Shown here one piece after another: positions 1 through 64,000 of a stretch of DNA of 64,000 nucleotides. The translations under genes and the position numbers were made by a program. The DNA is taken from positions 1 through 64,000 of the forward strand of contig NZ_JAFKRH010000035.1 in NCBI RefSeq assembly GCF_019038465.1, written 5' to 3'. How positions within the stretch are numbered: position 1 is the stretch's first letter; the number at the start of each line of letters is the position of its first letter. The notes beneath the pieces are model-generated. The model saw nothing but the letters and a program-made list of their open reading frames with translations, did no database searches and was not told where the DNA came from. Source of the DNA: Synechococcus sp. CCY 0621. Lineage in GTDB: Bacteria; Cyanobacteriota; Cyanobacteriia; PCC-6307; Cyanobiaceae.

Positions 1-91
1 CGACATACAGACGGTTGTTGGTGGAGGTGACCCACTCACAGAACTGGTTCCACACCGAAGCGCCGGAGCGCTGCTGGAGAGTGGCGGTCAT
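1..91 (-). CDS. psbA: Photosystem II D1 protein, N-terminal fragment
   Basis: Reading leftward from the ATG at 91, the 30 visible codons begin [20 protein letters not shown] and continue through a [10 protein letters not shown] stretch. This is the conserved N-terminus of cyanobacterial D1, the photosystem II core subunit in the thylakoid membrane that binds P680, pheophytin, QB and the Mn cluster ligands. The rest of the gene lies beyond the left edge, so the isoform (low-light or high-light D1) cannot be decided. The roughly 200 bases upstream contain no other gene on this strand and should hold the promoter. I could not identify a convincing -35/-10 pair there. Confidence 0.95.
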
Positions 92-299
92 GAGTGCAGA
101 GAAGAGTGCCGGCAGGCGAATGCGCTGGCGCGCAGGCCTTGGGCGTAAGGAAGGACGACGGATCGCCTGGGGTGACTGTAACAGACTGTTGCGGCTTGTG
201 AGCGGCGTCTTCATGAAGAAATGCTGTGCCTCTTGCCTGGCCTGTCCCCCCTGCCGCTGCTAGGAGAAGCGTTACCCCGGTCATCTCGCCTCCCCGCCG

Positions 300-662
300 A
301 TGGTCTCGCGTTCGTCGCTCTCTCCCCAGCCACCGCGCACCGCCGGCTTTCGCCTGTGCCGGCTGTCCCCCGCCCTGCTGGTCCTGCCGTTGCTGGTGGC
401 AGGTTGCCAGGGCTCGCCCAATGCCGAGAGCCGCCGCATCGACCAGCTCGAGCTGAAGATCCAGCAGCTGGAGCAACGGCTGAACAAGACCGACGCCCGC
501 CCTGATACCGCCGACCCGGCCGGCAAGCCCCCGGCCGGGGTGGTCAAATCGCTGACCCTGCGCACCGACACCGAGGACGACCGGCTGCGCATCTACTGGG
601 CCGACGGCAGCAAGACTGACCTCCCCTGCACCAAGGAACAGACCACCCTCGTCTGCGGATGA
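300..662 (+). CDS. small predicted lipoprotein with coiled coil
   Basis: This 120-residue protein has an N-terminal hydrophobic segment ending in a lipobox (LVAGC, Cys at residue 36), so it is probably a lipid-anchored periplasmic protein. Residues about 45-65 (RIDQLELKIQQLEQRLNK) form a short heptad coiled coil. The C-terminal part holds two cysteines and a charged stretch (DDRLRIYWADGSKTDLP) with no family I recognise. The next gene starts inside its stop codon (ATGA at 659-662), so the two are probably cotranscribed and translationally coupled. Function unknown. Confidence 0.75.
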   Translation: MVSRSSLSPQPPRTAGFRLCRLSPALLVLPLLVAGCQGSPNAESRRIDQLELKIQQLEQRLNKTDARPDTADPAGKPPAGVVKSLTLRTDTEDDRLRIYWADGSKTDLPCTKEQTTLVCG

Positions 663-1081
663 CCATGCCTTCCCCCCGTCTCCGGCCCCTGCTGGCCGCC
701 CTGGCCCTGCTGCTGGCCGGCCCCGGGCCCGCCCTGGCCCAGATGAGCCAGGAACAGGCCTTCCAGCGCGGCCGCGGCGTCAACCTGGCCCGCATGCGGG
801 GCGAGGTGATCAACGGCGGCCTGGGCGTCTATCGGCCCGCCATCTGCATGTACGAGCGCAGCGGTGGCAACTGCCTGGTGCGCTCCGACGCCGAGGGCCT
901 GCTGTTCCGCTTCTACGGCGGCGTCCCCGGCTGGGCCCAGCTCGGCCTGCCGCCAACGGTGGAAACCGAGATCCTCATCTCTCCCGACGGTCGCAACGTC
1001 GTGAGCGTCCTCTACAACGGCCCGCCCCGATCGCAGCAGGCCCCCGCCGGGCAGCCCCAGGCGCCTCAGCCCGGAGTCTGA
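659..1081 (+). CDS. hypothetical secreted protein
   Basis: The product is 140 residues long and starts with a clear signal peptide (hydrophobic run [18 protein letters not shown], likely cleavage after ALA around residue 26). The mature part contains two cysteines ([11 protein letters not shown]) and a Pro/Gln/Ala-rich tail. It overlaps the upstream lipoprotein gene by four bases. Its 3' end overlaps the convergent aspartoacylase gene by 16 bases. I do not recognise a domain. The protein is probably periplasmic or thylakoid-lumenal. Confidence 0.75.
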
Positions 1082-2010
1082 AGATTCCTGGCCAGGCCCT
1101 GGAGCGCCTGGCCCCAGGCGGGCTCCACGGGCCAGGCTTCCCGGCGGGTAAGGCTGAGGGCGATGCCCTTCTCGCCGTAGGCCGCCTCGTTGATGAACAC
1201 GGCCCAGACGGGACCGGCCTCCATCTCCTCCCGGGGGTGGAAGGCAATCGTGGCGCCCTCGGCCGTCAGGAACAGGGGATCGCCGGCGGCGATCTGCTGC
1301 CAGTCGCGGTTCTGGCGCTGGGGATGCACCACTGCCGCCGGGGAGCCGTCGCCATGGCGCGGCAGATCGAGGCTGCCCAGGTGCCGATGCACCACCAGCC
1401 GTGCCGGCTGGCGCAGGGTTCCGGAGCGGGCCGCCGCCAGCACCTCCAGAGCCGCCTCCAGGGCCAGCTGGCTCTGTCGGCAGATCGGCGCCTGGATCAC
1501 GCCCTGGGGCACCGGACCCACCTCCACCACCAGCCCGCAGGGCCAGCGCTCCACCAGATAGCCGGTCTGGGCTCGGTCCTGCTCGTGCAGGTAGATCGGC
1601 AGTCCCAGCCGCTGCTGCAGGCCCGCCGCCAGGGCCAGATCGGCCGGCCTGCGGCCGTAGACCACCAGGCTGTTGCCCATGGCGGCGGTGGTGCTGTGCA
1701 GGTCGAGGGCCACCAGGCAGGGGGCGCTGCCTTCGGGCCCGTGGAGAGCCAGCAGCTCCCGGGCCCGCTGCCGTTCCCGGCCCCCGGGATCGGGGGCGTC
1801 CAGCAGGGCCGGCACGAAACTGCGGTTGAGGTCCTGGTCCAGGTAGCGGGCGCCGGCGGCATGGGCGGCGGGGTTGCCCAGCACCAGCTCCAGGGCGAGG
1901 CCGCTGCTGCGCAGCAGCGCCGGGTGCCGCCGCCAGGTTTCCAGCAGCCAGGGCGCGTTGCGCTCGTTGCCGTGGGTGCCGCCCACCACCATCACCCGGC
2001 CCGCCACCAT
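1066..2010 (-). CDS. aspartoacylase / succinylglutamate desuccinylase-like zinc hydrolase
   Basis: This is a 314-residue protein of the AspA/AstE zinc carboxypeptidase-like family, which hydrolyses N-acyl amino acids such as N-acetylaspartate. Visible family motifs are [11 protein letters not shown] (His and Glu zinc ligands), QDLNRSF (substrate-binding Asn-Arg) and [15 protein letters not shown] (third zinc ligand His), followed by a C-terminal beta-rich lid. The ATG at 2010 puts the GGTHGNE motif eight residues from the start, as expected for the family. An in-frame start at 2061 would add 17 poorly conserved residues and crowd the divergent GST gene at 2067. The physiological substrate in cyanobacteria is not known. 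Confidence 0.87.
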
Positions 2011-2066
2011 CAACGTCTCGCCCACAGGGCCCCAGCCTGGCGCAGAGTCAGGGCTGCACACCGCTG

Positions 2067-3068
2067 ATGTCCATGGCCCCGCCCGCCACCCTGGTGCGCA
2101 CCGCCCGGCAGCTCTGGCAGTGCCAGTGGCGCCTGTTGATGGGTGGGCTCGGCCCCGCCGATGGCCAGGGCCGCTACCGCCGGCCAGGCGGGGCCTTCAC
2201 CGCCCTGCCGCCCCTGCCGGAGGACGCGGCCGAGCCGGGCGGCCACGTGCTGATCGTGGGCCGCAGCTGCCCCTGGGCCCACCGGGCCTGGCTCACCTGG
2301 ACCCTGCGGGGTCTGGCGCCCTCGATCGAGACGGTGGTGGTGGTGCCCGATCCGGCCGCCGGCCGCTGGCGGTTCGAGACGCCCTTCGAGGGCTGCCAGA
2401 CCCTGCTCGACCTCTACCGCCGCTGCGGCGCCGATCCCCGGGCCCGGGCCACCGTGCCGGCGCTCTACTCCCGGAGCCGGGGGCAGATCCTGGTGAGCGA
2501 GAGCGCCCGCCTGATCGAACTGCTCAATGCCTGGCCGGCGGCGGCCGGAGCACCGGACCTGGAACCCCCGGACGACCGGGCGGCCATCGCCACCTGGCGG
2601 GAGCGGCTGCAGGGCGATGTCAACGACGGCGTCTACCGCTGCGGCTTCGCCCGCAACCAGGCGGCCTACGACGAAGCCGAAGCGGCCCTGTTCGCTGCCC
2701 TGGAGGCCATCGAGGCCAGCCTCACCACCCAGGCAGAAAGCGGCGGCGGCTGGCTCTGCGGCGGGGCCCGTCCCAGCCTGGCGGACGTGGTGCTGTTCCC
2801 CACCCTGATCCGGATGGAACTGGTCTACGCCCCCCTGTTCGGCTGCAGCCGCCGGCCCCTGTGGCAACTGCCCCGGCTGTGGGACTGGCGCCGCCGCTTC
2901 CACGCCCTTGAGGGAGTGGCCGCCACCTGCTTCCCGGACGCCTGGCGCCGCGACTATTTCGGAGCCCTGTTCCCCCTGCATCCCTCCGGCATCGTCCCGG
3001 CGGGACCGGACCTGGCCACACTGGTGGGCAGCCCGCCCCCTGCCGCCCCCGGCGCCCCCACCCGATGA
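2067..3068 (+). CDS. glutathione S-transferase, glutathionyl-hydroquinone reductase-like
   Basis: This 333-residue soluble protein has an N-terminal thioredoxin-fold GST domain with the motif [11 protein letters not shown] Cys-Pro-Trp-Ala-His-Arg active site is typical of the omega-like GST class and of S-glutathionyl-hydroquinone reductases (YqjG/ECM4), which use the Cys to reduce glutathionylated quinones. The sequence [13 protein letters not shown] is the usual GSH-binding segment, and an all-helical C-terminal GST domain follows (about residues 170-300). The downstream DUF2301 gene overlaps its stop by ATGA, so they form one transcription unit. Exact substrate is inferred only from the motif. 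Confidence 0.85.
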
Positions 3069-3739
3069 GCAGCACCCTGGCCAGCCCGGATGGCACCGAC
3101 CCCGTCTTCGAGGGGGTGTACGGCCGCTTCACCATCACCGCCACCGACCGCCGCGAGGTGCTCGGCTACCGCCTGGCCCTCACGGCCGTGGCCCTGGGCC
3201 AGCTGGCCCTGCTGGCCCAGTGGCGCCAGCTCGGCCCCGACCTGCTCTGGCCCTGGTTGCTGGTGATGGCGGCCGGCCTGGGCCTGGCCCTGCGCTGGAT
3301 CCACATCTACCTGCGCCCCCTGCACCGGGCCCTGCAGCTGTTCTGGCTGGCCGGTTGCCTGGGCGGACTGCTGCTGGCCCTGCGGGCCGGACCGGGCCAG
3401 ATGCTCCCCGCCCTGGCGCAGCAACCCCTGTGGATCCTGGCGGTGGGGCCCTTCTTCGCCGCCCTGGCCGGCATCGGCTTCAAGGAGTTCTTCTGCTTTC
3501 AGCGGCCGGAGGCGATCGGCGTCACCCTGCTGCTGCCCCTGGCCCTGCTTGGGCGCCTGGCCGGTCTGCTGAGTCCCGCCACGACCGCCAGCCTGCTGGC
3601 CGCCGAAGCGCTGCTGCTGCTGGTGCTCTGTCTGCGCAAGTTCCCCATGCCGGCGGCGGCGGATGTGGGCGACAAGAGCGTCTTCGCCCATCTGGAGCAG
3701 CAGCGCCTGGGCCTGGGCCAGAGCGGCGACACCCCATGA
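3065..3739 (+). CDS. DUF2301 integral membrane protein
   Basis: This 224-residue hydrophobic protein has about six predicted transmembrane segments. Its features match the cyanobacterial/plastid DUF2301 family: an N-terminal YGRFTITATDR segment, the central FKEFFCFQRPEA stretch, and a C-terminal GDKSVFAHLE motif. The function of the family is unknown. It starts within the stop codon of the GST gene and ends within the start codon of the ABC-F gene (ATGA at 3736-3739), so three genes are tightly coupled. Confidence 0.85.
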   Translation: MSSTLASPDGTDPVFEGVYGRFTITATDRREVLGYRLALTAVALGQLALLAQWRQLGPDLLWPWLLVMAAGLGLALRWIHIYLRPLHRALQLFWLAGCLGGLLLALRAGPGQMLPALAQQPLWILAVGPFFAALAGIGFKEFFCFQRPEAIGVTLLLPLALLGRLAGLLSPATTASLLAAEALLLLVLCLRKFPMPAAADVGDKSVFAHLEQQRLGLGQSGDTP

Positions 3740-5664
3740 GCGCGATCAGCCTGGTGGGGGCCGCCAAGGACTTCGGCCTGCGCAGCCTGTTCTCCGATCT
3801 CGACCTGCACGTGGGTGAGCGGGACCGGCTGGGGCTGATCGGCCCCAACGGCGCCGGCAAGAGCACCCTGCTGCGGGTGCTGGCGGGCCTCGAACCGCTC
3901 GATCGCGGTGAGCGCCGCTGCCATGCCCGTACCCGGGTGGTGCTGCTCGACCAGGAGCCCCGGCTGGATCCCTCCCTGACGGTGCTGGAGCAGGTGTTCG
4001 CCGGGGACGGGGAAGCCATGGGCCTGCTGCGGGAGTACGCCGGCGTGAGCCACCAGCTGGCCCTCCATCCAGAGGACGGCCAGCTCCTGGCCCGCCTCAG
4101 CGCCCTGCAGCACCGCATGGACGGCTGCCAGGCCTGGGACCTGGAGCGCCGCTGCCGGGAGGTGCTGGAGCGCCTGGGCATCGACGCGGCCCACCAGGAG
4201 CGGACGATCGGGGAGCTCTCCGGCGGCAATCGGCGCCGCGTCGCCCTGGCGGCGGCCCTGGTGGCCGAACCGGAGGTGCTGCTGCTGGATGAACCCACCA
4301 ACCACCTCGACGCCGAGGGGGTGGAGTGGCTGCAGAGCTACCTGGATCGCTTCTCCGGCGCCCTGGTGCTCGTCACCCATGACCGCTACCTGCTGGATCG
4401 GGTCACCCGCCGGATCGTGGCGGTGGAGCGGGGCGAGGCCCGGCCCTATGAGGGCAACTACGGCACCTACCTGGGCCTGAAGGCGGCCGAGGAGGAGGCC
4501 GAAGCCTCCACCGCCGCCAAGCTCAAGGGGACCCTGCGGCGGGAACTGGCCTGGTTGCGCCAGGGCCCCAAGGCCCGCAGCACCAAGCAGAAGGCCCGGC
4601 TGCAACGCATCGATGCCCTGCTGGAGGCCCCCGCCCGCCAGGGGCGCACCAGCCTGGCGATGGCCGCCACCGCCCGGCGCATCGGCAAGCGGGCAATCAC
4701 CGCCGAGGGGCTGGCGGTCGCGGTGGGTGAGCGCACCTTGCTGCGCGACTTCAGCTACGACTTCAGCCCCGAGGATCGGGTGGGGATCATCGGGCCCAAC
4801 GGGGCCGGCAAATCCAGCCTGCTGGAGGTGATCGCCGGGCGGCGCCCCCCCAGCGAGGGCCTGCTGGAGCTGGGGGGCACGGTGAAGCTGGCCTACTTCG
4901 ACCAGCACAGCGACGTGCTGCTGGCCAAGGACGGCAAGCGCAAGGTGATCGAGGTGGTGCAGGAGGCCGCCAGCCGGGTCCAGGTGGACGGGGTGGAGCT
5001 GACGGCCTCCCAGCTGCTGGAGCGGTTTCTGTTCCCTCCGGCCCAGCAGCACCAACCCGTGGCGAAGCTCTCCGGTGGCGAACGACGGCGGCTGCACCTC
5101 TGCCGGCTGCTGATCGAGGCCCCCAATGTGCTGCTGCTGGACGAGCCCACCAACGACCTCGATGTCCACACCCTGAGCGTGCTGGAGGAGTTCCTCGACG
5201 ATTTCCGCGGCTGTGTGGTGGTGGTTTCCCACGACCGCTGGTTCCTGGATCGCACCGTCGACCGCCTGTTCCACTTCGAGGACGGCCGGCTGGAGCGCTT
5301 CGAGGGCAACTACAGCAGCTGGCTGGAGCGACGGTCAGAGTCGCCGACCACCGCCCCTGGGCCTGCCGCCGTCGCCGCCGCAGCCGTGGCCCAGGTGGCC
5401 GCCAAGCGTTCGGCCCCACCCGCCAAGGTCCCGGCGGACGGCCCCCGGCGGCGCAGCTTCAAGGAGACCCGGGAGCTGGAGCGTCTCGAAACCGAGCTGC
5501 CCCAGCTCGAACAGCAACGCCGCGAGCTGGAGCAGCACCTGGCGGCTCCCAGTGGCCCGGATTACGCCCGCCTGGAGGAGCTGACCCATGAGCTGGCGGC
5601 CCTGGTGGAGCGGATCCACGCGGCGGAGGAGCGCTGGCTGGTGCTGAGCGAACTGGCCGCCTGA
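3736..5664 (+). CDS. ABC-F family ATPase, Uup-like
   Basis: This 642-residue soluble protein contains two complete ABC ATPase domains and no membrane segment, the hallmark of ABC-F proteins, which act on ribosomes or nucleic acids rather than in transport. Each half has a Walker A (GPNGAGKST and GPNGAGKSS), a signature (LSGGNRRR and LSGGERRR) and a Walker B (LLLDEPTNHLD and LLLDEPTNDLD). The linker between them is the basic P-site-tRNA-interaction motif region. A C-terminal charged coiled coil after a Pro/Ala linker (about residues 570-642) resembles the DNA-binding tail of Uup. The ATG at 3736 overlaps the DUF2301 stop. Earlier in-frame starts lie inside the upstream genes. Confidence 0.92.
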   Translation: MSAISLVGAAKDFGLRSLFSDLDLHVGERDRLGLIGPNGAGKSTLLRVLAGLEPLDRGERRCHARTRVVLLDQEPRLDPSLTVLEQVFAGDGEAMGLLREYAGVSHQLALHPEDGQLLARLSALQHRMDGCQAWDLERRCREVLERLGIDAAHQERTIGELSGGNRRRVALAAALVAEPEVLLLDEPTNHLDAEGVEWLQSYLDRFSGALVLVTHDRYLLDRVTRRIVAVERGEARPYEGNYGTYLGLKAAEEEAEASTAAKLKGTLRRELAWLRQGPKARSTKQKARLQRIDALLEAPARQGRTSLAMAATARRIGKRAITAEGLAVAVGERTLLRDFSYDFSPEDRVGIIGPNGAGKSSLLEVIAGRRPPSEGLLELGGTVKLAYFDQHSDVLLAKDGKRKVIEVVQEAASRVQVDGVELTASQLLERFLFPPAQQHQPVAKLSGGERRRLHLCRLLIEAPNVLLLDEPTNDLDVHTLSVLEEFLDDFRGCVVVVSHDRWFLDRTVDRLFHFEDGRLERFEGNYSSWLERRSESPTTAPGPAAVAAAAVAQVAAKRSAPPAKVPADGPRRRSFKETRELERLETELPQLEQQRRELEQHLAAPSGPDYARLEELTHELAALVERIHAAEERWLVLSELAA

Positions 5665-5775
5665 GCGCCGCTGCCGGGGCGATGGGTGTGCGGGACCCCA
5701 CAGGAAACGGCGGCGCCCCTGCCCCGCCCGTATGGTGTCTGCGGTGAGTTCCGGCTCGTGAAGGCCGGTTTTTGC

Positions 5776-5994
5776 ATGAAGACGATCGACGATCACATCG
5801 AGAAGGACAAGGTCGAGATCGAATCGGCCAAGGCCGACGGCAATCTCGGCAAGGTGCGCCATCTCGAGGAGGAGCTCAAGGCCCTCAACGAATACAAGGA
5901 GCACCACCCCGAGGACAGCCACGACCCCAGCCCCCTCGAGGTGTACTGCGACCTCAACCCCGAAGCGCCCGAGTGCCGCGTCTACGACGACTGA
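5776..5994 (+). CDS. cp12: CP12 Calvin-cycle regulatory protein
   Basis: This 72-residue, acidic, intrinsically disordered protein ends in LEVYCDLNPEAPECRVYDD, the diagnostic C-terminal CP12 motif. It bears the redox-active Cys pair that binds GAPDH. CP12 assembles GAPDH and phosphoribulokinase into an inactive complex in the dark. The PRK-binding helix region is present as RHLEEELKALNEYK. The N-terminal Cys pair of plant and many cyanobacterial CP12s is absent: the only two cysteines are at the C-terminus. The ATG at 5776 was preferred to an in-frame ATG at 5686, which adds residues unlike CP12. Confidence 0.95.
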   Translation: MKTIDDHIEKDKVEIESAKADGNLGKVRHLEEELKALNEYKEHHPEDSHDPSPLEVYCDLNPEAPECRVYDD

Positions 5995-6007
5995 TCCCCG
6001 GGGCGGT

Positions 6008-7000
6008 TCAGGTGATGCCCAGCTGCTGCCAGACGGCGGCCAGCAGGGCATCGAGCCCCTGGGAGGCGGCAGCGGAGATGACCAGCGGGGGCTGGCCGGT
6101 ATGGGCGCCGATGGCCGCCACCCGTTCCTCCAGTCCCTCGGCATCACACAGTTCCATCTTGTTCAGCACCACCAGGCGGGGGCGCTCGCTGAGCCCGTTG
6201 CCGTAGGCGGCCAGCTCCTCCTCCACCACCAGCAGATCCCTGAGCACGTCCTCGCCGCCGGCATCCACCAGATGCAGCAGCAGGCGCGTGCGCTCGATGT
6301 GGCGCAGGAATTCGTGGCCCAGGCCGGCGCCACGCGCTGCCCCAGCGATCAGGCCGGGAATGTCGGCGAAGACGGTGCCGTCACCGCTCGGCCGCCGCAC
6401 CACCCCCAGGTTGGGCACCAGAGTGGTGAAGGGGTAATCGGCGATCTTGGGCCGAGCGGCCGAGAGCACGGCGATCAAGGTGCTCTTGCCGGCATTGGGC
6501 AGACCGATGATCCCCACCTCAGCCAGAAGCTTGAGCTCCAGCTGCAGCTTCCATTCCTCTCCTTCCTTGCCCTCGGTGAACTTTTCCGGGGCCCGGTTGC
6601 GGTTGCTGAGGTAGTGGGCGTTGCCCAGCCCACCCCGGCCGCCAGCCGCCACCAGCAACTCCTCGCCGTCGTCAGTTAGATCCCCCAGCAGGATGCCGGT
6701 GCGGCAGTCGCGCACCTCCGTGCCGCACGGCACCCGGATCGTCAGGGTGGAGGCGCTGGCTCCAGAGGAGCGGTTCGGGCCGCCGCGGCGGCCGTCATCG
6801 GCGGCGAACAGGCGTCGGTACTTGAAATCCAGCAGGGTCTGGAGATTGGAATCGGCCACGAGCAGCACGTCACCGCCGCGGCCCCCGTCACCACCGGAGG
6901 GGCCCCCGGCGGGCACGTATTTCTCACGACGGAAGGCCACGATGCCGTCGCCGCCGCGGCCGGCGCGCACAGCAATGCGGGCCTGATCGATGAACTGCAA
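6008..7000 (-). CDS. obgE: Obg/CgtA GTPase
   Basis: This 330-residue ribosome-associated GTPase is needed for 50S maturation and stress control. The N-terminal Obg fold is rich in glycine ([33 protein letters not shown]). The G domain follows with GLPNAGKST (G1), DIPGL (G3) and NKMEL (G4). The short C-terminal extension of some Obg proteins is missing. The start is placed at a TTG (6998-7000), which gives the family-typical beginning (M)[13 protein letters not shown]. The only upstream in-frame ATG (7096) would run into the divergent ABC ATPase gene that begins at 7065. Confidence 0.92.
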
Positions 7001-7036
7001 GGAAGGTTTTCGGCCGGGGCTCGGATGAGGAACAAC

Positions 7037-7050
7037 CCTAGGATCCCCCG
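7037..7050 (+). promoter_or_regulatory. possible promoter core (CCTAGGATCCCCCG) ahead of MalK-type gene
   Basis: The 14-mer CCTAGGATCCCCCG contains a TAGGAT -10-like hexamer (7039-7044), 20 bases before the TTG start at 7065. The identical 14-mer occurs before psbX (30515-30528). No clear -35 was found. The assignment rests on position and on the repeated occurrence only. Confidence 0.35.
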
Positions 7051-7064
7051 GTTGCAGCGCTTGT

Positions 7065-8300
7065 TTGGCCGAGGTCCGCTTCCAGAAGGTCGGCAAGACC
7101 TACCCGCCCCGTCGCGGCGGCAGTCCGGTGGAGGTGCTGCGCGAGCTCGACCTGCGGATCGAGGACGGTGAATTCCTGGTGCTGGTGGGCCCCTCGGGCT
7201 GTGGCAAGAGCACCCTGCTGCGGCTGCTGGCGGGCCTGGAGGCCACCACCTCGGGCGAGATCTACGTCGGCGAGCGGCCCGTGAGCCGGCTGCGGCCCGC
7301 CCAGCGGGATGTGGCGATGGTGTTCCAGAGCTACGCGCTCTATCCCCACCTGAGCGTGGCCGACAACATCGGCTTCGGCCTGCGGCGCAGCCGCCACCGC
7401 AGCCTGCCCCAGCAACTGCAGGACAGCCTGCACCGGGCCAGCCGTGGATGGCCGGCGGCCCTGCGGATCGCTTCCGAGCGGGAGCGCCGCATCACGGCGC
7501 GCATTGACGAGGTGGCCGCCACCCTGGAGCTGGAGCCGCTGCTGGGACGCCGGCCCAAGGAGCTCTCCGGCGGCCAGAAGCAGCGGGTGGCCCTGGGCCG
7601 GGCCATCGCCCGCCAGCCGGCGGTGTTCCTGATGGATGAACCGCTCAGCAACCTCGACGCCAAGCTGCGCACCGGCACCCGCACCCAGATCGTGGAGCTG
7701 CAGCGGCGCCTGGGCACCACCACCCTCTACGTCACCCACGACCAGGTGGAGGCCATGACCATGGGCCACCGCATCGCCGTGCTCAACGAGGGCCGGCTGC
7801 AGCAGCTGGGCACGCCGATGCAGCTCTACCAGTGGCCGTCCAACCTGTTCGTGGCCCAGTTCATCGGCAGCCCGGCGATGAACCTGCTGCCGGTGGAGGT
7901 GGCCGGCTCCGCCCAGCTGCTGCTGGGGGGGCGCCGCTTTCCCGTGGAGGGTCCGATGGCGGACCTGCTGGGCGACTGGATCGGCCACCGGATCACCGGC
8001 GGCCTGCGGCCGGAGCACCTGCGGCTGGCCCCCGCCACCAACCGCAACCTGGCGGCGGAGGTGAGCCACTGCGAGGCCCTGGGCAACGAACAGCTGGTCA
8101 CCTGCCGGCTGCTGGAGGGCAGCCACCTGGTGCTGGTGCGGGCCACCCCGGACCAGAGCGTGACCGTGGGCCAGACCGTCCATCTCGATGTCGACCCCAC
8201 CGGCTGGCGCCTGTTCGACGGGCTCGGGGCCGCCCTGCTGCCGGCCGAGGCCACCCCTCCGCCCCGGCAGGAACCCCAGCTGCCCGCCATCAATCACTGA
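7065..8300 (+). CDS. MalK/UgpC-type ABC transporter ATP-binding protein
   Basis: This is a 411-residue ATPase of the carbohydrate-importer (CUT1) type. It has Walker [10 protein letters not shown] (residues 42-50), Q-loop [11 protein letters not shown], signature LSGGQKQRV (167 on), Walker [14 protein letters not shown], an H-loop His (YVTHD) and a C-terminal OB/TOBE regulatory domain. About 30 extra residues (roughly 108-140, basic and Gln-rich) sit between the Q-loop region and the signature, where MalK is short. No permease or binding-protein gene is adjacent, so it may serve several sugar or compatible-solute (for example glucosylglycerol) importers encoded elsewhere. That role is inferred. 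The start is TTG at 7065. Confidence 0.88.
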
Positions 8301-8303
8301 GCC

Positions 8304-10748
8304 CTACTTCACCCAGATGACGCTGCAGCCGGGGCCCCCATCCCCCTGCTCGGCATCGCTGACCCGCTCCACCCAGGCCAGGCCGGAGAGCCACTCGCGC
8401 AGGCCTCGCTTGAGCTTGCCGGTGCCGATGCCGTGGATCACCCACACCGGCCCGTTGGCCCCCCGCAAGCGCTCCTCCACCGCCGCCTCGGCCTCATGCA
8501 CCCGCAGACCGCGCACGTCCACCGTGTTGCCCTCGGTGCGCACCTCGGGCCCGCGGCTGCCCGGGGAGCGGCGGCTGCGGATGCGCACCTGGGGCGGCGG
8601 TTCGGGGGGTGCGGGTTTCTCACCGTGCAGTCCCTCGATGCCCGCCAGTTCCACCGTGAGCCGCAGCACGCCGCAGCGCACCGTGAGCTCGCTGCCCTCC
8701 TCCGAAATCGCCAGCACCTCGGCCGCCTTGCCGAGGGCCAGCAGCCGGATGCGATCACCCACCTTGGGCCGCCAGCCGCCGTGGTCACGCCGCTCCGGCA
8801 GGGGCCGGTGCTGCTGCTCCAGCCGGCGCAGGCGCTGGCCGGCCTGGCGGGCCGTTTCCCCCGCCGTCCGCCCGCCGACGCGCACCTCCTGACCCACCGC
8901 GCGAAGGCGCCGGATCAGGCGCCGCACCTCCCCCTGCCCCTCCCGGATCGACAGCTCCAGCCGCTGGCGGCGCTGCTCCTGCAGTTCCGCCGACTGCTCC
9001 TTCTGCTGCGACCAGCGCTGCAGCAGTTCCTCGTGCAGCAGCTCGGTGCGGGCGAGCAGCACCGCCGCCGCTTCGGCCGCCTCCTGCTGGCGCTTGCGCT
9101 CCTGTTCCAGTCCCTCGATCACCCGGTTCACATCACCCTCGCCGCCGGGCTCCAGCTGGGCGGCCGCCGCCGCCAGCACCTCGGGGTCGAGCCCCAGGCG
9201 GGAGGCGATCGCCAGGGCATTGCTGCGGCCGGGGATGCCCCACTGCAGCCGGTAGGTGGGCGAAAGCGTTTCCACATCGAAGGCCACCGAGGCGTTCTCG
9301 AAGCGGGAATCGACGTACTTGAGCGCTTTGAGCTCGCCGAAGTGGGTAGTGGCGACGGTGAGGCGGGCGCGATCGGCGAGGTGGCGCAGCAGGGCCGCAG
9401 CCAGGGCACTGCCTTCGGTGGGATCGGTGCCGGCCCCCACCTCGTCGAGCAGCACCAGGGCCGCCGGCCCCTCCCCCAGGGCCCCTCCAGGCGGCAAGGC
9501 CCCCAGGATGCGGGCGATGCGGCGGATGTGGCCGCTGAAGGTGGAGAGGTTCTGCTGCAGCGACTGCTCGTCGCCGATGTCGGCCAGTACATGGCCGCAC
9601 CAGGGCAGCCGGGGGCTGCCGGCGCAGGGCAGGAACAGGCCGGCGCGGGCCATCAGGGCCGCCAGGCCGAGGCTCTTGAGGGTCACCGTCTTGCCGCCGG
9701 TGTTGGGGCCGGTGATCGCCACCACCCGCAGCTCCCGGCCCACGCTGATGCTCACCGGCACCACGGGCTGGCCGCCCTCCCGCCGTTCCTGCCAGAGCAG
9801 CAGCGGATGGCGCAGGTCCCGCAACTCGAACGGGGCGTCGGCCGTCTCGGCCAGCTCGGGCCGCACCGCCCCCAGCCACTGGCCGTAGCGGGCCCGGGCC
9901 AGGCCGGCATCAATCCGCACCAGCACCTGCTGCAGATGGCCGAGGACGTCGGCCTGTTCGCCCACCAGGGCGCTGAGTTCGCTGCGCACCTGGCGCTCCA
10001 GCTCCCGCTCCTGGGCCTCGGCGTCACGGATGCGGTTGCCCAGGGGAATCACCGCCTGGGGCTCCACGTAGACCGTGCTGCCGGAGGCGGAGCTGTCGTG
10101 CACCAGGCCGCTCACCTGGGCGGCGGCGCCGGCCTTGACCGCCAGCACCGGCCGGCCGCTGCGTTCGCTCACCACCGTGTCCTGGAGCAGGGAGGCGTAG
10201 CGACGCACCAGCTCCTGCAGCCGCTCCCGCCGCTCGCTGCGCAACCCCAGCAGCTGGCGCCGAACCGCCTCCAGCGGCCCACTGGCCCGATCCGCCACCC
10301 GGCCGCCCTCCTCCAGGCAGAAATGGAGCCGCTGCTCCAGCTCCGGCAGGGTGCGCAGCTCGGCCACCAGGGCACTGGTGATCGGCCGCAGCTCGGGATC
10401 CTCGATCTGGCGCCGCAGCCGCCGGGCCGTGGCCAGGGTGGCGGCCACCGCCAGCAGCTCCTCGCCGCCCGCGCAGCCACCCTTGGCACAGATGGCCACC
10501 GTGGCAGCGATGTCCCCGGCCCCCTGCAGGCTCAGGCCCCCCTCGCAGAGGCCATCGAGGGCCAGCAGCTCGGTGGTTTCCAGCAGCAGACGGCGACTTT
10601 CCGCCGGATGGTCCGGCAGGCCGAGCAGGGCGCAGTGCCGGCGGCCGGCGGCGGTGCTGGCGAAGCCGGCCAGGTGCTCCGCCAGGCGGGGCCACTCCAG
10701 CAGCTCCAGGGTGTCCTGATGGATCTCGCTCACAGGGTGTGCGCTCAC
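8304..10748 (-). CDS. mutS2: MutS2 family ATPase with Smr nuclease domain
   Basis: This 814-residue protein matches MutS2 (also called RqcU), which acts in suppressing recombination and, in some bacteria, in splitting collided ribosomes. Visible parts are the lever/core helices, the ABC-type ATPase with GPNTGGKT (Walker A, about residue 340) and LLDEVGAGTDP (Walker B), a long charged coiled coil (about 510-620), a KOW-like basic segment, and a C-terminal Smr domain with VDVRGLRVHEAEAAVE and VIHGIGTGKLK. The start is a GTG at 10748 overlapping the stop of the upstream VOC gene (GTGA). A second GTG five codons on is equally possible. Confidence 0.93.
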   Translation of the reverse strand: MSAHPVSEIHQDTLELLEWPRLAEHLAGFASTAAGRRHCALLGLPDHPAESRRLLLETTELLALDGLCEGGLSLQGAGDIAATVAICAKGGCAGGEELLAVAATLATARRLRRQIEDPELRPITSALVAELRTLPELEQRLHFCLEEGGRVADRASGPLEAVRRQLLGLRSERRERLQELVRRYASLLQDTVVSERSGRPVLAVKAGAAAQVSGLVHDSSASGSTVYVEPQAVIPLGNRIRDAEAQERELERQVRSELSALVGEQADVLGHLQQVLVRIDAGLARARYGQWLGAVRPELAETADAPFELRDLRHPLLLWQERREGGQPVVPVSISVGRELRVVAITGPNTGGKTVTLKSLGLAALMARAGLFLPCAGSPRLPWCGHVLADIGDEQSLQQNLSTFSGHIRRIARILGALPPGGALGEGPAALVLLDEVGAGTDPTEGSALAAALLRHLADRARLTVATTHFGELKALKYVDSRFENASVAFDVETLSPTYRLQWGIPGRSNALAIASRLGLDPEVLAAAAAQLEPGGEGDVNRVIEGLEQERKRQQEAAEAAAVLLARTELLHEELLQRWSQQKEQSAELQEQRRQRLELSIREGQGEVRRLIRRLRAVGQEVRVGGRTAGETARQAGQRLRRLEQQHRPLPERRDHGGWRPKVGDRIRLLALGKAAEVLAISEEGSELTVRCGVLRLTVELAGIEGLHGEKPAPPEPPPQVRIRSRRSPGSRGPEVRTEGNTVDVRGLRVHEAEAAVEERLRGANGPVWVIHGIGTGKLKRGLREWLSGLAWVERVSDAEQGDGGPGCSVIWVK

Positions 10749-11158
10749 CCAGCCGGCGCCAGGGAGATGGGGGCGGGGATGGCGGCGGCTCCCACGTTGG
10801 AGGGGATGCCGGTGGCGGGCTCGTAGAGCATCTCCAGCCAGTTGCCCTCCGGATCCTGCAGGTAGAAGGAGGCGGTGCCATCGCGGTGGTCGTGCACCGG
10901 GCCCACCCGGTGACCCTCCGCCGCCAGGCGGTCGTGCACCGCGTCCACCTCGGCCCGGTCGCTGTAGTGGAAGGCGAAGTGGGGGCCGGCGGCGGTGTAG
11001 CTGGGGCTCAGCAGGGCAATGCCGTCGCCGTTACCGGGCGACTGCATGTAGGCCCAGTCCTGGGCGTCCCAGGTGAGGCGCAGCCCCAGCCCTTCGTAGA
11101 AGCGCTTGGCACGTTCCATGTCCTGGACCCGCACCGCCACGTGGCCGAGACGCGTCAT
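10745..11158 (-). CDS. VOC/glyoxalase family protein
   Basis: This 137-residue protein carries a single vicinal-oxygen-chelate domain: MTRLGHVAVRVQDMERAKRF at the start and FYLQDPEGNWLEM near the end. Conserved His and Glu residues suit metal binding as in lactoylglutathione lyase, but the substrate cannot be read from sequence. The ATG at 11158 was chosen over a TTG four codons upstream because the VOC fold begins at once. Its last bases overlap the mutS2 start, so the two are cotranscribed. Confidence 0.85.
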   Translation of the reverse strand: MTRLGHVAVRVQDMERAKRFYEGLGLRLTWDAQDWAYMQSPGNGDGIALLSPSYTAAGPHFAFHYSDRAEVDAVHDRLAAEGHRVGPVHDHRDGTASFYLQDPEGNWLEMLYEPATGIPSNVGAAAIPAPISLAPAG

Positions 11159-11203
11159 GGGAAGGGGCAACGACGGATCATTCCCCCATTCAAGCGGTGT
11201 GGC

Positions 11204-12205
11204 TCAGCCGTCGCGCAGCCACTGGGCGGCGTCGCAGGCGTGGTACGTGAGGATCAGATCGGCGCCGGCCCGCTTGAAGCAGAGCAGGGTTTCCAGCACC
11301 ACCGCCCGCTCGTCGATCCAGCCCCGCTCGGCGGCGGCCTTGACCATGGCGTACTCGCCGCTGACGTTGTAAGCGGCAATCGGCAGCTCGCTTTCGCCCC
11401 GCAGGCGATGGATCACGTCCAGGTAGGCCAGTCCGGGCTTGACCATCAGGATGTCGGCCCCCTCCTGTTCATCGAGCAGGGCTTCGGTGAGGGCTTCGCG
11501 GCCGTTGGCCGGATCCATCTGATAGGTGCTCTTGTCCTTCGGGATGGGCTTGGTGCTCACGGCCCGGGGGGCGGAATCCAGCGCCTCGCGGAAGGGGCCG
11601 TAGTAGGCGGAGGCGTACTTGGCGGTGTAACTGATGATGCCGACGTGCTCGAAGCCCTCCTCGTCGAGGGCTTCACGGATGGCGCCCACCCGTCCGTCCA
11701 TCATGTCGCTGGGGCCGATCAGGTCCGCTCCAGCCCGGGCCTGGGCCACCGCCTGGCGGCACAGCAGGCTGATGGTCTCGTCGTTGAGCACCACGCCCTC
11801 GCTGCTGACAATGCCGTCGTGGCCGTCGCAGGAATAGGGATCCAGGGCGACGTCGGTCATGATCGCCATCGACGGATGCTCCTGCTTGAGGCGCCGGATC
11901 GCCCGGGGGATCAGGCCGCCCTCGTTGAAGCACTCACTGCCGTCCTCGGTCTTGAGGCCATCGGCCACCTTGGGAAACAGCACCACACAGCGGATACCCA
12001 GGTCCCAGGCCCGGCCCACCTCCGTCACCAGACCCTCCAGGCTCCAGCGCTGGGCGCCGGGCATGGCTCCGATCGGTTCGTTGGACGCGCCCTCGTGGAC
12101 AAACAGCGGGTAGATGAAGTCGGCGGCGCTGAGCTGGAATTCCCGCACCATGGCCCTCAGGGCCGGCGTGCGACGCAGCCGGCGGGGCCGATAGGTGAGC
12201 TCCAT
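11204..12205 (-). CDS. hemB: delta-aminolevulinic acid dehydratase (porphobilinogen synthase)
   Basis: This 333-residue enzyme condenses two 5-aminolevulinate molecules to porphobilinogen, feeding heme, chlorophyll and bilin synthesis. The N-terminus RPRRLRRTPALRAMVRE, the Schiff-base lysine segments (PKDKSTYQMDPANGREA and LMVKPGLAYLD) and YNVSGEYAM are typical. The metal region reads DVALDPYSCDGHDG, the aspartate-rich version associated with Mg/K-dependent rather than zinc-cysteine enzymes. It is followed on the same strand by the VOC gene and mutS2. Confidence 0.96.
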   Translation of the reverse strand: MELTYRPRRLRRTPALRAMVREFQLSAADFIYPLFVHEGASNEPIGAMPGAQRWSLEGLVTEVGRAWDLGIRCVVLFPKVADGLKTEDGSECFNEGGLIPRAIRRLKQEHPSMAIMTDVALDPYSCDGHDGIVSSEGVVLNDETISLLCRQAVAQARAGADLIGPSDMMDGRVGAIREALDEEGFEHVGIISYTAKYASAYYGPFREALDSAPRAVSTKPIPKDKSTYQMDPANGREALTEALLDEQEGADILMVKPGLAYLDVIHRLRGESELPIAAYNVSGEYAMVKAAAERGWIDERAVVLETLLCFKRAGADLILTYHACDAAQWLRDG

Positions 12206-12226
12206 GGGGCAGATCTGACTGGCCGG

Positions 12227-12232
12227 ATCCTA
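12227..12232 (-). promoter_or_regulatory. hemB: possible -10 element of hemB
   Basis: TAGGAT on the minus strand lies 21 bases before the hemB ATG. The same hexamer precedes psbX and the MalK-type gene. No good -35 is visible at the right distance, so this is only a candidate. Confidence 0.3.
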
Positions 12233-12276
12233 CGGAAAGCCCTTCCGGCGCTTGAACGGCGGGCCAGGTTGGGGGT

Positions 12277-13251
12277 TCAGAGCAGGGCGGCGCTGATCCA
12301 GTCCTTGCGGGGATCGACGCTGCGGGCCTGCCGCAGCTGCTCCAGCAGATCCCGCTCCTGGGGGCTGAGGCTGTCGGGCAACCTGAGGGTGGGAGTGAAC
12401 AGCAGGTCGCCCCTGCCGTCCTTCACCGGCCAGCCCTTGCCCTTGAGCCGCAGGCTGCGGCCGAGGGTCATGCCGGGGGGTACCTGGATGGTGGCTTCCC
12501 CATCGGGGGTGGCCACCCGCACCTCACCGCCGAGGGCCAGTTCGTCGAGGCTCAAGGGGAGTTCGGCCCGCAGCTGGTCGCCATCGAGACGCCAGACGGG
12601 ATGGGGCTGCAGCTTCAGGGTGAGATAGAGGTCGCCGCGGCGGCCGGTGCCGGGCTGCAGGTTGCCCTTGCCCTTGAGCCGCAGGCGGCTGCCGTCCTTG
12701 ACGCCGGCGGGGATGCGCACCTGCACCCGCTCCTCGTTGACAGCCAGGGTGCGCTCGCAGCCGCGGAAGGCATCGGCCACCGGCAGGCTGATCGTGGCCT
12801 CGGCATCGAGCTGCACCTGGGTGGAGCGTTCGGCTCCGCCGCCACCGAATCCGGAGGGGAAGCCACCGGGAAAACCGCTGCCGAAGCCGAAACCGCCGGG
12901 GGCACCAGCGGCCGCACCCCCACCGAACCGGCCCAGTAGATCATTGATGAAGTCGTCGAAGTTGCCGTAACGGCCGAAGTCGACATCGACGCCGGGAGCG
13001 CCACCGCCTCCGCCCATCTGGCTCCAGTACTGGCCGAACTGCTCGTAACGACGGCGCTTTTCGGGATCGGAAAGCACTTCATAGGCTTCGCTGATCTCCT
13101 TGAAACGGGCCTCGGCGGAGGCGTCGTCAGGATTCACATCCGGGTGGTACTGACGGGCCAGCTTGCGGAAGGCGCGCTTGATGCCATCGGCATCGGTGCC
13201 CCTTTCGACTCCAAGAACCTTGAAATAGTCGCGGTACCCGTTAACGCTCAT
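12277..13251 (-). CDS. DnaJ-type co-chaperone (type II, CbpA-like)
   Basis: This 324-residue Hsp40 stimulates DnaK ATPase and delivers unfolded clients. The J domain (residues 1-70) has the HPD tripeptide in [12 protein letters not shown] Gly/Phe-rich linker follows (about 85-145). Two C-terminal beta-sandwich domains follow directly, without the four CxxCxGxG zinc repeats of DnaJ, making it type II. The downstream hemB gene lies 71 bases further on the same strand. Confidence 0.92.
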
Positions 13252-13399
13252 CTCGTCACGCTCATCTCGCCAGGGCGCCCGTCACCAACCAACCCGGCGA
13301 TTCTCCCAGTCCTGCTGTGGAATTCACAGCTCCTGGCAGGGCGGAAGCCCGTACGGGCCAGAAGGTGCGGCCTAGATTTTTGGCCCTGTCCTTCCGTCG

Positions 13400-13879
13400 A
13401 TGCGCTTGTTGTCCCCCTCCTGGAAGGCCGCCCGGGCTGCGCGGCTTCGGCCCCTGCTGCTCATGGGCGGGCTGCCCACCCTGCTGGGATGCGCGCTGGT
13501 GTTCCACGCCCCTGCCCATGGGGGCCAGGCCGGCCGCTCCACCACCCCGACGCTGGGTGAAGCCCTGGCGCCCTCCGACAGCGCCCAGATGCAGCTGACC
13601 GAGCACCTGCGGCGCATCGGGGCCGTGTTCTACGGCGCCTGGTGGTGCCCGGCCTGCTTCCGCCAGAAAAGCCTGTTCGGCCAGCAGGCGGGCGATCGGC
13701 TGCCCTACGTGGAATGCGACAAGACCAAGGAGGGTCGCGAGCGCTGCCAGGAGGCGGGCATCAAGGCTTACCCCACCTGGGTCCTGGGCAGCAAACGGGT
13801 GGAAGGGGTGCAGACGATCGAGGAGCTGAAGCGCTGGAGCGGTTACGCCAAACCGCCGGCCGGTGGCACCACCCCCTGA
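13400..13879 (+). CDS. thioredoxin-like protein with CxxC, membrane-anchored or secreted
   Basis: This 159-residue protein has an N-terminal hydrophobic segment (LRPLLLMGGLPTLLGCALVF) and a C-terminal thioredoxin-like domain. The latter has the active site WWCPACF, then PYVECD, a second cysteine in RERCQEAG and the cis-Pro-type loop AYPTWV. This arrangement closely resembles the thioredoxin domain fused to vitamin K epoxide reductase (VKOR) in cyanobacteria, but no VKOR membrane domain is encoded here. A role in disulfide formation in periplasm or lumen is therefore inferred. It is divergent from dnaJ. Confidence 0.8.
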   Translation: MRLLSPSWKAARAARLRPLLLMGGLPTLLGCALVFHAPAHGGQAGRSTTPTLGEALAPSDSAQMQLTEHLRRIGAVFYGAWWCPACFRQKSLFGQQAGDRLPYVECDKTKEGRERCQEAGIKAYPTWVLGSKRVEGVQTIEELKRWSGYAKPPAGGTTP

Positions 13880-13950
13880 GCACCGCCCTGACACGTGTTG
13901 GCGCCCGCACATCGTGCCATCCAACTGCAGCACAAGTGCGGAAGTCCAGG

Positions 13951-13978
13951 TAGACGTTCTGGCTGATTTTGGTAGAGT
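13951..13978 (+). promoter_or_regulatory. candidate promoter of PilZ-like gene
   Basis: TAGACG (13951-13956) and TAGAGT (13973-13978) are separated by 16 bases and lie about 64 bases before the ATG at 14042. The -35 match is weak and the -10 is reasonable. Confidence 0.35.
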
Positions 13979-14041
13979 CCTGAAACCCATTTCTGCAGAA
14001 CACTGAAACCTGTCTGGAGCCAATCTCCGCCCCTCAGGGAC

Positions 14042-14386
14042 ATGAAGGAATCAACACTTCCGGCCCGGGAACCGAAGTTTTCAGCGCCCTTTTTTCAGAT
14101 CCTCATAAAAGTTGAGGTATTTTTTCAGGATGATTGTTATGCAGGGCACCTTTGGGATGTGAGTCGTTCTGGGGCCTGCATCCGCAGCTTCCAGCAGGTT
14201 CCGATGGGTTCGCCGGCCCAGATTCGCTTTCACGACCCATCCGACGCTGAGATCGTCGAAGCCAAGGGAGAACTGATCTGGATCAACCAACTGAGGGGAG
14301 CCCACTACTCCGGACTTCGCTTTGAGGAAGGCTTCGACATTTCCCAGACGTTTCTCAGGTTGCTGGTCAAAACGGACCCGTCCTGA
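14042..14386 (+). CDS. PilZ-like domain protein
   Basis: This 114-residue protein has the PilZ-type core DVSRSGACIR (D/NxSxxG motif) followed by a beta-barrel pattern ending in GLRFEE. PilZ domains bind cyclic di-GMP using this motif plus an upstream RxxxR. I cannot find a proper RxxxR in the N-terminus, so nucleotide binding is uncertain. The gene is visibly less G+C-rich than its neighbours and stands alone, with a candidate promoter upstream and a 230-base gap after it in which I see no gene. Confidence 0.65.
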   Translation: MKESTLPAREPKFSAPFFQILIKVEVFFQDDCYAGHLWDVSRSGACIRSFQQVPMGSPAQIRFHDPSDAEIVEAKGELIWINQLRGAHYSGLRFEEGFDISQTFLRLLVKTDPS

Positions 14387-14616
14387 CGCGGAGCTCCCAC
14401 ACTCCAGGCGAACAGTCCAACATGTTTCCAGGCATGACTAGGCCGCCTTGGTGTCACATCTGGTCAGAGAACTCGCCGATCCTTCGTGGTCGATCTCAAG
14501 CCAGACCAGGAGGTGAAGGTGGATCCCCCCAGCGCGGCGGCAGGCGTTTTGCCCAGGAGGTCGAACTCAAGGATTGCCCTCCGAGCTCCGCCATGCCCCT
14601 GGTGCACCCGGCAGGG

Positions 14617-14994
14617 TCAGCGGCGATCCATTCCCGCCCCGGGAGCCCCGTAGCCCAGGCCAGGGCGTACCCCGGCTCCCGAGGCGGGCCCACCGACCCC
14701 GCCGGGGTTGGCCACCGGGCGCCGTTCCAGGCCGGGGCCCGCTTCTCCAAAACCGGCACCCGGCAACACCCCAGCTCCGGAGGCGGGTCCACCGACACCA
14801 CCAGGACCCACCCCGGGTTGGCGGTCAAGGCCAGGACCGGCCGCCCCGAAGCCGGCGCCGGGAGCCACCCCCGCACCGGAGGCCGGCCCCCCGAGCCCGC
14901 CTGGATTGGGGCGTGCCTGACCAGCGGGGATAGCCAGTCCAACGGCCACCGCCGCGACCATCAGAACAACGATGTGCTTGCAGAGTTTCTTCAC
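14617..14994 (-). CDS. secreted Gly/Pro-rich protein of three 33-residue repeats
   Basis: The 125-residue product is a signal peptide (HIVVLMVAAVAVGLAIPAGQA) plus three near-identical tandem repeats: residues 30-62, 63-95 and 96-125, the last slightly shortened. Each repeat has the core PGGVGGPASGAGV followed by a G(F/Y)G, an AGPGL-like turn and D/ERR. There is nothing else in the protein. The start is a GTG at 14994. Low-complexity composition suggests an extracellular or cell-wall structural role, but no function can be assigned. About 140 bases separate it from the tmRNA terminator upstream. Confidence 0.65.
   Translation of the reverse strand: MKKLCKHIVVLMVAAVAVGLAIPAGQARPNPGGLGGPASGAGVAPGAGFGAAGPGLDRQPGVGPGGVGGPASGAGVLPGAGFGEAGPGLERRPVANPGGVGGPASGAGVRPGLGYGAPGAGMDRR
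14620..14907 (-). repeat. 99-bp coding tandem repeat, three units
   Basis: Units run 14907-14809, 14808-14710 and 14709-14620 on the minus strand. They are in frame and encode the 33-residue repeats of the secreted Gly/Pro-rich protein. The last unit is nine bases short before the stop codon. Confidence 0.8.
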
Positions 14995-15108
14995 CGGCAG
15001 TGGCTAAGGAGAACCTCGTCCTAGCAAGGTCGACCCCGGGCTCCTAGCAGCGCACCCGTCCCGTCTTGGGCGGATTCCCCTTGCCCGCGTCCAGCTGCCC
15101 GCCCACTG

Positions 15109-15129
15109 AAAAGGGCCCTTCCAGGCCCC
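15109..15129 (-). terminator. putative terminator of tmRNA
   Basis: On the minus strand a GGGCC / GGCCC stem with a six-base loop (TGGAAG) is followed by TTTTC. It lies about 50 bases beyond the tmRNA tag stop codon. The stem is short but G+C-only. Confidence 0.5.
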
Positions 15130-15139
15130 ATGGGTCATT

Positions 15140-15400
15140 TGGGTGACAAGGCTGACCTCACCCCGTCTCCGTTAAGAGTGTCAGGCAGCCACGGGGGCGG
15201 CTTGACGGGAGAAACGAACGATGTTGTTCGCTGTTACGGGTTCGCTCTTACCGAGCAGGCTTCAGTCACCCTCCTCATGCCCCGTCGAAACCATTGCAGC
15301 CCCGCGCTTGGGTCGGGGGAAGAAATGGAGCTGAGCGGAATCGAACCGCTGTCCGAGACACTGGTGTGGACCACCTAGTTCGTCCGAAGACGAGCCTGTT
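15140..15400 (-). ncRNA. ssrA: tmRNA, circularly permuted two-piece form
   Basis: tmRNA rescues stalled ribosomes and tags the nascent protein for proteolysis. Here the order is permuted. The 3' acceptor piece comes first on the minus strand: T-arm AGCGG-TTCGATT-CCGCT and acceptor strand CAGCTCC plus discriminator A ending at 15326, preceded by a UUCG-capped hairpin at 15380-15393. After a 22-base spacer (15304-15325) the 5' piece begins at 15303 with GGGGCTGCAATGGTTTCGAC. The two acceptor strands pair over seven bases and include the G-U that marks tRNA-Ala identity. CCA is not encoded. The tag ORF (15231-15181) reads ANNIVRFSRQAAPVAA then TGA. Outer boundaries are approximate. Two-piece tmRNAs of this type are known from marine Synechococcus and Prochlorococcus. 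Confidence 0.93.
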
Positions 15401-15445
15401 CATCTTGCCACCTCCAGGCCGCCAGCCAGCCAGCAGCATGGGGGG

Positions 15446-16621
15446 ATGGCCACCCCTTCCCCGTTCGACGTCATCGCCGTGGTTCCCCCGGGGCTGGAGG
15501 AACCGGCGGCGGCGGAACTGGCCGCCCTCGGCGCCAGCGAGGTGCGTCCCCTGCGGCGCGCCGTGGGCCTGCGGGCCGATGCGGCCACCTTCTACCGGCT
15601 GCATCTGCAGGCCCGCCTGCCGTTCCGCTTCCTGCGCCAGCTGGCCCGCTTCCCCTGCCGCGGCCGCGAGGAGCTCTACGACGGCGTGCAGCGGGCCGCC
15701 GACTGGGAGCGCTGGCTGCCGCCCCAGCTGAGCTTCCGGGTGGAGGCCAGCGGCAGTGTGCCGGGACTCACCCACAGCCACTACAGCGCCCTGCAGGTCA
15801 AGAACGCCCTGGTCGACAGGCAGCGCCAGGTGTGGGGATCGCGCTCCTCGGTGGATCTGGACGATCCCGACCTGGTGCTGCACCTGCACCTCAGCCCCGG
15901 CCGACCCGGCGGCAGCGGCCCCGAGGCGGTGCTGAGCCTCGATGGCGGCGGCGCCAGCCTGCACCGGCGCGGCTACAGGGCCGCCATGGGCCTGGCGCCC
16001 CTCAAGGAGAACCTGGCCGCCGGTCTGATCGCCCACACCGGCTGGGACGGCACCGTGCCCCTGGCCGATCCCTTCTGCGGTTCCGGCACCCTGCTGATCG
16101 AGGCCGCCTGCCGCGCCCTCGGCCGCGCCCCGGGCCTGGAGCGCGCCTTCAGCCTGGAGCGCTGGCCCGATTTCGATGCCGCCCTGTGGCAGCGGGAGCG
16201 CCAGGCCGCCCTGGAGCTGGCCCGCACCGGCCTCCCCGACGGTGAACCCCTGGCGGCGATCGTGGGCCTGGAGCGGGATCCGGCCGTGCTGGCCATGGCC
16301 CGCAGCAACGCGGCGGCGGCCGGTGTGGCCGACTGGGTCGACCTGCAGGAGGGGGACTGCCGCGATTTCCGCCCCCCGGAAACCCCCGGGGTGCTGGTGT
16401 GCAACCCGCCCTACGGCGAGCGGCTCGGCGGCGATGACGACCTGGAGGCGCTCTACGGCGATCTGGGGCGGATGCTGAAGGAGCGCTGCGGCGGCTGGAC
16501 CCTGTGGCTGCTGAGCGGCAACCCGGCGCTTACGGGGGCCCTGCGCATGAAGGCCAGTCGCCGGGTGCCGGTGAGCAATGGCGGCATCGACTGCCGCTGG
16601 CTCCGCTACGACATCCGCTGA
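15446..16621 (+). CDS. RlmL-type rRNA N2-guanine methyltransferase
   Basis: This 391-residue class I methyltransferase has an N-terminal THUMP-like RNA-binding region (FDVIAVVPPGLEEPAAAEL onward), the SAM-binding motif DPFCGSGTLLIEAA and the catalytic NPPYGERLG (N-P-P-Y) of N2-guanine methyltransferases. It corresponds to the RlmL half of E. coli RlmKL (23S rRNA G2445), and the RlmK half is absent. The ATG at 15446 lies only about 45 bases from the start of the divergent tmRNA, so their control regions overlap. Confidence 0.88.
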   Translation: MATPSPFDVIAVVPPGLEEPAAAELAALGASEVRPLRRAVGLRADAATFYRLHLQARLPFRFLRQLARFPCRGREELYDGVQRAADWERWLPPQLSFRVEASGSVPGLTHSHYSALQVKNALVDRQRQVWGSRSSVDLDDPDLVLHLHLSPGRPGGSGPEAVLSLDGGGASLHRRGYRAAMGLAPLKENLAAGLIAHTGWDGTVPLADPFCGSGTLLIEAACRALGRAPGLERAFSLERWPDFDAALWQRERQAALELARTGLPDGEPLAAIVGLERDPAVLAMARSNAAAAGVADWVDLQEGDCRDFRPPETPGVLVCNPPYGERLGGDDDLEALYGDLGRMLKERCGGWTLWLLSGNPALTGALRMKASRRVPVSNGGIDCRWLRYDIR

Positions 16622-16689
16622 GGCCGGCTACAGCGTCTCCGGGCCAGCGCTGCTAGCGGTGGGTCCTGCCTCCGCCGCCGCCAGCCCCC

Positions 16690-18336
16690 ATGGCCTCACT
16701 TTTTGAAGCGCTCAAGCAGGAGGTTCTCGCCGTCGAGAGGGATCCGGCCCTCGACACCGGCGCGGCGGCGATGGCACTGCTGCAGGAGTGGCTGGCCAGC
16801 CACGAAGCCGAGATCAGCGCCCGCAAGCTGGCGGCACCGACGGAATTCAACGGCACGTTGATGCAGTGGTTCCACTGGTACAGCGATGGCGATGGCGGCC
16901 ACTGGCGGCGGCTGCGCCAGGAGGCACCGGCCCTGGCCCGGGCCGGCATCACCGCCCTGTGGCTGCCGCCGGCCGGCAAGGGGGGCAGCGTGTGGGATGT
17001 GGGCTACGGCACCTACGACCTGTTCGATCTGGGCGAATTCGACCAGAAGGGCACGGTGCGCACCAAGTACGGCACCAAGCAGGAGTATCTGGAGGCCGTC
17101 CAGGCCTGCCGCGCGGTGGGGATCCAGGTGTACGCCGATGTGGTGTTCAACCACAAGCTCAACGCCGACGAGCAGGAGCAGTACCGGGCCACCCCCTACG
17201 ACCCGGCGGACCGCAACCGGCCCCTGGGGGAGGAACGCACGATCAGCGCCTGGACCCGCTTCCGTTTCGATGGCCGCGGCAACCATTACTCATCCATGCA
17301 GTGGCACTGGTATCACTTCGACGCCGTCGACCACAACAGCCTGGATCCCGATTTCAAGGCCATCTGGCGTACGCAGGGGGCCGGATTCGAGGGCAACGTC
17401 GATCTGGAGAAGGGCAACTACGACTACCTGATGGGCAGCGACCTCAACGTGAACCACCCCGAGGTGCGCGGCGAGCTCAAGCACTGGGGCCTCTGGACCC
17501 TCGACCACGTGGGCGCGGACGGATTCCGGCTCGACGCGATCAAGCACATCGCCAGTGACTTCTTCCTCGACTGGATCAGCAGCCTGGAGGAGCACGCCCA
17601 GCGCGATCTGTTCGTGGTGGGTGAGTACTGGACGTACAACATCGAAAGCCTGCACTGGTACGCAGCCAACACCGGCGGCCACATGAGCCTGTTCGATGCA
17701 CCGCTGCACATGAATTTTCACCAGGCCAGCCGCAGCGGCGGCCACTACGACATGCGGCGCCTGCTCGATGGCACCTTGATGCAGCAGCTGCCCCTGCTGG
17801 CCGTGACCCTGGTGGAGAACCACGACACCCAGCCGCTGCAATCGCTGGAGTCGGTGGTGGAGGCCTGGTTCAAACCCCTGGCCTACGCCGTGATCCTGCT
17901 GCGCGACCAGGGCTACCCCTGCATCTTCGGTGCCGATTACTACGGCGCCGACTACACCGACAGAAAAGACGGCCAGGAGCACCGGATCGTGCTGCCCAGC
18001 CACCGCTTCCTGATCGACCGTTTCCTGCTGGCCCGCAGCCACTGCGCCTATGGCCCCCAGTACGACTATCTCGACCACGTCAACACGGTCGGCTGGACGC
18101 GCCTGGGCACCCCGGGGCACCCGGGGGCCATGGCGGTGCTGATGAGCGACGGGCCCGCCGGCCACAAGTGGATGGAGGTGGGGAAGCGCCACACCACCTT
18201 CCGCGACCTGACCGGGCACGTCCAGGCCCCGATCACCACCAACGGCGACGGCTGGGCGGAATGGCACTGCCCGGGGGGCTCGGTGTCGGTGTGGGTGGAG
18301 GAGGAGGCCCTGGCCGCCATGGGAGTGACGCTCTGA
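16690..18336 (+). CDS. cytoplasmic alpha-amylase (GH13)
   Basis: This 548-residue glycoside hydrolase belongs to family 13, with the closest pattern to bacterial liquefying alpha-amylases (subfamily GH13_5). Conserved regions are YADVVFNHK (region I), GFRLDAIKHI with nucleophile Asp 282, VVGEYW with acid/base Glu 312, and VENHDTQ with Asp 379. Upstream, TLMQWFHWY is the usual N-terminal barrel start. No signal peptide is present, so it should act on cytosolic glycogen or malto-oligosaccharides. An extra 50-residue helical N-terminus precedes the barrel. Confidence 0.92.
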   Translation: MASLFEALKQEVLAVERDPALDTGAAAMALLQEWLASHEAEISARKLAAPTEFNGTLMQWFHWYSDGDGGHWRRLRQEAPALARAGITALWLPPAGKGGSVWDVGYGTYDLFDLGEFDQKGTVRTKYGTKQEYLEAVQACRAVGIQVYADVVFNHKLNADEQEQYRATPYDPADRNRPLGEERTISAWTRFRFDGRGNHYSSMQWHWYHFDAVDHNSLDPDFKAIWRTQGAGFEGNVDLEKGNYDYLMGSDLNVNHPEVRGELKHWGLWTLDHVGADGFRLDAIKHIASDFFLDWISSLEEHAQRDLFVVGEYWTYNIESLHWYAANTGGHMSLFDAPLHMNFHQASRSGGHYDMRRLLDGTLMQQLPLLAVTLVENHDTQPLQSLESVVEAWFKPLAYAVILLRDQGYPCIFGADYYGADYTDRKDGQEHRIVLPSHRFLIDRFLLARSHCAYGPQYDYLDHVNTVGWTRLGTPGHPGAMAVLMSDGPAGHKWMEVGKRHTTFRDLTGHVQAPITTNGDGWAEWHCPGGSVSVWVEEEALAAMGVTL

Positions 18337-18355
18337 ACGCCGCCGGCCCAGGCGG

Positions 18356-18874
18356 CTAACGAAGCGCCCTGCGCCGCAGCAGTTGCGGCTCGACGCTCTC
18401 CACACCCGGCAGGTCCCGCAGCCTGTCCAGACAGCCGAGGGCGTCGGCGATGCTGCCGCTGCTGGCCCGCAACCAGGCGGCCTCGGGTGCATGGTCGGGC
18501 AGGCTGGCGATGCGGCAGCCGGCCTGCTCCAGGGCGGCGCGGTGGTCCTTCGCACGGTCCCCCTGCCGGACACGCAGAAACAGCGCCCCGGTGGGAACGG
18601 CCAGTTCATCGCTTCCCACCTGGCCATAGACCGGGCTGATGGTCTGGCCGGGAGCCAGGGGGGCGGCAGGGGGACCGGCCAGCACCGCAATCGCCTCCGG
18701 CTCGAACAGCAGGATCACGTTCGCCTGCGGCAGGGGCTCCCCATGCACGGCAGTCCAGCCGGTCTTCTGTGCCAGGAGCACCGATCCCGGCCCCCCCACG
18801 GCGATCTGCCGGGGGAACGCTTCGACCATGGCGGCGACCAGCGCCTGCTCCTGGCTCACCGACCGATTCCGCAA
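18356..18874 (-). CDS. hypothetical protein resembling the prodomain of the adjacent subtilase
   Basis: This 172-residue soluble protein has no signal peptide and no family I recognise. Its last 75 residues (from GALFLRVRQGD to LLRRRALR) can be aligned by eye with the region just before the protease domain of the divergent subtilase (from ENLFVKFDDDA to SPSRQRR). The pattern shared is LF(V/L), G-x-x-I in the middle, a hydrophobic strand before -A-x-S/P, and V-x-x-x-x-P-x-L ending in arginines. The length and order match a stand-alone subtilisin propeptide. The gene starts at an ATG 107 bases from the protease start. Function as inhibitor or folding assistant is an inference. Confidence 0.6.
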   Translation of the reverse strand: MRNRSVSQEQALVAAMVEAFPRQIAVGGPGSVLLAQKTGWTAVHGEPLPQANVILLFEPEAIAVLAGPPAAPLAPGQTISPVYGQVGSDELAVPTGALFLRVRQGDRAKDHRAALEQAGCRIASLPDHAPEAAWLRASSGSIADALGCLDRLRDLPGVESVEPQLLRRRALR

Positions 18875-18981
18875 GGCTGCAGAGGTTAGCCCCCTGCCTG
18901 TGACGGCAGATCACGTCCTGTTCCGTTGGCTTGTCTTCAGAGGCCCATCGGCGGAGAGTGACCGCCGCAGCTGCAAAGCCG

Positions 18982-20970
18982 ATGGTTCAGGTTCGCTATG
19001 GCGGCAAAGATGCTGTCCCCTATGCACTCGATGTCAGCGACAATCACCTCGTCGTCCGCACCCTGAGTCGCCAGGCGGTGATGCCGGCGCGGCCGTTCGA
19101 GGTGTCGCCCGTCAGCGCCGAGACCCACCGGATTCTCGATCAGTTCGAGACCCTGACCCGTTTCCGCGAGGCGGGGGTTGAGCTGTTGGGCACCAAAACG
19201 TTCCAGGCCGATGGGGCCCTGCGCGACACCGCCCGCAGCCTGCTGAAGGCGGAACCGGCGGTTGACTTCGCCGGCCGTGTGCTGGTGGATGCCCAGGGCC
19301 GGCCCGTGGTCTACACGGAGAATCTGTTCGTCAAGTTTGACGATGACGCGGAGGCCGAGGCCTGCGAGGGCCTGCTGCAACGCCTGGGCCTCGCCATCAA
19401 GCGCGTCCTCAGCTATGCCCGCAACTCCTATTTCGTGGCCGCTCCCGTCAGCAGCGGGCTCGGGGTTTTTGAGATGGCCGACACCCTGCTGGCGGAAGCG
19501 AGTGTGGCGCTCTGCCACCCGGAACTGGTGAGCCCGAGCCGGCAGCGTCGTCTGGCTTACCCGCCCGAATGGCATCTCAAGGCCACCGCCGTCAACGGCC
19601 GGCTCGTCGACGCCCACGCCGAGGTGGAGGCGGCCTGGGCCCTCAGCGACGGCACCGGGGCGATCATTGCGGTGGTGGATGACGGCTTCGACATCGACCA
19701 TGAGGAGTTCCGCTCCTCCGGCAAGGTCGTCGCGCCGCGGGATGTGACCCGCCAGAGCGGCGATCCCCGGCCCGGCCGCGGCGACGACCACGGCACCGCC
19801 TGTGCGGGGGTGGCCTGCGCCAACGGCCAGTTCGGTGCCACAGGCGTGGCCCCCGGCGCCCGCCTGATCCCCATCCGGCTGGCCTCCGGCCTGGGCTCCC
19901 AGGCGGAAGCCGACGCGTTCGTGTGGGCGGCCCGCAACGGCGCCGATGTGATCTCCTGCAGCTGGGGTCCGCCGGACGGGGCCTGGTGGGACCCGAACGA
20001 TCCCGCCCACCGCCAGGTGGTGCCGCTGCCGGATTCCACCCGGCTGGCGATCGACTTCGCCACCACCCAGGGCCGCAGCGGCAAGGGCTGTGTGGTGCTG
20101 TTCGCGGCGGGCAACGGCAACGAGAGCGTCGATAACGACGGCTACGCCAGCTACGCCCGGGTGATCGCCGTGGCGGCCTGCAACGACCTCTCCAAACGCA
20201 GCGCCTACAGCGACCACGGCAAGGCCGTGTGGTGCAGCTTCCCCAGCAGCGACGGCCGACCCTCCCTCACCCCCGGCATCTGGACCACCGACCGCTCCGG
20301 CGGGCTGGGCTACAACCAGGGCAGCCCCCAGAAGGGCGACCCGGCGGGCCATTACACCAATTCCTTCGGCGGCACCTCCAGCGCCTGCCCAGGTGTGGCC
20401 GGGGTGGCGGCCCTGGTGCTGGCGCGAAACCCAGCCCTGCGCTGGGATCAGGTGCGGGAGATCCTGCGACAGGCCTGCGTGCGGATCGACACCGCCGGCG
20501 GCAACTACGACGCCAGCGGCCGCAGCCCCTTCTACGGCTACGGGCGGGTCAGCGCCCGCAAGGCGGTGGAACTGGCCCGCCCGCCCCAGCCGGCGGCGGC
20601 GCTGGTGTTCCAGGCGGTGCAGGACGTGCCCATCAACGACTTCCAGACCGCCACCCTGACCCTGCCGGTGGCCGCGCCGGGCCCGTTGCAGTCGATCAAG
20701 GTGGCGGTGGATCTCGACCACACCTTCATCGGCGATCTGGTGGTGCGACTGCTGCCGCCCGCCGCCCTGGGGGCCGCTCCTGTGCTGCTGCACGACCGGG
20801 CCGGTGGCGGCACCGACAACCTCAAGGTCACCTACGACGCTGTGAATGCCCCCGCCCTGGCGGCGTTGAAGGGCACCGATCCCAGCGGCACCTGGACCCT
20901 GGAGGTGTCCGACACCGCCCGCGCCGACCGGGGCACCCTGCGCAGCCTGAGGCTGGAGCTGAGTTTCTGA
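18982..20970 (+). CDS. S8 subtilase with kexin-type P domain
   Basis: This is a 662-residue serine protease. Residues 1-185 form a prodomain-like region, followed by the S8 catalytic domain with AVVDDGFDIDH (Asp 233), DDHGTACAGVA (His 270), AAGNGN (oxyanion Asn) and GGTSSACPG (Ser 466). The C-terminal 110 residues are a proprotein-convertase P domain (DLDHTFIGDLVVRL, DPSGTWTLEVSD, LRLELSF), as in kexin and furin. No signal peptide is visible, so it is either intracellular or exported by another route. An open frame extends to a TTG at 18931 and a GTG at 18958. The ATG was chosen because the conserved MVQVRYGG start follows and because it leaves room for the divergent promoters. Confidence 0.9.
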   Translation: MVQVRYGGKDAVPYALDVSDNHLVVRTLSRQAVMPARPFEVSPVSAETHRILDQFETLTRFREAGVELLGTKTFQADGALRDTARSLLKAEPAVDFAGRVLVDAQGRPVVYTENLFVKFDDDAEAEACEGLLQRLGLAIKRVLSYARNSYFVAAPVSSGLGVFEMADTLLAEASVALCHPELVSPSRQRRLAYPPEWHLKATAVNGRLVDAHAEVEAAWALSDGTGAIIAVVDDGFDIDHEEFRSSGKVVAPRDVTRQSGDPRPGRGDDHGTACAGVACANGQFGATGVAPGARLIPIRLASGLGSQAEADAFVWAARNGADVISCSWGPPDGAWWDPNDPAHRQVVPLPDSTRLAIDFATTQGRSGKGCVVLFAAGNGNESVDNDGYASYARVIAVAACNDLSKRSAYSDHGKAVWCSFPSSDGRPSLTPGIWTTDRSGGLGYNQGSPQKGDPAGHYTNSFGGTSSACPGVAGVAALVLARNPALRWDQVREILRQACVRIDTAGGNYDASGRSPFYGYGRVSARKAVELARPPQPAAALVFQAVQDVPINDFQTATLTLPVAAPGPLQSIKVAVDLDHTFIGDLVVRLLPPAALGAAPVLLHDRAGGGTDNLKVTYDAVNAPALAALKGTDPSGTWTLEVSDTARADRGTLRSLRLELSF

Positions 20971-20982
20971 GCCCGGAGGACC

Positions 20983-21348
20983 TCAGGACTTGCCGGTGAT
21001 GGCCCGGGTGGTGCGGATCAAGCCGGCGGTGGTCTGCGGCAGGTAGGGGCCCTTGAGCATCTGGCCGCCGATGCGCAGGCTGATGCCGGCCAGCACCACA
21101 TCAACGGCCGCCACGGCCGCCGCGGCCTGCAGCCAGCTCAAGGCGAAAGCCTCCCGGATCCAGAGCAGCAGCACCAGCTCGGCCGCCACCAGCGCCAGGG
21201 TCATCAGGGTGAGGCCCATGCCCAGCATCACCCCACCGCCCACCAGGCGCCGCTTCTCCTTGTCGGCCTCCTGCAGGGCGATGCGCACATGCAGGTCCAT
21301 CACCGAGCTGATCAGCGCCGTGACGCGGGCGAAGTTCTGGCCGCTCAT
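20983..21348 (-). CDS. holin-like (phage holin superfamily / Holin-X) membrane protein
   Basis: This 121-residue protein has an amphipathic N-terminal helix (ISSVMDLHVRIALQEADKEKRR) and two close transmembrane helices (VMLGMGLTLMTLALVAAEL and LQAAAAVAAVDVVLAGIS). This layout matches the chromosomal holin-like family often paired with DUF883 proteins. There is no phage gene nearby, so it is unlikely to be a lysis holin. The start overlaps the stop of the DUF883-like gene (ATGA). Confidence 0.7.
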   Translation of the reverse strand: MSGQNFARVTALISSVMDLHVRIALQEADKEKRRLVGGGVMLGMGLTLMTLALVAAELVLLLWIREAFALSWLQAAAAVAAVDVVLAGISLRIGGQMLKGPYLPQTTAGLIRTTRAITGKS

Positions 21349-21821
21349 GCCGACCGCCGGCCCGAGGACAGCAGCAGCCCCACCACCAGCCCCACGCCGG
21401 CGGCGATGCCGAGGGCCATCAGGGGGCGTTCCCGCACCGGCTTCTCGATCCGGGGCCGCAGGGTGCTGTTGAGGTCGTCGAGCAGGTGCTCGAGCTGATC
21501 CTCCAGGGGGCGCAGCGCGTCCACCACGTGCCCCGCCTGTTCACCGGTGACGTTGACCAGATCCAGCAGTTGCTGCTTGACGCCGGTGGCGGTGACGCCG
21601 CTCTGGTGGCTGATCACCTCCACCACGTGATCAAAACTGCCCCGGGTGGCCTCCAGGGTGTGGCGGGCCACTTCGGGCCACTCCTTCTGGATGCTGGGCA
21701 GCAGGGTCTCGAAGCGGTCCCGGAACTGCTTCTGCAGCCGCTGGGCCTCACCTGACCCTGTGGACTCCGGAGCCGCGATCTGGGCAGGGTCCGTGGCGGG
21801 AGGGGTGGTGTCCGTTTCCAT
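21345..21821 (-). CDS. DUF883 (YqjD/ElaB)-like protein with C-terminal membrane anchor
   Basis: This 158-residue protein is mostly amphipathic helix (about residues 25-125). It ends in a single hydrophobic helix preceded by RERPLMALGIAAGVGLVVGL, the tail typical of DUF883 proteins, which in E. coli anchor ribosome-associated YqjD/ElaB to the inner membrane. The N-terminal 20 residues are Thr/Pro-rich and likely disordered. It is coupled by a four-base overlap to the holin-like gene. Confidence 0.75.
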   Translation of the reverse strand: METDTTPPATDPAQIAAPESTGSGEAQRLQKQFRDRFETLLPSIQKEWPEVARHTLEATRGSFDHVVEVISHQSGVTATGVKQQLLDLVNVTGEQAGHVVDALRPLEDQLEHLLDDLNSTLRPRIEKPVRERPLMALGIAAGVGLVVGLLLSSGRRSA

Positions 21822-21870
21822 GGGAGATCTGGTGGTAAGGCCGAGGTGGCTTCACCGTAGAGAGGGTGAC

Positions 21871-21898
21871 TTGAGTTCGTCAGCACCTCGGCTAAAGT
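21871..21898 (+). promoter_or_regulatory. candidate smc promoter
   Basis: TTGAGT (21871-21876) and TAAAGT (21893-21898) are separated by 16 bases and lie 15 bases before the smc ATG. This is one of the better sigma-70-like pairs in the window. Confidence 0.5.
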
Positions 21899-21913
21899 GC
21901 TGTTGCCTGATGC

Positions 21914-24900
21914 ATGAGCCCGTTGGTTCACATCAATCAGGTTGAGCTCACCCACTTCAAATCCTTCGGCGGGTCGATGACCATCCCGCTGCAGGAGGGC
22001 TTCACGGTGGTCACGGGGCCGAACGGTTCCGGCAAGAGCAACATCCTCGATGCGGTGCTGTTCTGCCTGGGTCTGGCCACCAGCCGGGGCATGCGGGCCG
22101 AGCGGCTCCCCGACCTGATCAACAGCGCCATGCTGCGGGAGGGGAAGGCCGCCGAAACCAGCGTCACCGTGCGCTTCGATCTCGGCGACTGGCAGCCGGA
22201 CAACGCCGAAGATGGCCTGGATGTCCCCGAACAGGGCCCCTGGCTGCAACGGGGCCAGCGGGAGTGGAGCGTCACCCGGCGGCTGCGGGTGGCCCCCGGC
22301 GGCACCTACAGCAGCAGCTTCAGCGCCGACGGGGTGCCCTGCAACCTGCAGCAACTGCAGACCCAGCTGCGGCGGCTGCGGGTCGATCCGGAGGGCAGCA
22401 ACGTCGTCATGCAGGGCGACGTCACCCGCATCGTCTCGATGAGTGCCCGCGACCGGCGCGGCATCATCGACGAGCTGGCCGGCGTGGCCCTGTTCGACTC
22501 CCGCATCGAGCAGAGCCGGGCCAAGCTCGATGAAGTGGTCGAACGTCAGGAGCGCTGCCGCATCGTCGAGCAGGAACTGCTGGCGGCACGGCAGAAGCTC
22601 GAACGCGACTGCGCCAAGGCGCGCACCTACCAGGACCTGCGCGAGCGGCTGCACCACGGACGCCTGCAGGAGCAGGTGCTGGCCTGGGAGGCGGCCCGCG
22701 CCCACGGCCTGGCCCTGGCCGGCCGCCTGGAGCGCCTCGACCGCCTGCAGGAGCAGGAGCGCGAAGCGATCGTCGCCACCGAAGCCGAGGTGGTCGCCGC
22801 CGCCGCCGCCCTCGAGCGGCTGCAGGCGGAGGTCAAGACCCTGGGCGAAGACCAGCTGCTGGCGGTGCAGGCCGAACTGGCCGGCCTGGAGACCAGCGGC
22901 CGCGAACTGGCCCGCCAGGCGGAACGGCATGGCCACCAGGCCGAGGAACTGCAGCGCCGGCGCCAGGAGCTGCAGCAGAACCAGGCCGCGTTGCGCCACC
23001 AGCGCCAGGCCCTAGACGGCCAGGCCGACGACGGCGCCAGCGACCGAGCCGAAGCCCTCTGCCGCGAGGCCGAGGCGGCGGTGGAGCTGTCCCGCCGGCG
23101 GCTCGGCGAGGTGGCCGGGCGCTCCGGCAGCTGGCTGGAGGAGCAGCAGGGCCGCAGCCGCCGGCGCCAGGAGCTGCAGGAGCAGCTGGCACCCCTGCTG
23201 GCCGAACGGCAGCAGCTGGAGGAACGGCTGCGGCAGGCCGGCGAGCGGCTGCAGGAACTCGGCGGCGAGGAGCAGCAGGAGGACGCGGCCCAGGCGGAGG
23301 GCTCCGCCGCCCTGGCGGCCCTGGCGGAGCAGGAACGCGCCCTGCTGGCCGGCCTGGAGGATCGCCAGCGGCAGGCCCAGGAGCTGGCCGAGTCCCTGGC
23401 CCTGCAGCAGCGCACCCGAGCGCGGCTGGAGCAGGAACAGACCAGCCTGGAACGGGAGATCGCCCGCCTCGACAGCCGCCGCGAGACCCTGCAGGAGAGC
23501 CGCGGCACCGGCGCCCTGCGCCTGCTGCTGGAGGCGGGCCTCGAGGGGATCCACGGCTCGGTCGCCCAGCTGGGCGAGGTGGAGGAGCGGCTGCGGGTGG
23601 CCCTGGAGGTGGCGGCCGGTGCCCGGCTGGCCCAGGTGGTGGTGGAGGACGACCGCATCGCCGCCCGGGCGATCGAGCTGCTCAAGAGCCGCCGCGCCGG
23701 CCGGCTCACCTTCCTGCCCCTCAACCGCATCCGGGGTGGCAGTGGAGGCGGCAGCGGTAGCGCGGGGGCTGCCGCCCTGCAGCGGGGCAACCCGGGTGCT
23801 TCGGCCGGGGCCGGCGGGCTGGTGGGGCGGGCGGTGGAGCTGATCCGCCACGAGCCCGTCTATGCCGATGTCTTCCGCTACGTCTTCGGCGACACCCTGG
23901 TGTTCGCCACCCTCTCCGACGCCCGCCGGGAGCTGGGCCGCTGCCGCGCCGTGACGCTGGAAGGCGAACTGCTGGAGAAGAGCGGCGCCATGACCGGCGG
24001 CAGCCTGCAGCAGCGCTCCGGCCAGCTGGGCTTCGGCCGCAGCAGCGAGGGCGATGAGGCCGAGCCGCTGCGGCAGAGGCTGCTGGAGCTGGGGGAGAGC
24101 CTGCTGGCCAGCCGCCGCCGCGAAGCGGAGCTGGGGCGGAGCCTGGAGGAGGCCAGGCCGGCCCTGCTGGAGCTGCAGCAGCGCCAGGCCGCCCTCCAGG
24201 CCGAACGCAGCGCCGCCGAGCGCACCCTGGCGCCGCGGCAGCAGCGCCGCGACCAGGTGAGCAGTCGGCTGCAGCAGCTGCAGGAGGCGTTTCAGGCCGA
24301 TGGTCGCCGCATGCAGACCCTCGACCAGACCCTGCCCCCGCTGCGCCAGGCCCTGGCGGAGCTGGAGGAGGCCGAGCGCCTCGCCAGGGGCAACGACGAC
24401 AGTGCCCGCTGGCAGGGGCTGCAGAGCGAGTTGGAGCGGGCCGACCAGGCCCTGGTGGAGGCCCGGCGCCAGCGGGATGGCCTGGAGGCGGAGCGGCGGG
24501 AGCGGGCCCTGGGCGCCGAGCGGCTGGGCAGCCAGCTGGAGGCCCTCGCCGGGGAGGAACGGCGGTTGGTGGAGGCGGTGCAGGCCCTGGTGGGGGAACG
24601 CCAGCTCTGGAAGGAACGGCAGCAGGCGGAGCAGGAGCGGCGCAGCGTGCTGGAACGGCAGCAGAGCGAACTGCAGACCCGCTTCGGCGAACGGCGCCGC
24701 GCCCGCGACGGGGCCGAAGCCCACCTGGCCGGCCAGCGCCAGGCCCTGCAGCAGCGCCAATGGGAGCTGCAGCGGCGCCAGGAGGAGCGGCTGGCCCTGG
24801 CCGAGGAGCAGCGCAGCCACGGCCTGCGGCTGGCCCAGATGGAACGGGAGCTGCCCGAGCCCCGGCCCGAGCTGAGCGAGGAACTACGCGAGGGTGGCCT

Positions 24901-25543
24901 GGAGGCGCTGCAACAGAACCTGCGCCAGCTGCAGCAGCGCATGGAGGCCCTTGAGCCGGTCAACATGCTCGCCCTCGAGGAGCTGGAGCAGCTGGAGCAG
25001 CGGCTGGCCGACCTGGACGACCGGCTGGAGGTGCTCAGCAAGGAGCGGGAGGAACTGCTGCTGCGGATCGAAACGGTGGCCACCCTGCGTCAGGAGGCCT
25101 TCATGGAGGCCTTCCGGGCCGTGGACGGCCATTTCCAGACGATCTTCGCCGGCCTCTCCGACGGCGAAGGACACCTGCAGCTGGAGAACCCCGAGCAGCC
25201 CCTCGAGGGTGGCCTGACCCTGGTGGCCCACCCCAAAGGCAAGGCGGTGCGGCGGCTGGCCTCGATGTCGGGAGGTGAGAAATCCCTGACCGCCCTGAGC
25301 TTCCTGTTCGCCCTGCAGCGCTTCCGCCCCTCGCCCTTCTATGCCCTCGATGAGGTGGACAGCTTTCTCGATGGGGTGAACGTGGAGCGCCTGGCCGCCC
25401 TGATCGCCGCCCAGGCCGACCAGGCCCAGTTCATGGTGGTCAGTCACCGCCGCCCGATGATCGCCGCGGCCACCCGCACCATCGGCGTCACCCAGGCCCG
25501 CGGCTCCCATACCCAGGTGGTCGGTTTGCCGCCGGCGGCCTGA
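21914..25543 (+). CDS. smc: chromosome segregation protein SMC
   Basis: This 1209-residue structural-maintenance-of-chromosomes ATPase compacts and segregates the nucleoid. The N-terminal head has Walker A GPNGSGKSN. Long Gln/Glu/Arg/Leu-rich coiled-coil arms flank a hinge around residues 510-680, with conserved VVEDDRIAARAIELL and VFRYVFGDTLVF. The C-terminal head has the signature LASMSGGEKSLTALS and Walker B FYALDEVDSFLD. Between hinge strands, residues about 610-638 are a Gly/Ser/Ala-rich insertion. ScpA/ScpB are not in the window. Confidence 0.96.
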   Translation: MSPLVHINQVELTHFKSFGGSMTIPLQEGFTVVTGPNGSGKSNILDAVLFCLGLATSRGMRAERLPDLINSAMLREGKAAETSVTVRFDLGDWQPDNAEDGLDVPEQGPWLQRGQREWSVTRRLRVAPGGTYSSSFSADGVPCNLQQLQTQLRRLRVDPEGSNVVMQGDVTRIVSMSARDRRGIIDELAGVALFDSRIEQSRAKLDEVVERQERCRIVEQELLAARQKLERDCAKARTYQDLRERLHHGRLQEQVLAWEAARAHGLALAGRLERLDRLQEQEREAIVATEAEVVAAAAALERLQAEVKTLGEDQLLAVQAELAGLETSGRELARQAERHGHQAEELQRRRQELQQNQAALRHQRQALDGQADDGASDRAEALCREAEAAVELSRRRLGEVAGRSGSWLEEQQGRSRRRQELQEQLAPLLAERQQLEERLRQAGERLQELGGEEQQEDAAQAEGSAALAALAEQERALLAGLEDRQRQAQELAESLALQQRTRARLEQEQTSLEREIARLDSRRETLQESRGTGALRLLLEAGLEGIHGSVAQLGEVEERLRVALEVAAGARLAQVVVEDDRIAARAIELLKSRRAGRLTFLPLNRIRGGSGGGSGSAGAAALQRGNPGASAGAGGLVGRAVELIRHEPVYADVFRYVFGDTLVFATLSDARRELGRCRAVTLEGELLEKSGAMTGGSLQQRSGQLGFGRSSEGDEAEPLRQRLLELGESLLASRRREAELGRSLEEARPALLELQQRQAALQAERSAAERTLAPRQQRRDQVSSRLQQLQEAFQADGRRMQTLDQTLPPLRQALAELEEAERLARGNDDSARWQGLQSELERADQALVEARRQRDGLEAERRERALGAERLGSQLEALAGEERRLVEAVQALVGERQLWKERQQAEQERRSVLERQQSELQTRFGERRRARDGAEAHLAGQRQALQQRQWELQRRQEERLALAEEQRSHGLRLAQMERELPEPRPELSEELREGGLEALQQNLRQLQQRMEALEPVNMLALEELEQLEQRLADLDDRLEVLSKEREELLLRIETVATLRQEAFMEAFRAVDGHFQTIFAGLSDGEGHLQLENPEQPLEGGLTLVAHPKGKAVRRLASMSGGEKSLTALSFLFALQRFRPSPFYALDEVDSFLDGVNVERLAALIAAQADQAQFMVVSHRRPMIAAATRTIGVTQARGSHTQVVGLPPAA

Positions 25544-25635
25544 GCCGACCGCGTGGGCCACAATGGGCCGACCAGGCTGTTCCAGGCCGTGCAGTCGCTC
25601 CCGTTCCCCCTGCCGTCCAGCCCCGATCTCCGGAT

Positions 25636-26745
25636 TTGACCTCCCCGATTCCCCCCTCCACCGAGCCCACTGCCAGCAGCGACCGCCTCTGGTTGCGATC
25701 CGAACTGATGGGTACCCAGGTGATCACCCGGGACACCGGCCGGCGGCTGGGCGTCGTCGGTGAGGTGGTGGTCGACATCGACCGGCGCGAGGTGGTGGCC
25801 CTGGGCCTGCGCGACAACCCCCTCACCCGCTTCCTGCCGGGCCTGCCCCGCTGGATGCCGCTGGATCGCATCCGCCAGGTGGGGGACGTGATCCTGGTGG
25901 ATTCCGTCGATTCCCTGGCCGAGGGGTTCAATCCCGAGCGTTACAGCAAGGTCATCAACTGCCAGGTGATCACGGAATCGGGCGAACAGCTCGGCCGGGT
26001 GCTCGGTTTCAGCTTCGACATCGAAACCGGTGAGCTCACCACCCTGGTGATCGGGGCCCTCGGCGTTCCCCTGCTGGGGGAAGGGGTGCTGAGCACCTGG
26101 GAAATGCCCGTGGGGGAAGTCGTCAGCAGCGGCCCGGACCGGATCATCGTCTACGAAGGAGCCGAGGAGAAGCTCAAGCAGCTGGGCACCGGCCTGCTGG
26201 AAAAACTGGGCATCGGCGGCGCCAGCTGGGAACAGGAGGAGCGGGATCGCTTCCGCACCGGGGCCGTTCCCGCCGAGAACCAGCTGCCCGCCGGCCAACC
26301 GTCCGCCCAGGAGCAGCGCCGCATCCAGCCGGCCACCAGCCGCAGCTTCCAGCCCAGCGAAGAACTGGAGTACGTGGAGCTGGAGGAACGGCGTGAACGG
26401 GAGCCCCTGCGCCAGCGCCGCTACCTCGATGACGACCTGCCGGAGCCGCGCCAGCGCCCCGAACCCCGTCCGGCACCGGCCGACCCCTACGGCCAGGACA
26501 GAGAGCGCAACCCCGCCCGGTACGACAACCGCTACGAAGAAGAGCGCTACGACCGGGAGCGCTATCGGGACGAGCGCGCTTTCGAGCCCGAGCCCTACAG
26601 GGCCCCGATCGATCCCCCGGGGCGGGACGTTGTTGAGCCCGAGCGCGAACGGGAGCCGCGGCGGGCAGAGCGTCCCCAGGCCCCGGCCCCCCGGCCGAAG
26701 GAGCCGGTGGATGTGGAGCCGGAGATCCTCGACGATCCCTGGTGA
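25636..26745 (+). CDS. PRC-barrel domain protein with disordered charged tail
   Basis: This 369-residue protein has two PRC-barrel modules. The first is about residues 16-95 (SELMGTQVITRDTGRRLGVV and a VVDIDRREVVALGL strand) and the second about 100-180 (KVINCQVITESGEQLGRVLG). A long Arg/Glu/Pro/Tyr-rich, low-complexity C-terminus (about 210-369) follows. PRC barrels occur in photosynthetic reaction centre H subunits and RimM. In cyanobacteria this two-barrel protein has no assigned function. The start is TTG at 25636, preferred because the conserved RLWLRSELMGTQV precedes the first in-frame ATG at 25708. Confidence 0.8.
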   Translation: MTSPIPPSTEPTASSDRLWLRSELMGTQVITRDTGRRLGVVGEVVVDIDRREVVALGLRDNPLTRFLPGLPRWMPLDRIRQVGDVILVDSVDSLAEGFNPERYSKVINCQVITESGEQLGRVLGFSFDIETGELTTLVIGALGVPLLGEGVLSTWEMPVGEVVSSGPDRIIVYEGAEEKLKQLGTGLLEKLGIGGASWEQEERDRFRTGAVPAENQLPAGQPSAQEQRRIQPATSRSFQPSEELEYVELEERREREPLRQRRYLDDDLPEPRQRPEPRPAPADPYGQDRERNPARYDNRYEEERYDRERYRDERAFEPEPYRAPIDPPGRDVVEPEREREPRRAERPQAPAPRPKEPVDVEPEILDDPW

Positions 26746-26763
26746 AGCAGCCGGGGGGCGGCT

Positions 26764-27174
26764 TCAGCCCTCCGCGAAGCGCAGCGACGCCGAATTGACG
26801 CAATAGCGCTGGCCGCTGGGGGCTGGGCCGTCGTTGAAGACATGGCCGAGGTGGGCGTCACAGCTGGCGCAGCGGATCTCGGTGCGCTCCATGCCGTGGG
26901 TGCAGTCGGTGTGGGTGGTGATCGCTCCGTCGCTCACCCCCTGCCAGAAGCTGGGCCAGCCGGTGCCGGAATCGAACTTGGTGGCAGAACTGAACAGCTC
27001 GCTGCCACAGCAGACGCAGTGGTACATCCCGGTGGCCTTGTTGTTCCAGTAGGCACCGGTGAAGGCCCGTTCCGTGCCCCCCTCGCGGGCCACCCGGTAT
27101 TGCTCGGGCGTCAGCTGGGCCCGCCAATCGGGATGCTCGACGCTCTGGAGGGGGGTGGATTCGCTTGACGGCAT
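26764..27174 (-). CDS. msrB: peptide methionine-(R)-S-oxide reductase
   Basis: This 136-residue enzyme reduces methionine-R-sulfoxide in proteins. It shows the two CxxC zinc pairs (CVCCGSELF and [10 protein letters not shown]), the fold motif [11 protein letters not shown] and the catalytic Cys in RYCVNSASL at the C-terminus. The ATG at 27174 is preferred over an upstream TTG (27210). The LpxB-like gene is 39 bases upstream on the same strand. Confidence 0.95.
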
Positions 27175-27213
27175 GGCCTGGAACCCCGCGTGGGGGCAAT
27201 CGTTGCGCAAATC

Positions 27214-28512
27214 CTATCCAGATCGCAACGGCCGCCCCGGGCGCTCCGTCGGCGGCAGCAGACCCCGCACCATCGCCGCCACAGCAGCGACCGCCCCCGG
27301 CGCTCCCCGCAGGCTGCGCAGGTCGTCGGCCATGGCCGCCAGGCGCTCGGGATGCTCCAGCCAGTCGGCCGCCTCGGCGGCGATCTGGGCCGGCTCGATC
27401 GGCCCGACCCGTTCCGGCACCACGGCACGGCCGGCGGAGATGTTGGGCCAGGCCAGAAAACCCCGGTGACGCATGCGCCAGGCGGTGAGGGCCACCCCCA
27501 CCAGCCGCCGCAGCAGGGGCAGCCGGGCCAGCAGCCCCAGCCAGCCGTCCCAGGCCTGCATCACCGCCAGGTGCTGGGTGGGCACCAGCACGATCATCGG
27601 CACCGCCAGGGCCCCCAGCTCGGCGGTGTTGGCCCCCACCGTCGTGAGCGCCAGGGCGCACTGGCTCAGGGCGGCATGGGCGGGATGCTGCTCCAGCAGC
27701 AGGATGCGGGTGCCAGCCGCCGTGACCAGCTCATCACCCTGGCGATGGGGCTCACCGGCCCCCTGGCGCCGGTTCAGGGGATTGGACGGCCCGCCGTAGG
27801 CCAGCAGTTCCCGCACCGAGGTGGTGGGAGCCACCGGCAGCAGGAAGCGACAACCGGGCCGCAAGGCCGCCAGCCGATCGGCGGTTTCGAGCAGGAACGG
27901 CACCCCCACCAGCAACTTGGCCCGCTTCGAGCCGGGCAGCAGGGCCACCCAGTCGCCGGCGGGCAGGGGGGCGTCCTGGCGGGCCAGGGCCGAAAGATCG
28001 GCCATCAGATCGCCCACCACCATGGCCCGCTGGCGCCAGCGGGGCGCCAGGCGGCCGGCGGCGGCGGGACCCATCACGGCGATGCGGTCGTTCCAGCGGG
28101 GCCAGCGGGCCACCCATTCGGCATAGGTGAGGTGGCGGTAGCCCAGCCGGGCCGAGAGCAGCACGGTCCAGAACTGGTCACCACCAAGGAAAACCACCAC
28201 CCCCCGCTCGGGCCAGGGGCCGTGGCGGCGGGGCCGCAGCAGCAGCCACCAGAATCGGGTGGCCGGCAGCACCCGCTCGAACAGGCCCCAGCCCTCGGCC
28301 ACCCGCTGCTCGGCGCCGGTGGCGTTGGGGCAGGGGACGAGCACCAGACGCAGGCTGCAGCTGGCGGCAGGATCGCGGGGCCGCAGGGGCTCCAGGCCAT
28401 GGAGCTGCTCCGCCAGGGGCCGCACCCAGGTGCTCAGTTCCCCCGGGCCATTGCTGACCAGCACGATCGCGCTGCCTGCGGCTGGAGCGGAGACCGGCGA
28501 CGGCTGGGTCAA
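27214..28512 (-). CDS. LpxB-like glycosyltransferase (lipid-A-disaccharide synthase-related)
   Basis: This 432-residue protein has the GT19/GT-B pattern: VSNGPGELSTWVRPLAEQL at the N-terminus, a LLPGSKRAK motif at the start of the second Rossmann domain, and TTVGANTAELGALAVPMIVLVPTQ matching the nucleotide-sugar site (usually SGTATLE-x-A) of LpxB. It is diverged from true LpxB, and no other lipid A genes are present, so the acceptor is uncertain. A TTG start at 28512 is required: the ATG at 28593 lies inside the tRNA-Leu gene. Confidence 0.7.
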   Translation of the reverse strand: MTQPSPVSAPAAGSAIVLVSNGPGELSTWVRPLAEQLHGLEPLRPRDPAASCSLRLVLVPCPNATGAEQRVAEGWGLFERVLPATRFWWLLLRPRRHGPWPERGVVVFLGGDQFWTVLLSARLGYRHLTYAEWVARWPRWNDRIAVMGPAAAGRLAPRWRQRAMVVGDLMADLSALARQDAPLPAGDWVALLPGSKRAKLLVGVPFLLETADRLAALRPGCRFLLPVAPTTSVRELLAYGGPSNPLNRRQGAGEPHRQGDELVTAAGTRILLLEQHPAHAALSQCALALTTVGANTAELGALAVPMIVLVPTQHLAVMQAWDGWLGLLARLPLLRRLVGVALTAWRMRHRGFLAWPNISAGRAVVPERVGPIEPAQIAAEAADWLEHPERLAAMADDLRSLRGAPGAVAAVAAMVRGLLPPTERPGRPLRSG

Positions 28513-28544
28513 GAGAACCGCAGGTTCCGGGGGACGGAAGTGGG

Positions 28545-28554
28545 AAAAGAAAAA
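28545..28554 (-). terminator. T-rich run directly after tRNA-Leu
   Basis: On the minus strand TTTTTCTTTT immediately follows the tRNA discriminator base. It may help processing or termination, although the LpxB-like gene downstream could be read through. No separate hairpin is present. Confidence 0.35.
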
Positions 28555-28636
28555 TGCGGATGGCGAGACTTGAACTCGCAAGGCCGAAGCCACACGCCCC
28601 TCAAACGTGCGTGTCTACCAATTCCACCACATCCGC
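28555..28636 (-). tRNA. tRNA-Leu (anticodon GAG)
   Basis: This 82-base class II tRNA has acceptor stem GCGGATG/CATCCGC, D-arm with AATTGGTAGAC, anticodon stem CACGT/GCGTG with loop TTGAGGG (anticodon GAG, reading CUC/CUU), a variable arm, and T-arm with GTTCAAGTC. The 3' CCA is not encoded. An A+T-rich TATATT (28674-28679, minus strand) about 38 bases upstream could be its -10. Confidence 0.95.
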
Positions 28637-28798
28637 GTGGCTGGCGCAGGCCGAAGCACCGCACCGGTTGAGCAATATACCCATGGGCTCCCCCCACCCT
28701 CGAAGGCCCTCGCCGCCAGGGGGCGCCGGTGAGCACTGATACAGTCCGCCCCGGCACGGCCGCACCCCCGCCAGCCCTCATCGCCCGGACCTGCACGG

Positions 28799-30137
<1,339 letters not shown>

Positions 30138-30148
<11 letters not shown>

Positions 30149-30467
30149 GCTGGCTGCGCAGCAGGGCCAGGGTGAGCAGACCCTGCTGACCCACCAGCAG
30201 CTCGCGCAGCAGACTGATCAGCCCCACCCAGACCACCGGCGTCACATCCACCCCCCCGATGGGCTGGATCAGACGACGGGTGAGGGCCAGCAGGGGTTCG
30301 GTGGGGACCCCCACCAGGCGCATCACCCCCTTGGTGAGATCCACACTCGGATACCAGGTCAGGACGATCCGGAACAGGAACAACAGGGTCCAGCCCGCCA
30401 GGGCCAACCCCAGGGCCAGGTGCAGCAGGGGCAGGGGCGCCAGTGCGGGAAGGGCCAGGGCCGTCAC
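30138..30467 (-). CDS. YggT/Ycf19 family membrane protein
   Basis: This 109-residue protein has two hydrophobic segments and the family motifs [10 protein letters not shown] and [23 protein letters not shown]. YggT/CCB3-like proteins of cyanobacteria and chloroplasts are linked to cytochrome b6f heme attachment or nucleoid distribution, but the role is not settled. The start is GTG at 30467. Its end overlaps accC. Confidence 0.85.
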
Positions 30468-30514
30468 AAAGCTCTAAGCGTCTGAACCTCGATCGTAGGA
30501 AGCCGCCGCCACTG

Positions 30515-30528
30515 CCTAGGATCCCCCG
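30515..30528 (+). promoter_or_regulatory. psbX: candidate promoter core of psbX (CCTAGGATCCCCCG)
   Basis: A TAGGAT hexamer (30517-30522) lies 30 bases before the psbX ATG within the 14-mer CCTAGGATCCCCCG, repeated exactly before the MalK-type gene at 7037-7050. No matching -35 was seen. Confidence 0.4.
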
Positions 30529-30552
30529 AGCTGTCCAGAGCGAACGCCTGCC

Positions 30553-30675
30553 ATGACCCCTTCCCTCGCCAACTTCCTCAGCAGCCTCGGCTGGGGCGCG
30601 GTCATCGTGGTGATCCCCATCGCCATCGCCCTGGTGCTGATCAGCCAAAACGACCAGCTCGACCGGCGGCTCTGA
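30553..30675 (+). CDS. psbX: photosystem II protein PsbX
   Basis: The 40-residue protein ([20 protein letters not shown] at its start, [10 protein letters not shown] at its end) has one transmembrane helix and the NFLSSL opening typical of PsbX. PsbX is a small subunit of photosystem II near cytochrome b559 that affects QB site turnover. It lies between yggT and ycf66, in the same direction as ycf66. Confidence 0.93.
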
Positions 30676-30682
30676 GCTGCCG

Positions 30683-30710
30683 CTGACCTCGCGGGTACGG
30701 TCCTTAGAGT
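30683..30710 (+). promoter_or_regulatory. candidate ycf66 promoter
   Basis: CTGACC (30683-30688) and TAGAGT (30705-30710) are 16 bases apart and 26 bases before the GTG start at 30737. Confidence 0.4.
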
Positions 30711-30736
30711 GTGGTCCATCGCCCGGGTGAACCGCC

Positions 30737-31729
30737 GTGGTCAACGCCAGCCTCAACTGGGCCAGCATCGTCGGCATCGTCCTGGCGGTCGGCGGAGCTT
30801 TCCTCTACTTCATGAGGAGCTTCAAGCCGGCCCTGGCCCGGGACTACGACGTCTTCTTCGCCGCCATCGGGTTGCTCTGTGGCGGCATTCTTTTCTTTCA
30901 GGGCTGGCGCCTCGACCCGATCCTGCAGTTCGGGCAGTTCCTGCTCGCCGGCACCACGGTTTTCTTTGCCTATGAGAGTGTCCGCCTGCGTGGGGTGACC
31001 ACGGAGCAGGCGCGGCGCTCTTCCTACTTTGACGACGAAGAACCCGCCGCCCCGTTCCGACCCCGGGGCGGATTGGGCGGCGGCCGCAGCTACGACGACG
31101 ATCCGGACCGCTTCGATGAGCCAGAGCCCCTGCGGCGGCGGATCCCCTCCAGAGAGGAACCTGAGGACGACTTCTACCGGCCGCGCCGGCCCAGTCGGGC
31201 CGCCATCCCCGAGCGGGCCGCCAGCCGCCGGGAGGAAGCCGATTCCTGGGACAACCCCCGCGCTGAGCGTTCCTCCAGCCGTCCGGAGCGCGATCCCATC
31301 GACGACCGGCCGGAACGTGCCGCTGGCCGCTATTCGGCCGGTGGCTCCGGTCGCTCCCAGGCCGCCGATTTCGGAGCTCGCCGACGGGAGCGGGACAGCG
31401 CCCCCGAACCCCGCCGTGGCTCCCGACCGGTGGCCGCCGCCGACAGCGCTCCCCGCGCCGGCCGCCGGGGCTCCATGCCGCCAGCTCCTGCCGGCCCATC
31501 AGCCCGTGAGCCCGGCCCGGGTGCACCCCAGGGAACACCGATGGGTACACCGATTCGCCCCAGCAGCGCCCGCAGCGGGGCCGACGACGACGTCCGTGAT
31601 GCCGACTTTTCCCCGATGGCCGGCGGTCGGCCCCGGCCAGGCGCCCCCAGCGCCCGGCCACCGGCTGTCGACCCCCCAGCCGGCCCACCCGCTGGCAGCC
31701 GGGACAACAGCTCCCGCTTCGACGACTGA
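30737..31729 (+). CDS. ycf66: Ycf66 family protein with long disordered tail
   Basis: This 330-residue protein begins (GTG start) with the Ycf66 core: ASIVGIVLAVGGAFLYFMR, ARDYDVFFAAIGLLCGGILF and FQGWRLDPILQFGQF, forming three transmembrane helices within the first 85 residues. Ycf66 is conserved in cyanobacteria and some plastids, and its function is unknown. Residues about 95-330 are Arg/Pro/Ser/Asp-rich low complexity, far longer than plastid Ycf66. The next gene probably begins inside this tail coding region. Confidence 0.9.
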   Translation: MVNASLNWASIVGIVLAVGGAFLYFMRSFKPALARDYDVFFAAIGLLCGGILFFQGWRLDPILQFGQFLLAGTTVFFAYESVRLRGVTTEQARRSSYFDDEEPAAPFRPRGGLGGGRSYDDDPDRFDEPEPLRRRIPSREEPEDDFYRPRRPSRAAIPERAASRREEADSWDNPRAERSSSRPERDPIDDRPERAAGRYSAGGSGRSQAADFGARRRERDSAPEPRRGSRPVAAADSAPRAGRRGSMPPAPAGPSAREPGPGAPQGTPMGTPIRPSSARSGADDDVRDADFSPMAGGRPRPGAPSARPPAVDPPAGPPAGSRDNSSRFDD

Positions 31730-32300
31730 GCCACTGAACACCCGGCCCCATCAACGGCCTCGCCCTGGCCTCCCCCTGCTGATTCTGGCTCTGGTGGCCC
31801 TGCTGCTCTCCGGCTGCGGCAGCTGGGCCCGGCGCAGCGCCGGTCCGGTGGGTTGGGGCGGTGCCGACCGCCAGGATCCGGCCCTCAGCGGCAACGGCCG
31901 GGTGCTGGCCAGCGTGGTGCGTCGGGACGGGCGCGACACGGTGCTGCTGCAGGAGCAGCCCTCCGGCACGGTGCTGCCCCTGCGCCATTTCGGCCGGCTG
32001 CAGCCCCACCGCTCCCCCTCCCTGAGCTGGAACGGCCGCTATCTGGCCCTGCTGGTGCAGCAGGGACCGGAACGCCGGGTGTTGATTGAAGATCGGGCCA
32101 CCGGACGCTTGCACCGCCTGCCCCTGCCGGGCGGGTTGGTGCCCGAAAGCCTCAGCCTGGCCGCCGATGGCCGCCGCATCGCCATCGCCACCGAGGGGGA
32201 CGGCCGCTCCCGGGTGCAGCTCTACGACCTCACCAACCTGCTGGAGCCGGACCTGCCCGCCGGGCTGCCGGTGCGGGGGGCGCCGGCCACCACGCCATGA
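31599..32300 (+). CDS. lipoprotein with TolB/WD40-like propeller repeats
   Basis: The mature part of this protein begins after a lipobox (LLLSGC) and contains repeated strands such as DPALSGNGRVLASVVRRDGRDTV..., SLSWNGRYLALLVQQ and LAADGRRIAIATEGDGRS. These are blades like those of TolB-type beta-propellers, although only about three are present. The only standard in-frame start is ATG at 31599, which overlaps ycf66 by 131 bases and gives an unusual 55-residue Pro-rich leader before the signal peptide. A non-standard start near 31745 would be more natural. It is coupled to the next lipoprotein by ATGA. Confidence 0.65.
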   Translation: MPTFPRWPAVGPGQAPPAPGHRLSTPQPAHPLAAGTTAPASTTEPLNTRPHQRPRPGLPLLILALVALLLSGCGSWARRSAGPVGWGGADRQDPALSGNGRVLASVVRRDGRDTVLLQEQPSGTVLPLRHFGRLQPHRSPSLSWNGRYLALLVQQGPERRVLIEDRATGRLHRLPLPGGLVPESLSLAADGRRIAIATEGDGRSRVQLYDLTNLLEPDLPAGLPVRGAPATTP

Positions 32301-32797
32301 CGCTCGGCGCCGGCGGCCTTGTTCGGGCGGTGACAGTGGCAGGCGCCCTGCCGGTGCTGCTGGCGGGCTGCCTGGCGCCCCTGCCCCAGCCCATGGTGGG
32401 GCTGAATCAACGCCTCGAGGCGGCCGGCCCCGCCCGGGCCCCCTCCCTCTCCGGCGACTGGCTGGCCCTGATCGTCAGCAGGGGCGGCCGCGACCGGGTG
32501 GAGCTGGTGGACCTGCAGCGCCAGCAGCCGGTGCCCCTGCCGGGCCTGGAGCGCCCCGACGCCCAGCCCCTGAGCGTGGCAGTGGATGGCCGCGGTGAGC
32601 GGTTGGCCCTGGTGCGCCAGCTGGAGGGGCGCACCGAGCTGGTGCTCTACCGCCGCAACCTGATGGCCCTGCAGCCGGTGCCGCTGCAGCCCCCGGGCGT
32701 GCCCCGGCGGGTGTCTCTGCGGGCCGACGGCCGTGAGCTGGCGGTGGAGGTGAGCCGCCAGGGCCAGTGGCAGGTCGACCTGATCGCGGTGCCCTGA
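32297..32797 (+). CDS. second TolB/propeller-like lipoprotein
   Basis: This 166-residue protein has a lipobox (LLAGC around residue 25) and repeats such as PSLSGDWLALIVSRGGRDRVELVD, SVAVDGRGERLALVRQ and SLRADGRELAVEVSRQGQWQVD, clearly paralogous to the preceding gene. It overlaps that gene by four bases. The two are likely periplasmic lipoproteins acting together, with no known partner. Confidence 0.75.
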   Translation: MTLGAGGLVRAVTVAGALPVLLAGCLAPLPQPMVGLNQRLEAAGPARAPSLSGDWLALIVSRGGRDRVELVDLQRQQPVPLPGLERPDAQPLSVAVDGRGERLALVRQLEGRTELVLYRRNLMALQPVPLQPPGVPRRVSLRADGRELAVEVSRQGQWQVDLIAVP

Positions 32798-32798
32798 T

Positions 32799-33017
32799 TC
32801 AGGGAACCAGGCCCGCCCAGTGCAGGAAGGTGTCGTGGCTCAGGGCTTCGACCAGCAACACGGCGGCGAAGCCGAGCATGGCGAAACGGCCATTGACCCG
32901 CTCGGCGTAGCCGCTCCAGCCGAAGGCGGGCACCTCGGAGGTGGTGGCGCTGGTGGCGGGCGCTGTGGAGGCGTCCTGGGGGGTGTCGGCTGATGGGGTG
33001 GCGGAAGGGTCGCTCAT
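32799..33017 (-). CDS. high-light-inducible protein (one-helix LHC-like)
   Basis: This 72-residue protein has a 35-residue disordered Ser/Thr/Ala-rich N-terminus and then the chlorophyll-binding helix AERVNGRFAMLGFAAVLLVE (ExxNGRxAMxGF motif), followed by LSHDTFLHWAGL. HLIPs bind chlorophyll and carotenoid and protect photosystem assembly under high light. The ATG at 33017 is only four bases after the stop of the ABC transporter gene, so they are cotranscribed. Confidence 0.93.
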   Translation of the reverse strand: MSDPSATPSADTPQDASTAPATSATTSEVPAFGWSGYAERVNGRFAMLGFAAVLLVEALSHDTFLHWAGLVP

Positions 33018-33021
33018 CGGA

Positions 33022-35043
33022 TCAGTCCTCGCGGCCAAAGGTATAGCCGGCCGCCGGGAGCAGGCGCCAGCCGCCGTTGCCATCGAGCTCCAGCACCGTG
33101 TCGTGGTAGGCGGTGAGGGTGGGGCGGTGACCCACGCTCACGAAGGCCATCTCCCGCTCCACCAGCAGTTCGTAGAGCGCCTTCTCCGTGGCCACGTCGA
33201 GGGCGCTGGTGGCCTCATCGAGCACCACGAACCGGGGCGAGTTGAGCAGGAGGCGGGCGAAGGCCAGGCGCTGCTGCTCACCGAGGGAGAGCAGCCGGGG
33301 CCAGTCCTGCTTGATGTCGAGGTCGGGATAGCGGTGCACCAGCTCGGGCAGGCGCACCTCCTCGAGCACGTGGCGCAACTGTTCATCGCTGAAGCGATCG
33401 GTGGGCTGGGGGTAACAGAGCTGCTCCCGCAGGCTGCCCAGGAGCATGTAGGGCTTCTGGGGGATGAACATCAGCTCGCCCACCGGCGGCCGCTGCACGT
33501 TGCCGGCGGCCGGCGGCCACAGGCCGCTCACCAGGCGCAGGAAGGAGGTCTTACCGCAGCCCGAGGGGCCCACCACCAGCAGGCGCTGGTTGGCGGTCAC
33601 CTCCAGGCTGAGGTCGCGCACCAGCAGGCGGTTGGTGCGGGGCGGCACCAGGTTCACGTTGCTGACCAGGATCGATTCGGGGCGCACCGCGCCGGCCCCG
33701 GCGCCCATGGCGCCACCGGCGGAGGCCTGCTCGGCGGCCACGAACTCCGCCATCTCGGCACTGATCGACTCCACCTTGCCCTGGAAGCCCTCGAGACGAC
33801 TGATGGAGGCGGAGAAGGCGGCCAGCCGGTCGATGTTGTTGACGATGTAGCTGACCGAGAACAGCACCTGGGAGAAGGCGATGCTGGCCTGGCCGAAGAC
33901 ACCGAAATCCACCTCCTTGGCGAAGTAGATCGGCGCGATCACCAACCAGGGCAGGAAGCGGGAGAAATAGTCGTAGGAGCGCTGGATGACGCTGATCAGC
34001 GCCTCCCAGATGATCAGCCGGTTGTAGTTGACGATCACACCGTCAAGGCGGCGTTCGCCCTCCTTCTGCTCCTGGCGCTCGCCCCGATAGAACGCGATCG
34101 ATTCGGCGTTGTCGCGGATGTGAACCAGGCCGTAGCGGAAATCGGCCTCCAGCTTGAGCTGCTGATAGTTCAGATTCACCAGCTTGCGGCTGGCGAACAC
34201 GATCAGGGCCGTACCCCCCACCGAATAGCCCAGCAGCCACAGGGCCAGGGTCTGGTTGATGCTCCAGAGAACGATGATGAAGCTGAAGAAGGTGAGCAGG
34301 GCGGAGATGATCTCCACCGTCACACTCAGGCTGGTGGCGGTGAAACTGGCCGCATCCTGGGAGATCCGCTGGTCGGGGTTGTCGATCTCCTCAACGGATT
34401 CATCGTTGGGATTGAGAACGTAGTAGGCCCGGTTGGTGAGATAGCGGCCCAGCATGCGGCCGCTGAGCCACTCCCGCCACAGCAGACCCAGCTTGGGAAT
34501 CAGGTAGCTCTGGATGGCGCGGATCGGCAGGGCAAGCACCAGACAGAAGGCGTAGATCGCGACGATCTTCCAGAACTCTTCCGCCTTGTACGCCACCAGG
34601 GCGTTCTCGATGTTCCGGGCGATGAAGCTGATGCCGACGTTGATGCCGTTGATCACCAGGATCAGCAGGGCGATGATGCCGAGCAGCAGCCAGGGCAGCC
34701 AGCGCCCCTGGCGCAGCTTGGCCCGCAGGCTGATGAAGGCGCCCAGGCCGGCGGCGAACAGCACCATGATCACGAGGCCGATCGGCCCGCTCCAGACCGC
34801 AGCCACCTGCTCGGGCACCCCGGGCAGGAAGCGGCTGCGCAGCTCGGGGATCCAGGCCCCGGCCGCTGCCACCACGCCGGTGAGCAGCAACAGGGTGAAA
34901 CCCACCACCACCGCCAGCAGGGCCACCACCAGGAGCAGGAACTGGCCGCTGCCGCCGCCGCCTTCGTCGAGGGGCAGGAAGTAGGGCTGGGCCAGGCGCT
35001 GCAGCTTGCCCAGCTGCTCGCGAAGGGCCTTCAGGGGGGTCAT
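33022..35043 (-). CDS. ABC transporter, fused permease/ATPase of the ABCD/SbmA-like type
   Basis: This is a 673-residue half transporter. It has an N-terminal domain with about six transmembrane helices (first helix QFLLLVVALLAVVVGFTLLL, then AAVWSGPIGLVIMVLFAAG and others) and the SbmA/BacA-like TM_ABC signature LSGRMLGRYLTNRAYYVL with DNPDQRISQDAASFT. The C-terminal ATPase has GPSGCGKTS, LSLGEQQRLAFARLLL and FVVLDEATSALD. Relatives include eukaryotic ABCD and bacterial YddA. The substrate is unknown (cobalamin, peptides or acyl-CoA in relatives). The start is ATG at 35043. Confidence 0.9.
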   Translation of the reverse strand: MTPLKALREQLGKLQRLAQPYFLPLDEGGGGSGQFLLLVVALLAVVVGFTLLLLTGVVAAAGAWIPELRSRFLPGVPEQVAAVWSGPIGLVIMVLFAAGLGAFISLRAKLRQGRWLPWLLLGIIALLILVINGINVGISFIARNIENALVAYKAEEFWKIVAIYAFCLVLALPIRAIQSYLIPKLGLLWREWLSGRMLGRYLTNRAYYVLNPNDESVEEIDNPDQRISQDAASFTATSLSVTVEIISALLTFFSFIIVLWSINQTLALWLLGYSVGGTALIVFASRKLVNLNYQQLKLEADFRYGLVHIRDNAESIAFYRGERQEQKEGERRLDGVIVNYNRLIIWEALISVIQRSYDYFSRFLPWLVIAPIYFAKEVDFGVFGQASIAFSQVLFSVSYIVNNIDRLAAFSASISRLEGFQGKVESISAEMAEFVAAEQASAGGAMGAGAGAVRPESILVSNVNLVPPRTNRLLVRDLSLEVTANQRLLVVGPSGCGKTSFLRLVSGLWPPAAGNVQRPPVGELMFIPQKPYMLLGSLREQLCYPQPTDRFSDEQLRHVLEEVRLPELVHRYPDLDIKQDWPRLLSLGEQQRLAFARLLLNSPRFVVLDEATSALDVATEKALYELLVEREMAFVSVGHRPTLTAYHDTVLELDGNGGWRLLPAAGYTFGRED

Positions 35044-35113
35044 GGGCGTGGGCGGATCGCGCCATTCTCTCCGCCGGCCCGACCCGGCGGGGGCGGCGGT
35101 GTGCGCCCGGCCA

Positions 35114-35458
35114 TCAGCCCGGCGGCCAGGCCAGCGGTCGGCCACCGATCACGTGCACGTGCAGATGGAACACGGTCTGGCCGGCCTCGGCGCCGCTGTT
35201 GATCACCGTGCGCCAGCTTTCAAGCCCTTCCAGGCGGGCCACCTTGGCGGCCACCAGCAGCAGGTGGCCCAGCAGGGCCTGGTGTGCGTCCGTGGCCTCC
35301 CCCAGCTGGGCGATCGGCTCGCGAGGGATCACCAGCACGTGCACCGGCGCCTGAGGGTTCACATCCCGGAAGGCCAGGCAGAGGTCATCGGCATAGACCT
35401 CCTGGCAGGGAATCTCGCCGCGCAGGATGCGGCCGAAGATGGTGTCGCTGCTGGCCAT
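35114..35458 (-). CDS. HIT family (HINT-like) nucleotide hydrolase
   Basis: This 114-residue protein has DTIFGRILRGEIPCQEVY at the N-terminus and the histidine triad HLHVHVIGGRPLAWPPG at the C-terminus. Such proteins hydrolyse AMP-lysine-type or dinucleotide conjugates. The ATG at 35458 is 57 bases from the divergent comM-like gene. The ABC transporter gene follows on the same strand after 70 bases. Confidence 0.95.
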   Translation of the reverse strand: MASSDTIFGRILRGEIPCQEVYADDLCLAFRDVNPQAPVHVLVIPREPIAQLGEATDAHQALLGHLLLVAAKVARLEGLESWRTVINSGAEAGQTVFHLHVHVIGGRPLAWPPG

Positions 35459-35515
35459 GGGACGCCGGGGAGTGGTCGGGAGGTGGCACTGAGCGGGCAG
35501 TGGGCTCCGAAGGGG

Positions 35516-37054
35516 ATGTTGGCACGGTGCAGCAGTGGGGCCTTGCGGGGCCTGGAGGCCCTGCCGGTGACGGTGGAGGTGGACATCGCCCCGGGGCTGC
35601 CGGGGCTGAGGGTGGTGGGTCTGGCCGATGCCGCGGCCCAGGAATCGCGGGAGCGGGTGCGGGGGGCCCTGCGCAACGGTGGCCTGCGGGTGCCCCTCAC
35701 CCGGGTGGTGGTCAACCTGGCCCCCGCCGACCTGCCCAAGGCGGGCCCCGGCTTCGATCTGCCCATCGCCCTGGGGCTGCTGGTGGCCAGCCAGCAACTG
35801 GCGGCCACCGCGGTGGAGGGGATCTGGAGCGCGGGGGAGCTGGGCCTCGACGGGGGGCTTCGGCCGATCCGGGGGGTGCTGGCCCTGGCCCTGGCGGCTC
35901 GCCGGCACGGGGCCCGCGCCCTGGTGGTGCCGGCGGCCAATGCCACCGAGGCTGCCCTGGTGGAGGGGCTGCCCGTCTGGGGGGCCGGGCACCTGGTGGA
36001 GGTGGTGGCCCTGCTGCGGGATCCGGGGCGACCCCGAGCGGCGCCCGCCGCCGCGCCTGCCCTGCCGGCGGCGGCGGCCGCCGGACCCGACCTGGCCGAG
36101 GTGCGCGGCCAGGCCCATGGCCGGCGGGCCCTGGAGATCGCCGCGGCGGGCGGTCATCACCTGCTGCTGGTGGGGGCGCCCGGCAGCGGCAAGACGATGC
36201 TGGCCCAGCGGTTGCCGGCGCTGCTGCCGCCCCTGGGGGAGCAGGAAGCCCTGGAGGTCACCCAGCTCCATTCCCTGGCCGGTCTGCTGGGGGAGGGGGC
36301 CGGCCTGCGGCGCCAGCGCCCCTTCCGCAGCCCCCACCACGGCTGCTCCGCAGCTGCCCTGGTCGGTGGTGGCGCCCTGCCGCGTCCGGGGGAGCTGAGC
36401 CTGGCCCACCACGGCGTTCTGTTTCTCGATGAGCTGGCGGAGTTCCGCCGTGAGGTGCTCGACCAGCTGCGCCAGCCCCTGGAGGAGGGGGAGTTGTGGA
36501 TCAGCCGGGCCCAGCAGCGCTGCCGCTTCCCCTGCAGGGTGCTGCTGGTGGCCGCCACCAACCCCTGCCCCTGCGGCTGGTACGGCGACCCCAGCCAGAG
36601 CTGCCGCTGTGGCGAAGCCCAGCGGCGCCGCCACTGGGGACGGCTCTCAGGCCCGCTGCTGGATCGGATCGACCTGCAGGTGGTGATGCGGCGCCCGGAG
36701 GCGCACCACCTGGGCGGGGCCTACCGGGAGGGAGCGCAGCGGCCGCCTGCCGGAGAAGCCAGCGCGGTGGTGGCGCAGCGGGTGGCGGCGGCCCGGCAGC
36801 GCATGGGCCAGCGCAATCCGGCGGGGGCAGCGAACGGCCAGCTGGAAGGTCCGGCCCTTGCCGCGATCGTGACGCCCGAGCCGGACGCCCTGGCCCTTTG
36901 GGAGCGCGCCATCAGCCAGCGGCGCCTGTCCGCCAGGGGAGCGGAGCGGGTGCTGCGGGTGGCCCGCACGATCGCCGATCTGGCCAGTGCCGAGCGGGTG
37001 TCGGGGGCGGCGATCGCCGAGGCCCTCAGCTACCGCTCCTTCGACCAGGTCTGA
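35516..37054 (+). CDS. comM: YifB/ComM family Mg-chelatase-like AAA+ protein
   Basis: This 512-residue protein has an N-terminal Lon-protease-like domain (VEVDIAPGLPGLRVVGLADAA, AELGLDGGLRPIRGVL-type motif) and then an AAA+ ATPase with GAPGSGKTM (Walker A) and LFLDELAEF (Walker B). A zinc-like cysteine cluster follows (NPCPCGWYGDPSQSCRC), and the sensor region ARTIADLASAERV lies near the C-terminus. ComM is a hexameric branch-migration helicase that aids integration during natural transformation. AGGGG directly before the ATG at 35516 serves as ribosome binding site. Confidence 0.93.
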   Translation: MLARCSSGALRGLEALPVTVEVDIAPGLPGLRVVGLADAAAQESRERVRGALRNGGLRVPLTRVVVNLAPADLPKAGPGFDLPIALGLLVASQQLAATAVEGIWSAGELGLDGGLRPIRGVLALALAARRHGARALVVPAANATEAALVEGLPVWGAGHLVEVVALLRDPGRPRAAPAAAPALPAAAAAGPDLAEVRGQAHGRRALEIAAAGGHHLLLVGAPGSGKTMLAQRLPALLPPLGEQEALEVTQLHSLAGLLGEGAGLRRQRPFRSPHHGCSAAALVGGGALPRPGELSLAHHGVLFLDELAEFRREVLDQLRQPLEEGELWISRAQQRCRFPCRVLLVAATNPCPCGWYGDPSQSCRCGEAQRRRHWGRLSGPLLDRIDLQVVMRRPEAHHLGGAYREGAQRPPAGEASAVVAQRVAAARQRMGQRNPAGAANGQLEGPALAAIVTPEPDALALWERAISQRRLSARGAERVLRVARTIADLASAERVSGAAIAEALSYRSFDQV

Positions 37055-37067
37055 GCCAACGCTGGGA

Positions 37068-37256
37068 TCAGCGGCGGCGGCGCCCGGTGGGGTCGCCAGT
37101 GAAGGGCTGCTCACCAATCGCCGGCGGACGGTGCTGGGCTTCTTCCCCCGGGTTGCCCCAGGCGTGGTTGATGGTCTCGGACAACCAATGGCTGAGCCGC
37201 TGGAGAAGGGAGGCAGACCTTGACTGGCCTGCCGTTGAGGCAACCGGATGGACCAT
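37068..37256 (-). CDS. small conserved cyanobacterial protein with PPAIGxQP motif
   Basis: The 62-residue product contains LLQRLSHWLSETINHAWG and ends PPAIGEQPFTGDPTGRRRR. I recall short cyanobacterial proteins sharing this P-A-x-G-x-Q-P-(F/Y)-x-G-D-P ending, but I know no function for them. ATG at 37256 is the first in-frame ATG that leaves the conserved part whole; the frame is open to 37322. It lies between comM (convergent) and rpsU (same strand, upstream). Confidence 0.55.
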   Translation of the reverse strand: MVHPVASTAGQSRSASLLQRLSHWLSETINHAWGNPGEEAQHRPPAIGEQPFTGDPTGRRRR

Positions 37257-37348
37257 GGACCCTGGGGCGATGGCCCCTTCAGCCTGACCACGAACGGGGG
37301 GACAAGCAACAGGTAGAAGCACCTGAAGATCCGAAGCCTGAACCGTGC

Positions 37349-37519
37349 TCAGCGGCGACGGCGGCGCTGCTGGGCCTTGCGCTTGTACTTCTCGGTGGGT
37401 GTTTCGTGGTGGCGCAGCCGCTTCAGATCGGCAAAGATGCCCGCCTTGGACACCTGGCGCTTGAAGCGGCGCAGGGCCGATTCAATGCCTTCGTTTTCGC
37501 CGACGGTGACCTGGGTCAT
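37349..37519 (-). CDS. rpsU: 30S ribosomal protein S21
   Basis: The 56-residue basic protein starts [20 protein letters not shown] and ends [14 protein letters not shown]21 is a small-subunit protein near the anti-Shine-Dalgarno end of 16S rRNA. Possible -10 TAAGGT lies about 30 bases upstream. The DUF3747 gene lies 34 bases upstream on the same strand. Confidence 0.96.
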
Positions 37520-37552
37520 GAAGTACTGCTGAGACGTGCGCAGCGTTGCACC

Positions 37553-38296
37553 TTAGCAAGTGGGGCTACGCCCCACCGCTTCAGAGCTTGGTGGCGGGGG
37601 GCACGGCCGGCGGGGCCAGGGGCTGCTGGACGGAGGACGGCGCCGCCTCCTTGACGGGGACGCAGCCGTGGGGGGCTGGGCGGGCTCAACAGCGGTGGGC
37701 TGGGGCTGGGCGGCGGTCGCCGCCGTCCCCGGCCAGCTGTCGGCGTAGACGTAGAGGTGGCCAAGGTTGCGGCCGCCGAACTGGCGACGCATCAGCCGCC
37801 AACCGGGCTCCAGCTGCAGCTTCAGGAACCCCGGGGCGCTGCCGCGGGTGCGGGCCACCACCATCTCCGGGCCGGCTCCGGCCTTGGTGGGGAAGGCCAG
37901 CAGCAGCATGTCGCCGCCGCTGCGGGTCACCATCAGCCGGTAGGAGGTGGCCAGGTCCTGGCCGCCCACCCTTACGGAATAGCCATTGGCATCGATGTAG
38001 CGGTTGCAGATGCCGGTGAAATCAAAGGTGGCCAGCAGGGGATTCACCGGGGCCGGCGTGCCCTCACCCACCTCAAAGCAGGGCCGCACGGGCTTGAGCT
38101 GTTCGTAGATGTTGAGCTGGGCTTTTTCGCCCTTGCTGCCGATGGGGGCAGCCACCATCAGGAAGTTCTGCTGGTCGACCTCGGCGGCGGCGAACAGGGC
38201 GGAGGCGCGGCCGGGGGCTGGGGAGGTGATGGCCAGGCTGGTCGCCACCAGCGTCAAGGCCGCCAGGCCTGCGCGGTGGAGCACGGGAAGGGTCAC
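37553..38296 (-). CDS. DUF3747 secreted protein, C-terminus possibly frameshifted
   Basis: This 247-residue exported protein of the cyanobacterial DUF3747 family starts at a GTG (38296) giving a clean signal peptide. The conserved core runs from AEVDQQNFLMVAAP through RPCFEVGEG, FDFTGICNRYIDANGYSVR and GFLKLQLEPGWRLMRR to NLGHLYVYADSW. After a Pro/Ala linker the current frame becomes Arg/Pro/Ser-rich. In the frame reached by a one-base shift at a run of six C, the tail reads VPVKEAAPSSVQQPLAPPAV and ends PATKL with a stop at 37581, which looks more natural. Function unknown. Confidence 0.8.
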   Translation of the reverse strand: MTLPVLHRAGLAALTLVATSLAITSPAPGRASALFAAAEVDQQNFLMVAAPIGSKGEKAQLNIYEQLKPVRPCFEVGEGTPAPVNPLLATFDFTGICNRYIDANGYSVRVGGQDLATSYRLMVTRSGGDMLLLAFPTKAGAGPEMVVARTRGSAPGFLKLQLEPGWRLMRRQFGGRNLGHLYVYADSWPGTAATAAQPQPTAVEPAQPPTAASPSRRRRRPPSSSPWPRRPCPPPPSSEAVGRSPTC

Positions 38297-38414
38297 GGCG
38301 TTGATCGAAGCGGCCTGAATCGTATGAACGGTAACCACCGGAAACCAGCCCATAGGCACAATCGGACGGCCGGTTGTCGGGCCGGCCGAGGGGGCGCAGC
38401 GAGCCGGGTCGGGC

Positions 38415-38612
38415 TCAGGCGGGCTTGTTGATGCGGATCGCCACCAGCAGGGCCAGCACGGTCCCCGGCAGGCTGCCGGCCAGGATCCAGCGGGTGACCT
38501 GGACGCCGAGATCAGGCTCGCCGTAGGAAAGCTCGAAGATCGATCCGGTGGCAGCGATGCCAAGCAGACAGGCCAGGCCCAGGAAGAGGCCGGCCAGGGG
38601 TTTCATCGGCAT
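38415..38612 (-). CDS. small two-helix membrane protein
   Basis: The 65-residue product has two hydrophobic helices (PLAGLFLGLACLLGIAATGS and WILAGSLPGTVLALLVAI) joined by a FELSYGEPDLG loop. Such short membrane proteins are conserved among picocyanobacteria, but none has an assigned function that I know. It sits six bases downstream of the peptide deformylase gene, so it is probably cotranscribed. Confidence 0.65.
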   Translation of the reverse strand: MPMKPLAGLFLGLACLLGIAATGSIFELSYGEPDLGVQVTRWILAGSLPGTVLALLVAIRINKPA

Positions 38613-38617
38613 GGGAA

Positions 38618-39202
38618 TCAGCGGATCGACTGGACGTCGGAACGGTGGAAGCCATGCTGCTGCAGGCCGTCGTTGAGGCTGAGCTCGTCGGTGACCCGAT
38701 CGACGAACAGCACGCCGTTGAGATGGTCCATCTCGTGCTGGATGCAGCGGGCCAGCAGGCCATCGGCCTTGAGGCGGCGGGGGCGGCCCGTCTCGTCGCG
38801 GTAGGTCACCTCCACCACCGAGGGACGCACCACATCCAGATAAACGCCGGGAATGCTCAGACAGCCCTCCTCATAGGTGTTGAAGGAGGCGCCGGCGGCG
38901 GTGATCTCGGGGTTGATCAGCACCAACGGTGGGGTGGCCGCCTCCTCCAGATCCAGATCGATCACCAGCAACTGGCGGTGCACGCCCACCTGGGGGGCCG
39001 CCAGACCGATCCCCTTGGCGGTGTACATGCTGCGCAGCATGTCGCGGGCCAGGTCGCGGACGGAGGCATCCACCTTGCTGATGCGCCGGGCCGGGGCCCG
39101 GAGTTCCTTCGAGCCCAGTTTGTGGATCTCGAGAGGGGGACGTTCCAGCGGCACCTTCGGCACCAGCACGGAGTTGCCACCCTGTTCGGCAGACCGTGCC
39201 AT
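38618..39202 (-). CDS. def: peptide deformylase
   Basis: This 194-residue metalloenzyme removes the formyl group from new polypeptides. All three signature motifs are present: GIGLAAPQVG, EEGCLSIPG and QHEMDHLNG (Fe/Zn ligands Cys, His, His and catalytic Glu). The ATG at 39202 was chosen over a TTG at 39223. Confidence 0.96.
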   Translation of the reverse strand: MARSAEQGGNSVLVPKVPLERPPLEIHKLGSKELRAPARRISKVDASVRDLARDMLRSMYTAKGIGLAAPQVGVHRQLLVIDLDLEEAATPPLVLINPEITAAGASFNTYEEGCLSIPGVYLDVVRPSVVEVTYRDETGRPRRLKADGLLARCIQHEMDHLNGVLFVDRVTDELSLNDGLQQHGFHRSDVQSIR

Positions 39203-39276
39203 CTGGGCGAAGCTGCGGGCCAAGACGTCACCTGAAACGATGGTTCGATTCTAGAAGCAGCCTGCGGAGGACTCGG

Positions 39277-41190
39277 GTGGGGGAGCCGTCGTGGCAGGAA
39301 CCGGACCCCCTGCCCGCTGCACTGGCGGTGGGTCGGGCCACCGGCGTCGCCGAACCGCGGCTGGCCGGGGGGCGCCTGTTCTGGCTGGAGCAGCGCCCCA
39401 GTGAGCGGGGGCGCACCACCCTGATGGCGCGGAGCCCTGGCGCAGCGACCGTGGAGCTCACAGCGGGGTCCTGGAACGTGCGCAGCCGCGTGCATGAGTA
39501 CGGCGGCGGCGCCTATGCAGTCGCAGGCGACCAAGTCGTGTTCGTCGACGACGGTGACCGCTGCCTCTGGCAGCTCAGCCTGGCTGGCGGTGGCGACCCC
39601 ACAGCGACCTCAGTGCCCCGGCGGCTCACGGCCCCATCCGACCCGGAGCGGCCGCGGGCCTTCGCCGATGGCCTGATCGACCAGCCTCGCCAGCGCTGGA
39701 TCGGCGTGATGGAGCAGGACGGCCTCGACCGGCTGGTGGCTGTGCCCCTGGCGGGGGGCGAACCGGAACGGCTGCACCAGCCGGCCGACTTCTGCGGCTA
39801 CGCCGTGCTGGCCCCAGGCGGCGGCCACCTGGCCTGGGTGGCCTGGCAGCAGCCGTTCATGCCCTGGGAGCGCAGCCAGCTCTGGCTCGCCGCCATCGAC
39901 CCGGCCGGGCAGCTGCAGCAGGCCCGGCCCATCGCCGGCTCAGGGCCTGGGGATCCCCTGGGGATCTCGGTGTTCCAGCCGCTCTGGCTCGACGACGGTT
40001 CGCTGGTGGTGGCCAACGACCGCAGCGGCTGGTGGAACCTGGAACGGCTGGCGGACGTGGCCGCCCTGGGGTCGGACACCCCGCCGCGATGGCAGCCGCT
40101 CTGCCCTCTGGAAGCGGAGTTCGCCAGTCCGCAGTGGGTGTACGGCCTGCGCACCCTGGCCTGGGACGGCACCCGGCTGCTGGCGGCGGTCTGCCGCCAG
40201 GGCTGCTGGGAGCTGGGCCGGCTGGGGGTCGACGGCGGCCGCTTCGAGCCGATCCCCCTGCCCTTCAGTGAGCTGGCGTCCCTGACGGCGGAGGCGGGCC
40301 GGCTGGTGGCGGTGGCCGGGGCGCCGGGGATCGGCCAGGGGCTGCTGGAGCTGGACACGGCCAGCGGCAGCTGGCAGCACACTCCAGCCTCACCACCGCC
40401 ACTGGCCGCCGAGGCGATCAGCCGGCCGGAACCCCTCTGGTTCGAGGGCCATGGCGGCCGTCCCGTTCACGCCTGGTACTACCCGCCCCGGGGCGGCAGC
40501 CGCGCCGAGGCACCCCTGCTGGTGAAGGGGCACAGCGGCCCCACCGCCATGGCCGGCACGGGGCTGAACCTGGCCATCCAGTTCTGGACCAGCCGCGGCT
40601 GGGGCGTGGTGGATGTGAATTACGGCGGCTCCACCGGCTTCGGGCGCGCCTACCGGCAGCGGCTCGACGGCCAGTGGGGCGTGGTGGATGTGGCCGACTG
40701 CGCCGCCGCCGCCCTGGCCCTGGTGGCGGCGGGCAAGGCCGACCCGGACCGGTTGGCCTTCGAAGGTGGCAGTGCCGGCGGCTTCACCGTGCTGGCAGCC
40801 CTGTGCTTCACCGACGTGTTCAAAGCCGGCGCCTGCCGCTATCCCGTGGCCGATCCGGAGGCCCTGCTCGGGGTGGATCACCGCTTCGAGGCCCGCTACA
40901 CCGAAACCCTGATCGGCCCCTGGCCCGAGGCCCGGTCCGTCTACGAAGCCCGTTCGCCGCTGCGCCATGCGCAACGGATCACGGCGCCGGTGGTGTTCTT
41001 CCATGGCCAGGACGACCGGGTGGTGCCGGCGCGTCAGAGTGAGCAGATGGTGGAAGCCCTGCGCCGAGGCGGACTGGAAACGGAACTGCACCTGTTCGCC
41101 GGAGAGGGCCACGGCTTCCGCGACAGCGGCGTGCGCACCACGGTGCTGGAAGCCACCGAAGCCTTCTTCCGCCGCCAGTTCCGCCTGTGA
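39277..41190 (+). CDS. S9 prolyl-oligopeptidase-family peptidase
   Basis: This 637-residue cytosolic protein has an N-terminal beta-propeller (about residues 20-380, with RVHEYGGGAY as an early landmark) and a C-terminal alpha/beta-hydrolase domain. The latter holds the nucleophile in FEGGSAGGF, the Asp in HGQDDRVVP and the His in GEGHGFR. The pattern fits acylaminoacyl-peptidase or dipeptidyl-peptidase-like S9C enzymes. The GTG at 39277 is the best start; the longer frame would overlap def. Its stop overlaps the gltS start (GTGA). Confidence 0.9.
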   Translation: MGEPSWQEPDPLPAALAVGRATGVAEPRLAGGRLFWLEQRPSERGRTTLMARSPGAATVELTAGSWNVRSRVHEYGGGAYAVAGDQVVFVDDGDRCLWQLSLAGGGDPTATSVPRRLTAPSDPERPRAFADGLIDQPRQRWIGVMEQDGLDRLVAVPLAGGEPERLHQPADFCGYAVLAPGGGHLAWVAWQQPFMPWERSQLWLAAIDPAGQLQQARPIAGSGPGDPLGISVFQPLWLDDGSLVVANDRSGWWNLERLADVAALGSDTPPRWQPLCPLEAEFASPQWVYGLRTLAWDGTRLLAAVCRQGCWELGRLGVDGGRFEPIPLPFSELASLTAEAGRLVAVAGAPGIGQGLLELDTASGSWQHTPASPPPLAAEAISRPEPLWFEGHGGRPVHAWYYPPRGGSRAEAPLLVKGHSGPTAMAGTGLNLAIQFWTSRGWGVVDVNYGGSTGFGRAYRQRLDGQWGVVDVADCAAAALALVAAGKADPDRLAFEGGSAGGFTVLAALCFTDVFKAGACRYPVADPEALLGVDHRFEARYTETLIGPWPEARSVYEARSPLRHAQRITAPVVFFHGQDDRVVPARQSEQMVEALRRGGLETELHLFAGEGHGFRDSGVRTTVLEATEAFFRRQFRL

Positions 41191-42611
41191 TCGCCGCGCT
41201 GGTGCCGGGGGTGGTGGAAGGCGTCGAATGGCTGGCCCTGGCCCTGGCGGCCCTCACCGTGCTGCTGCTGATCGGCAGCAGCGTCGGCGGGCTGCTGGGC
41301 ATGAAGCGCTGGGGACTGCCGGAGGCCCTGCTGGCGGGCGGTCTGGGGCTGGCGGTGGCCCCGGCCGGGCTGCTGCCCCTGCTGCCCCAGCGGGTGATCG
41401 ACCTCTGGGACCAGCTGCCCCTGCCCCTGCTGACGCTGGTGTTCGCCACCCTGCTGCTGGGCAAGCCGCTGCCGAAGCTGGGGGGGCTGTGGCGCCCGCT
41501 TTCGGCCCAGGTGCTGCTGGCGCTCACCCTGGCCTTCGGCCAGTTCCTGGTGGCGGGACTGGCGGTGCTGCTGGTGCTGCAGCCCTGGCTGGGCGTGAGC
41601 CCAGTGATGGCCTGCCTGATCGAGGTGGCCTACGAGGGCGGCCACGGCTCGGCCGCCGCCATGGGGCCCACCTACGAGCGGCTCGGGCTGGAGGGCGCCC
41701 AGGCCCTTGGGCTGGCGATGGCCACCGTGGGGCTGCTGGTGTCGACGGTGGTGGGCGGGCTGCTGGTGGTGCTGGGAAGGGCCAGGGGCTGGCTGAAGTT
41801 CCCCGAGGCCCTGCTGATCGAGGAGGCGGTGGCGCTCCTGGAGGAGGGGACCCCGCCCCTGCAGGAGGTGCCGATGGATCTGCCCCTGGAGGCGGGCACC
41901 GTGGAGGTGCCGGCGCTGTGGCGGCAGATCGCCGACTGGGCCGTGAACCTGGGACTGGCGGGGGTGGCGGTGCTGTTCGGCTGCGGAGCGCTGGCGGCGC
42001 TGCGCTTCGTGGCCGACGCCAGCGGCGGGGTGTTCGCCCTGGTGATCGACGCCCTGCCCGTGTTCCCCCTGGCCCTGGTGGGGTCGCTGCTGGTGCGCCT
42101 GATCCTGGAGAAGAGCGGCCAGACCCAGTGGGTCTCGACCGCCATCCAGGGCCAGACCGGCACCATCTCGGCCGACCTGTTGATCACCGCCGCCACCGCC
42201 TGCCTGGACCTGAGCCTGCTGGCCCACGACTGGATCCCCCTGACGGTGCTGGCCCTGGCGGGTCTGCTGTGGAACCTGGGGGTGATCCTGCTGCTGGCGC
42301 CGCGGATCCTGCCGCCCGACTGGTTCGAGCGGGCGATCATCGAATTCGGCCAGGCCACGGGGGTGGCCGCCAGCGGGCTGCTGCTGCTTCGCATGGCCGA
42401 CCCGGGCGACCGCAGCCAGGCTGTGACGGCCTTTTCCATCAAGCAACTGCTGCTCCAGCCCCTGCTGGCGGGGGGCGTGATCACCGTGGTGGCGCCCCTG
42501 GTGGTGGATGGCTGGGGGCTGCCGGCCTGGACCGGCCTCTGCCTGGGCCTGGTGGTGCTGTGGAGTGGGCTGGGGCTGTGGCTGGCGGCGCGGGCGAAGG
42601 GAGCGACCTGA
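41187..42611 (+). CDS. gltS: sodium/glutamate symporter
   Basis: This 474-residue membrane protein has about eleven transmembrane segments in two inverted halves. GltS landmarks are the re-entrant loops IEVAYEGGHGSAAAMG in the first half and a second loop region near GQTGTISADLLITAATACLDL. It imports glutamate with Na+. The GTG start overlaps the S9 peptidase stop, so peptide hydrolysis and glutamate uptake genes share a transcript. Confidence 0.88.
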   Translation: MIAALVPGVVEGVEWLALALAALTVLLLIGSSVGGLLGMKRWGLPEALLAGGLGLAVAPAGLLPLLPQRVIDLWDQLPLPLLTLVFATLLLGKPLPKLGGLWRPLSAQVLLALTLAFGQFLVAGLAVLLVLQPWLGVSPVMACLIEVAYEGGHGSAAAMGPTYERLGLEGAQALGLAMATVGLLVSTVVGGLLVVLGRARGWLKFPEALLIEEAVALLEEGTPPLQEVPMDLPLEAGTVEVPALWRQIADWAVNLGLAGVAVLFGCGALAALRFVADASGGVFALVIDALPVFPLALVGSLLVRLILEKSGQTQWVSTAIQGQTGTISADLLITAATACLDLSLLAHDWIPLTVLALAGLLWNLGVILLLAPRILPPDWFERAIIEFGQATGVAASGLLLLRMADPGDRSQAVTAFSIKQLLLQPLLAGGVITVVAPLVVDGWGLPAWTGLCLGLVVLWSGLGLWLAARAKGAT

Positions 42612-42687
42612 GCATCGAGGTGCTGCCATCCCTCAATCACTGAGATGATTCGCTGCGGATCTCCACCTTGGGCAGCCCAAAGCAAAG

Positions 42688-44775
42688 ATGTTGCGTTCAC
42701 CGTCCTACCGCTCGGAGATCGACGGTCTGCGCGCCCTCGCCGTCATCGCGGTGATCATCAATCACTTCAATGGCAGCTTGATGCCAAGCGGCTATCTAGG
42801 TGTCGATATCTTTTTTGTCATTTCCGGCTATGTCATCACCGCCTCGTTAAGCAACCGCACCAGCACGGGGCTGGCAGACCTCGTCAGGGATTTTTACAGT
42901 CGCCGCATCAAACGGCTGATTCCCGTACTGGTGGTTTTCGTTCTGGTCACCAGCCTAGTCGTCTGCCTGTTCGATCCCTATCCAGCCCTGTCTCTCAACA
43001 CGGGCATCGCCTCATTGTTCGGCCTTTCCAATCTCTATCTGTGGCTTCAGGCCACCGACTACTTTGGGGCGGCCACCCAGCTCAATGCCTTTACCCATAC
43101 CTGGTCACTTGGCGTCGAAGAACAGTTTTATCTGATCTTCCCTGGGATCGGCTGGCTGACTGGCTGGGCCAGGAAATCACCCTCTGGCCGCAGGAATCTG
43201 ATCGTAGGGATGGCTGTACTCAGTGCCCTTTCGCTGGTTTCCTTCATCGTGCTCTACACCCGGCAACAGGCTGCGGCTTACTTCCTGATGCCGCCACGAT
43301 TCTGGGAAATCGGCGCCGGATGCCTGATTTTTCTGTGCCAGTCGCCGCTTGGAACAGAGCCTCCAACGCCTCGAGTGGCACCGATCCTGGTCACCGCGGC
43401 TCTCATCGGAACCCTGTTCCTGCCGTTGGCCAACGGACGGGCGGCGACGATCCTGATGGTGCTGCTGACGTCGGCCTGGATCATGCAGTTGCGTACGGAT
43501 TCGTACACCAAACGGGGCTTCTCCCAGCCAACGCTGGTCTGGATCGGGCTGATTTCCTACTCTCTCTATCTGTGGCACTGGGCCGTGCTGGTGATCAGTC
43601 GCCAGACGATCGGCATTCATTGGTGGTCGTTCCCTTTCCAGGCCGGGATCATGGTGCTGCTGGCGGCAGCGTCCTATCGCTGGGTGGAGACGCCCTTCCG
43701 GCGCAAGTCCTGGTCCAGGACGGAACAACGCACCGTCCCCTATGGCCTCAGCGCTGTCCTTGGGGCAGCGCTTCTGCTGATGCCGCTGAGTCGCTGGCAA
43801 TGGAGTCGATTTCTGTTCACAGGCACAAAGGATGCCGGGGAGGATCGCATCGCGCGCCATCTCAAGCCGGCACTGACACCTCTCACAGCTGCCGAAAAAC
43901 AACGCCAAGGCAACTGCGCATTTTCCACCCAACTCCTTTCCAAGCAGTCATTGCTCGACACCTACAGGAGGTTGTGCCTGGCCAACGCAGACCAAGCCGG
44001 CCCGCTGATCGCTTTGGTTGGCGACAGCCATGCCGAAGCCGCTTTTCCCATGGCTGACGCCCTCGCCAAGGAAGGCCGCAGTGTCTTCTTCATGGCGCGG
44101 CTGGGTTGTGTCTTCCCAGGCCAGGGTGAGGCGAATCAAGGCTGCTACGGACAGACGAAGCAAACTGCCGCCTTCCTGATCGATAACATTCGCAAGCATG
44201 GCGGCGGCGTTGTGATCGTCGATTCCTTCCTGCAGGGGCACTTCGGATACGAGGGCCACATGCGCCATCAGTTCCAGGCCCACCCCTCAGGGGATCGCCG
44301 GAGCGTGGAAATGAATCTCGCCGATTACGAAAAAGCCCTGGACCAACTGGCCACCAGCCTCAGGACGGTGAATGGCAAGCTCGTGATCATCGGCCCAAAA
44401 CCGGACCATGAATACTATGCCGCCAGACGAGAAGCCGTCTCTGCACGATGCAACCGCCAGTGGTTCACACCCTTTGAAGGCACGCAATGCCGGGGTGACC
44501 AATTCGGCACAAAAAAAAGCGCCATCTTGGAGCGAACAGGATCAATTGCCGATGCCCTGAAGTCTGTCAGCAGCCGTCAAGACAACGTCTACGTCTATGA
44601 TCCGCTGCCCTGGTTATGCCGGGATGGCAAGACCTGTCAGGTCTTTCTTGGTGATCAATCGCTCTATCTGGACTCGAATCACTTCAGCAAGCTGGGGGCA
44701 CTTCACCTGCTGATGGATTTACGGCGGTTCCTGCAGGCCAAGGGGCTGCTTCCAGCCACTCCAGCGCGACCATGA
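42688..44775 (+). CDS. OafA/YrhL-type acyltransferase with SGNH domain
   Basis: This 695-residue protein has an N-terminal acyltransferase-3 domain with about ten transmembrane helices (YRSEIDGLRALAVIAVIINH, GVDIFFVISGY, TWSLGVEEQFY) and a C-terminal periplasmic SGNH hydrolase-like domain (LVGDSHAEAAFPM block I, DSNHFSKLGA block V). Such proteins O-acetylate surface polysaccharides such as O-antigen or exopolysaccharide. The gene is noticeably richer in A+T and in codons such as TTT and AAA than its neighbours, pointing to horizontal acquisition. Flanking gaps are 76 and 72 bases. Confidence 0.92.
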   Translation: MLRSPSYRSEIDGLRALAVIAVIINHFNGSLMPSGYLGVDIFFVISGYVITASLSNRTSTGLADLVRDFYSRRIKRLIPVLVVFVLVTSLVVCLFDPYPALSLNTGIASLFGLSNLYLWLQATDYFGAATQLNAFTHTWSLGVEEQFYLIFPGIGWLTGWARKSPSGRRNLIVGMAVLSALSLVSFIVLYTRQQAAAYFLMPPRFWEIGAGCLIFLCQSPLGTEPPTPRVAPILVTAALIGTLFLPLANGRAATILMVLLTSAWIMQLRTDSYTKRGFSQPTLVWIGLISYSLYLWHWAVLVISRQTIGIHWWSFPFQAGIMVLLAAASYRWVETPFRRKSWSRTEQRTVPYGLSAVLGAALLLMPLSRWQWSRFLFTGTKDAGEDRIARHLKPALTPLTAAEKQRQGNCAFSTQLLSKQSLLDTYRRLCLANADQAGPLIALVGDSHAEAAFPMADALAKEGRSVFFMARLGCVFPGQGEANQGCYGQTKQTAAFLIDNIRKHGGGVVIVDSFLQGHFGYEGHMRHQFQAHPSGDRRSVEMNLADYEKALDQLATSLRTVNGKLVIIGPKPDHEYYAARREAVSARCNRQWFTPFEGTQCRGDQFGTKKSAILERTGSIADALKSVSSRQDNVYVYDPLPWLCRDGKTCQVFLGDQSLYLDSNHFSKLGALHLLMDLRRFLQAKGLLPATPARP

Positions 44776-44847
44776 AGCCCAGGGCGGTAGGAAGCCCGCC
44801 CCACCCGAATAAGGACGCTCAGCGCACCGTCGCGCCGAAAGCCGCGC

Positions 44848-46932
44848 TCATCTGACCATCGCCGCCACGTTGCCGCCATCGACGGTGAGCACAGCGCCGG
44901 TGGTGCGCTCCATGCGGGCCAGGGCGACGAAGGCGTCGGCCACGTCGCTGGCGCGCACCTCGGCCCCCAGCAGGTTGCCGGCCATGTAGAGCTCCTCGCT
45001 GAGGCCGCGGGCGGCGGAGCGCTCCTTGATCATGGTGTCGTCGAGCAGGCCGGAGCGGATGCGGTCGGCGTTGATGGCGTTCACCCGCACGCCCGCTTCG
45101 CCTTCTTCGAGGGCGTACTGGCGCACCAGGGCCAGCAGGGCCGCCTTGCTGATGCCGTAGGCGCCGAAGTTGGGGCCGGGGTTGAGGGCCTGCTTGCTGA
45201 CGTTGAACAGCAGCTGGCCGCCCAGGCCCTGGGCGCGGAACACCGCCAGGGCGGCCTGGGCCACGCTCTGGTGGGCGAAGAAGTTGAGCTCGAAGCTGGC
45301 CCGCAGGTCGTCGTCGGCCAGGGTGGCCATCGGGCCGGTCCAGGCGGCGCCGGCATTGCTCACCACGATGTCGAGGCCGCCGAAGTGGGCCGTCACCGCC
45401 GCGATGGCGGCCTGCACCGCTGCCGGGTCGGTGACATCGCAGGCGGTGCCGAGGGCCCGCTTGCCGCAGGAGGCCGCCACCGCTTCGGCGGCGTCCTGGT
45501 GGAGATCGAGCACGGCCACCTCGGCCCCGGCGGCGGCGAAGGCCCGGGCGGTGGCCGCACCGATGGCCCCGGCCGCTCCGGTGACCAGCACCACCTGGCG
45601 GGCCAGGGGCTTCTCGGCCGCCTTGCCGAGCTTGGCCTGCTCCAGGCTCCAGTACTCCATGGCGAAGGTGTCGGCCTCGTTGACGGGCGCGAAGCGGCCG
45701 ATGGCTTCGGCCGCCAGCAGGGTCTGGGCCCAGGCCTCGGCGATGTCGGCCACGGTGGCCGCCTCGGCGGCCGACTTGCCGATGCCCACCAGCCCCAGGC
45801 CCGGGATCACCGCCACCCGCGGCAGGGGATCGAGCGCCTTTTTGACGCCCCCGGCGGCGGCGTTCTGGCGCTGGAAGTAGGCGCGGTAGTCGGTGGCGTA
45901 GGCCTCCAGGGCTTGCTCAAGGGAGCGGCCCCAGGCGGCCAGGGCGTGGCCGTCGCCGCCGGTCGGCAGCGGCGGCAGCACCAGGGGCCGGGCCTTGGTG
46001 CGGATCACGTGGTCGGGGGTGGCGACGCCGCGGCCGGCCCAGTCCGGCAGTCGGGCGTCGTCGCTGATGGCGCGGGCCAGGGGGGTGTCGCGCAGCGCCA
46101 GGATCCAGTGGGGACGGACGCCGGCGGCGACGGCGGCCCGGCCCAGGGCGCCCCGCAGCATCGGCAGCACCGCCGCCGAAGGGGCCGGGCGCTCCGGCAC
46201 GGCCACGGCATGGAGCGAGCGCTCCCCCCGGGCCAGGCGCTCCTCGGCCCGCCGCACCAGGTCGATCATCCGGTCGTAGCTCTGCTCGGCCGTCGCCCCG
46301 AAGGAGAACAGGCCGTGCTGCAGCAGCACCATGCCCTCGGGCTCAGTGCCGCCGGCCGCCGCGGCCTCATAGGCCAGGGCCGCCGCCTTGGCCAGGGCGA
46401 AACCGGGCATCACGTAGGGCACCAGGGCCACCCGCTCGCCGTAGACCTCGCGGCACACCTCGGCCGCATCGGGCTGGTCGGCCAGGGCCAGCAGGGCGAT
46501 CGAGTGGGTGTGGTCGACGAAGCTGTGGGGCAGGAAGGCGTGCAGCAGCGCCTCCACCGAGGGGTTGGGGGCGGCCGGATCGATCAGGTTCTGGCGCTGG
46601 GCCGCCACCATCGCCTCGTCGCTGAGGGCGTCGAGGACCCGCAGGGCCTGCAGGGGCTCCAGGCGCACCGCCGGATGGCCCGGCGGCTCGATCGTGCCCA
46701 GGTCCCAGCCCGATCCCTTGACGCACAGCACCCGGATCGGCTCGCCCAGCAGCCCGTGCACGGTGGTCTTCACCGAGGTGTTGCCGCCGCCGTGCAGCAC
46801 CAGCTCGGGGTCGGCCCCCAGCAGCCGGGCCGAGTAGGTGCGCAGGGCCAGGTCTTCGTTCACACCCTGGTCGCCGTAGCGGGCGATCGCCTCGCAGGCG
46901 GCGGCATCCGACCAGCGATGTTGCACGGCCAT
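44848..46932 (-). CDS. bifunctional aldolase / short-chain dehydrogenase (RhaD-SDR fusion)
   Basis: This 694-residue fusion has an N-terminal class II aldolase/adducin domain (HGGGNTSVKTTVHGL, and histidines in VDHTHSIALLAL) and a C-terminal SDR domain. The SDR part has VTGAAGAIGAATARAF (NAD-binding), SNAGAAW and the catalytic pair in YGISKAAL. The family (YuxG-like) is annotated as rhamnulose-1-phosphate aldolase/lactaldehyde dehydrogenase. No sugar kinase or isomerase gene is near, so the natural substrate is uncertain. The ATG at 46932 gives the usual start MAVQHRWSDAAA. Confidence 0.9.
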   Translation of the reverse strand: MAVQHRWSDAAACEAIARYGDQGVNEDLALRTYSARLLGADPELVLHGGGNTSVKTTVHGLLGEPIRVLCVKGSGWDLGTIEPPGHPAVRLEPLQALRVLDALSDEAMVAAQRQNLIDPAAPNPSVEALLHAFLPHSFVDHTHSIALLALADQPDAAEVCREVYGERVALVPYVMPGFALAKAAALAYEAAAAGGTEPEGMVLLQHGLFSFGATAEQSYDRMIDLVRRAEERLARGERSLHAVAVPERPAPSAAVLPMLRGALGRAAVAAGVRPHWILALRDTPLARAISDDARLPDWAGRGVATPDHVIRTKARPLVLPPLPTGGDGHALAAWGRSLEQALEAYATDYRAYFQRQNAAAGGVKKALDPLPRVAVIPGLGLVGIGKSAAEAATVADIAEAWAQTLLAAEAIGRFAPVNEADTFAMEYWSLEQAKLGKAAEKPLARQVVLVTGAAGAIGAATARAFAAAGAEVAVLDLHQDAAEAVAASCGKRALGTACDVTDPAAVQAAIAAVTAHFGGLDIVVSNAGAAWTGPMATLADDDLRASFELNFFAHQSVAQAALAVFRAQGLGGQLLFNVSKQALNPGPNFGAYGISKAALLALVRQYALEEGEAGVRVNAINADRIRSGLLDDTMIKERSAARGLSEELYMAGNLLGAEVRASDVADAFVALARMERTTGAVLTVDGGNVAAMVR

Positions 46933-46990
46933 GGGGCGAAACGGGGACTCTGGGGGGAGACTACGGGGAGCGATCCTCCGGGGGCTGCCC

Positions 46991-47431
46991 GTGTCCATCC
47001 GCTGCCGCCGCCAGGACTGGAAGCCGTGGGCCGGCGGGGTGTTGCTGCCCCTGCTCCTGGCCATGGGGGTCGGGGTGGCGGCCCCCGCACCGGCCCAGAC
47101 GGTCCCACCCCAGATCCCCCGCGATGGCTGGAAGGACTGCGAGTACAACGACAAGCCCCTGGCCTGCGTGGATGCGCAGATCCCCGGCGGCCTGAAGATC
47201 CGCTGGAAGGACGGCCAGTCGATGACCTACCGGGCGGTGTCCGGCAAGGGCAAGGACGCCAATGGCAGCGACCTGCTGCGGGACCGGCTGGGGGGGATCT
47301 GGCGCCGGGAGCTGTTCGTGCAGGGCAACATCACCCTCACCAACGAGGCCAACGGCAATCGGATCTTCGTGCCGCTGCGCTTCCCCTGCAAACCGCCCCT
47401 GAAGGGGGAGGTGGGCTACTGCCGCTACTGA
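46991..47431 (+). CDS. hypothetical secreted protein
   Basis: The 146-residue product (GTG start) has a signal peptide (GGVLLPLLLAMGVGVAAPAPAQ) and a mature domain with cysteines in DCEYNDKPLACVD and near the end (FPCKPPLKGEVGYCRY). It resembles exported cyanobacterial proteins of unknown function. It is divergent from the aldolase/SDR gene and 11 bases upstream of the oxidoreductase gene. Confidence 0.7.
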   Translation: MSIRCRRQDWKPWAGGVLLPLLLAMGVGVAAPAPAQTVPPQIPRDGWKDCEYNDKPLACVDAQIPGGLKIRWKDGQSMTYRAVSGKGKDANGSDLLRDRLGGIWRRELFVQGNITLTNEANGNRIFVPLRFPCKPPLKGEVGYCRY

Positions 47432-47442
47432 CCCCGCCCGCC

Positions 47443-48438
47443 ATGAGAGCGATTCTCGCCACCCCGGCCCTGGTGGACACGGAGCTGCCGGAGCCCGTCC
47501 CCGGCCCCCTCGACCTGCTGGTGCGGATCGAGGCGGTGGCGGTGAACCCGATCGACACCAAGCTGCGGGCCGCCGTGGGCGAAGGGGATCCCCCTCGGCA
47601 GCTGGGCTGGGACGCCGCCGGGGTGGTGGCGGCGGTGGGGGAGCGGGTGGGCCGCTTCCGGGTGGGGGATGGGGTGATGTTCGCCGGCGATGCGGGACGG
47701 GCCGGCTGCTACGCCGAAGCCGTGCTGGTGGACGAGCGGCTGGTGGGCCGCAAACCGGCACAGCTCTCCTGGGCCGAGTCGGCCAGCGTGCCGCTGACGG
47801 GGCTGACGGCCTGGGAGGCCCTGTTCGAGCGGCTCGACCTTGATCCAGCCGGTGGCGGGGGCGGCAAGGGCCCCAGCCTGCTGATCCTCGGCGGCGCCGG
47901 CGGGGTGGGCTCGATCGCCATACAGCTGGCCCGCCGGGCCGGGGCCGTGGTGGTCGCCAGCGCCTCGCGCCCCGAAAGTGCCGCCTGGGTGCGGGAGCTG
48001 GGGGCCCACCACGTCGTCGACCACCACCGGCCCCTGGCGCCCCAGCTGGCCGCCCTGGGCTTCGAGGTGGTGGACCGGATCGCCAACTTCAGCGACACCG
48101 ACGCCTACTGGGAGGTGATGGCCGAACTCATCGCACCGCTGGGGTCGATCGTGGCGATCGTGGGCAACCGCCGCCCCCTCGACCTCAACCGGCTCAAGGC
48201 CAAGAGCGTGACTTTCGCCTGGGAGTTCATGTTCAGCCGCTCCCAGTTCCAGACCGCCGACATGGGGCGGCAGGGGCAGATCCTCGACCGGCTCGCCGAG
48301 CTGCTGGAGGCCGGCGAGCTGCGTCCCACCCTGGGCCGCACCCTCAGCCCCATCAACGCCGCCAACCTGGAGATCGCCCACGCCCAGCTGGCCACCGGCA
48401 GCACGATCGGCAAGGTCGCTTTGGTGGGCTGGGGCTAG
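47443..48438 (+). CDS. quinone-oxidoreductase-like MDR dehydrogenase
   Basis: This 331-residue protein has a GroES-like N-terminal domain (VAVNPIDTKLRAA, GWDAAGVVAAVG) and an NAD(P)-binding domain (LILGGAGGVGSIAIQLARRAG). The zinc ligands of true alcohol dehydrogenases are missing, so it belongs to the zinc-independent MDR quinone/enone reductases. Its TAG stop and that of the convergent methyltransferase share CTAG (48435-48438). Confidence 0.9.
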   Translation: MRAILATPALVDTELPEPVPGPLDLLVRIEAVAVNPIDTKLRAAVGEGDPPRQLGWDAAGVVAAVGERVGRFRVGDGVMFAGDAGRAGCYAEAVLVDERLVGRKPAQLSWAESASVPLTGLTAWEALFERLDLDPAGGGGGKGPSLLILGGAGGVGSIAIQLARRAGAVVVASASRPESAAWVRELGAHHVVDHHRPLAPQLAALGFEVVDRIANFSDTDAYWEVMAELIAPLGSIVAIVGNRRPLDLNRLKAKSVTFAWEFMFSRSQFQTADMGRQGQILDRLAELLEAGELRPTLGRTLSPINAANLEIAHAQLATGSTIGKVALVGWG

Positions 48439-49400
48439 GCCAGCCGCGCCACCAGCACCCGGTGGCGGGGGTCGCAGGCCTGGCGGCGCACGTCGCGGAA
48501 GCCGGCCTGCTCCAGGGTCCTGGGCAGATCGAGGCTGAAGTAGTCCGCCAGGTAGGGCTCGGTGCTCTTGAGCAGGGTGGCGATCGGCGCCGGCAGGCGG
48601 CGGATCACATCTGAATCGGGGTCCTGATCCACCAGGGCCACCACCCCGCCGGGCCGCAGCAGCCGGGCCGCCTCACGCAGCACCGCCCGGGTGGCCTCCA
48701 TGGGCAGCTCGTGGCAGACGAACTGGAGCGTGATCAGATCGACGCTGGCCGCCGGCAGGCCTGTGGCCTCGGCGGCGGCGTGGTGCCAGCGACGGATGCG
48801 CCCATCAGGATCACGGACCCTGGCCACAGCCAGCATCTGGGGGGAGAGGTCGAGGCCGTCGACGGCGACGCCTGTGCCCTCACGCCGCTCCAGCCAGTCC
48901 TTGAGGGCCAGGGTGCCGACGCCCACCGAGCAGCCGATGTCGAGGGCACTGCGCACCGGGCCGGCGAGGCTGGGCTCGATCGCGGCGAAGATCGCGTCCC
49001 TCAGCCGCCGCTGGGCGTCCTGGGGCTCAAGGGTTTCCCCCGGCCACACCCGCAGGGCCATGGCATCGGTGGCCTGCTCCGCCTCGCCGGCCGCCTGCCA
49101 GCAGAGGTTGCCCTCCTGGTAGGCGTGGAAGCGGGCCCGGTAGTAGGCCGGCGTGGCAGTGGCCGCATCCGTGCTGCTGGCCAGCAGCGGCTCGGCCTGG
49201 CGCACCAGCTCCTCGCGCCGGGCCCGCCAGGCGATGCCGCGGCGCTCGGCGGTGCGGATGATCAGCTGGCGGGCCTGCAGGAACAGCAGCCGCCGCAGGG
49301 GCTCGACCGCCAGCAGCCGGTCGATCAGCCAGCCGAGGGGATGGCGCGAGGCCACCCAGTTGGGGGGCGGAGCCGGGGCGGCTGGCTGGGCCTGGGCCAT
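48435..49400 (-). CDS. class I SAM-dependent methyltransferase
   Basis: This 321-residue protein has a 130-residue helical N-terminal part and then a Rossmann methyltransferase: SALDIGCSVGVGTLAL (motif I), VDGLDLSPQMLAVAR (motif II), LITLQFVCHELP (motif IV) and LRPGGVVALVDQD (post-motif). The substrate is unknown. The frame is open to 49493, but the ATG at 49400 is the first that avoids the low-complexity leader. Confidence 0.85.
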   Translation of the reverse strand: MAQAQPAAPAPPPNWVASRHPLGWLIDRLLAVEPLRRLLFLQARQLIIRTAERRGIAWRARREELVRQAEPLLASSTDAATATPAYYRARFHAYQEGNLCWQAAGEAEQATDAMALRVWPGETLEPQDAQRRLRDAIFAAIEPSLAGPVRSALDIGCSVGVGTLALKDWLERREGTGVAVDGLDLSPQMLAVARVRDPDGRIRRWHHAAAEATGLPAASVDLITLQFVCHELPMEATRAVLREAARLLRPGGVVALVDQDPDSDVIRRLPAPIATLLKSTEPYLADYFSLDLPRTLEQAGFRDVRRQACDPRHRVLVARLA

Positions 49401-49496
49401 GGCGACGGAGCGGCGGAGGCGGAGGTGGGAGCCCATTCTCGCCGCAGTCAGCCCAGCTGAATCGGGGTAACGTCCCTGCGACCTTGCAAGCAAGCC

Positions 49497-49925
49497 ATGG
49501 ATTGGCGTCCCCGTCTGCTGGCCCTCTCCACCTCGTTGCTGGTGGGCGCTGGCGCCCTGGTCGGCGGCGCCGCCCTGGCCACACCGGCCGGATCCCTGCT
49601 CAAGGGCCTGGCGCTGCCGCTGCCCAAACCGGCGGCCAGCCTGTTCGCCGCCAATGCCATCGGCCAGACCAGCCTCAACACCCAGCTGCCCGGCAAGCCC
49701 GAGGAGCTGCTCACCAAGGTGAAGGCATCGCTGGCCAAGCAGGGCTACAGCGAGCGCAAGATCAACACCGTGGTCGGCCCGTGGGGCTTCAACCTGGTGC
49801 TGGATCCCCCGTCCGGCACCAAGGTGGATGGCACCGCTGAGGGCAAGGCGGCCGCCCTGGTGCTCCAGGCCACCGCCATCGGCCCTAACCAGCTCAACCT
49901 CAACGTCCGCTTCGAAGGGCTCTGA
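49497..49925 (+). CDS. hypothetical secreted protein
   Basis: The 142-residue product has a signal peptide (LALSTSLLVGAGALVGGAALA) and a mature part with KPEELLTKVKASLAKQGYSERKINTVVGPWGFNL and a final strand LNLNVRFEGL. I do not recognise a family. It is divergent from the methyltransferase and convergent with the PIN-domain gene, five bases apart. Confidence 0.65.
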   Translation: MDWRPRLLALSTSLLVGAGALVGGAALATPAGSLLKGLALPLPKPAASLFAANAIGQTSLNTQLPGKPEELLTKVKASLAKQGYSERKINTVVGPWGFNLVLDPPSGTKVDGTAEGKAAALVLQATAIGPNQLNLNVRFEGL

Positions 49926-49929
49926 GGGG

Positions 49930-50379
49930 TCAAGGGCCCGGTAGGGACAGCCATGACAGGCCTTTGAACCGGCCGAAGTCCTGATCGAAGCTCACCAGCC
50001 GCCAGCCCCCGGAGATGGCCAGGGCGGCCAGATGCACGTCCGTGCAGAGCCGGGCCGGCCACGGATCCTGGCTGAGAAGATGGCGGAACACGGGCCAGCT
50101 GGCGGCGGCCTCGTCCACCAGCCTCACCCCCGGCTGCTGCAGGAACGCCGCCTGAACGTCGCTGGCCTGGCGAAGGCTGAGCACCGCATCCCCCATCACC
50201 CGAGGCTGGCTGAGCAGGCGCACCAGAACGAGAGCGGTCACGGTGGTGAACAGCACGGTGTCGGCCGCCGCCACCTCCCAGTAGCGACAAGCAGCGGCGT
50301 GGTGCCTGTGGCCACGCCAGACCAGCGCCAACCAGAGGTTGAGATCGGGCAGATCCGCCGGCGCCTGCAGGGGAGTCAT
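49930..50379 (-). CDS. vapC: PIN-domain toxin (VapC-like)
   Basis: This 149-residue PIN-domain ribonuclease starts with the first acidic site in DLPDLNLWLALVWRGHRHH and ends with TDVHLAALAISGGWRLVSFDQDFGRF, which holds the last two Asp of the active site. The central Glu of many PIN domains (near VTALVLVRLL) is not obvious, as in some VapC subfamilies. Its ATG overlaps the stop of the antitoxin gene, the standard VapBC arrangement. Targets are usually tRNA or rRNA; here it is not known. Confidence 0.85.
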   Translation of the reverse strand: MTPLQAPADLPDLNLWLALVWRGHRHHAAACRYWEVAAADTVLFTTVTALVLVRLLSQPRVMGDAVLSLRQASDVQAAFLQQPGVRLVDEAAASWPVFRHLLSQDPWPARLCTDVHLAALAISGGWRLVSFDQDFGRFKGLSWLSLPGP

Positions 50380-50621
50380 TCCTCCTCCAGCAGGGCGAAC
50401 AGGCCAGCGTTGGACAACTGATCCGGCCGCAGGGGCAGCTCAGCATCGATCCGCGGCAGATCGGCGGCCCGGCGGGTCGGGGTGTCGCGGCCGTGGCCCG
50501 GGGCCTCCAGACCCTGTTCCACAAAGGAACACAGCAACTGCTTGAGCGTGGTGCCCTCGAGTGCCGCCCTGGCCTTGAGGCGCGCGAACAGGGGATCGGG
50601 CAGCTCCAGGGTGGTGCGCAC
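50376..50621 (-). CDS. vapB: VapB-like antitoxin
   Basis: This 81-residue protein begins (GTG) MRTTLELPDPLFARLKARAA, a ribbon-helix-helix DNA-binding motif, followed by LEGTTLKQLLCSFVEQGL and a C-terminal part that should wrap the toxin (PLRPDQLSNAGLFALLEEE). It overlaps vapC by four bases and is transcribed first. The start was chosen because the RHH fold begins here. Two further GTG codons upstream coincide with repeated TGCGCA sites that look like operator DNA. Confidence 0.8.
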   Translation of the reverse strand: MRTTLELPDPLFARLKARAALEGTTLKQLLCSFVEQGLEAPGHGRDTPTRRAADLPRIDAELPLRPDQLSNAGLFALLEEE

Positions 50622-50656
50622 GGCCAGGCGAACGGAGATGCGCACTTTAATGCGCA
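50615..50656 (-). promoter_or_regulatory. putative VapB operator: three TGCGCA palindromes on a 12-bp register
   Basis: TGCGCA (self-complementary) occurs at 50615-50620, 50639-50644 and 50651-50656, i.e. 24 and 12 bases apart. They span the proposed vapB start and the region just upstream. The last two flank CTTTAA, on the minus strand TTAAAG, a possible -10. This spacing suits RHH dimers on one DNA face. Confidence 0.45.
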
Positions 50657-50720
50657 CACGATGCAATGGGCCGCTAGTGACAAGCAGCGCGATCCAGGCA
50701 GCCAATGCCAAGGTGGCCCC

Positions 50721-51140
50721 ATGGACAGCAAGCCAGCCCCCAACTGGTGGGCCCGTAACTGGAAATGGCTGGTGCCGGCCGGCTGCCTCACCGGCCTGGC
50801 CGGGGTTGCGGGCTTCATCGCCCTGATCGTGGGCCTCGTGTTCGGGCTGATCAAGTCGTCGACGCCCTACCAGCAGGCCCTGGCCAAGGCCCAGAAGGAT
50901 CCCGTGGTCATCAGCCGGCTGGGCACGCCGATCAACGGGGGCTTGCTGGTGTCCGGCAGCGTCAATCTCTCCGGTGGCACGGGCCAGGCCAACCTGGCCA
51001 TTCCCCTGCAGGGGTCGAGGGGCAGCGGCACCCTCTACGTGGAGGCCCGCCAGAGCGCCGGCACCTGGACCTACTCCACCCTGACGGTCCAGCCCGATGG
51101 CTCCGGAGAGCCGATCAGCCTGCTGCGGCCCTCGCTCTGA
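50721..51140 (+). CDS. Coa1-like (cytochrome oxidase assembly) membrane protein
   Basis: This 139-residue protein has one N-terminal transmembrane helix (LVPAGCLTGLAGVAGFIALIVGLVFGL) followed by YQQALAKAQKDPVVISRLGTPI, the helix-turn pattern of the Coa1/TIM21-like family. Its beta-rich end is ANLAIPLQGSRGSGTLYVEA. In mitochondria Coa1 helps assemble cytochrome c oxidase; in bacteria the role is unproven. ATG at 50721 was chosen; the open frame extends upstream into the vapB control region. Confidence 0.72.
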   Translation: MDSKPAPNWWARNWKWLVPAGCLTGLAGVAGFIALIVGLVFGLIKSSTPYQQALAKAQKDPVVISRLGTPINGGLLVSGSVNLSGGTGQANLAIPLQGSRGSGTLYVEARQSAGTWTYSTLTVQPDGSGEPISLLRPSL

Positions 51141-51147
51141 AGCCGGC

Positions 51148-52260
51148 TCAGCCCGCGGCCACCGGGGCGGCGTAGAGCGCCTGAAGGCCCGCCTCACTGG
51201 CCGGGGCCACGCCCCGCTCGGTGATCAGGGCCGTCACCAGCCGGGCGGGGGTGACATCGAAGGCGGGGTTGAAGCCGTCGCTGCCATCGGGCACCAACTG
51301 CACGCTGGTGGGCTCCCCCGCGGCAGGCTTGCCGGCGATGCGGGTCACCTCCAGGGGGGAGCGGGCCTCGATCGGGATCTCCTTCACCCCGTCGGCGATC
51401 GACCAGTCGATGGTGGAGGCGGGCAGGGCCACATAGAAGGGCACGCCGTTGTCGTGGGCGGCCAGGGCCTTGAGGTAGGTGCCGATCTTGTTGCAGACAT
51501 CGCCGCAGCGGGTGGTGCGGTCGGTGCCGACGATCACCGCATCCACCTGGCCGTGCTGCATGAGGTGCCCGCCGGCGTTGTCGACGATCACGGTGTGGGG
51601 CACACCTTCCCGGCCCAGCTCGAAGGCCGTCAGGCTGGCCCCCTGGTTACGGGGCCGGGTCTCGTCGACCCAGACGTGGATCGGCAGGCCGGAGCGGTGC
51701 GCCTTGTAGATCGGCGCCAGGGCCGTGCCCCAGTCGACCGTCGCCAGCCAGCCGGCATTGCAGTGGGTGAGCACGTTCAGGGGCTGGCCGCGGCGCTCCT
51801 CGGGGCGCCGGGCGGCGATCTCCTGGAACAGGCGCAGGCCGTGGTCGCCGATCGCCTCGCACATGGCCACGTCCTCCTCGGCGATGGCGGCCGCCTCGGC
51901 CTTGGCCGCCTCGGCGCGCTGCTCCGCTGCCAGGGGCAGCACCGTGGCCCGCACCCGCTCCAGGGCCCAGCGCAGGTTGATGGCGGTGGGGCGGGTGGCA
52001 TCGAGGCGCTCGAAGGCCGCGGCCAGGGAGGCGTCGGAGGGATCGGCCTGCAGGGCCAGCATCAGCCCGTAGGCCCCGGTGACGCCGATCAGGGGCGCCC
52101 CCCGCACCACCATGGTGACGATCGCCTCGGCCGCTTCCTCGACGCTGCTGAGCGAACGGGTGACGAAGCGGTGCGGCAGCAGGGTCTGGTCGATCACACC
52201 GACCGAGCGGCCGCCCTCCTCCAGCCAGATGGTGCGCCAGGGCCTGCCGTCGATGTTCAT
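51148..52260 (-). CDS. mtnA: S-methyl-5-thioribose-1-phosphate isomerase
   Basis: This 370-residue enzyme of methionine salvage converts methylthioribose-1-phosphate to the ribulose form. Motifs include [33 protein letters not shown] (catalytic Cys), [42 protein letters not shown] (catalytic Asp) and TIDWSI. The ATG at 52260 gives the typical [15 protein letters not shown] start. Other salvage genes are not in the window. Confidence 0.96.
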
Positions 52261-52358
52261 GGTCGTGGAAGCAGCAGAGAGATGGTTCCGATCATCCCTG
52301 CCGGCAGGGAAGGGCCGACCCAGGGCGATAGTTTGAAGCCCTTCGTTGAGCGCCGACG

Positions 52359-52565
52359 GTGCATTCACGACCTGCCCTTGTTGGACTCGGTCTTCTGGTC
52401 GGCCTCCTGGGCGCCTGCGGTTCCGCTCCAGCCGCGAAGGTCGTGGCGCCTGCTCCGGCGGAATCGCCGCTGCTGGCTCCGATGAACAAGGCCAGGCAGG
52501 CCGTGGATCAGGTCAATGCCGCCCAGGATCAGCACGACAAGGCGATCGAGAACGCCCACCAGTAA
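52359..52565 (+). CDS. small lipoprotein
   Basis: The 68-residue product (GTG start) has a lipobox LLGAC at about residue 20, an Ala/Pro-rich linker, then a helix ([21 protein letters not shown]). This looks like a short outer-membrane-type or periplasmic helical lipoprotein. It is divergent from mtnA. Function unknown. Confidence 0.6.
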
Positions 52566-52620
52566 GGCCCCGCGTGTCCTCCAGGGTTCCGCGACGGCGC
52601 TGCAACGAAGGCGCCGAAGT

Positions 52621-54225
52621 TCAGGGGCGCCCACCCAGAGTTGGGGCATCACGGCCCAGCAGCTCCCGGGTCAGGGCCCGGAAGCGGGCGGGCTCGAGAT
52701 CCCCGAGGGCCTCGCCGCGGCGGCTGCGCCAGGCGTGCCAGCCCAGCAGCGGCACCAGCCGGTTGTGGGCGGCCAGATCCAACGGGAACGCCAGCGACGC
52801 CACCGTCCGGGGGGCCGGCAGCGGCCCGCGGCGGGCCTCCAGCAGCGCAGCGATGGCGACGAGGTCTTCGTCCCGGCCGCTGGCGCCGAGGATCTCCAGG
52901 CCCACGGGCAGGCCGCGGTCATCGAGGACCACCGGCAGGGCCACCGCCGGCAGGCCGCTGGTGCTGCTCACCATGCAGGTGATCACGGGCGAGGGCTGCC
53001 GCTGGGCACCGCCGCGCCGATCGCTCAGCAGCAGCAAACCGTCGAGGCGCTGGGCGACCAGGGCCTGCTCCAGCCGCCGCCGGTTGGCGGCCATCTGCCG
53101 GCGCACCCGCGCCTCCGCAGCCGGATCGCTGGCCATCAGGTCGCGGCATTCGGCCGGGGTCCATTCCGGCGGCAGGCGACCGGAACCGCAGATGTCATCC
53201 CAGCTGCGCCGGCTGGCGGGGTAGCGGGCCAGCTGGGCGTCGATGCGGCGCCCTGACCCCTTGACGAACGCCGGGCCCAGTCGGGTGTCGAGCCCCGGCA
53301 CCACCAGCGCCTCGACCACCTCCGCTCCGGCCGCCCGCAGCAGCGCCACCGCCTGGCGCAGCGCCACCGACGCCGCCTCAGTGGTGGGCGCCAGGTCCTG
53401 GTCGCCCGCGCGGGCCAGCACCGCCAGCCGCCGGCCGCGCAGATCCGCAGGGGCCAGCGCCCGCTCAGGCCGCCAGGTGGGATCAAGCACCGACAGGCCC
53501 CGGGCCAGCAGGCCCAGGTCGCGGGCGATCAGCCCCGGGGTGCCGTTGACGAAGCCGAGCGGCAGCAGGCCGGCGCTGGAGAAGCGCCCCTGGGTGGGCC
53601 GCAGCGTCACGGCGCCGTTGTAGACGGCCGGCAGGCGCAGGGAGCCGCAGTTGTCGCTGCCGAGGGCCAGGGGCACGAAGCCCGCCGCCACAGCCACGGC
53701 GGAACCGGAGGAGGAGCCCCCCGGACTGAGCCAAGGGTCGTAGGCGTTGCCAACCCGCCCCGCCGCCCCCGACAGCCCGCGGATGCCGAAGGCGAACTCG
53801 TCCATGGTGGTGGTGCCGACCACGATCGCCCCGGCGGCCCTCAGCCGGGCCACCGCCTCGGCATCGGCGGCCGGCTGGTTGCCCAGCAGGGCCAGGGAAC
53901 CGGCCGCCATCGGCTGGTCGGCCGTGGCGAAGTTGTCCTTGACCGCCAGCGGCAGGCAGTCGAGGGCACCGGCGGGGGCGCCCGCCGCCCGGGCGCGATC
54001 GAGGGCGGCGGCCTGCTCGAGGGCGTAGGGATTGAGCTGCTGGAAGGCGTTGAGCGGCGGCCCGGAGCCGGTAGCCAGGTTGCGGCCCAGGATCTCCGCC
54101 TGCACCGCGCGGATCCGGGCCTCGCAGCTGGGCGCGGGTGACGGGGCCGGAGCCGCCGGGGCGGCCGACGGAGACAGGGAGAGCAGCGCCGTCAGCGCGA
54201 GGGCAAACCCGACACGGTCATCCAC
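52621..54225 (-). CDS. secreted amidase-signature family hydrolase
   Basis: This 534-residue protein has an N-terminal signal peptide (VGFALALTALLSLSPSAAPAAP) and an amidase-signature core. The catalytic Lys is in LPLAVKDNFATADQP and the Gly/Ser-rich loop is SPGGSSSGSAVAVAAG, followed by LGSDNCGSLRLPA with the Ser nucleophile region. The triad is Lys-cisSer-Ser. Extracellular members degrade amides or release ammonia, but the substrate is unknown. GTG at 54225 is the start that leaves the signal peptide at the N-terminus and does not overlap the divergent antiporter gene at 54314. Confidence 0.88.
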   Translation of the reverse strand: MDDRVGFALALTALLSLSPSAAPAAPAPSPAPSCEARIRAVQAEILGRNLATGSGPPLNAFQQLNPYALEQAAALDRARAAGAPAGALDCLPLAVKDNFATADQPMAAGSLALLGNQPAADAEAVARLRAAGAIVVGTTTMDEFAFGIRGLSGAAGRVGNAYDPWLSPGGSSSGSAVAVAAGFVPLALGSDNCGSLRLPAVYNGAVTLRPTQGRFSSAGLLPLGFVNGTPGLIARDLGLLARGLSVLDPTWRPERALAPADLRGRRLAVLARAGDQDLAPTTEAASVALRQAVALLRAAGAEVVEALVVPGLDTRLGPAFVKGSGRRIDAQLARYPASRRSWDDICGSGRLPPEWTPAECRDLMASDPAAEARVRRQMAANRRRLEQALVAQRLDGLLLLSDRRGGAQRQPSPVITCMVSSTSGLPAVALPVVLDDRGLPVGLEILGASGRDEDLVAIAALLEARRGPLPAPRTVASLAFPLDLAAHNRLVPLLGWHAWRSRRGEALGDLEPARFRALTRELLGRDAPTLGGRP

Positions 54226-54313
54226 GATCCACCCGGGCACGAGCCTGCCGCCGCAGGACCCAATAATGGGGCTCCGCGATTGATCCCAGCGGACCGAAGA
54301 ACCCAACCCCGCG

Positions 54314-55936
54314 GTGGCCGAATTGAACGAAATGGGGCTGGCCATGGCGACGCTGGCGGGCAGCGGCGCGACCGCCGGGTCAACGGCCGGCGGCATCCCG
54401 GAACTGGTGAGTCTCTCGATCGTGCTGCTGCTGCTGGCGACGGCGGTGGCCCTGATCGCCCAGCGGCTGCGGCTGCCCTACGTGACCGGCCTGGTGCTGG
54501 CGGGGCTGCCGTTCACCGAAGTGTTCTCGCGACGGATCGGGCTCGATCCCTCGCTGGTGCTCAATCTCTTCCTGCCGATCCTGATCTTCGAGGCGGCGAT
54601 CAACACCGACATCAGCCGGCTGCGCAGCACCTTCAAGCCGATCGCGCTGCTGGCGGGACCGGGCTCCCTGGTCGCCTCGGGGGTGATCGCCCTGCTGGTG
54701 CACCTGGCGCTGGGACTTCCCTGGATCCCTGCCCTGCTGGTGGGGGTGATCCTGGCCAACACCGACACGGTGTCGATGATCGCGGTCTTCAAGGAGATCC
54801 GGGTGCCCGCGCGGCTGACGACGATCGTGGAGGGCGAGACCCTGTTCAACGATGCGGCCGCCCTGGTCAGCTTCAACCTGCTGCTGCTGATCCACGCCTC
54901 CGGTTCGATCACGGTGGCGCAGGGGCTGCGGGAGATGGTGGTGGTGGCAGTGGGAGGGGTGCTGGTGGGCGGCGTCCTGGGCTACCTGTGCCTGCCGGTG
55001 TTCCTGCGGCTCCAGGATCCCCTCAGCTCCCTTCTGCTCACGGTGCCCCTGGCCCTGGGCACGTTTCAGTTCGGCCAGTTTCTGGGGGTCTCCGGTGCTG
55101 TGGCGGTGGTGATCGCCGGACTCGTCTTCGGCAACCAGGGCCTGCCACGCAGCGGCACGGCCTCCGACCGGCTCACCGTGCTGAATTTCTGGGAGTACGG
55201 GGGATTCATCGTCAACACCTTCCTGTTCCTGCTGATCGGCATCGAGATCAACCCCCTGACCCTGTGGGAGTCCCTGCCGGCGATTGCCCTGGTGGTGGTG
55301 GCCTACCAGCTGGCGCGGGTGCTCACGGTGTACGGGCTGCTGGCGCTGCTGCGCCGCTTCGATCGGCCGATCCCGCTGCGCTGGCAGCACGTTCTGGTGC
55401 TCGGCAACATCAAGGGTTCGCTCTCGATGGCGATGGCGGTGGCGATTCCCCTGTCGCTCGCCGGGAGGAGCGGGATCATCGAGCTGGTGTTCGGCGCGGT
55501 GTTGTTCTCCCTGGTGATCCAGGCGCTGGCGCTGCCCTGGCTGATCGGGAGCCTGAACATCGCCCAGGTGTCCCCCGTCACCAGCGAGATCGGCAAGCTG
55601 CAGATCCAGCTGATCGCCTCCAAGGCCGCCCAGGAGGAACTCGACCGGCTGCTGAAGTCCGGTGTGCTGCCAAAGACCGCCTACGAGGAACTGTGGGCCT
55701 CCTACCAGGCGCGGGTGGCGGCGTCCGAGCGGGTGCTGCGGGAGGCCTACAGCGAGGGGCGTTCCGGCCCTGACCAGCCCGGGTCCCGACCGCTGGAGGC
55801 GATCCGGAGACGCCTGCTCCTGGCCGAGAAAGGGGCCCTGATCGAGGCGCTGCGCAAACGCATCGTGCCGGACGATCTCGTGCAGCCCTTCGTCAGAGAT
55901 TTGGATGAGAGACTTCTAGCGCTGGACGACGACTAG
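54314..55936 (+). CDS. CPA1-type Na+/H+ antiporter
   Basis: This 540-residue protein has 11-12 transmembrane helices and the CPA1 landmarks ILIFEAAINTDI, ILANTDTVSMIAVF and VEGETLFNDAAALVSF, the last with the ion-binding Asp. A 110-residue cytosolic C-terminus (after about residue 430) is charged and helical (EELDRLLKSGVLPK). It exports Na+ or other cations for pH and salt control. The gene's last 44 bases overlap the convergent trkA-like gene. Start GTG at 54314; an ATG six codons on is possible. Confidence 0.9.
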   Translation: MAELNEMGLAMATLAGSGATAGSTAGGIPELVSLSIVLLLLATAVALIAQRLRLPYVTGLVLAGLPFTEVFSRRIGLDPSLVLNLFLPILIFEAAINTDISRLRSTFKPIALLAGPGSLVASGVIALLVHLALGLPWIPALLVGVILANTDTVSMIAVFKEIRVPARLTTIVEGETLFNDAAALVSFNLLLLIHASGSITVAQGLREMVVVAVGGVLVGGVLGYLCLPVFLRLQDPLSSLLLTVPLALGTFQFGQFLGVSGAVAVVIAGLVFGNQGLPRSGTASDRLTVLNFWEYGGFIVNTFLFLLIGIEINPLTLWESLPAIALVVVAYQLARVLTVYGLLALLRRFDRPIPLRWQHVLVLGNIKGSLSMAMAVAIPLSLAGRSGIIELVFGAVLFSLVIQALALPWLIGSLNIAQVSPVTSEIGKLQIQLIASKAAQEELDRLLKSGVLPKTAYEELWASYQARVAASERVLREAYSEGRSGPDQPGSRPLEAIRRRLLLAEKGALIEALRKRIVPDDLVQPFVRDLDERLLALDDD

Positions 55937-56609
55937 CGTTGAGGCCGAGATAGTCGATCAGAGGGTGCACGAACTCCGGCCTGGTGACCACCAGGATCGT
56001 GGATCCTGCCTGGAGCACGGTGTTGCCGTTGGGGATCTCGACGCTGGCCTCTGGATTGAGCTGGTAGCCGATGATCAGGGAACCGCTCGGGAAGCGGGGA
56101 TCCTGGGCGATCGCAGCGACACTGCGGCCGGCCACGGAACAATCGGCGGGGACCGGCAACTTGAGCACCTTCACCTGGCCCTGCTCGAAGTGCATCATCG
56201 ATTCAACGTCGGGATATTCGATCGCATTCGCCATCGTCGCCACCGCCAGATCGATGGTGCTGATGATGTGGCTGGCTCCCGCCAGGCGGTAGGCCTGAAG
56301 GAACTCACGATCACGCATGCGCACCACGATGTGGGAGCTGCCGTAGCTGCGCGAAAGGGTGATCAGGGCCAGGTTGAGGGCATCGTCCCGCAGGGCGGCC
56401 ACCACCGCATCCGCCTTGCGGATGCCGGCTTCGATCAGCACGGTGGAGCTGACCGCACTGCCCTCGAAGGCCATCACGCCGATCTTCTCGCGGGCGAAGC
56501 TGCAGGCCAGCGGATCGATGTCGATGATCGCGATGGTGTGGCCGAGCTGAAGGAGCTGGCGAGCCAGGCCCAGCCCCATCATTCCCGCCCCACCGATCAG
56601 CACGTACAT
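55893..56609 (-). CDS. TrkA/KtrA-like RCK regulator of K+ or cation transport
   Basis: This 238-residue cytosolic protein has an N-terminal Rossmann RCK domain (MYVLIGGAGMMGLGLARQLL, then IAIIDIDPLACSFAR) and a C-terminal RCK_C (TrkA-C) domain (about residues 150-220, ending in a beta strand TILVVTRPEFVHPL). It would bind NAD(H) or ATP/ADP and gate an ion channel or transporter. No Trk/Ktr membrane subunit is adjacent, but it is encoded tail-to-tail with the antiporter, which may be its partner (inference). Confidence 0.88.
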   Translation of the reverse strand: MYVLIGGAGMMGLGLARQLLQLGHTIAIIDIDPLACSFAREKIGVMAFEGSAVSSTVLIEAGIRKADAVVAALRDDALNLALITLSRSYGSSHIVVRMRDREFLQAYRLAGASHIISTIDLAVATMANAIEYPDVESMMHFEQGQVKVLKLPVPADCSVAGRSVAAIAQDPRFPSGSLIIGYQLNPEASVEIPNGNTVLQAGSTILVVTRPEFVHPLIDYLGLNASRRPALEVSHPNL

Positions 56610-56647
56610 GGGCGTGATGGTACCAACGGCGCAGGGGGACCCCGGAC

Positions 56648-59434
56648 TCAGGAGACTCCTGCCCGCATCAGCCGCTGCAGCTGACCGCTCTCCAGCTCCA
56701 GCACCCGGCGGGCGAAGTCCGGATCGCGCTCCAGCACTGCATCGAAGGAATCCACCGGCACCGCCAGCAGGCGGGTGCCGTCGGCCTCGGCCACGATCGT
56801 GCTCTCGGAGGCGCTGTGGGTCAGCACCTGCAGCTCGTCGAGCACCCGGCCGGGCTGGAGATCCTTCACCCAGGTGCGCTCGCCGTCCCGGTGATGGACC
56901 CGGGCGATGCCCTCGATCAGCAGCAGCAGCTCCCGGCAGGTGTCGCCCGCCTCGGTGATCAGTTCGCCCTTGGCGAAGCAGCGCACGTCGGCCTGGGAGG
57001 CCAGGGCATCGAGGGTGTCGGCATCGCTGCGGCGGAAGAAATCGCTGGTGGCCAGGAACACCCGCTTCTCCAGCTCCGGGAAGCCCCGCAGCTCCGGGTG
57101 TCCGTCGAGGGCCTCGACCGCCCCGGCGGTCTGGAGCAGCAGGGGCGGGGTGCCAGGCACGCCCAGCTCGGCGGCCAGGGCCCGGGCCCGACCGCCATCA
57201 AGACAGGCCGTCAGGAACAGGGCCGCCGAGGCCAGGGTGGGGCTGGGGTCGGCGGCCAGGGTGGCCAGGAAGCTGAGGGTCTCGTCGACGGGCACCTCCA
57301 GGGAACAGGAGGGAGCTTCGCCGCCGGGGTGGGCCAGGGTTTCGGCGACGGCCGCCGGCAGGCGCCGGTCCCAGCCCTCCCCGCGCAGCAGCGCCGGCAG
57401 TTCCAGCGGCGCAATCGCCTGCAGTCGCTGCACCAGGGCCGGCACCGCCGGATCCTCCTGGAGGGTGACCAGGCCGTCGAGGATCGCCCGCAGCGTCAGC
57501 TCCTTGCGCAGCTGCAGGCGGTCGTCGAGCAGGGCCAGCACGGCGGACTGGTGGCGCAGGGCGCTCTGGTGCAGGGCCCGGTAACCGTCGGTGAGGGCCG
57601 GCAGCCGCTCCAGCAACCGCTCCACCTTGTGGATGGCCGCCGCGGCGGGGGAGAGGTCGTCGAGCACCTGCTCCTCCTCGAGCGAGGAGATGCCGTACTC
57701 GCGCCGCAGGGCCTGCAGGGAGGCGCCATCGGGCCCACCCGCCACCGGGCCACTGCCGAGCCGCTGCACCAGCATCAGCCGCTCCAGCGACTTGCGGTAG
57801 CCGCTGAGGCGGATCTGGTCCTCCAGGCTGCGGCGGCTGTCGGGATCGAGCAGGCCGGGATCCTCGACGCCGAGTTCTTCGAGCAGCGTGCGGTGCTCGC
57901 TGTCGCTGATGCCAAGGGAGAGGCGCATCTGCTTGAGCACCTCCAGGCTGCTGGCGGCATTGACGAAGCCCTCCTCCAGGGCCTCCCGCACCACGCCCTT
58001 GTAGGCCTCATGCCGCTTCTGGCCGGTGAAGCCCGGCAGCACCTTGGCCAGCACATACACCTCCTCGGTGCCCAGGTCGGCGAGGGAGCGGCCATCGAGG
58101 TAGCGGCCCACATCGAGATCGAGGCGGGTGAGCTGCTTGCGGAAGCGCTCGGCCAGGTTCTCGCGGCCGTAGAGGTCGGGGGAGCGGCTCCAGGCCCGAT
58201 AGAGCCAGAGGGTGCTGACGGCCACCAGGGTCACGTCGAACAGGTACTGCGCCCAGGCCGGTGCGAGCAGCAGCAGCGGCCGGCCGGCGAACAGGAAGAA
58301 GAAGTTGAAGACGAGGAAGGTGGCCACCACGAACACCCGGTGGCGGATCCGCTCGCGGTCGGGCTCGGCGCCGCGGCGCCGCACCCGGGTGCGCAGGGCC
58401 GACTCGATTGCCCGACCGGCGACCGTCCCCAACCAGGTGCACAGCCCCAGGAACAGGGGCACCGCCACCAGCTTGGGCACATCGATCGGCTGGGCGAACA
58501 GAAAGAAGCCCGGCCGCAGCAATTGGGCCAGCTGGTCCTCCTGGCGCAGCCAGACGCCGGAGAAGTAGTACTCCCAGTTTCCGGCGTAGAGGTAGTAGTA
58601 GACGAAGTAGCCGAACACCAGGCCCACGTACCCGTAGCGCTCGAAGGCGAAGGCGGGGCTGGGCAGCTTGGCCCAGTAGGTGCGCTCGGCGTCAATGTCG
58701 ATGCAGGGCTGCTGGCAGGCCACGCAGGCGCTCTGCTCGCTGCCGTCGGGCTGGACGGTGCGGCACATCGACTGGGTGATCGGCGTGCTGGCCATGTGGG
58801 CCTTGCTGCCCAGCAGGCCGGTGGGGGTGGAGAAGACGCTCTGCACCGGTGCCATCGGGCAGAAGTACTGGCACCAGCTCTTGCCGCCATAGAGCCAGCC
58901 CACGGTGATGGCACAGACGATGGTGAAGCTGAGCCAGGCGAACAGCACCAGGCGGTCGGCATTGAAGAAGAGAATGCGGCCGCAGAGGCCCACGAACAGC
59001 CAGCCGAACTGCAGCCTGGAGTAGTGCTTGCCCAGCCAGGAATCGGCCGGCACCTTGGCCAGCTGCAGGCGCTTCTCGCCGGTTTTGGGGTTCACCTTGG
59101 CGATCTGGCGCTGCAGCCCCAGGGCGCGGGGGATCTGGGAGAGGAAGGAGAGCGGGCAGATCCGCCGCCACAGCTCATGGCCGAACACCAGCAGGATGAA
59201 GATCCCCGATGGCACCACCAGGCCCCAGAACAGCGTGGTTCCCAGGGGGTAGGGGGTTTCGCTCAGGCAGGTCCCCTGCACCGTCACGCAGGACTCCGGC
59301 AGGCGCAGGGGGCTCCAGGGATGGTCGGGCTCGGTGAACTGGGGCGTGAACGGGTCGTAGAGCAGGGAAAGGATGATCAGTAACCAGCCGGTGGTGAGCC
59401 CCCAGCGCACCAGATGCATCCGCCGTTCCGTCAC
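56648..59434 (-). CDS. membrane polyferredoxin (NosR/NapH-like) fused to a cNMP-binding-fold domain
   Basis: This is a 928-residue fusion. Residues 1-415 form a NapH/NosR-like membrane module of about eight helices with cysteine motifs RRICPLSFL (Cys 93), WCQYFCPMAPVQ (Cys 188 and 192) and MCRTV...SACVACQQPCIDID (Cys 224, 237, 240, 244), suitable for Fe-S clusters. Residues about 430-800 are a long helical region of unknown type. Residues 805-925 are a Crp-type cyclic-nucleotide-binding fold. In the phosphate-binding cassette the usual FGExALLxxxxRxA appears as LDELQVLTHSASEST: Gly and Arg are missing, so cAMP binding is doubtful. No HTH follows. GTG start at 59434; ATG at 59419 is possible. 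Confidence 0.85.
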   Translation of the reverse strand: MTERRMHLVRWGLTTGWLLIILSLLYDPFTPQFTEPDHPWSPLRLPESCVTVQGTCLSETPYPLGTTLFWGLVVPSGIFILLVFGHELWRRICPLSFLSQIPRALGLQRQIAKVNPKTGEKRLQLAKVPADSWLGKHYSRLQFGWLFVGLCGRILFFNADRLVLFAWLSFTIVCAITVGWLYGGKSWCQYFCPMAPVQSVFSTPTGLLGSKAHMASTPITQSMCRTVQPDGSEQSACVACQQPCIDIDAERTYWAKLPSPAFAFERYGYVGLVFGYFVYYYLYAGNWEYYFSGVWLRQEDQLAQLLRPGFFLFAQPIDVPKLVAVPLFLGLCTWLGTVAGRAIESALRTRVRRRGAEPDRERIRHRVFVVATFLVFNFFFLFAGRPLLLLAPAWAQYLFDVTLVAVSTLWLYRAWSRSPDLYGRENLAERFRKQLTRLDLDVGRYLDGRSLADLGTEEVYVLAKVLPGFTGQKRHEAYKGVVREALEEGFVNAASSLEVLKQMRLSLGISDSEHRTLLEELGVEDPGLLDPDSRRSLEDQIRLSGYRKSLERLMLVQRLGSGPVAGGPDGASLQALRREYGISSLEEEQVLDDLSPAAAAIHKVERLLERLPALTDGYRALHQSALRHQSAVLALLDDRLQLRKELTLRAILDGLVTLQEDPAVPALVQRLQAIAPLELPALLRGEGWDRRLPAAVAETLAHPGGEAPSCSLEVPVDETLSFLATLAADPSPTLASAALFLTACLDGGRARALAAELGVPGTPPLLLQTAGAVEALDGHPELRGFPELEKRVFLATSDFFRRSDADTLDALASQADVRCFAKGELITEAGDTCRELLLLIEGIARVHHRDGERTWVKDLQPGRVLDELQVLTHSASESTIVAEADGTRLLAVPVDSFDAVLERDPDFARRVLELESGQLQRLMRAGVS

Positions 59435-59535
59435 TGATGACCCGCGCCGCTGCGCCTAAGTGGCGCTGACCATAGCGATGGTCCCCGGAACCTGACACTC
59501 CTGGCGCCGGTGCCGGGCCGGCCAGAATCGCCGGA

Positions 59536-60240
59536 ATGACGTTCTTCTCCCGCCACTGGAGCACCTACCGCCAGGTCCTGGAGCATGACCTGATGGAGCA
59601 CAGCGCGCTGACCGCGGCCATCACCCAGACGATCGGTGGCTGGCTGGCGCAGCGGGCTCCCGGGACACCGACCCTTCACGCCTTGGACCTGGGCTGCGGC
59701 GATCTGTCCCTGCTGCCGCCGCTGCTGCGGCGCCTGCCCCTGGCGTCGTTCACGGGCCTGGACCTGAACGGGGCCGTGCTGCCCCTGGCCAACGCAGCCC
59801 TGGGTCTGGTGCCCTACCCCTGCCAGTTCCTGGAGGGGGATCTGCTGGCCTGGGCCGAGGCGGAGCCGCCGGAGCCAACGGTGGATCTGCTGTTGAGCAG
59901 CTTCGCCATCCACCACCTGCAGGAGCCTGACAAAGGACGCTTCCTGCGGGGCTGCCGCCGCCGCATCGACCCGGACGGCCTGCTGCTCTGGGCCGACGTG
60001 TTCCGCGCCCCAGGCGAAAGCCGCGACACCTATGTGGCCCGCTACAGCGCGCGGGTGCACGGCTGGAGTCCGCTGGAGCAGGAGCGGCAGGAGGAGGTGA
60101 TCACCCACCTGAGCCAGTGGGACCATCCAGCCGACCCGGAAGCGATCGTGAGTCAGGCGGAAGCGGCGGGCTGGCAGTGGCGGTGGGCCTGGCAGGGCCA
60201 GCACCAGGCCGAAGCCCTGGCGGCGCTGACTCCGGCGTAG
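59536..60240 (+). CDS. class I SAM-dependent methyltransferase
   Basis: This 234-residue soluble protein has HALDLGCGDLSLLPPLLRRL (SAM motif I), FTGLDLNGAVLPLA (motif II) and VDLLLSSFAIHHLQEPDK (motif IV). The SSFAIHHL stretch is common in small-molecule methyltransferases. The substrate is not known. It is divergent from the polyferredoxin fusion. Its stop codon lies immediately before the ABC-transporter remnant. Confidence 0.85.
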   Translation: MTFFSRHWSTYRQVLEHDLMEHSALTAAITQTIGGWLAQRAPGTPTLHALDLGCGDLSLLPPLLRRLPLASFTGLDLNGAVLPLANAALGLVPYPCQFLEGDLLAWAEAEPPEPTVDLLLSSFAIHHLQEPDKGRFLRGCRRRIDPDGLLLWADVFRAPGESRDTYVARYSARVHGWSPLEQERQEEVITHLSQWDHPADPEAIVSQAEAAGWQWRWAWQGQHQAEALAALTPA

Positions 60241-60242
60241 GG

Positions 60243-60485
60243 CAACGTTGAGACCGCGATGCAACTGGAGCGCACGCCGCCAGTACCAGGCGTTGACAAG
60301 CGCCATCGGCAGCCGCGCCGCCATCGCGAAGAATCCCGCCTCGAGGTCATAGGTGAACAACATCACCAGCGAACCGATCACGGCCACCACCTGGGAAAAC
60401 ATCGCCGGCACATCAGCTTCAAAGAAACCGACCATGTCACACATCATGTCTACCCGCGCCGACACGATCCTCGTGACGTGGGGGT
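60243..60485 (-). pseudogene. remnant of an ABC_membrane_3 gene, duplicate of the intact gene at 62893-63735
   Basis: On the minus strand this stretch encodes IVSARVDMMCDMVGFFEADV, then PAMFSQVVAVIGSLVMLFTY and NAWYWRRALQLHRGLN. This is collinear and gap-free over about 240 bases with the middle of the intact gene (63209-63447), differing by scattered substitutions. The beginning and end of the gene are missing: one side abuts the methyltransferase stop codon, the other runs into low-GC DNA. It is in the same orientation as the intact copy. The following 141 bases to 60626 hold nothing I can identify. Confidence 0.8.
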
Positions 60486-60626
60486 CCACTACTTTCGGTA
60501 TTTAAGAGAAAGATGCTTGAAAGGCCTGCCCAACATTCGAACTGTATGGCGCGGCTCACCGCGTCCGCCTCAGTGAATGGTTCGGCTCATTTGCTATCGG
60601 CGGGGTGGCTTCATACGTGTGTTTCA

Positions 60627-61970
60627 TCACCTAGAATCTGGCAGCTCGCTCAATAGTCGGTTCGCTGATTGGAAGCATTTTTCCACCCTCTGGCGGTCCT
60701 CCTCTTCCGGCAACCCTCTACTTGCTCCGCGGGCAATCATCCTGGCGTGCCGTAACAGTGCAATGCGGTCCTCTGAACGGTGCACAGATCCCGCGACCTC
60801 GGCAATCGTTTCCAGCAGGCGGAGGGTCACGGCGGTACTGGAACGGCCATATTCCCGGATCTGGTTGAACGCAGCATCCGTGACGTCCGGAAAAGTGAAG
60901 ACAGGAATAATGACCCGAAGCTGCTCCTGAGTGTCATATCGATAAGGCGACGGCCTCTCTTGTTGAGCCAGGCGGCACAGTGCCGACCCCAGGCGGTCCA
61001 AACACGTTATCGCCGTAAACGGGTCGTTCACCCCGGGGGAGAGAGCTCGTACCGCGATTTCGACAAGCTGGTTGACCGCGAACTGAATGTCCTGGCCGGA
61101 TGTACGCTGGTTCCCAAGGGCGAACGCCGAATTGATTCGGTCCTTCAGCTGATCGGTAACCCTGTCACCTGGCCAGACCACTACCAGTGGGCGCGTGGCG
61201 ACGACATAGTGGCCGGGTCTTCGCGTCACTCGAATCACAACATCCTCTTGTATGGCCAACTCCATCAGGGCATCTTCGTCGATGAACTGTAGATATCCGT
61301 CCCCGTCAGGTTCAATCGAACACGCCTCCTGGTCGATCCTTTCGAGGAAGTCTGCGCCAGGCGGCGCCGTTGGAATCAGGGGAGCACCCCGGCCGATGAT
61401 TTTTGGAAACGGACGCTCTATTCCCTCAATCAGTTTCATTCCTACCCGGGCCACGATCTCGTTGGCCTGGATCGAAATAGACACATGATGGATAAAGTAG
61501 ATCAACACCCCCACACTCAACACCGCGAGCACCACACCGAGGCTGACCGACAGGTGGGGGACGAAGAGGGTTTCCTCAGCTCGGCGGATGCTGCGGAGAA
61601 CGAGCAAGCAGTACAGGAAGGTAGCGACGAACGTACCGAGCACGACTTGCGTGGTGGTGTCGCGCATAAAATTGCGAAGCAGCCGGGGTCCGAGCTGTGA
61701 AGAAGCAAGCGACAGGGCGACCAAGGTCATAGAGAAGACGACACCGGCGATGTTGATCATGGAGCCCGCGATAGCCCCCAACAAAGAACTCGCCCCCTCC
61801 GCTCCTCCGTTAAAAGTCAAACCCCAGTGAAGCGTCAACCAGTCCGTCACCGGCTTTTCTTGTGCGACGGTTACGAAGGCCAACAGCATCGCTCCGCTGG
61901 CCATGGCTGCGGGCAGAAACCAGAAACTGGAGCGAATGCGGTTCCATGTTTTGAAAACCGGTACTCTCAT
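60627..61970 (-). CDS. DUF2254 membrane protein
   Basis: This 447-residue protein has four N-terminal transmembrane helices (FWFLPAAMASGAMLLAFVTV, IAGSMINIAGVVFSMTLVAL, VVLGTFVATFLYCLLVL, VSLGVVLAVLSVGVLIYFIH) and a large cytosolic domain (LAIQEDVVIRVTRRPGHYV, ALSPGVNDPFTAITCLDRL), as in DUF2254. The function of the family is unknown. Base composition is clearly lower in G+C than in the core genes, and codon use differs, suggesting recent acquisition. 179 bases without a gene precede it. Confidence 0.88.
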   Translation of the reverse strand: MRVPVFKTWNRIRSSFWFLPAAMASGAMLLAFVTVAQEKPVTDWLTLHWGLTFNGGAEGASSLLGAIAGSMINIAGVVFSMTLVALSLASSQLGPRLLRNFMRDTTTQVVLGTFVATFLYCLLVLRSIRRAEETLFVPHLSVSLGVVLAVLSVGVLIYFIHHVSISIQANEIVARVGMKLIEGIERPFPKIIGRGAPLIPTAPPGADFLERIDQEACSIEPDGDGYLQFIDEDALMELAIQEDVVIRVTRRPGHYVVATRPLVVVWPGDRVTDQLKDRINSAFALGNQRTSGQDIQFAVNQLVEIAVRALSPGVNDPFTAITCLDRLGSALCRLAQQERPSPYRYDTQEQLRVIIPVFTFPDVTDAAFNQIREYGRSSTAVTLRLLETIAEVAGSVHRSEDRIALLRHARMIARGASRGLPEEEDRQRVEKCFQSANRLLSELPDSR

Positions 61971-62149
61971 GGCGATGCTCCGTCATTCATTCGCATGTCC
62001 TACTGAGCCGAACGCTGCCCTTGAGTGACAGGCGAAACGCGTTCGCTGTCGAAGCAGATTCGACGGCGGACTGTCCACTTCAGGGAGTTGCTCGAAAGTG
62101 TCGCATCTCCACAGGCAGAGTTTGCGGATCTAAACATAGCCGGCAGAGC

Positions 62150-62458
62150 TCATGTCACCTCCGCTTCACTTCTCACAGAGGCGCTCAACTTCAGTCCAAG
62201 GGCCGAGACAACTTTCAGGATGGTGACAAAGCTCGGGATGCGCTCACCAGATAAGGCCTTGTAGAGGCTCTCCCTGAAATGGCCTGAATCTCTGGCCACC
62301 TGGGTCATCCCCTGGGCCCGCGCGATGTCGCCCAGGGCCTTGGCAATGAAGGCAGCATCGCCATCCGCCTCCTCGATACATGCTTCTAGGTAGGCCGCCA
62401 TCTCCTCCGGCGTTGGTAGTTGCTCGGCAACGTCATAGGGGCTCGTCGTGGTTTTCAT
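62150..62458 (-). CDS. HigA-type antitoxin (addiction module antidote, HTH)
   Basis: This 102-residue protein begins MKTTTSPYDVAEQLPTPEEM and has a helix-turn-helix (IAKALGDIARAQGMTQVARD, then SLYKALSGE.. PSFVTILKVVSALGLKL). It matches the antidote family that partners HigB/RelE-like toxins encoded just upstream. The start ATG overlaps the stop of the toxin remnant (TGATG at 62460-62456), so the reading frame is intact and still translationally placed, although the toxin gene is broken. Confidence 0.88.
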   Translation of the reverse strand: MKTTTSPYDVAEQLPTPEEMAAYLEACIEEADGDAAFIAKALGDIARAQGMTQVARDSGHFRESLYKALSGERIPSFVTILKVVSALGLKLSASVRSEAEVT

Positions 62459-62651
62459 CAGCTCTCCTCAGTCAGATTGTCTGCAAGCAGAAGGGCCTCA
62501 TCAATGCCCTTGACTTGTGAGCTCTTGACTCCGCCTGCCAAAAGGATGATCAAGGCGGGTTCCCCTCTGCAGGTCGTAGACCCTGTATCCAGGACCGCAG
62601 TTGATCCGCAAGCCATCGGAGCAACCCCTCTGCTTGGCGGACTTCAACCAT
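62458..62651 (-). pseudogene. broken HigB/RelE-like toxin gene
   Basis: Pieces of one HigB-type toxin are found in successive frames. An N-terminus MVEVRQAEGLLRWLADQLR starts at the ATG at 62651. LRINCGPGYRVYDLQRG follows in another frame. After a second shift near a GGGG run (about 62555), ALIILLAGGVKSSQVKGIDE... continues to a stop touching the antitoxin start. Compared with the family, about 35 central residues are missing between the first two pieces. The toxin is therefore very unlikely to be functional. Confidence 0.8.
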
Positions 62652-62892
62652 CCAACAACTGTAGCCTCATGGCGACGACCATGCGATGCCGCGTTGCTGG
62701 TTCCCATCAAGGGCAACTCATCCTTAGAACGCTTATTGGATGATTCCCGCAAACCAAGCACTACTGCCCCTAACTTCCGTGAATGACCCTGGGTCATCAG
62801 GCTGGCTTGCAGCAAAACCACTGCGGAAACGTCCGTTTCCCCTTCGACCCCGCCAACGATAGCCGTGGTTGCACGCTGCAATGGGCTGCCGC

Positions 62893-63735
62893 TCAGCTTC
62901 CCAGCCGCGCCCGGATATCCCGAAGCCGGGCGACGTTATTCACCAGCGCCGGAGCGCTGTCGAGGCCCTGCAGGTAATCGAACACATAGGCCAGCACGGC
63001 GTAGATGGCGCCGGCACTGAAGGACGCCGAACGGGTGAAGTCGATCAGGAGCACCACCAGGGCCACGATCGTGGCGAGCTCCGTCACGGTCCAGGTCCAC
63101 GACTCACTGTCGGAAAGCTGCACATGCCAGCGACGCACGCGGCCGAAGTGGCGCCGCAGGCGCAGCGGGCGCGCCGCCTCGATGTCGGCGATCTCGCGCT
63201 CGATCTGGTCGTTGAGGCCGCGGTGCAGGCGCAGGGCGCGCCGCCAGTACCAGGCGTTGACGAGCCCCATCGGCAGCAGCACCGCCATGGCGATCAGTCC
63301 GGCCTGGAGGTCGTAGGTGAACAGCATCACCAGCGAGCCCACCACGGTCACCACCTGGGAAAACATCGCCGGCACGTCGGCCTCGAAGAAGCCGACCATG
63401 TCGCGCATCATCTCGACCCGCGCCGACACGATGCTCGTGCCGTGGCCGAGGCGCTTCTGCTCGGCCACGGTGAGAACGGCGAGGCGGGCATAGAGACCCA
63501 TGAAGACCCGGGTGTCGAAGCGCTGCCGCACGAAGGCCGTGACCAGGTGCACCAGCCACACGGCGATCAGCGCCGACAGGCCCCGGTAGCTGCTCTTCAG
63601 CAGCCCGTCGACCGCCCAGCCGGTGATCGCCGGATAGGCAAGCATGCACAGGTTCTCAAGCAGGGTCAGGGAGTAGGTGCCGGCAATCGACAGCCGCTCG
63701 CTGCGGGAGAGTGCGGAAAGGATGGGCAGCGTCAT
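62893..63735 (-). CDS. ABC transporter six-transmembrane domain protein (ABC_membrane_3), no ATPase
   Basis: This 280-residue protein contains only an ABC-exporter-type membrane domain. It opens with SERLSIAGTYSLTLLENLCM, then shows MVGFFEADVPAMFSQVVTVV, NAWYWRRALRLHRGLNDQIE and AGAIYAVLAYVFDYLQGL, with about five to six helices. No nucleotide-binding domain follows before the stop. Stand-alone proteins of this type exist; the transported substrate is unknown. A partial gene ends 32 bases upstream on the same strand, so they may be cotranscribed. A remnant copy lies at 60243-60485. Confidence 0.82.
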   Translation of the reverse strand: MTLPILSALSRSERLSIAGTYSLTLLENLCMLAYPAITGWAVDGLLKSSYRGLSALIAVWLVHLVTAFVRQRFDTRVFMGLYARLAVLTVAEQKRLGHGTSIVSARVEMMRDMVGFFEADVPAMFSQVVTVVGSLVMLFTYDLQAGLIAMAVLLPMGLVNAWYWRRALRLHRGLNDQIEREIADIEAARPLRLRRHFGRVRRWHVQLSDSESWTWTVTELATIVALVVLLIDFTRSASFSAGAIYAVLAYVFDYLQGLDSAPALVNNVARLRDIRARLGS

Positions 63736-63767
63736 GATCTGGCGGCGCCAGGGCAGGTGGGATCCGC

Positions 63768-64000
63768 TCAGGGCACGGGTTGGCGCCAGAGCGTCTGGCG
63801 CGTGGCGGCCGTGACCTCGGCTGGACTCGGCATGCTGCCGAACCAGAGCAGCAGATGGTCACCGGGGCGCCGGCGGACGCCGGATTCACAGGCAGCCCGA
63901 ACGACGCGCTCGGTGCGGCCGTTGGCGAGAACGGCATAGCCGTCGGTGATGCGGATCTGGTTCTGCCGGCAGCGGATCTCGACGGTCAGCAGCGAATGGT
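63768..64000 (-). CDS. C-terminal part of an unidentified protein
   Basis: An open frame enters from the right edge and ends with TGA at 63768. The 77 visible codons read HSLLTVEIRCRQNQIRITDG and end RQTLWRQPVP. A conserved-looking beta pattern with CRQNQIRITDGYAV is present, but I recognise no family. Placement just upstream of the ABC_membrane_3 gene suggests a shared transcript. Confidence 0.55.
   Translation of the reverse strand, partial: HSLLTVEIRCRQNQIRITDGYAVLANGRTERVVRAACESGVRRRPGDHLLLWFGSMPSPAEVTAATRQTLWRQPVP

Follow-up and report, generated by a model that had tools for sequence, protein, structure and literature searches.

The question raised by this locus is why a subtilase gene should be faced, across a short shared upstream region, by a small separate gene whose product resembles the prodomain of that protease. 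The window, i.e., the whole stretch of 64,000 nucleotides that was analysed, belongs to a 3.2 Mb genome; in the named collection, its near relatives are found in Synechococcus, Cyanobium and Aphanothece. The protease gene and its parts are as follows.

18982 to 20970, plus strand: PrcA-like S8 subtilase carrying a P domain, 662 aa when counted from the conserved ATG (Pfam, orthologue alignment, best PDB matches kexin and furin).
18982 to 19548, plus strand: the protease's own pro-region, ending at a putative R-x-R processing site (hhalign match to the small protein; conserved R-x-R before FPQQWHL).
19651 to 20544, plus strand: Peptidase_S8 catalytic domain (PF00082, residues 241-538, E 2.2e-43).
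20689 to 20958, plus strand: P domain of proprotein convertase type (PF01483, residues 587-676, E 2.3e-11).

The open frame of the protease begins at TTG 18931, and the orthologue starts converge on an ATG at residue 18 (18982), which gives a protein of 662 aa with the N-terminus MVQVRYGG. The DDG, DHGTAC, AAGN and GGTSSA motifs all lie in the catalytic domain and are conserved among the aligned orthologues. The order of an S8 catalytic domain followed by a P domain is the layout of the kexin/furin type (S8B), and a PDB search returned kexin (E 1.4e-30) and furin (E 7e-24) as the closest solved structures, the Aeromonas serine protease (ASP) being a related subtilase as well. A SWGPxD segment is aligned with kexin/furin, and FPQQWHL, where the matched region begins, is similar to furin; in contrast to kexin and furin, however, the window protease is bacterial, has no evident signal peptide and carries a pro-region diverged beyond Pfam detection. 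Judged by its sequence, it would be compatible with calcium dependence and with cleavage after Arg/Lys. The pro-region is conserved in the orthologue alignment and well predicted by AF2, whereas the AF2 model of the whole protease is poor (mean 68), its usable parts being the pro-region and the P domain only.

The small protein, here called ProX, is divided as follows.

18356 to 18829, minus strand: ProX, a stand-alone subtilase-prodomain-like protein of 157 aa (orthologue starts, dN/dS, AF2 model).
18359 to 18601, minus strand: C-terminal part of ProX (hhalign E 1.8e-6 over 83 gapless columns; best structural matches are subtilisin propeptides).
18359 to 18370, minus strand: C-terminal R-x-x-R (R154 to R157), conserved among 58 orthologues and proposed to sit in S4-S1 of the protease.
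18602 to 18829, minus strand: N-terminal beta part, residues 1-76 (AF2 strand order; match to an archaeal subtilase pro-region).

The two open reading frames lie where the sequence-only reading had placed them, but the length of the smaller product has to be corrected, as an alignment of orthologue starts puts the conserved start at ATG 18829 (157 aa) rather than at TTG 18874 (172 aa). A dN/dS of 0.26-0.45 among close relatives, together with orthologues in several phyla, argues that ProX is a real gene. Nearly all of its orthologues are open frames of about 160-250 codons without a protease domain. ProX matched no family in Pfam or NCBIfam, and PF05922 (Inhibitor_I9) had no match anywhere in the genome, ProX included; the stand-alone inhibitors named in an earlier study are also without significant sequence similarity (PMC6993865), so that a PF05922 match is not a strict criterion. 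The sole sensible Pfam lead was the Fervidolysin N-terminal prodomain, with weak matches in 4 of 46 ProX members. Two other leads were discarded: the ProX sequence profile retrieved from the PDB only hopAB3, a chance match (E 0.15), and a defence-system reading was dropped, ProX being without a PADLOC match and the protease matching a generic subtilase entry only.

Pairwise BLASTP between the two window proteins found no similarity, so the by-eye alignment of the end of the small protein with the prodomain of the protease, on which the sequence-only reading was built, was possibly due to chance and a profile test was needed. Small alignments of the two families already gave an hhalign E-value of 2.2e-4, and with 58 ProX and 52 protease sequences the match reached E 1.8e-6 (score 44.7, 83 gapless columns), pairing residues 72-154 of ProX with residues 104-186 of the protease, both counted from the conserved Met. 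This is the very stretch that had been aligned by eye. Controls using the catalytic domain, the P domain or reversed profiles scored 10.7-14.5, compared with 44.7 for the pro-region, and 60 column shuffles gave a mean of 13.6 (sd 3.0, maximum 28.2). When the ORF sets of the loci were searched with ProX profiles, the pro-regions of single proteases were likewise recovered, at about 1e-3 to 1e-6.

The N-terminal halves of ProX and of the window protease pro-region show no significant hhalign match (E 0.15), although their AF2 models have the same strand order. Homology over the full length of ProX thus rests on this strand order and on an archaeal bridge, the pro-region of an unannotated haloarchaeal subtilase, L217 (Natrinema gelatinilyticum plasmid NZ_CP100757.1, 166459-173766). 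The ProX profile matches that pro-region over hmm positions 9-154 on residues 7-177 (i-E 1.3e-10); hhalign gives E 3e-8 over 137 columns for ProX against it, and E 1.6e-6 for it against the window protease pro-region. At the level of sequence, ProX is therefore best regarded as a stand-alone copy of an entire subtilase pro-region. Compared with the pro-region of the cyanobacterial protease, the covalent one of L217 shows the closer resemblance to ProX; a plasmid search with this archaeal subtilase as the query recovered only itself.

The predicted structure points in the same direction. An AF2 model of ProX built with 46 orthologues reached pLDDT 91.6 and pTM 0.85, with residues 77-152 in the order E-H-E-E-H-E. 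The first Foldseek match was ORF2 (3wqb_B), a chaperone complexed with the Aeromonas serine protease, over residues 7-157, followed by the prodomains of PC1/3 and subtilisin (probability 1.0), interspersed with RRM proteins of lower probability; the E-values, 3.8e-3 at best and ranging from 4e-3 to 3e-2, are not significant alone. The VIA list was headed by the propeptides of pro-subtilisin E and Tk-subtilisin at Z 7.4-8.5, near the level that the tool calls common, and it aligned ORF2 with the model over 92 residues. Each fold search is modest, and together they agree with the sequence evidence that ProX has a predicted propeptide fold; the differing folds that would have spoken against the sequence-only reading are not what is predicted.

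The end of ProX suggests how such a fold might be used. In subtilisin BPN' and the malarial protease SUB1, a Glu-x-Asp of the propeptide caps two helices of the catalytic domain, SUB1-ProM has Glu-x-Asn at the equivalent place, and the C-terminal tail of the propeptide reaches the active-site groove in BPN' and SUB1 (PMC6993865). In ProX, E147 and Q149 are present in all 58 sequences, R154 in 53 of 58 and Arg/Lys at position 157 in 57 of 58, and 56 of the 58 orthologues have at most three residues after position 157. The last Arg of ProX aligns with the conserved R-x-R that comes before the mature domain in the protease, an enzyme closest among solved structures to kexin and furin, so that ProX looks like a released autoprocessing product offered in trans.

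The reading preferred here, with a probability of about 0.72, is that ProX binds the neighbouring kexin/furin-like protease in trans and blocks its active site as a separately controlled brake. The protease would rely on its covalent pro-region for folding. ProX, expressed under separate control from the divergent promoter region that both genes share, would dock its propeptide fold on two surface helices of the protease via the E-x-Q cap and place its C-terminal R-x-x-R in the S4-S1 subsites, as the product of the protease's own autocleavage would, thereby braking the mature or prematurely activated enzyme. The homology to the pro-region, the conserved linkage, the co-loss and the conserved basic C-terminus are observed, and the propeptide fold is predicted; from these we infer binding, inhibition, subsite occupancy and regulation. 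On slightly better than even odds, the scheme would hold more widely, with widespread bacterial furin-like proteases standing under two prodomains, i.e., a covalent one in cis and a separate copy, encoded by a divergent gene, that acts in trans and mimics the autoprocessing product via its R-x-x-R.

The linkage of the two genes was examined at several depths. In the host's family (300 genomes), ProX was found at full strength in 12, each time adjoining and divergent from the protease; a single genome (G163) carries only the protease, and another (G286) has remains of both genes. In 193 genomes of family f7, identified as Nostocaceae through named records with shared contigs, ProX occurs in 35, all with the protease, and the protease in 39; of the proteases without intact ProX, two stand without any ProX (G422, G778), one has a fragment (G776) and one is cut near a contig start (G648). 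In a further genome of this family (G767), ProX is truncated and the protease carries a stop. Co-decay of both genes is seen in G286, G767 and L176. Across the phylum, 386 evenly sampled genomes comprised 9 with both genes, 1 with the protease only, none with ProX only and 376 with neither, and the gene pair, whose conservation the sequence-only reading had left to a survey, is indeed rarely split. The Fisher p of 2e-17 for this sample is, like all such p-values, inflated by linkage and shared ancestry, and some of the co-occurrence follows simply from tight linkage.

A scan of named loci with two conserved peptide patterns, by which more distant relatives would be missed, yielded 59 loci, in 56 of which the protease, sometimes cut by the locus end, adjoins ProX in divergent orientation. 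In the others, ProX is broken (L177), or the distance to a PrcA-like protease (68% identity) is about 8 kb, with coordinates suggesting the same contig (L132), or the protease is 7.8 kb off (L164, the same stretch as G765). In G765 and G771 (L191, L190), ProX and the protease stand 5-8 kb apart with other genes between them, by eye including transposon-like ones in G765, and both are kept and remain divergent. Bearers of the divergent pair are Cyanobium/Synechococcus, Nostocaceae (protease orthologues of 64-67% identity and about 662 aa, with a divergent ProX), Acidobacteriota MAGs, Candidatus Manganitrophus and delta-proteobacterial MAGs; the MAG assignments may contain binning errors, and the Manganitrophus record is a complete chromosome. 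The genes neighbouring the pair differ between lineages, which bears out the earlier proposal of a separately encoded, divergently transcribed prodomain-like partner of the protease. Beside an S8 peptidase of a Leisingera caerulea plasmid (L216), two hypothetical genes lie directly 3' on the same strand (4687-5883), neither of them matching the ProX profile.

An alternative that deserves some weight, though it is rather improbable, is that ProX is mainly an external folding chaperone, as ORF2 is for the Aeromonas serine protease, with inhibition as a by-product. ORF2 is the first structural match, it is encoded beside asp, the gene of a related subtilase, and its C-terminal Lys lies at the catalytic centre (PMC5638518). 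However, ASP has no propeptide, whereas the window protease has a conserved and well-predicted one, and G163, G422, G776 and G778 retain an intact protease gene but no intact ProX, while intact ProX without the protease was not found. Since the protease keeps a full pro-region and persists in these four genomes, the comparison leans to an inhibitor role for ProX, which is probably not an obligate chaperone.

Where the two proteins would meet bears on a second alternative. The window protease and ProX have no evident signal peptide, as the sequence-only reading had observed, but its conclusion that the pair is intracellular is now doubtful. Some orthologues carry an in-frame hydrophobic N-terminus, which in one case includes a lipobox-like SGC; in those of G048, G280, G268 and G132 such a stretch may or may not be translated, as there is a conserved internal ATG and constraint is weak, with dN close to dS over 34 codons. 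The ProX orthologue of L129 (5890-6480) has the lipoprotein-signal-like N-terminus MIKRRLIVGLWCICLWMSGC. All1380 and Alr1381 (a calcium-dependent protease), adjacent and divergent in Anabaena PCC 7120, were both detected in the exoproteome of this strain, which also holds abundant cytoplasmic proteins, e.g., RuBisCO and phycobiliproteins (PMC4390845). The doubt about an intracellular location comes from the extracellular finding of both proteins, and the cytoplasmic proteins in the same exoproteome make lysis a possible source of them.

ProX might be a substrate, or a regulator with another target, whose R-x-x-R tail is trimmed by the protease and which acts elsewhere, e.g., outside the cell. 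In most orthologues R-x-x-R is followed by 0-3 residues, like a processed site, and All1380, the probable Anabaena counterpart of ProX, is extracellular. Yet for a propeptide fold that is encoded next to the protease and disappears together with it, action on that protease is the simplest reading, and ProX has no other recognised domain, which makes this alternative unlikely. The last alternative, a functionless, degenerate duplicate of the pro-region carried along by linkage, can practically be set aside: ProX does evolve faster than the protease (about 1.6 times, with distances correlated at r 0.95 and, in the pairs tested, identities of 32-58% compared with 72-91% for the catalytic domain), but its dN/dS of 0.26-0.45, residues invariant across phyla and a divergent arrangement conserved in unrelated neighbourhoods all speak against decay.

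Between the two genes lie the following features.

18830 to 18981, no strand: divergent intergenic region between the two conserved ATGs (152 bp), with a highly conserved block in relatives.
18900 to 18914, no strand: GTGA-N7-TCAC inverted repeat, a possible operator within the conserved block.

The repeat lies about 82 bp before the protease ATG; it is present in all 7 loci of the window clade and absent from 5 more distant loci of the genus/family, and is a possible operator of the divergent pair. A sigma-70 promoter scan found no promoter.

Stand-alone propeptide-like inhibitors share with ProX the small separate gene product, the subtilisin-propeptide fold and the action on a subtilase, the fold being predicted and the action inferred for ProX, and SUB1-ProM is, like ProX, encoded beside protease genes and has the helix-capping Glu. 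However, those named in PMC6993865 are all eukaryotic, whereas ProX comes from bacteria, carries an additional N-terminal beta part, ends in R-x-x-R and shows recognisable homology to covalent pro-regions. ORF2, also bacterial, is likewise encoded next to a related subtilase and has a basic C-terminus, which lies at the active site, and it inhibits ASP with an IC50 of 84 nM (PMC5638518). It is encoded downstream of asp in what is described as an operon (PMC5638518), while the ProX and protease genes diverge, and its partner lacks the propeptide that the window protease retains in full.

A further closely similar pair is that of Anabaena PCC 7120, in which Alr1381, called prcA (PMC3610870), has the contiguous divergent neighbour All1380, annotated "no similarity" (PMC4390845, PMC3610870). 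In Nostocaceae, the orthologues of the window pair are laid out in just this way, and by this arrangement and annotation All1380 is very probably ProX. For the Anabaena protease, propeptide-assisted folding was reportedly described in the 1990s. No paper describing ProX as an inhibitor was found in the openly accessible literature covered; older studies of the Anabaena protease in subscription journals may contain such a description. If the preferred reading, inhibition in trans, is correct, ProX would represent a bacterial inhibitor family that has a fixed partner and whose sequences point clearly to descent from covalent pro-regions, a case in which the origin of an inhibitor from a protease prodomain can be followed. 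It would also give an immediate role to a gene without annotation that adjoins what appears to be the calcium-dependent protease long known from Anabaena, and provide bacteria with a brake that can be applied again and again to a calcium-dependent convertase.

Apart from the window protease, the genome has a single S8 domain (L218, G000:C31:351553-352497), which lies behind a large N-terminal part that looks alpha/beta-hydrolase-like by eye (GHSQG motif), an unusual fusion.
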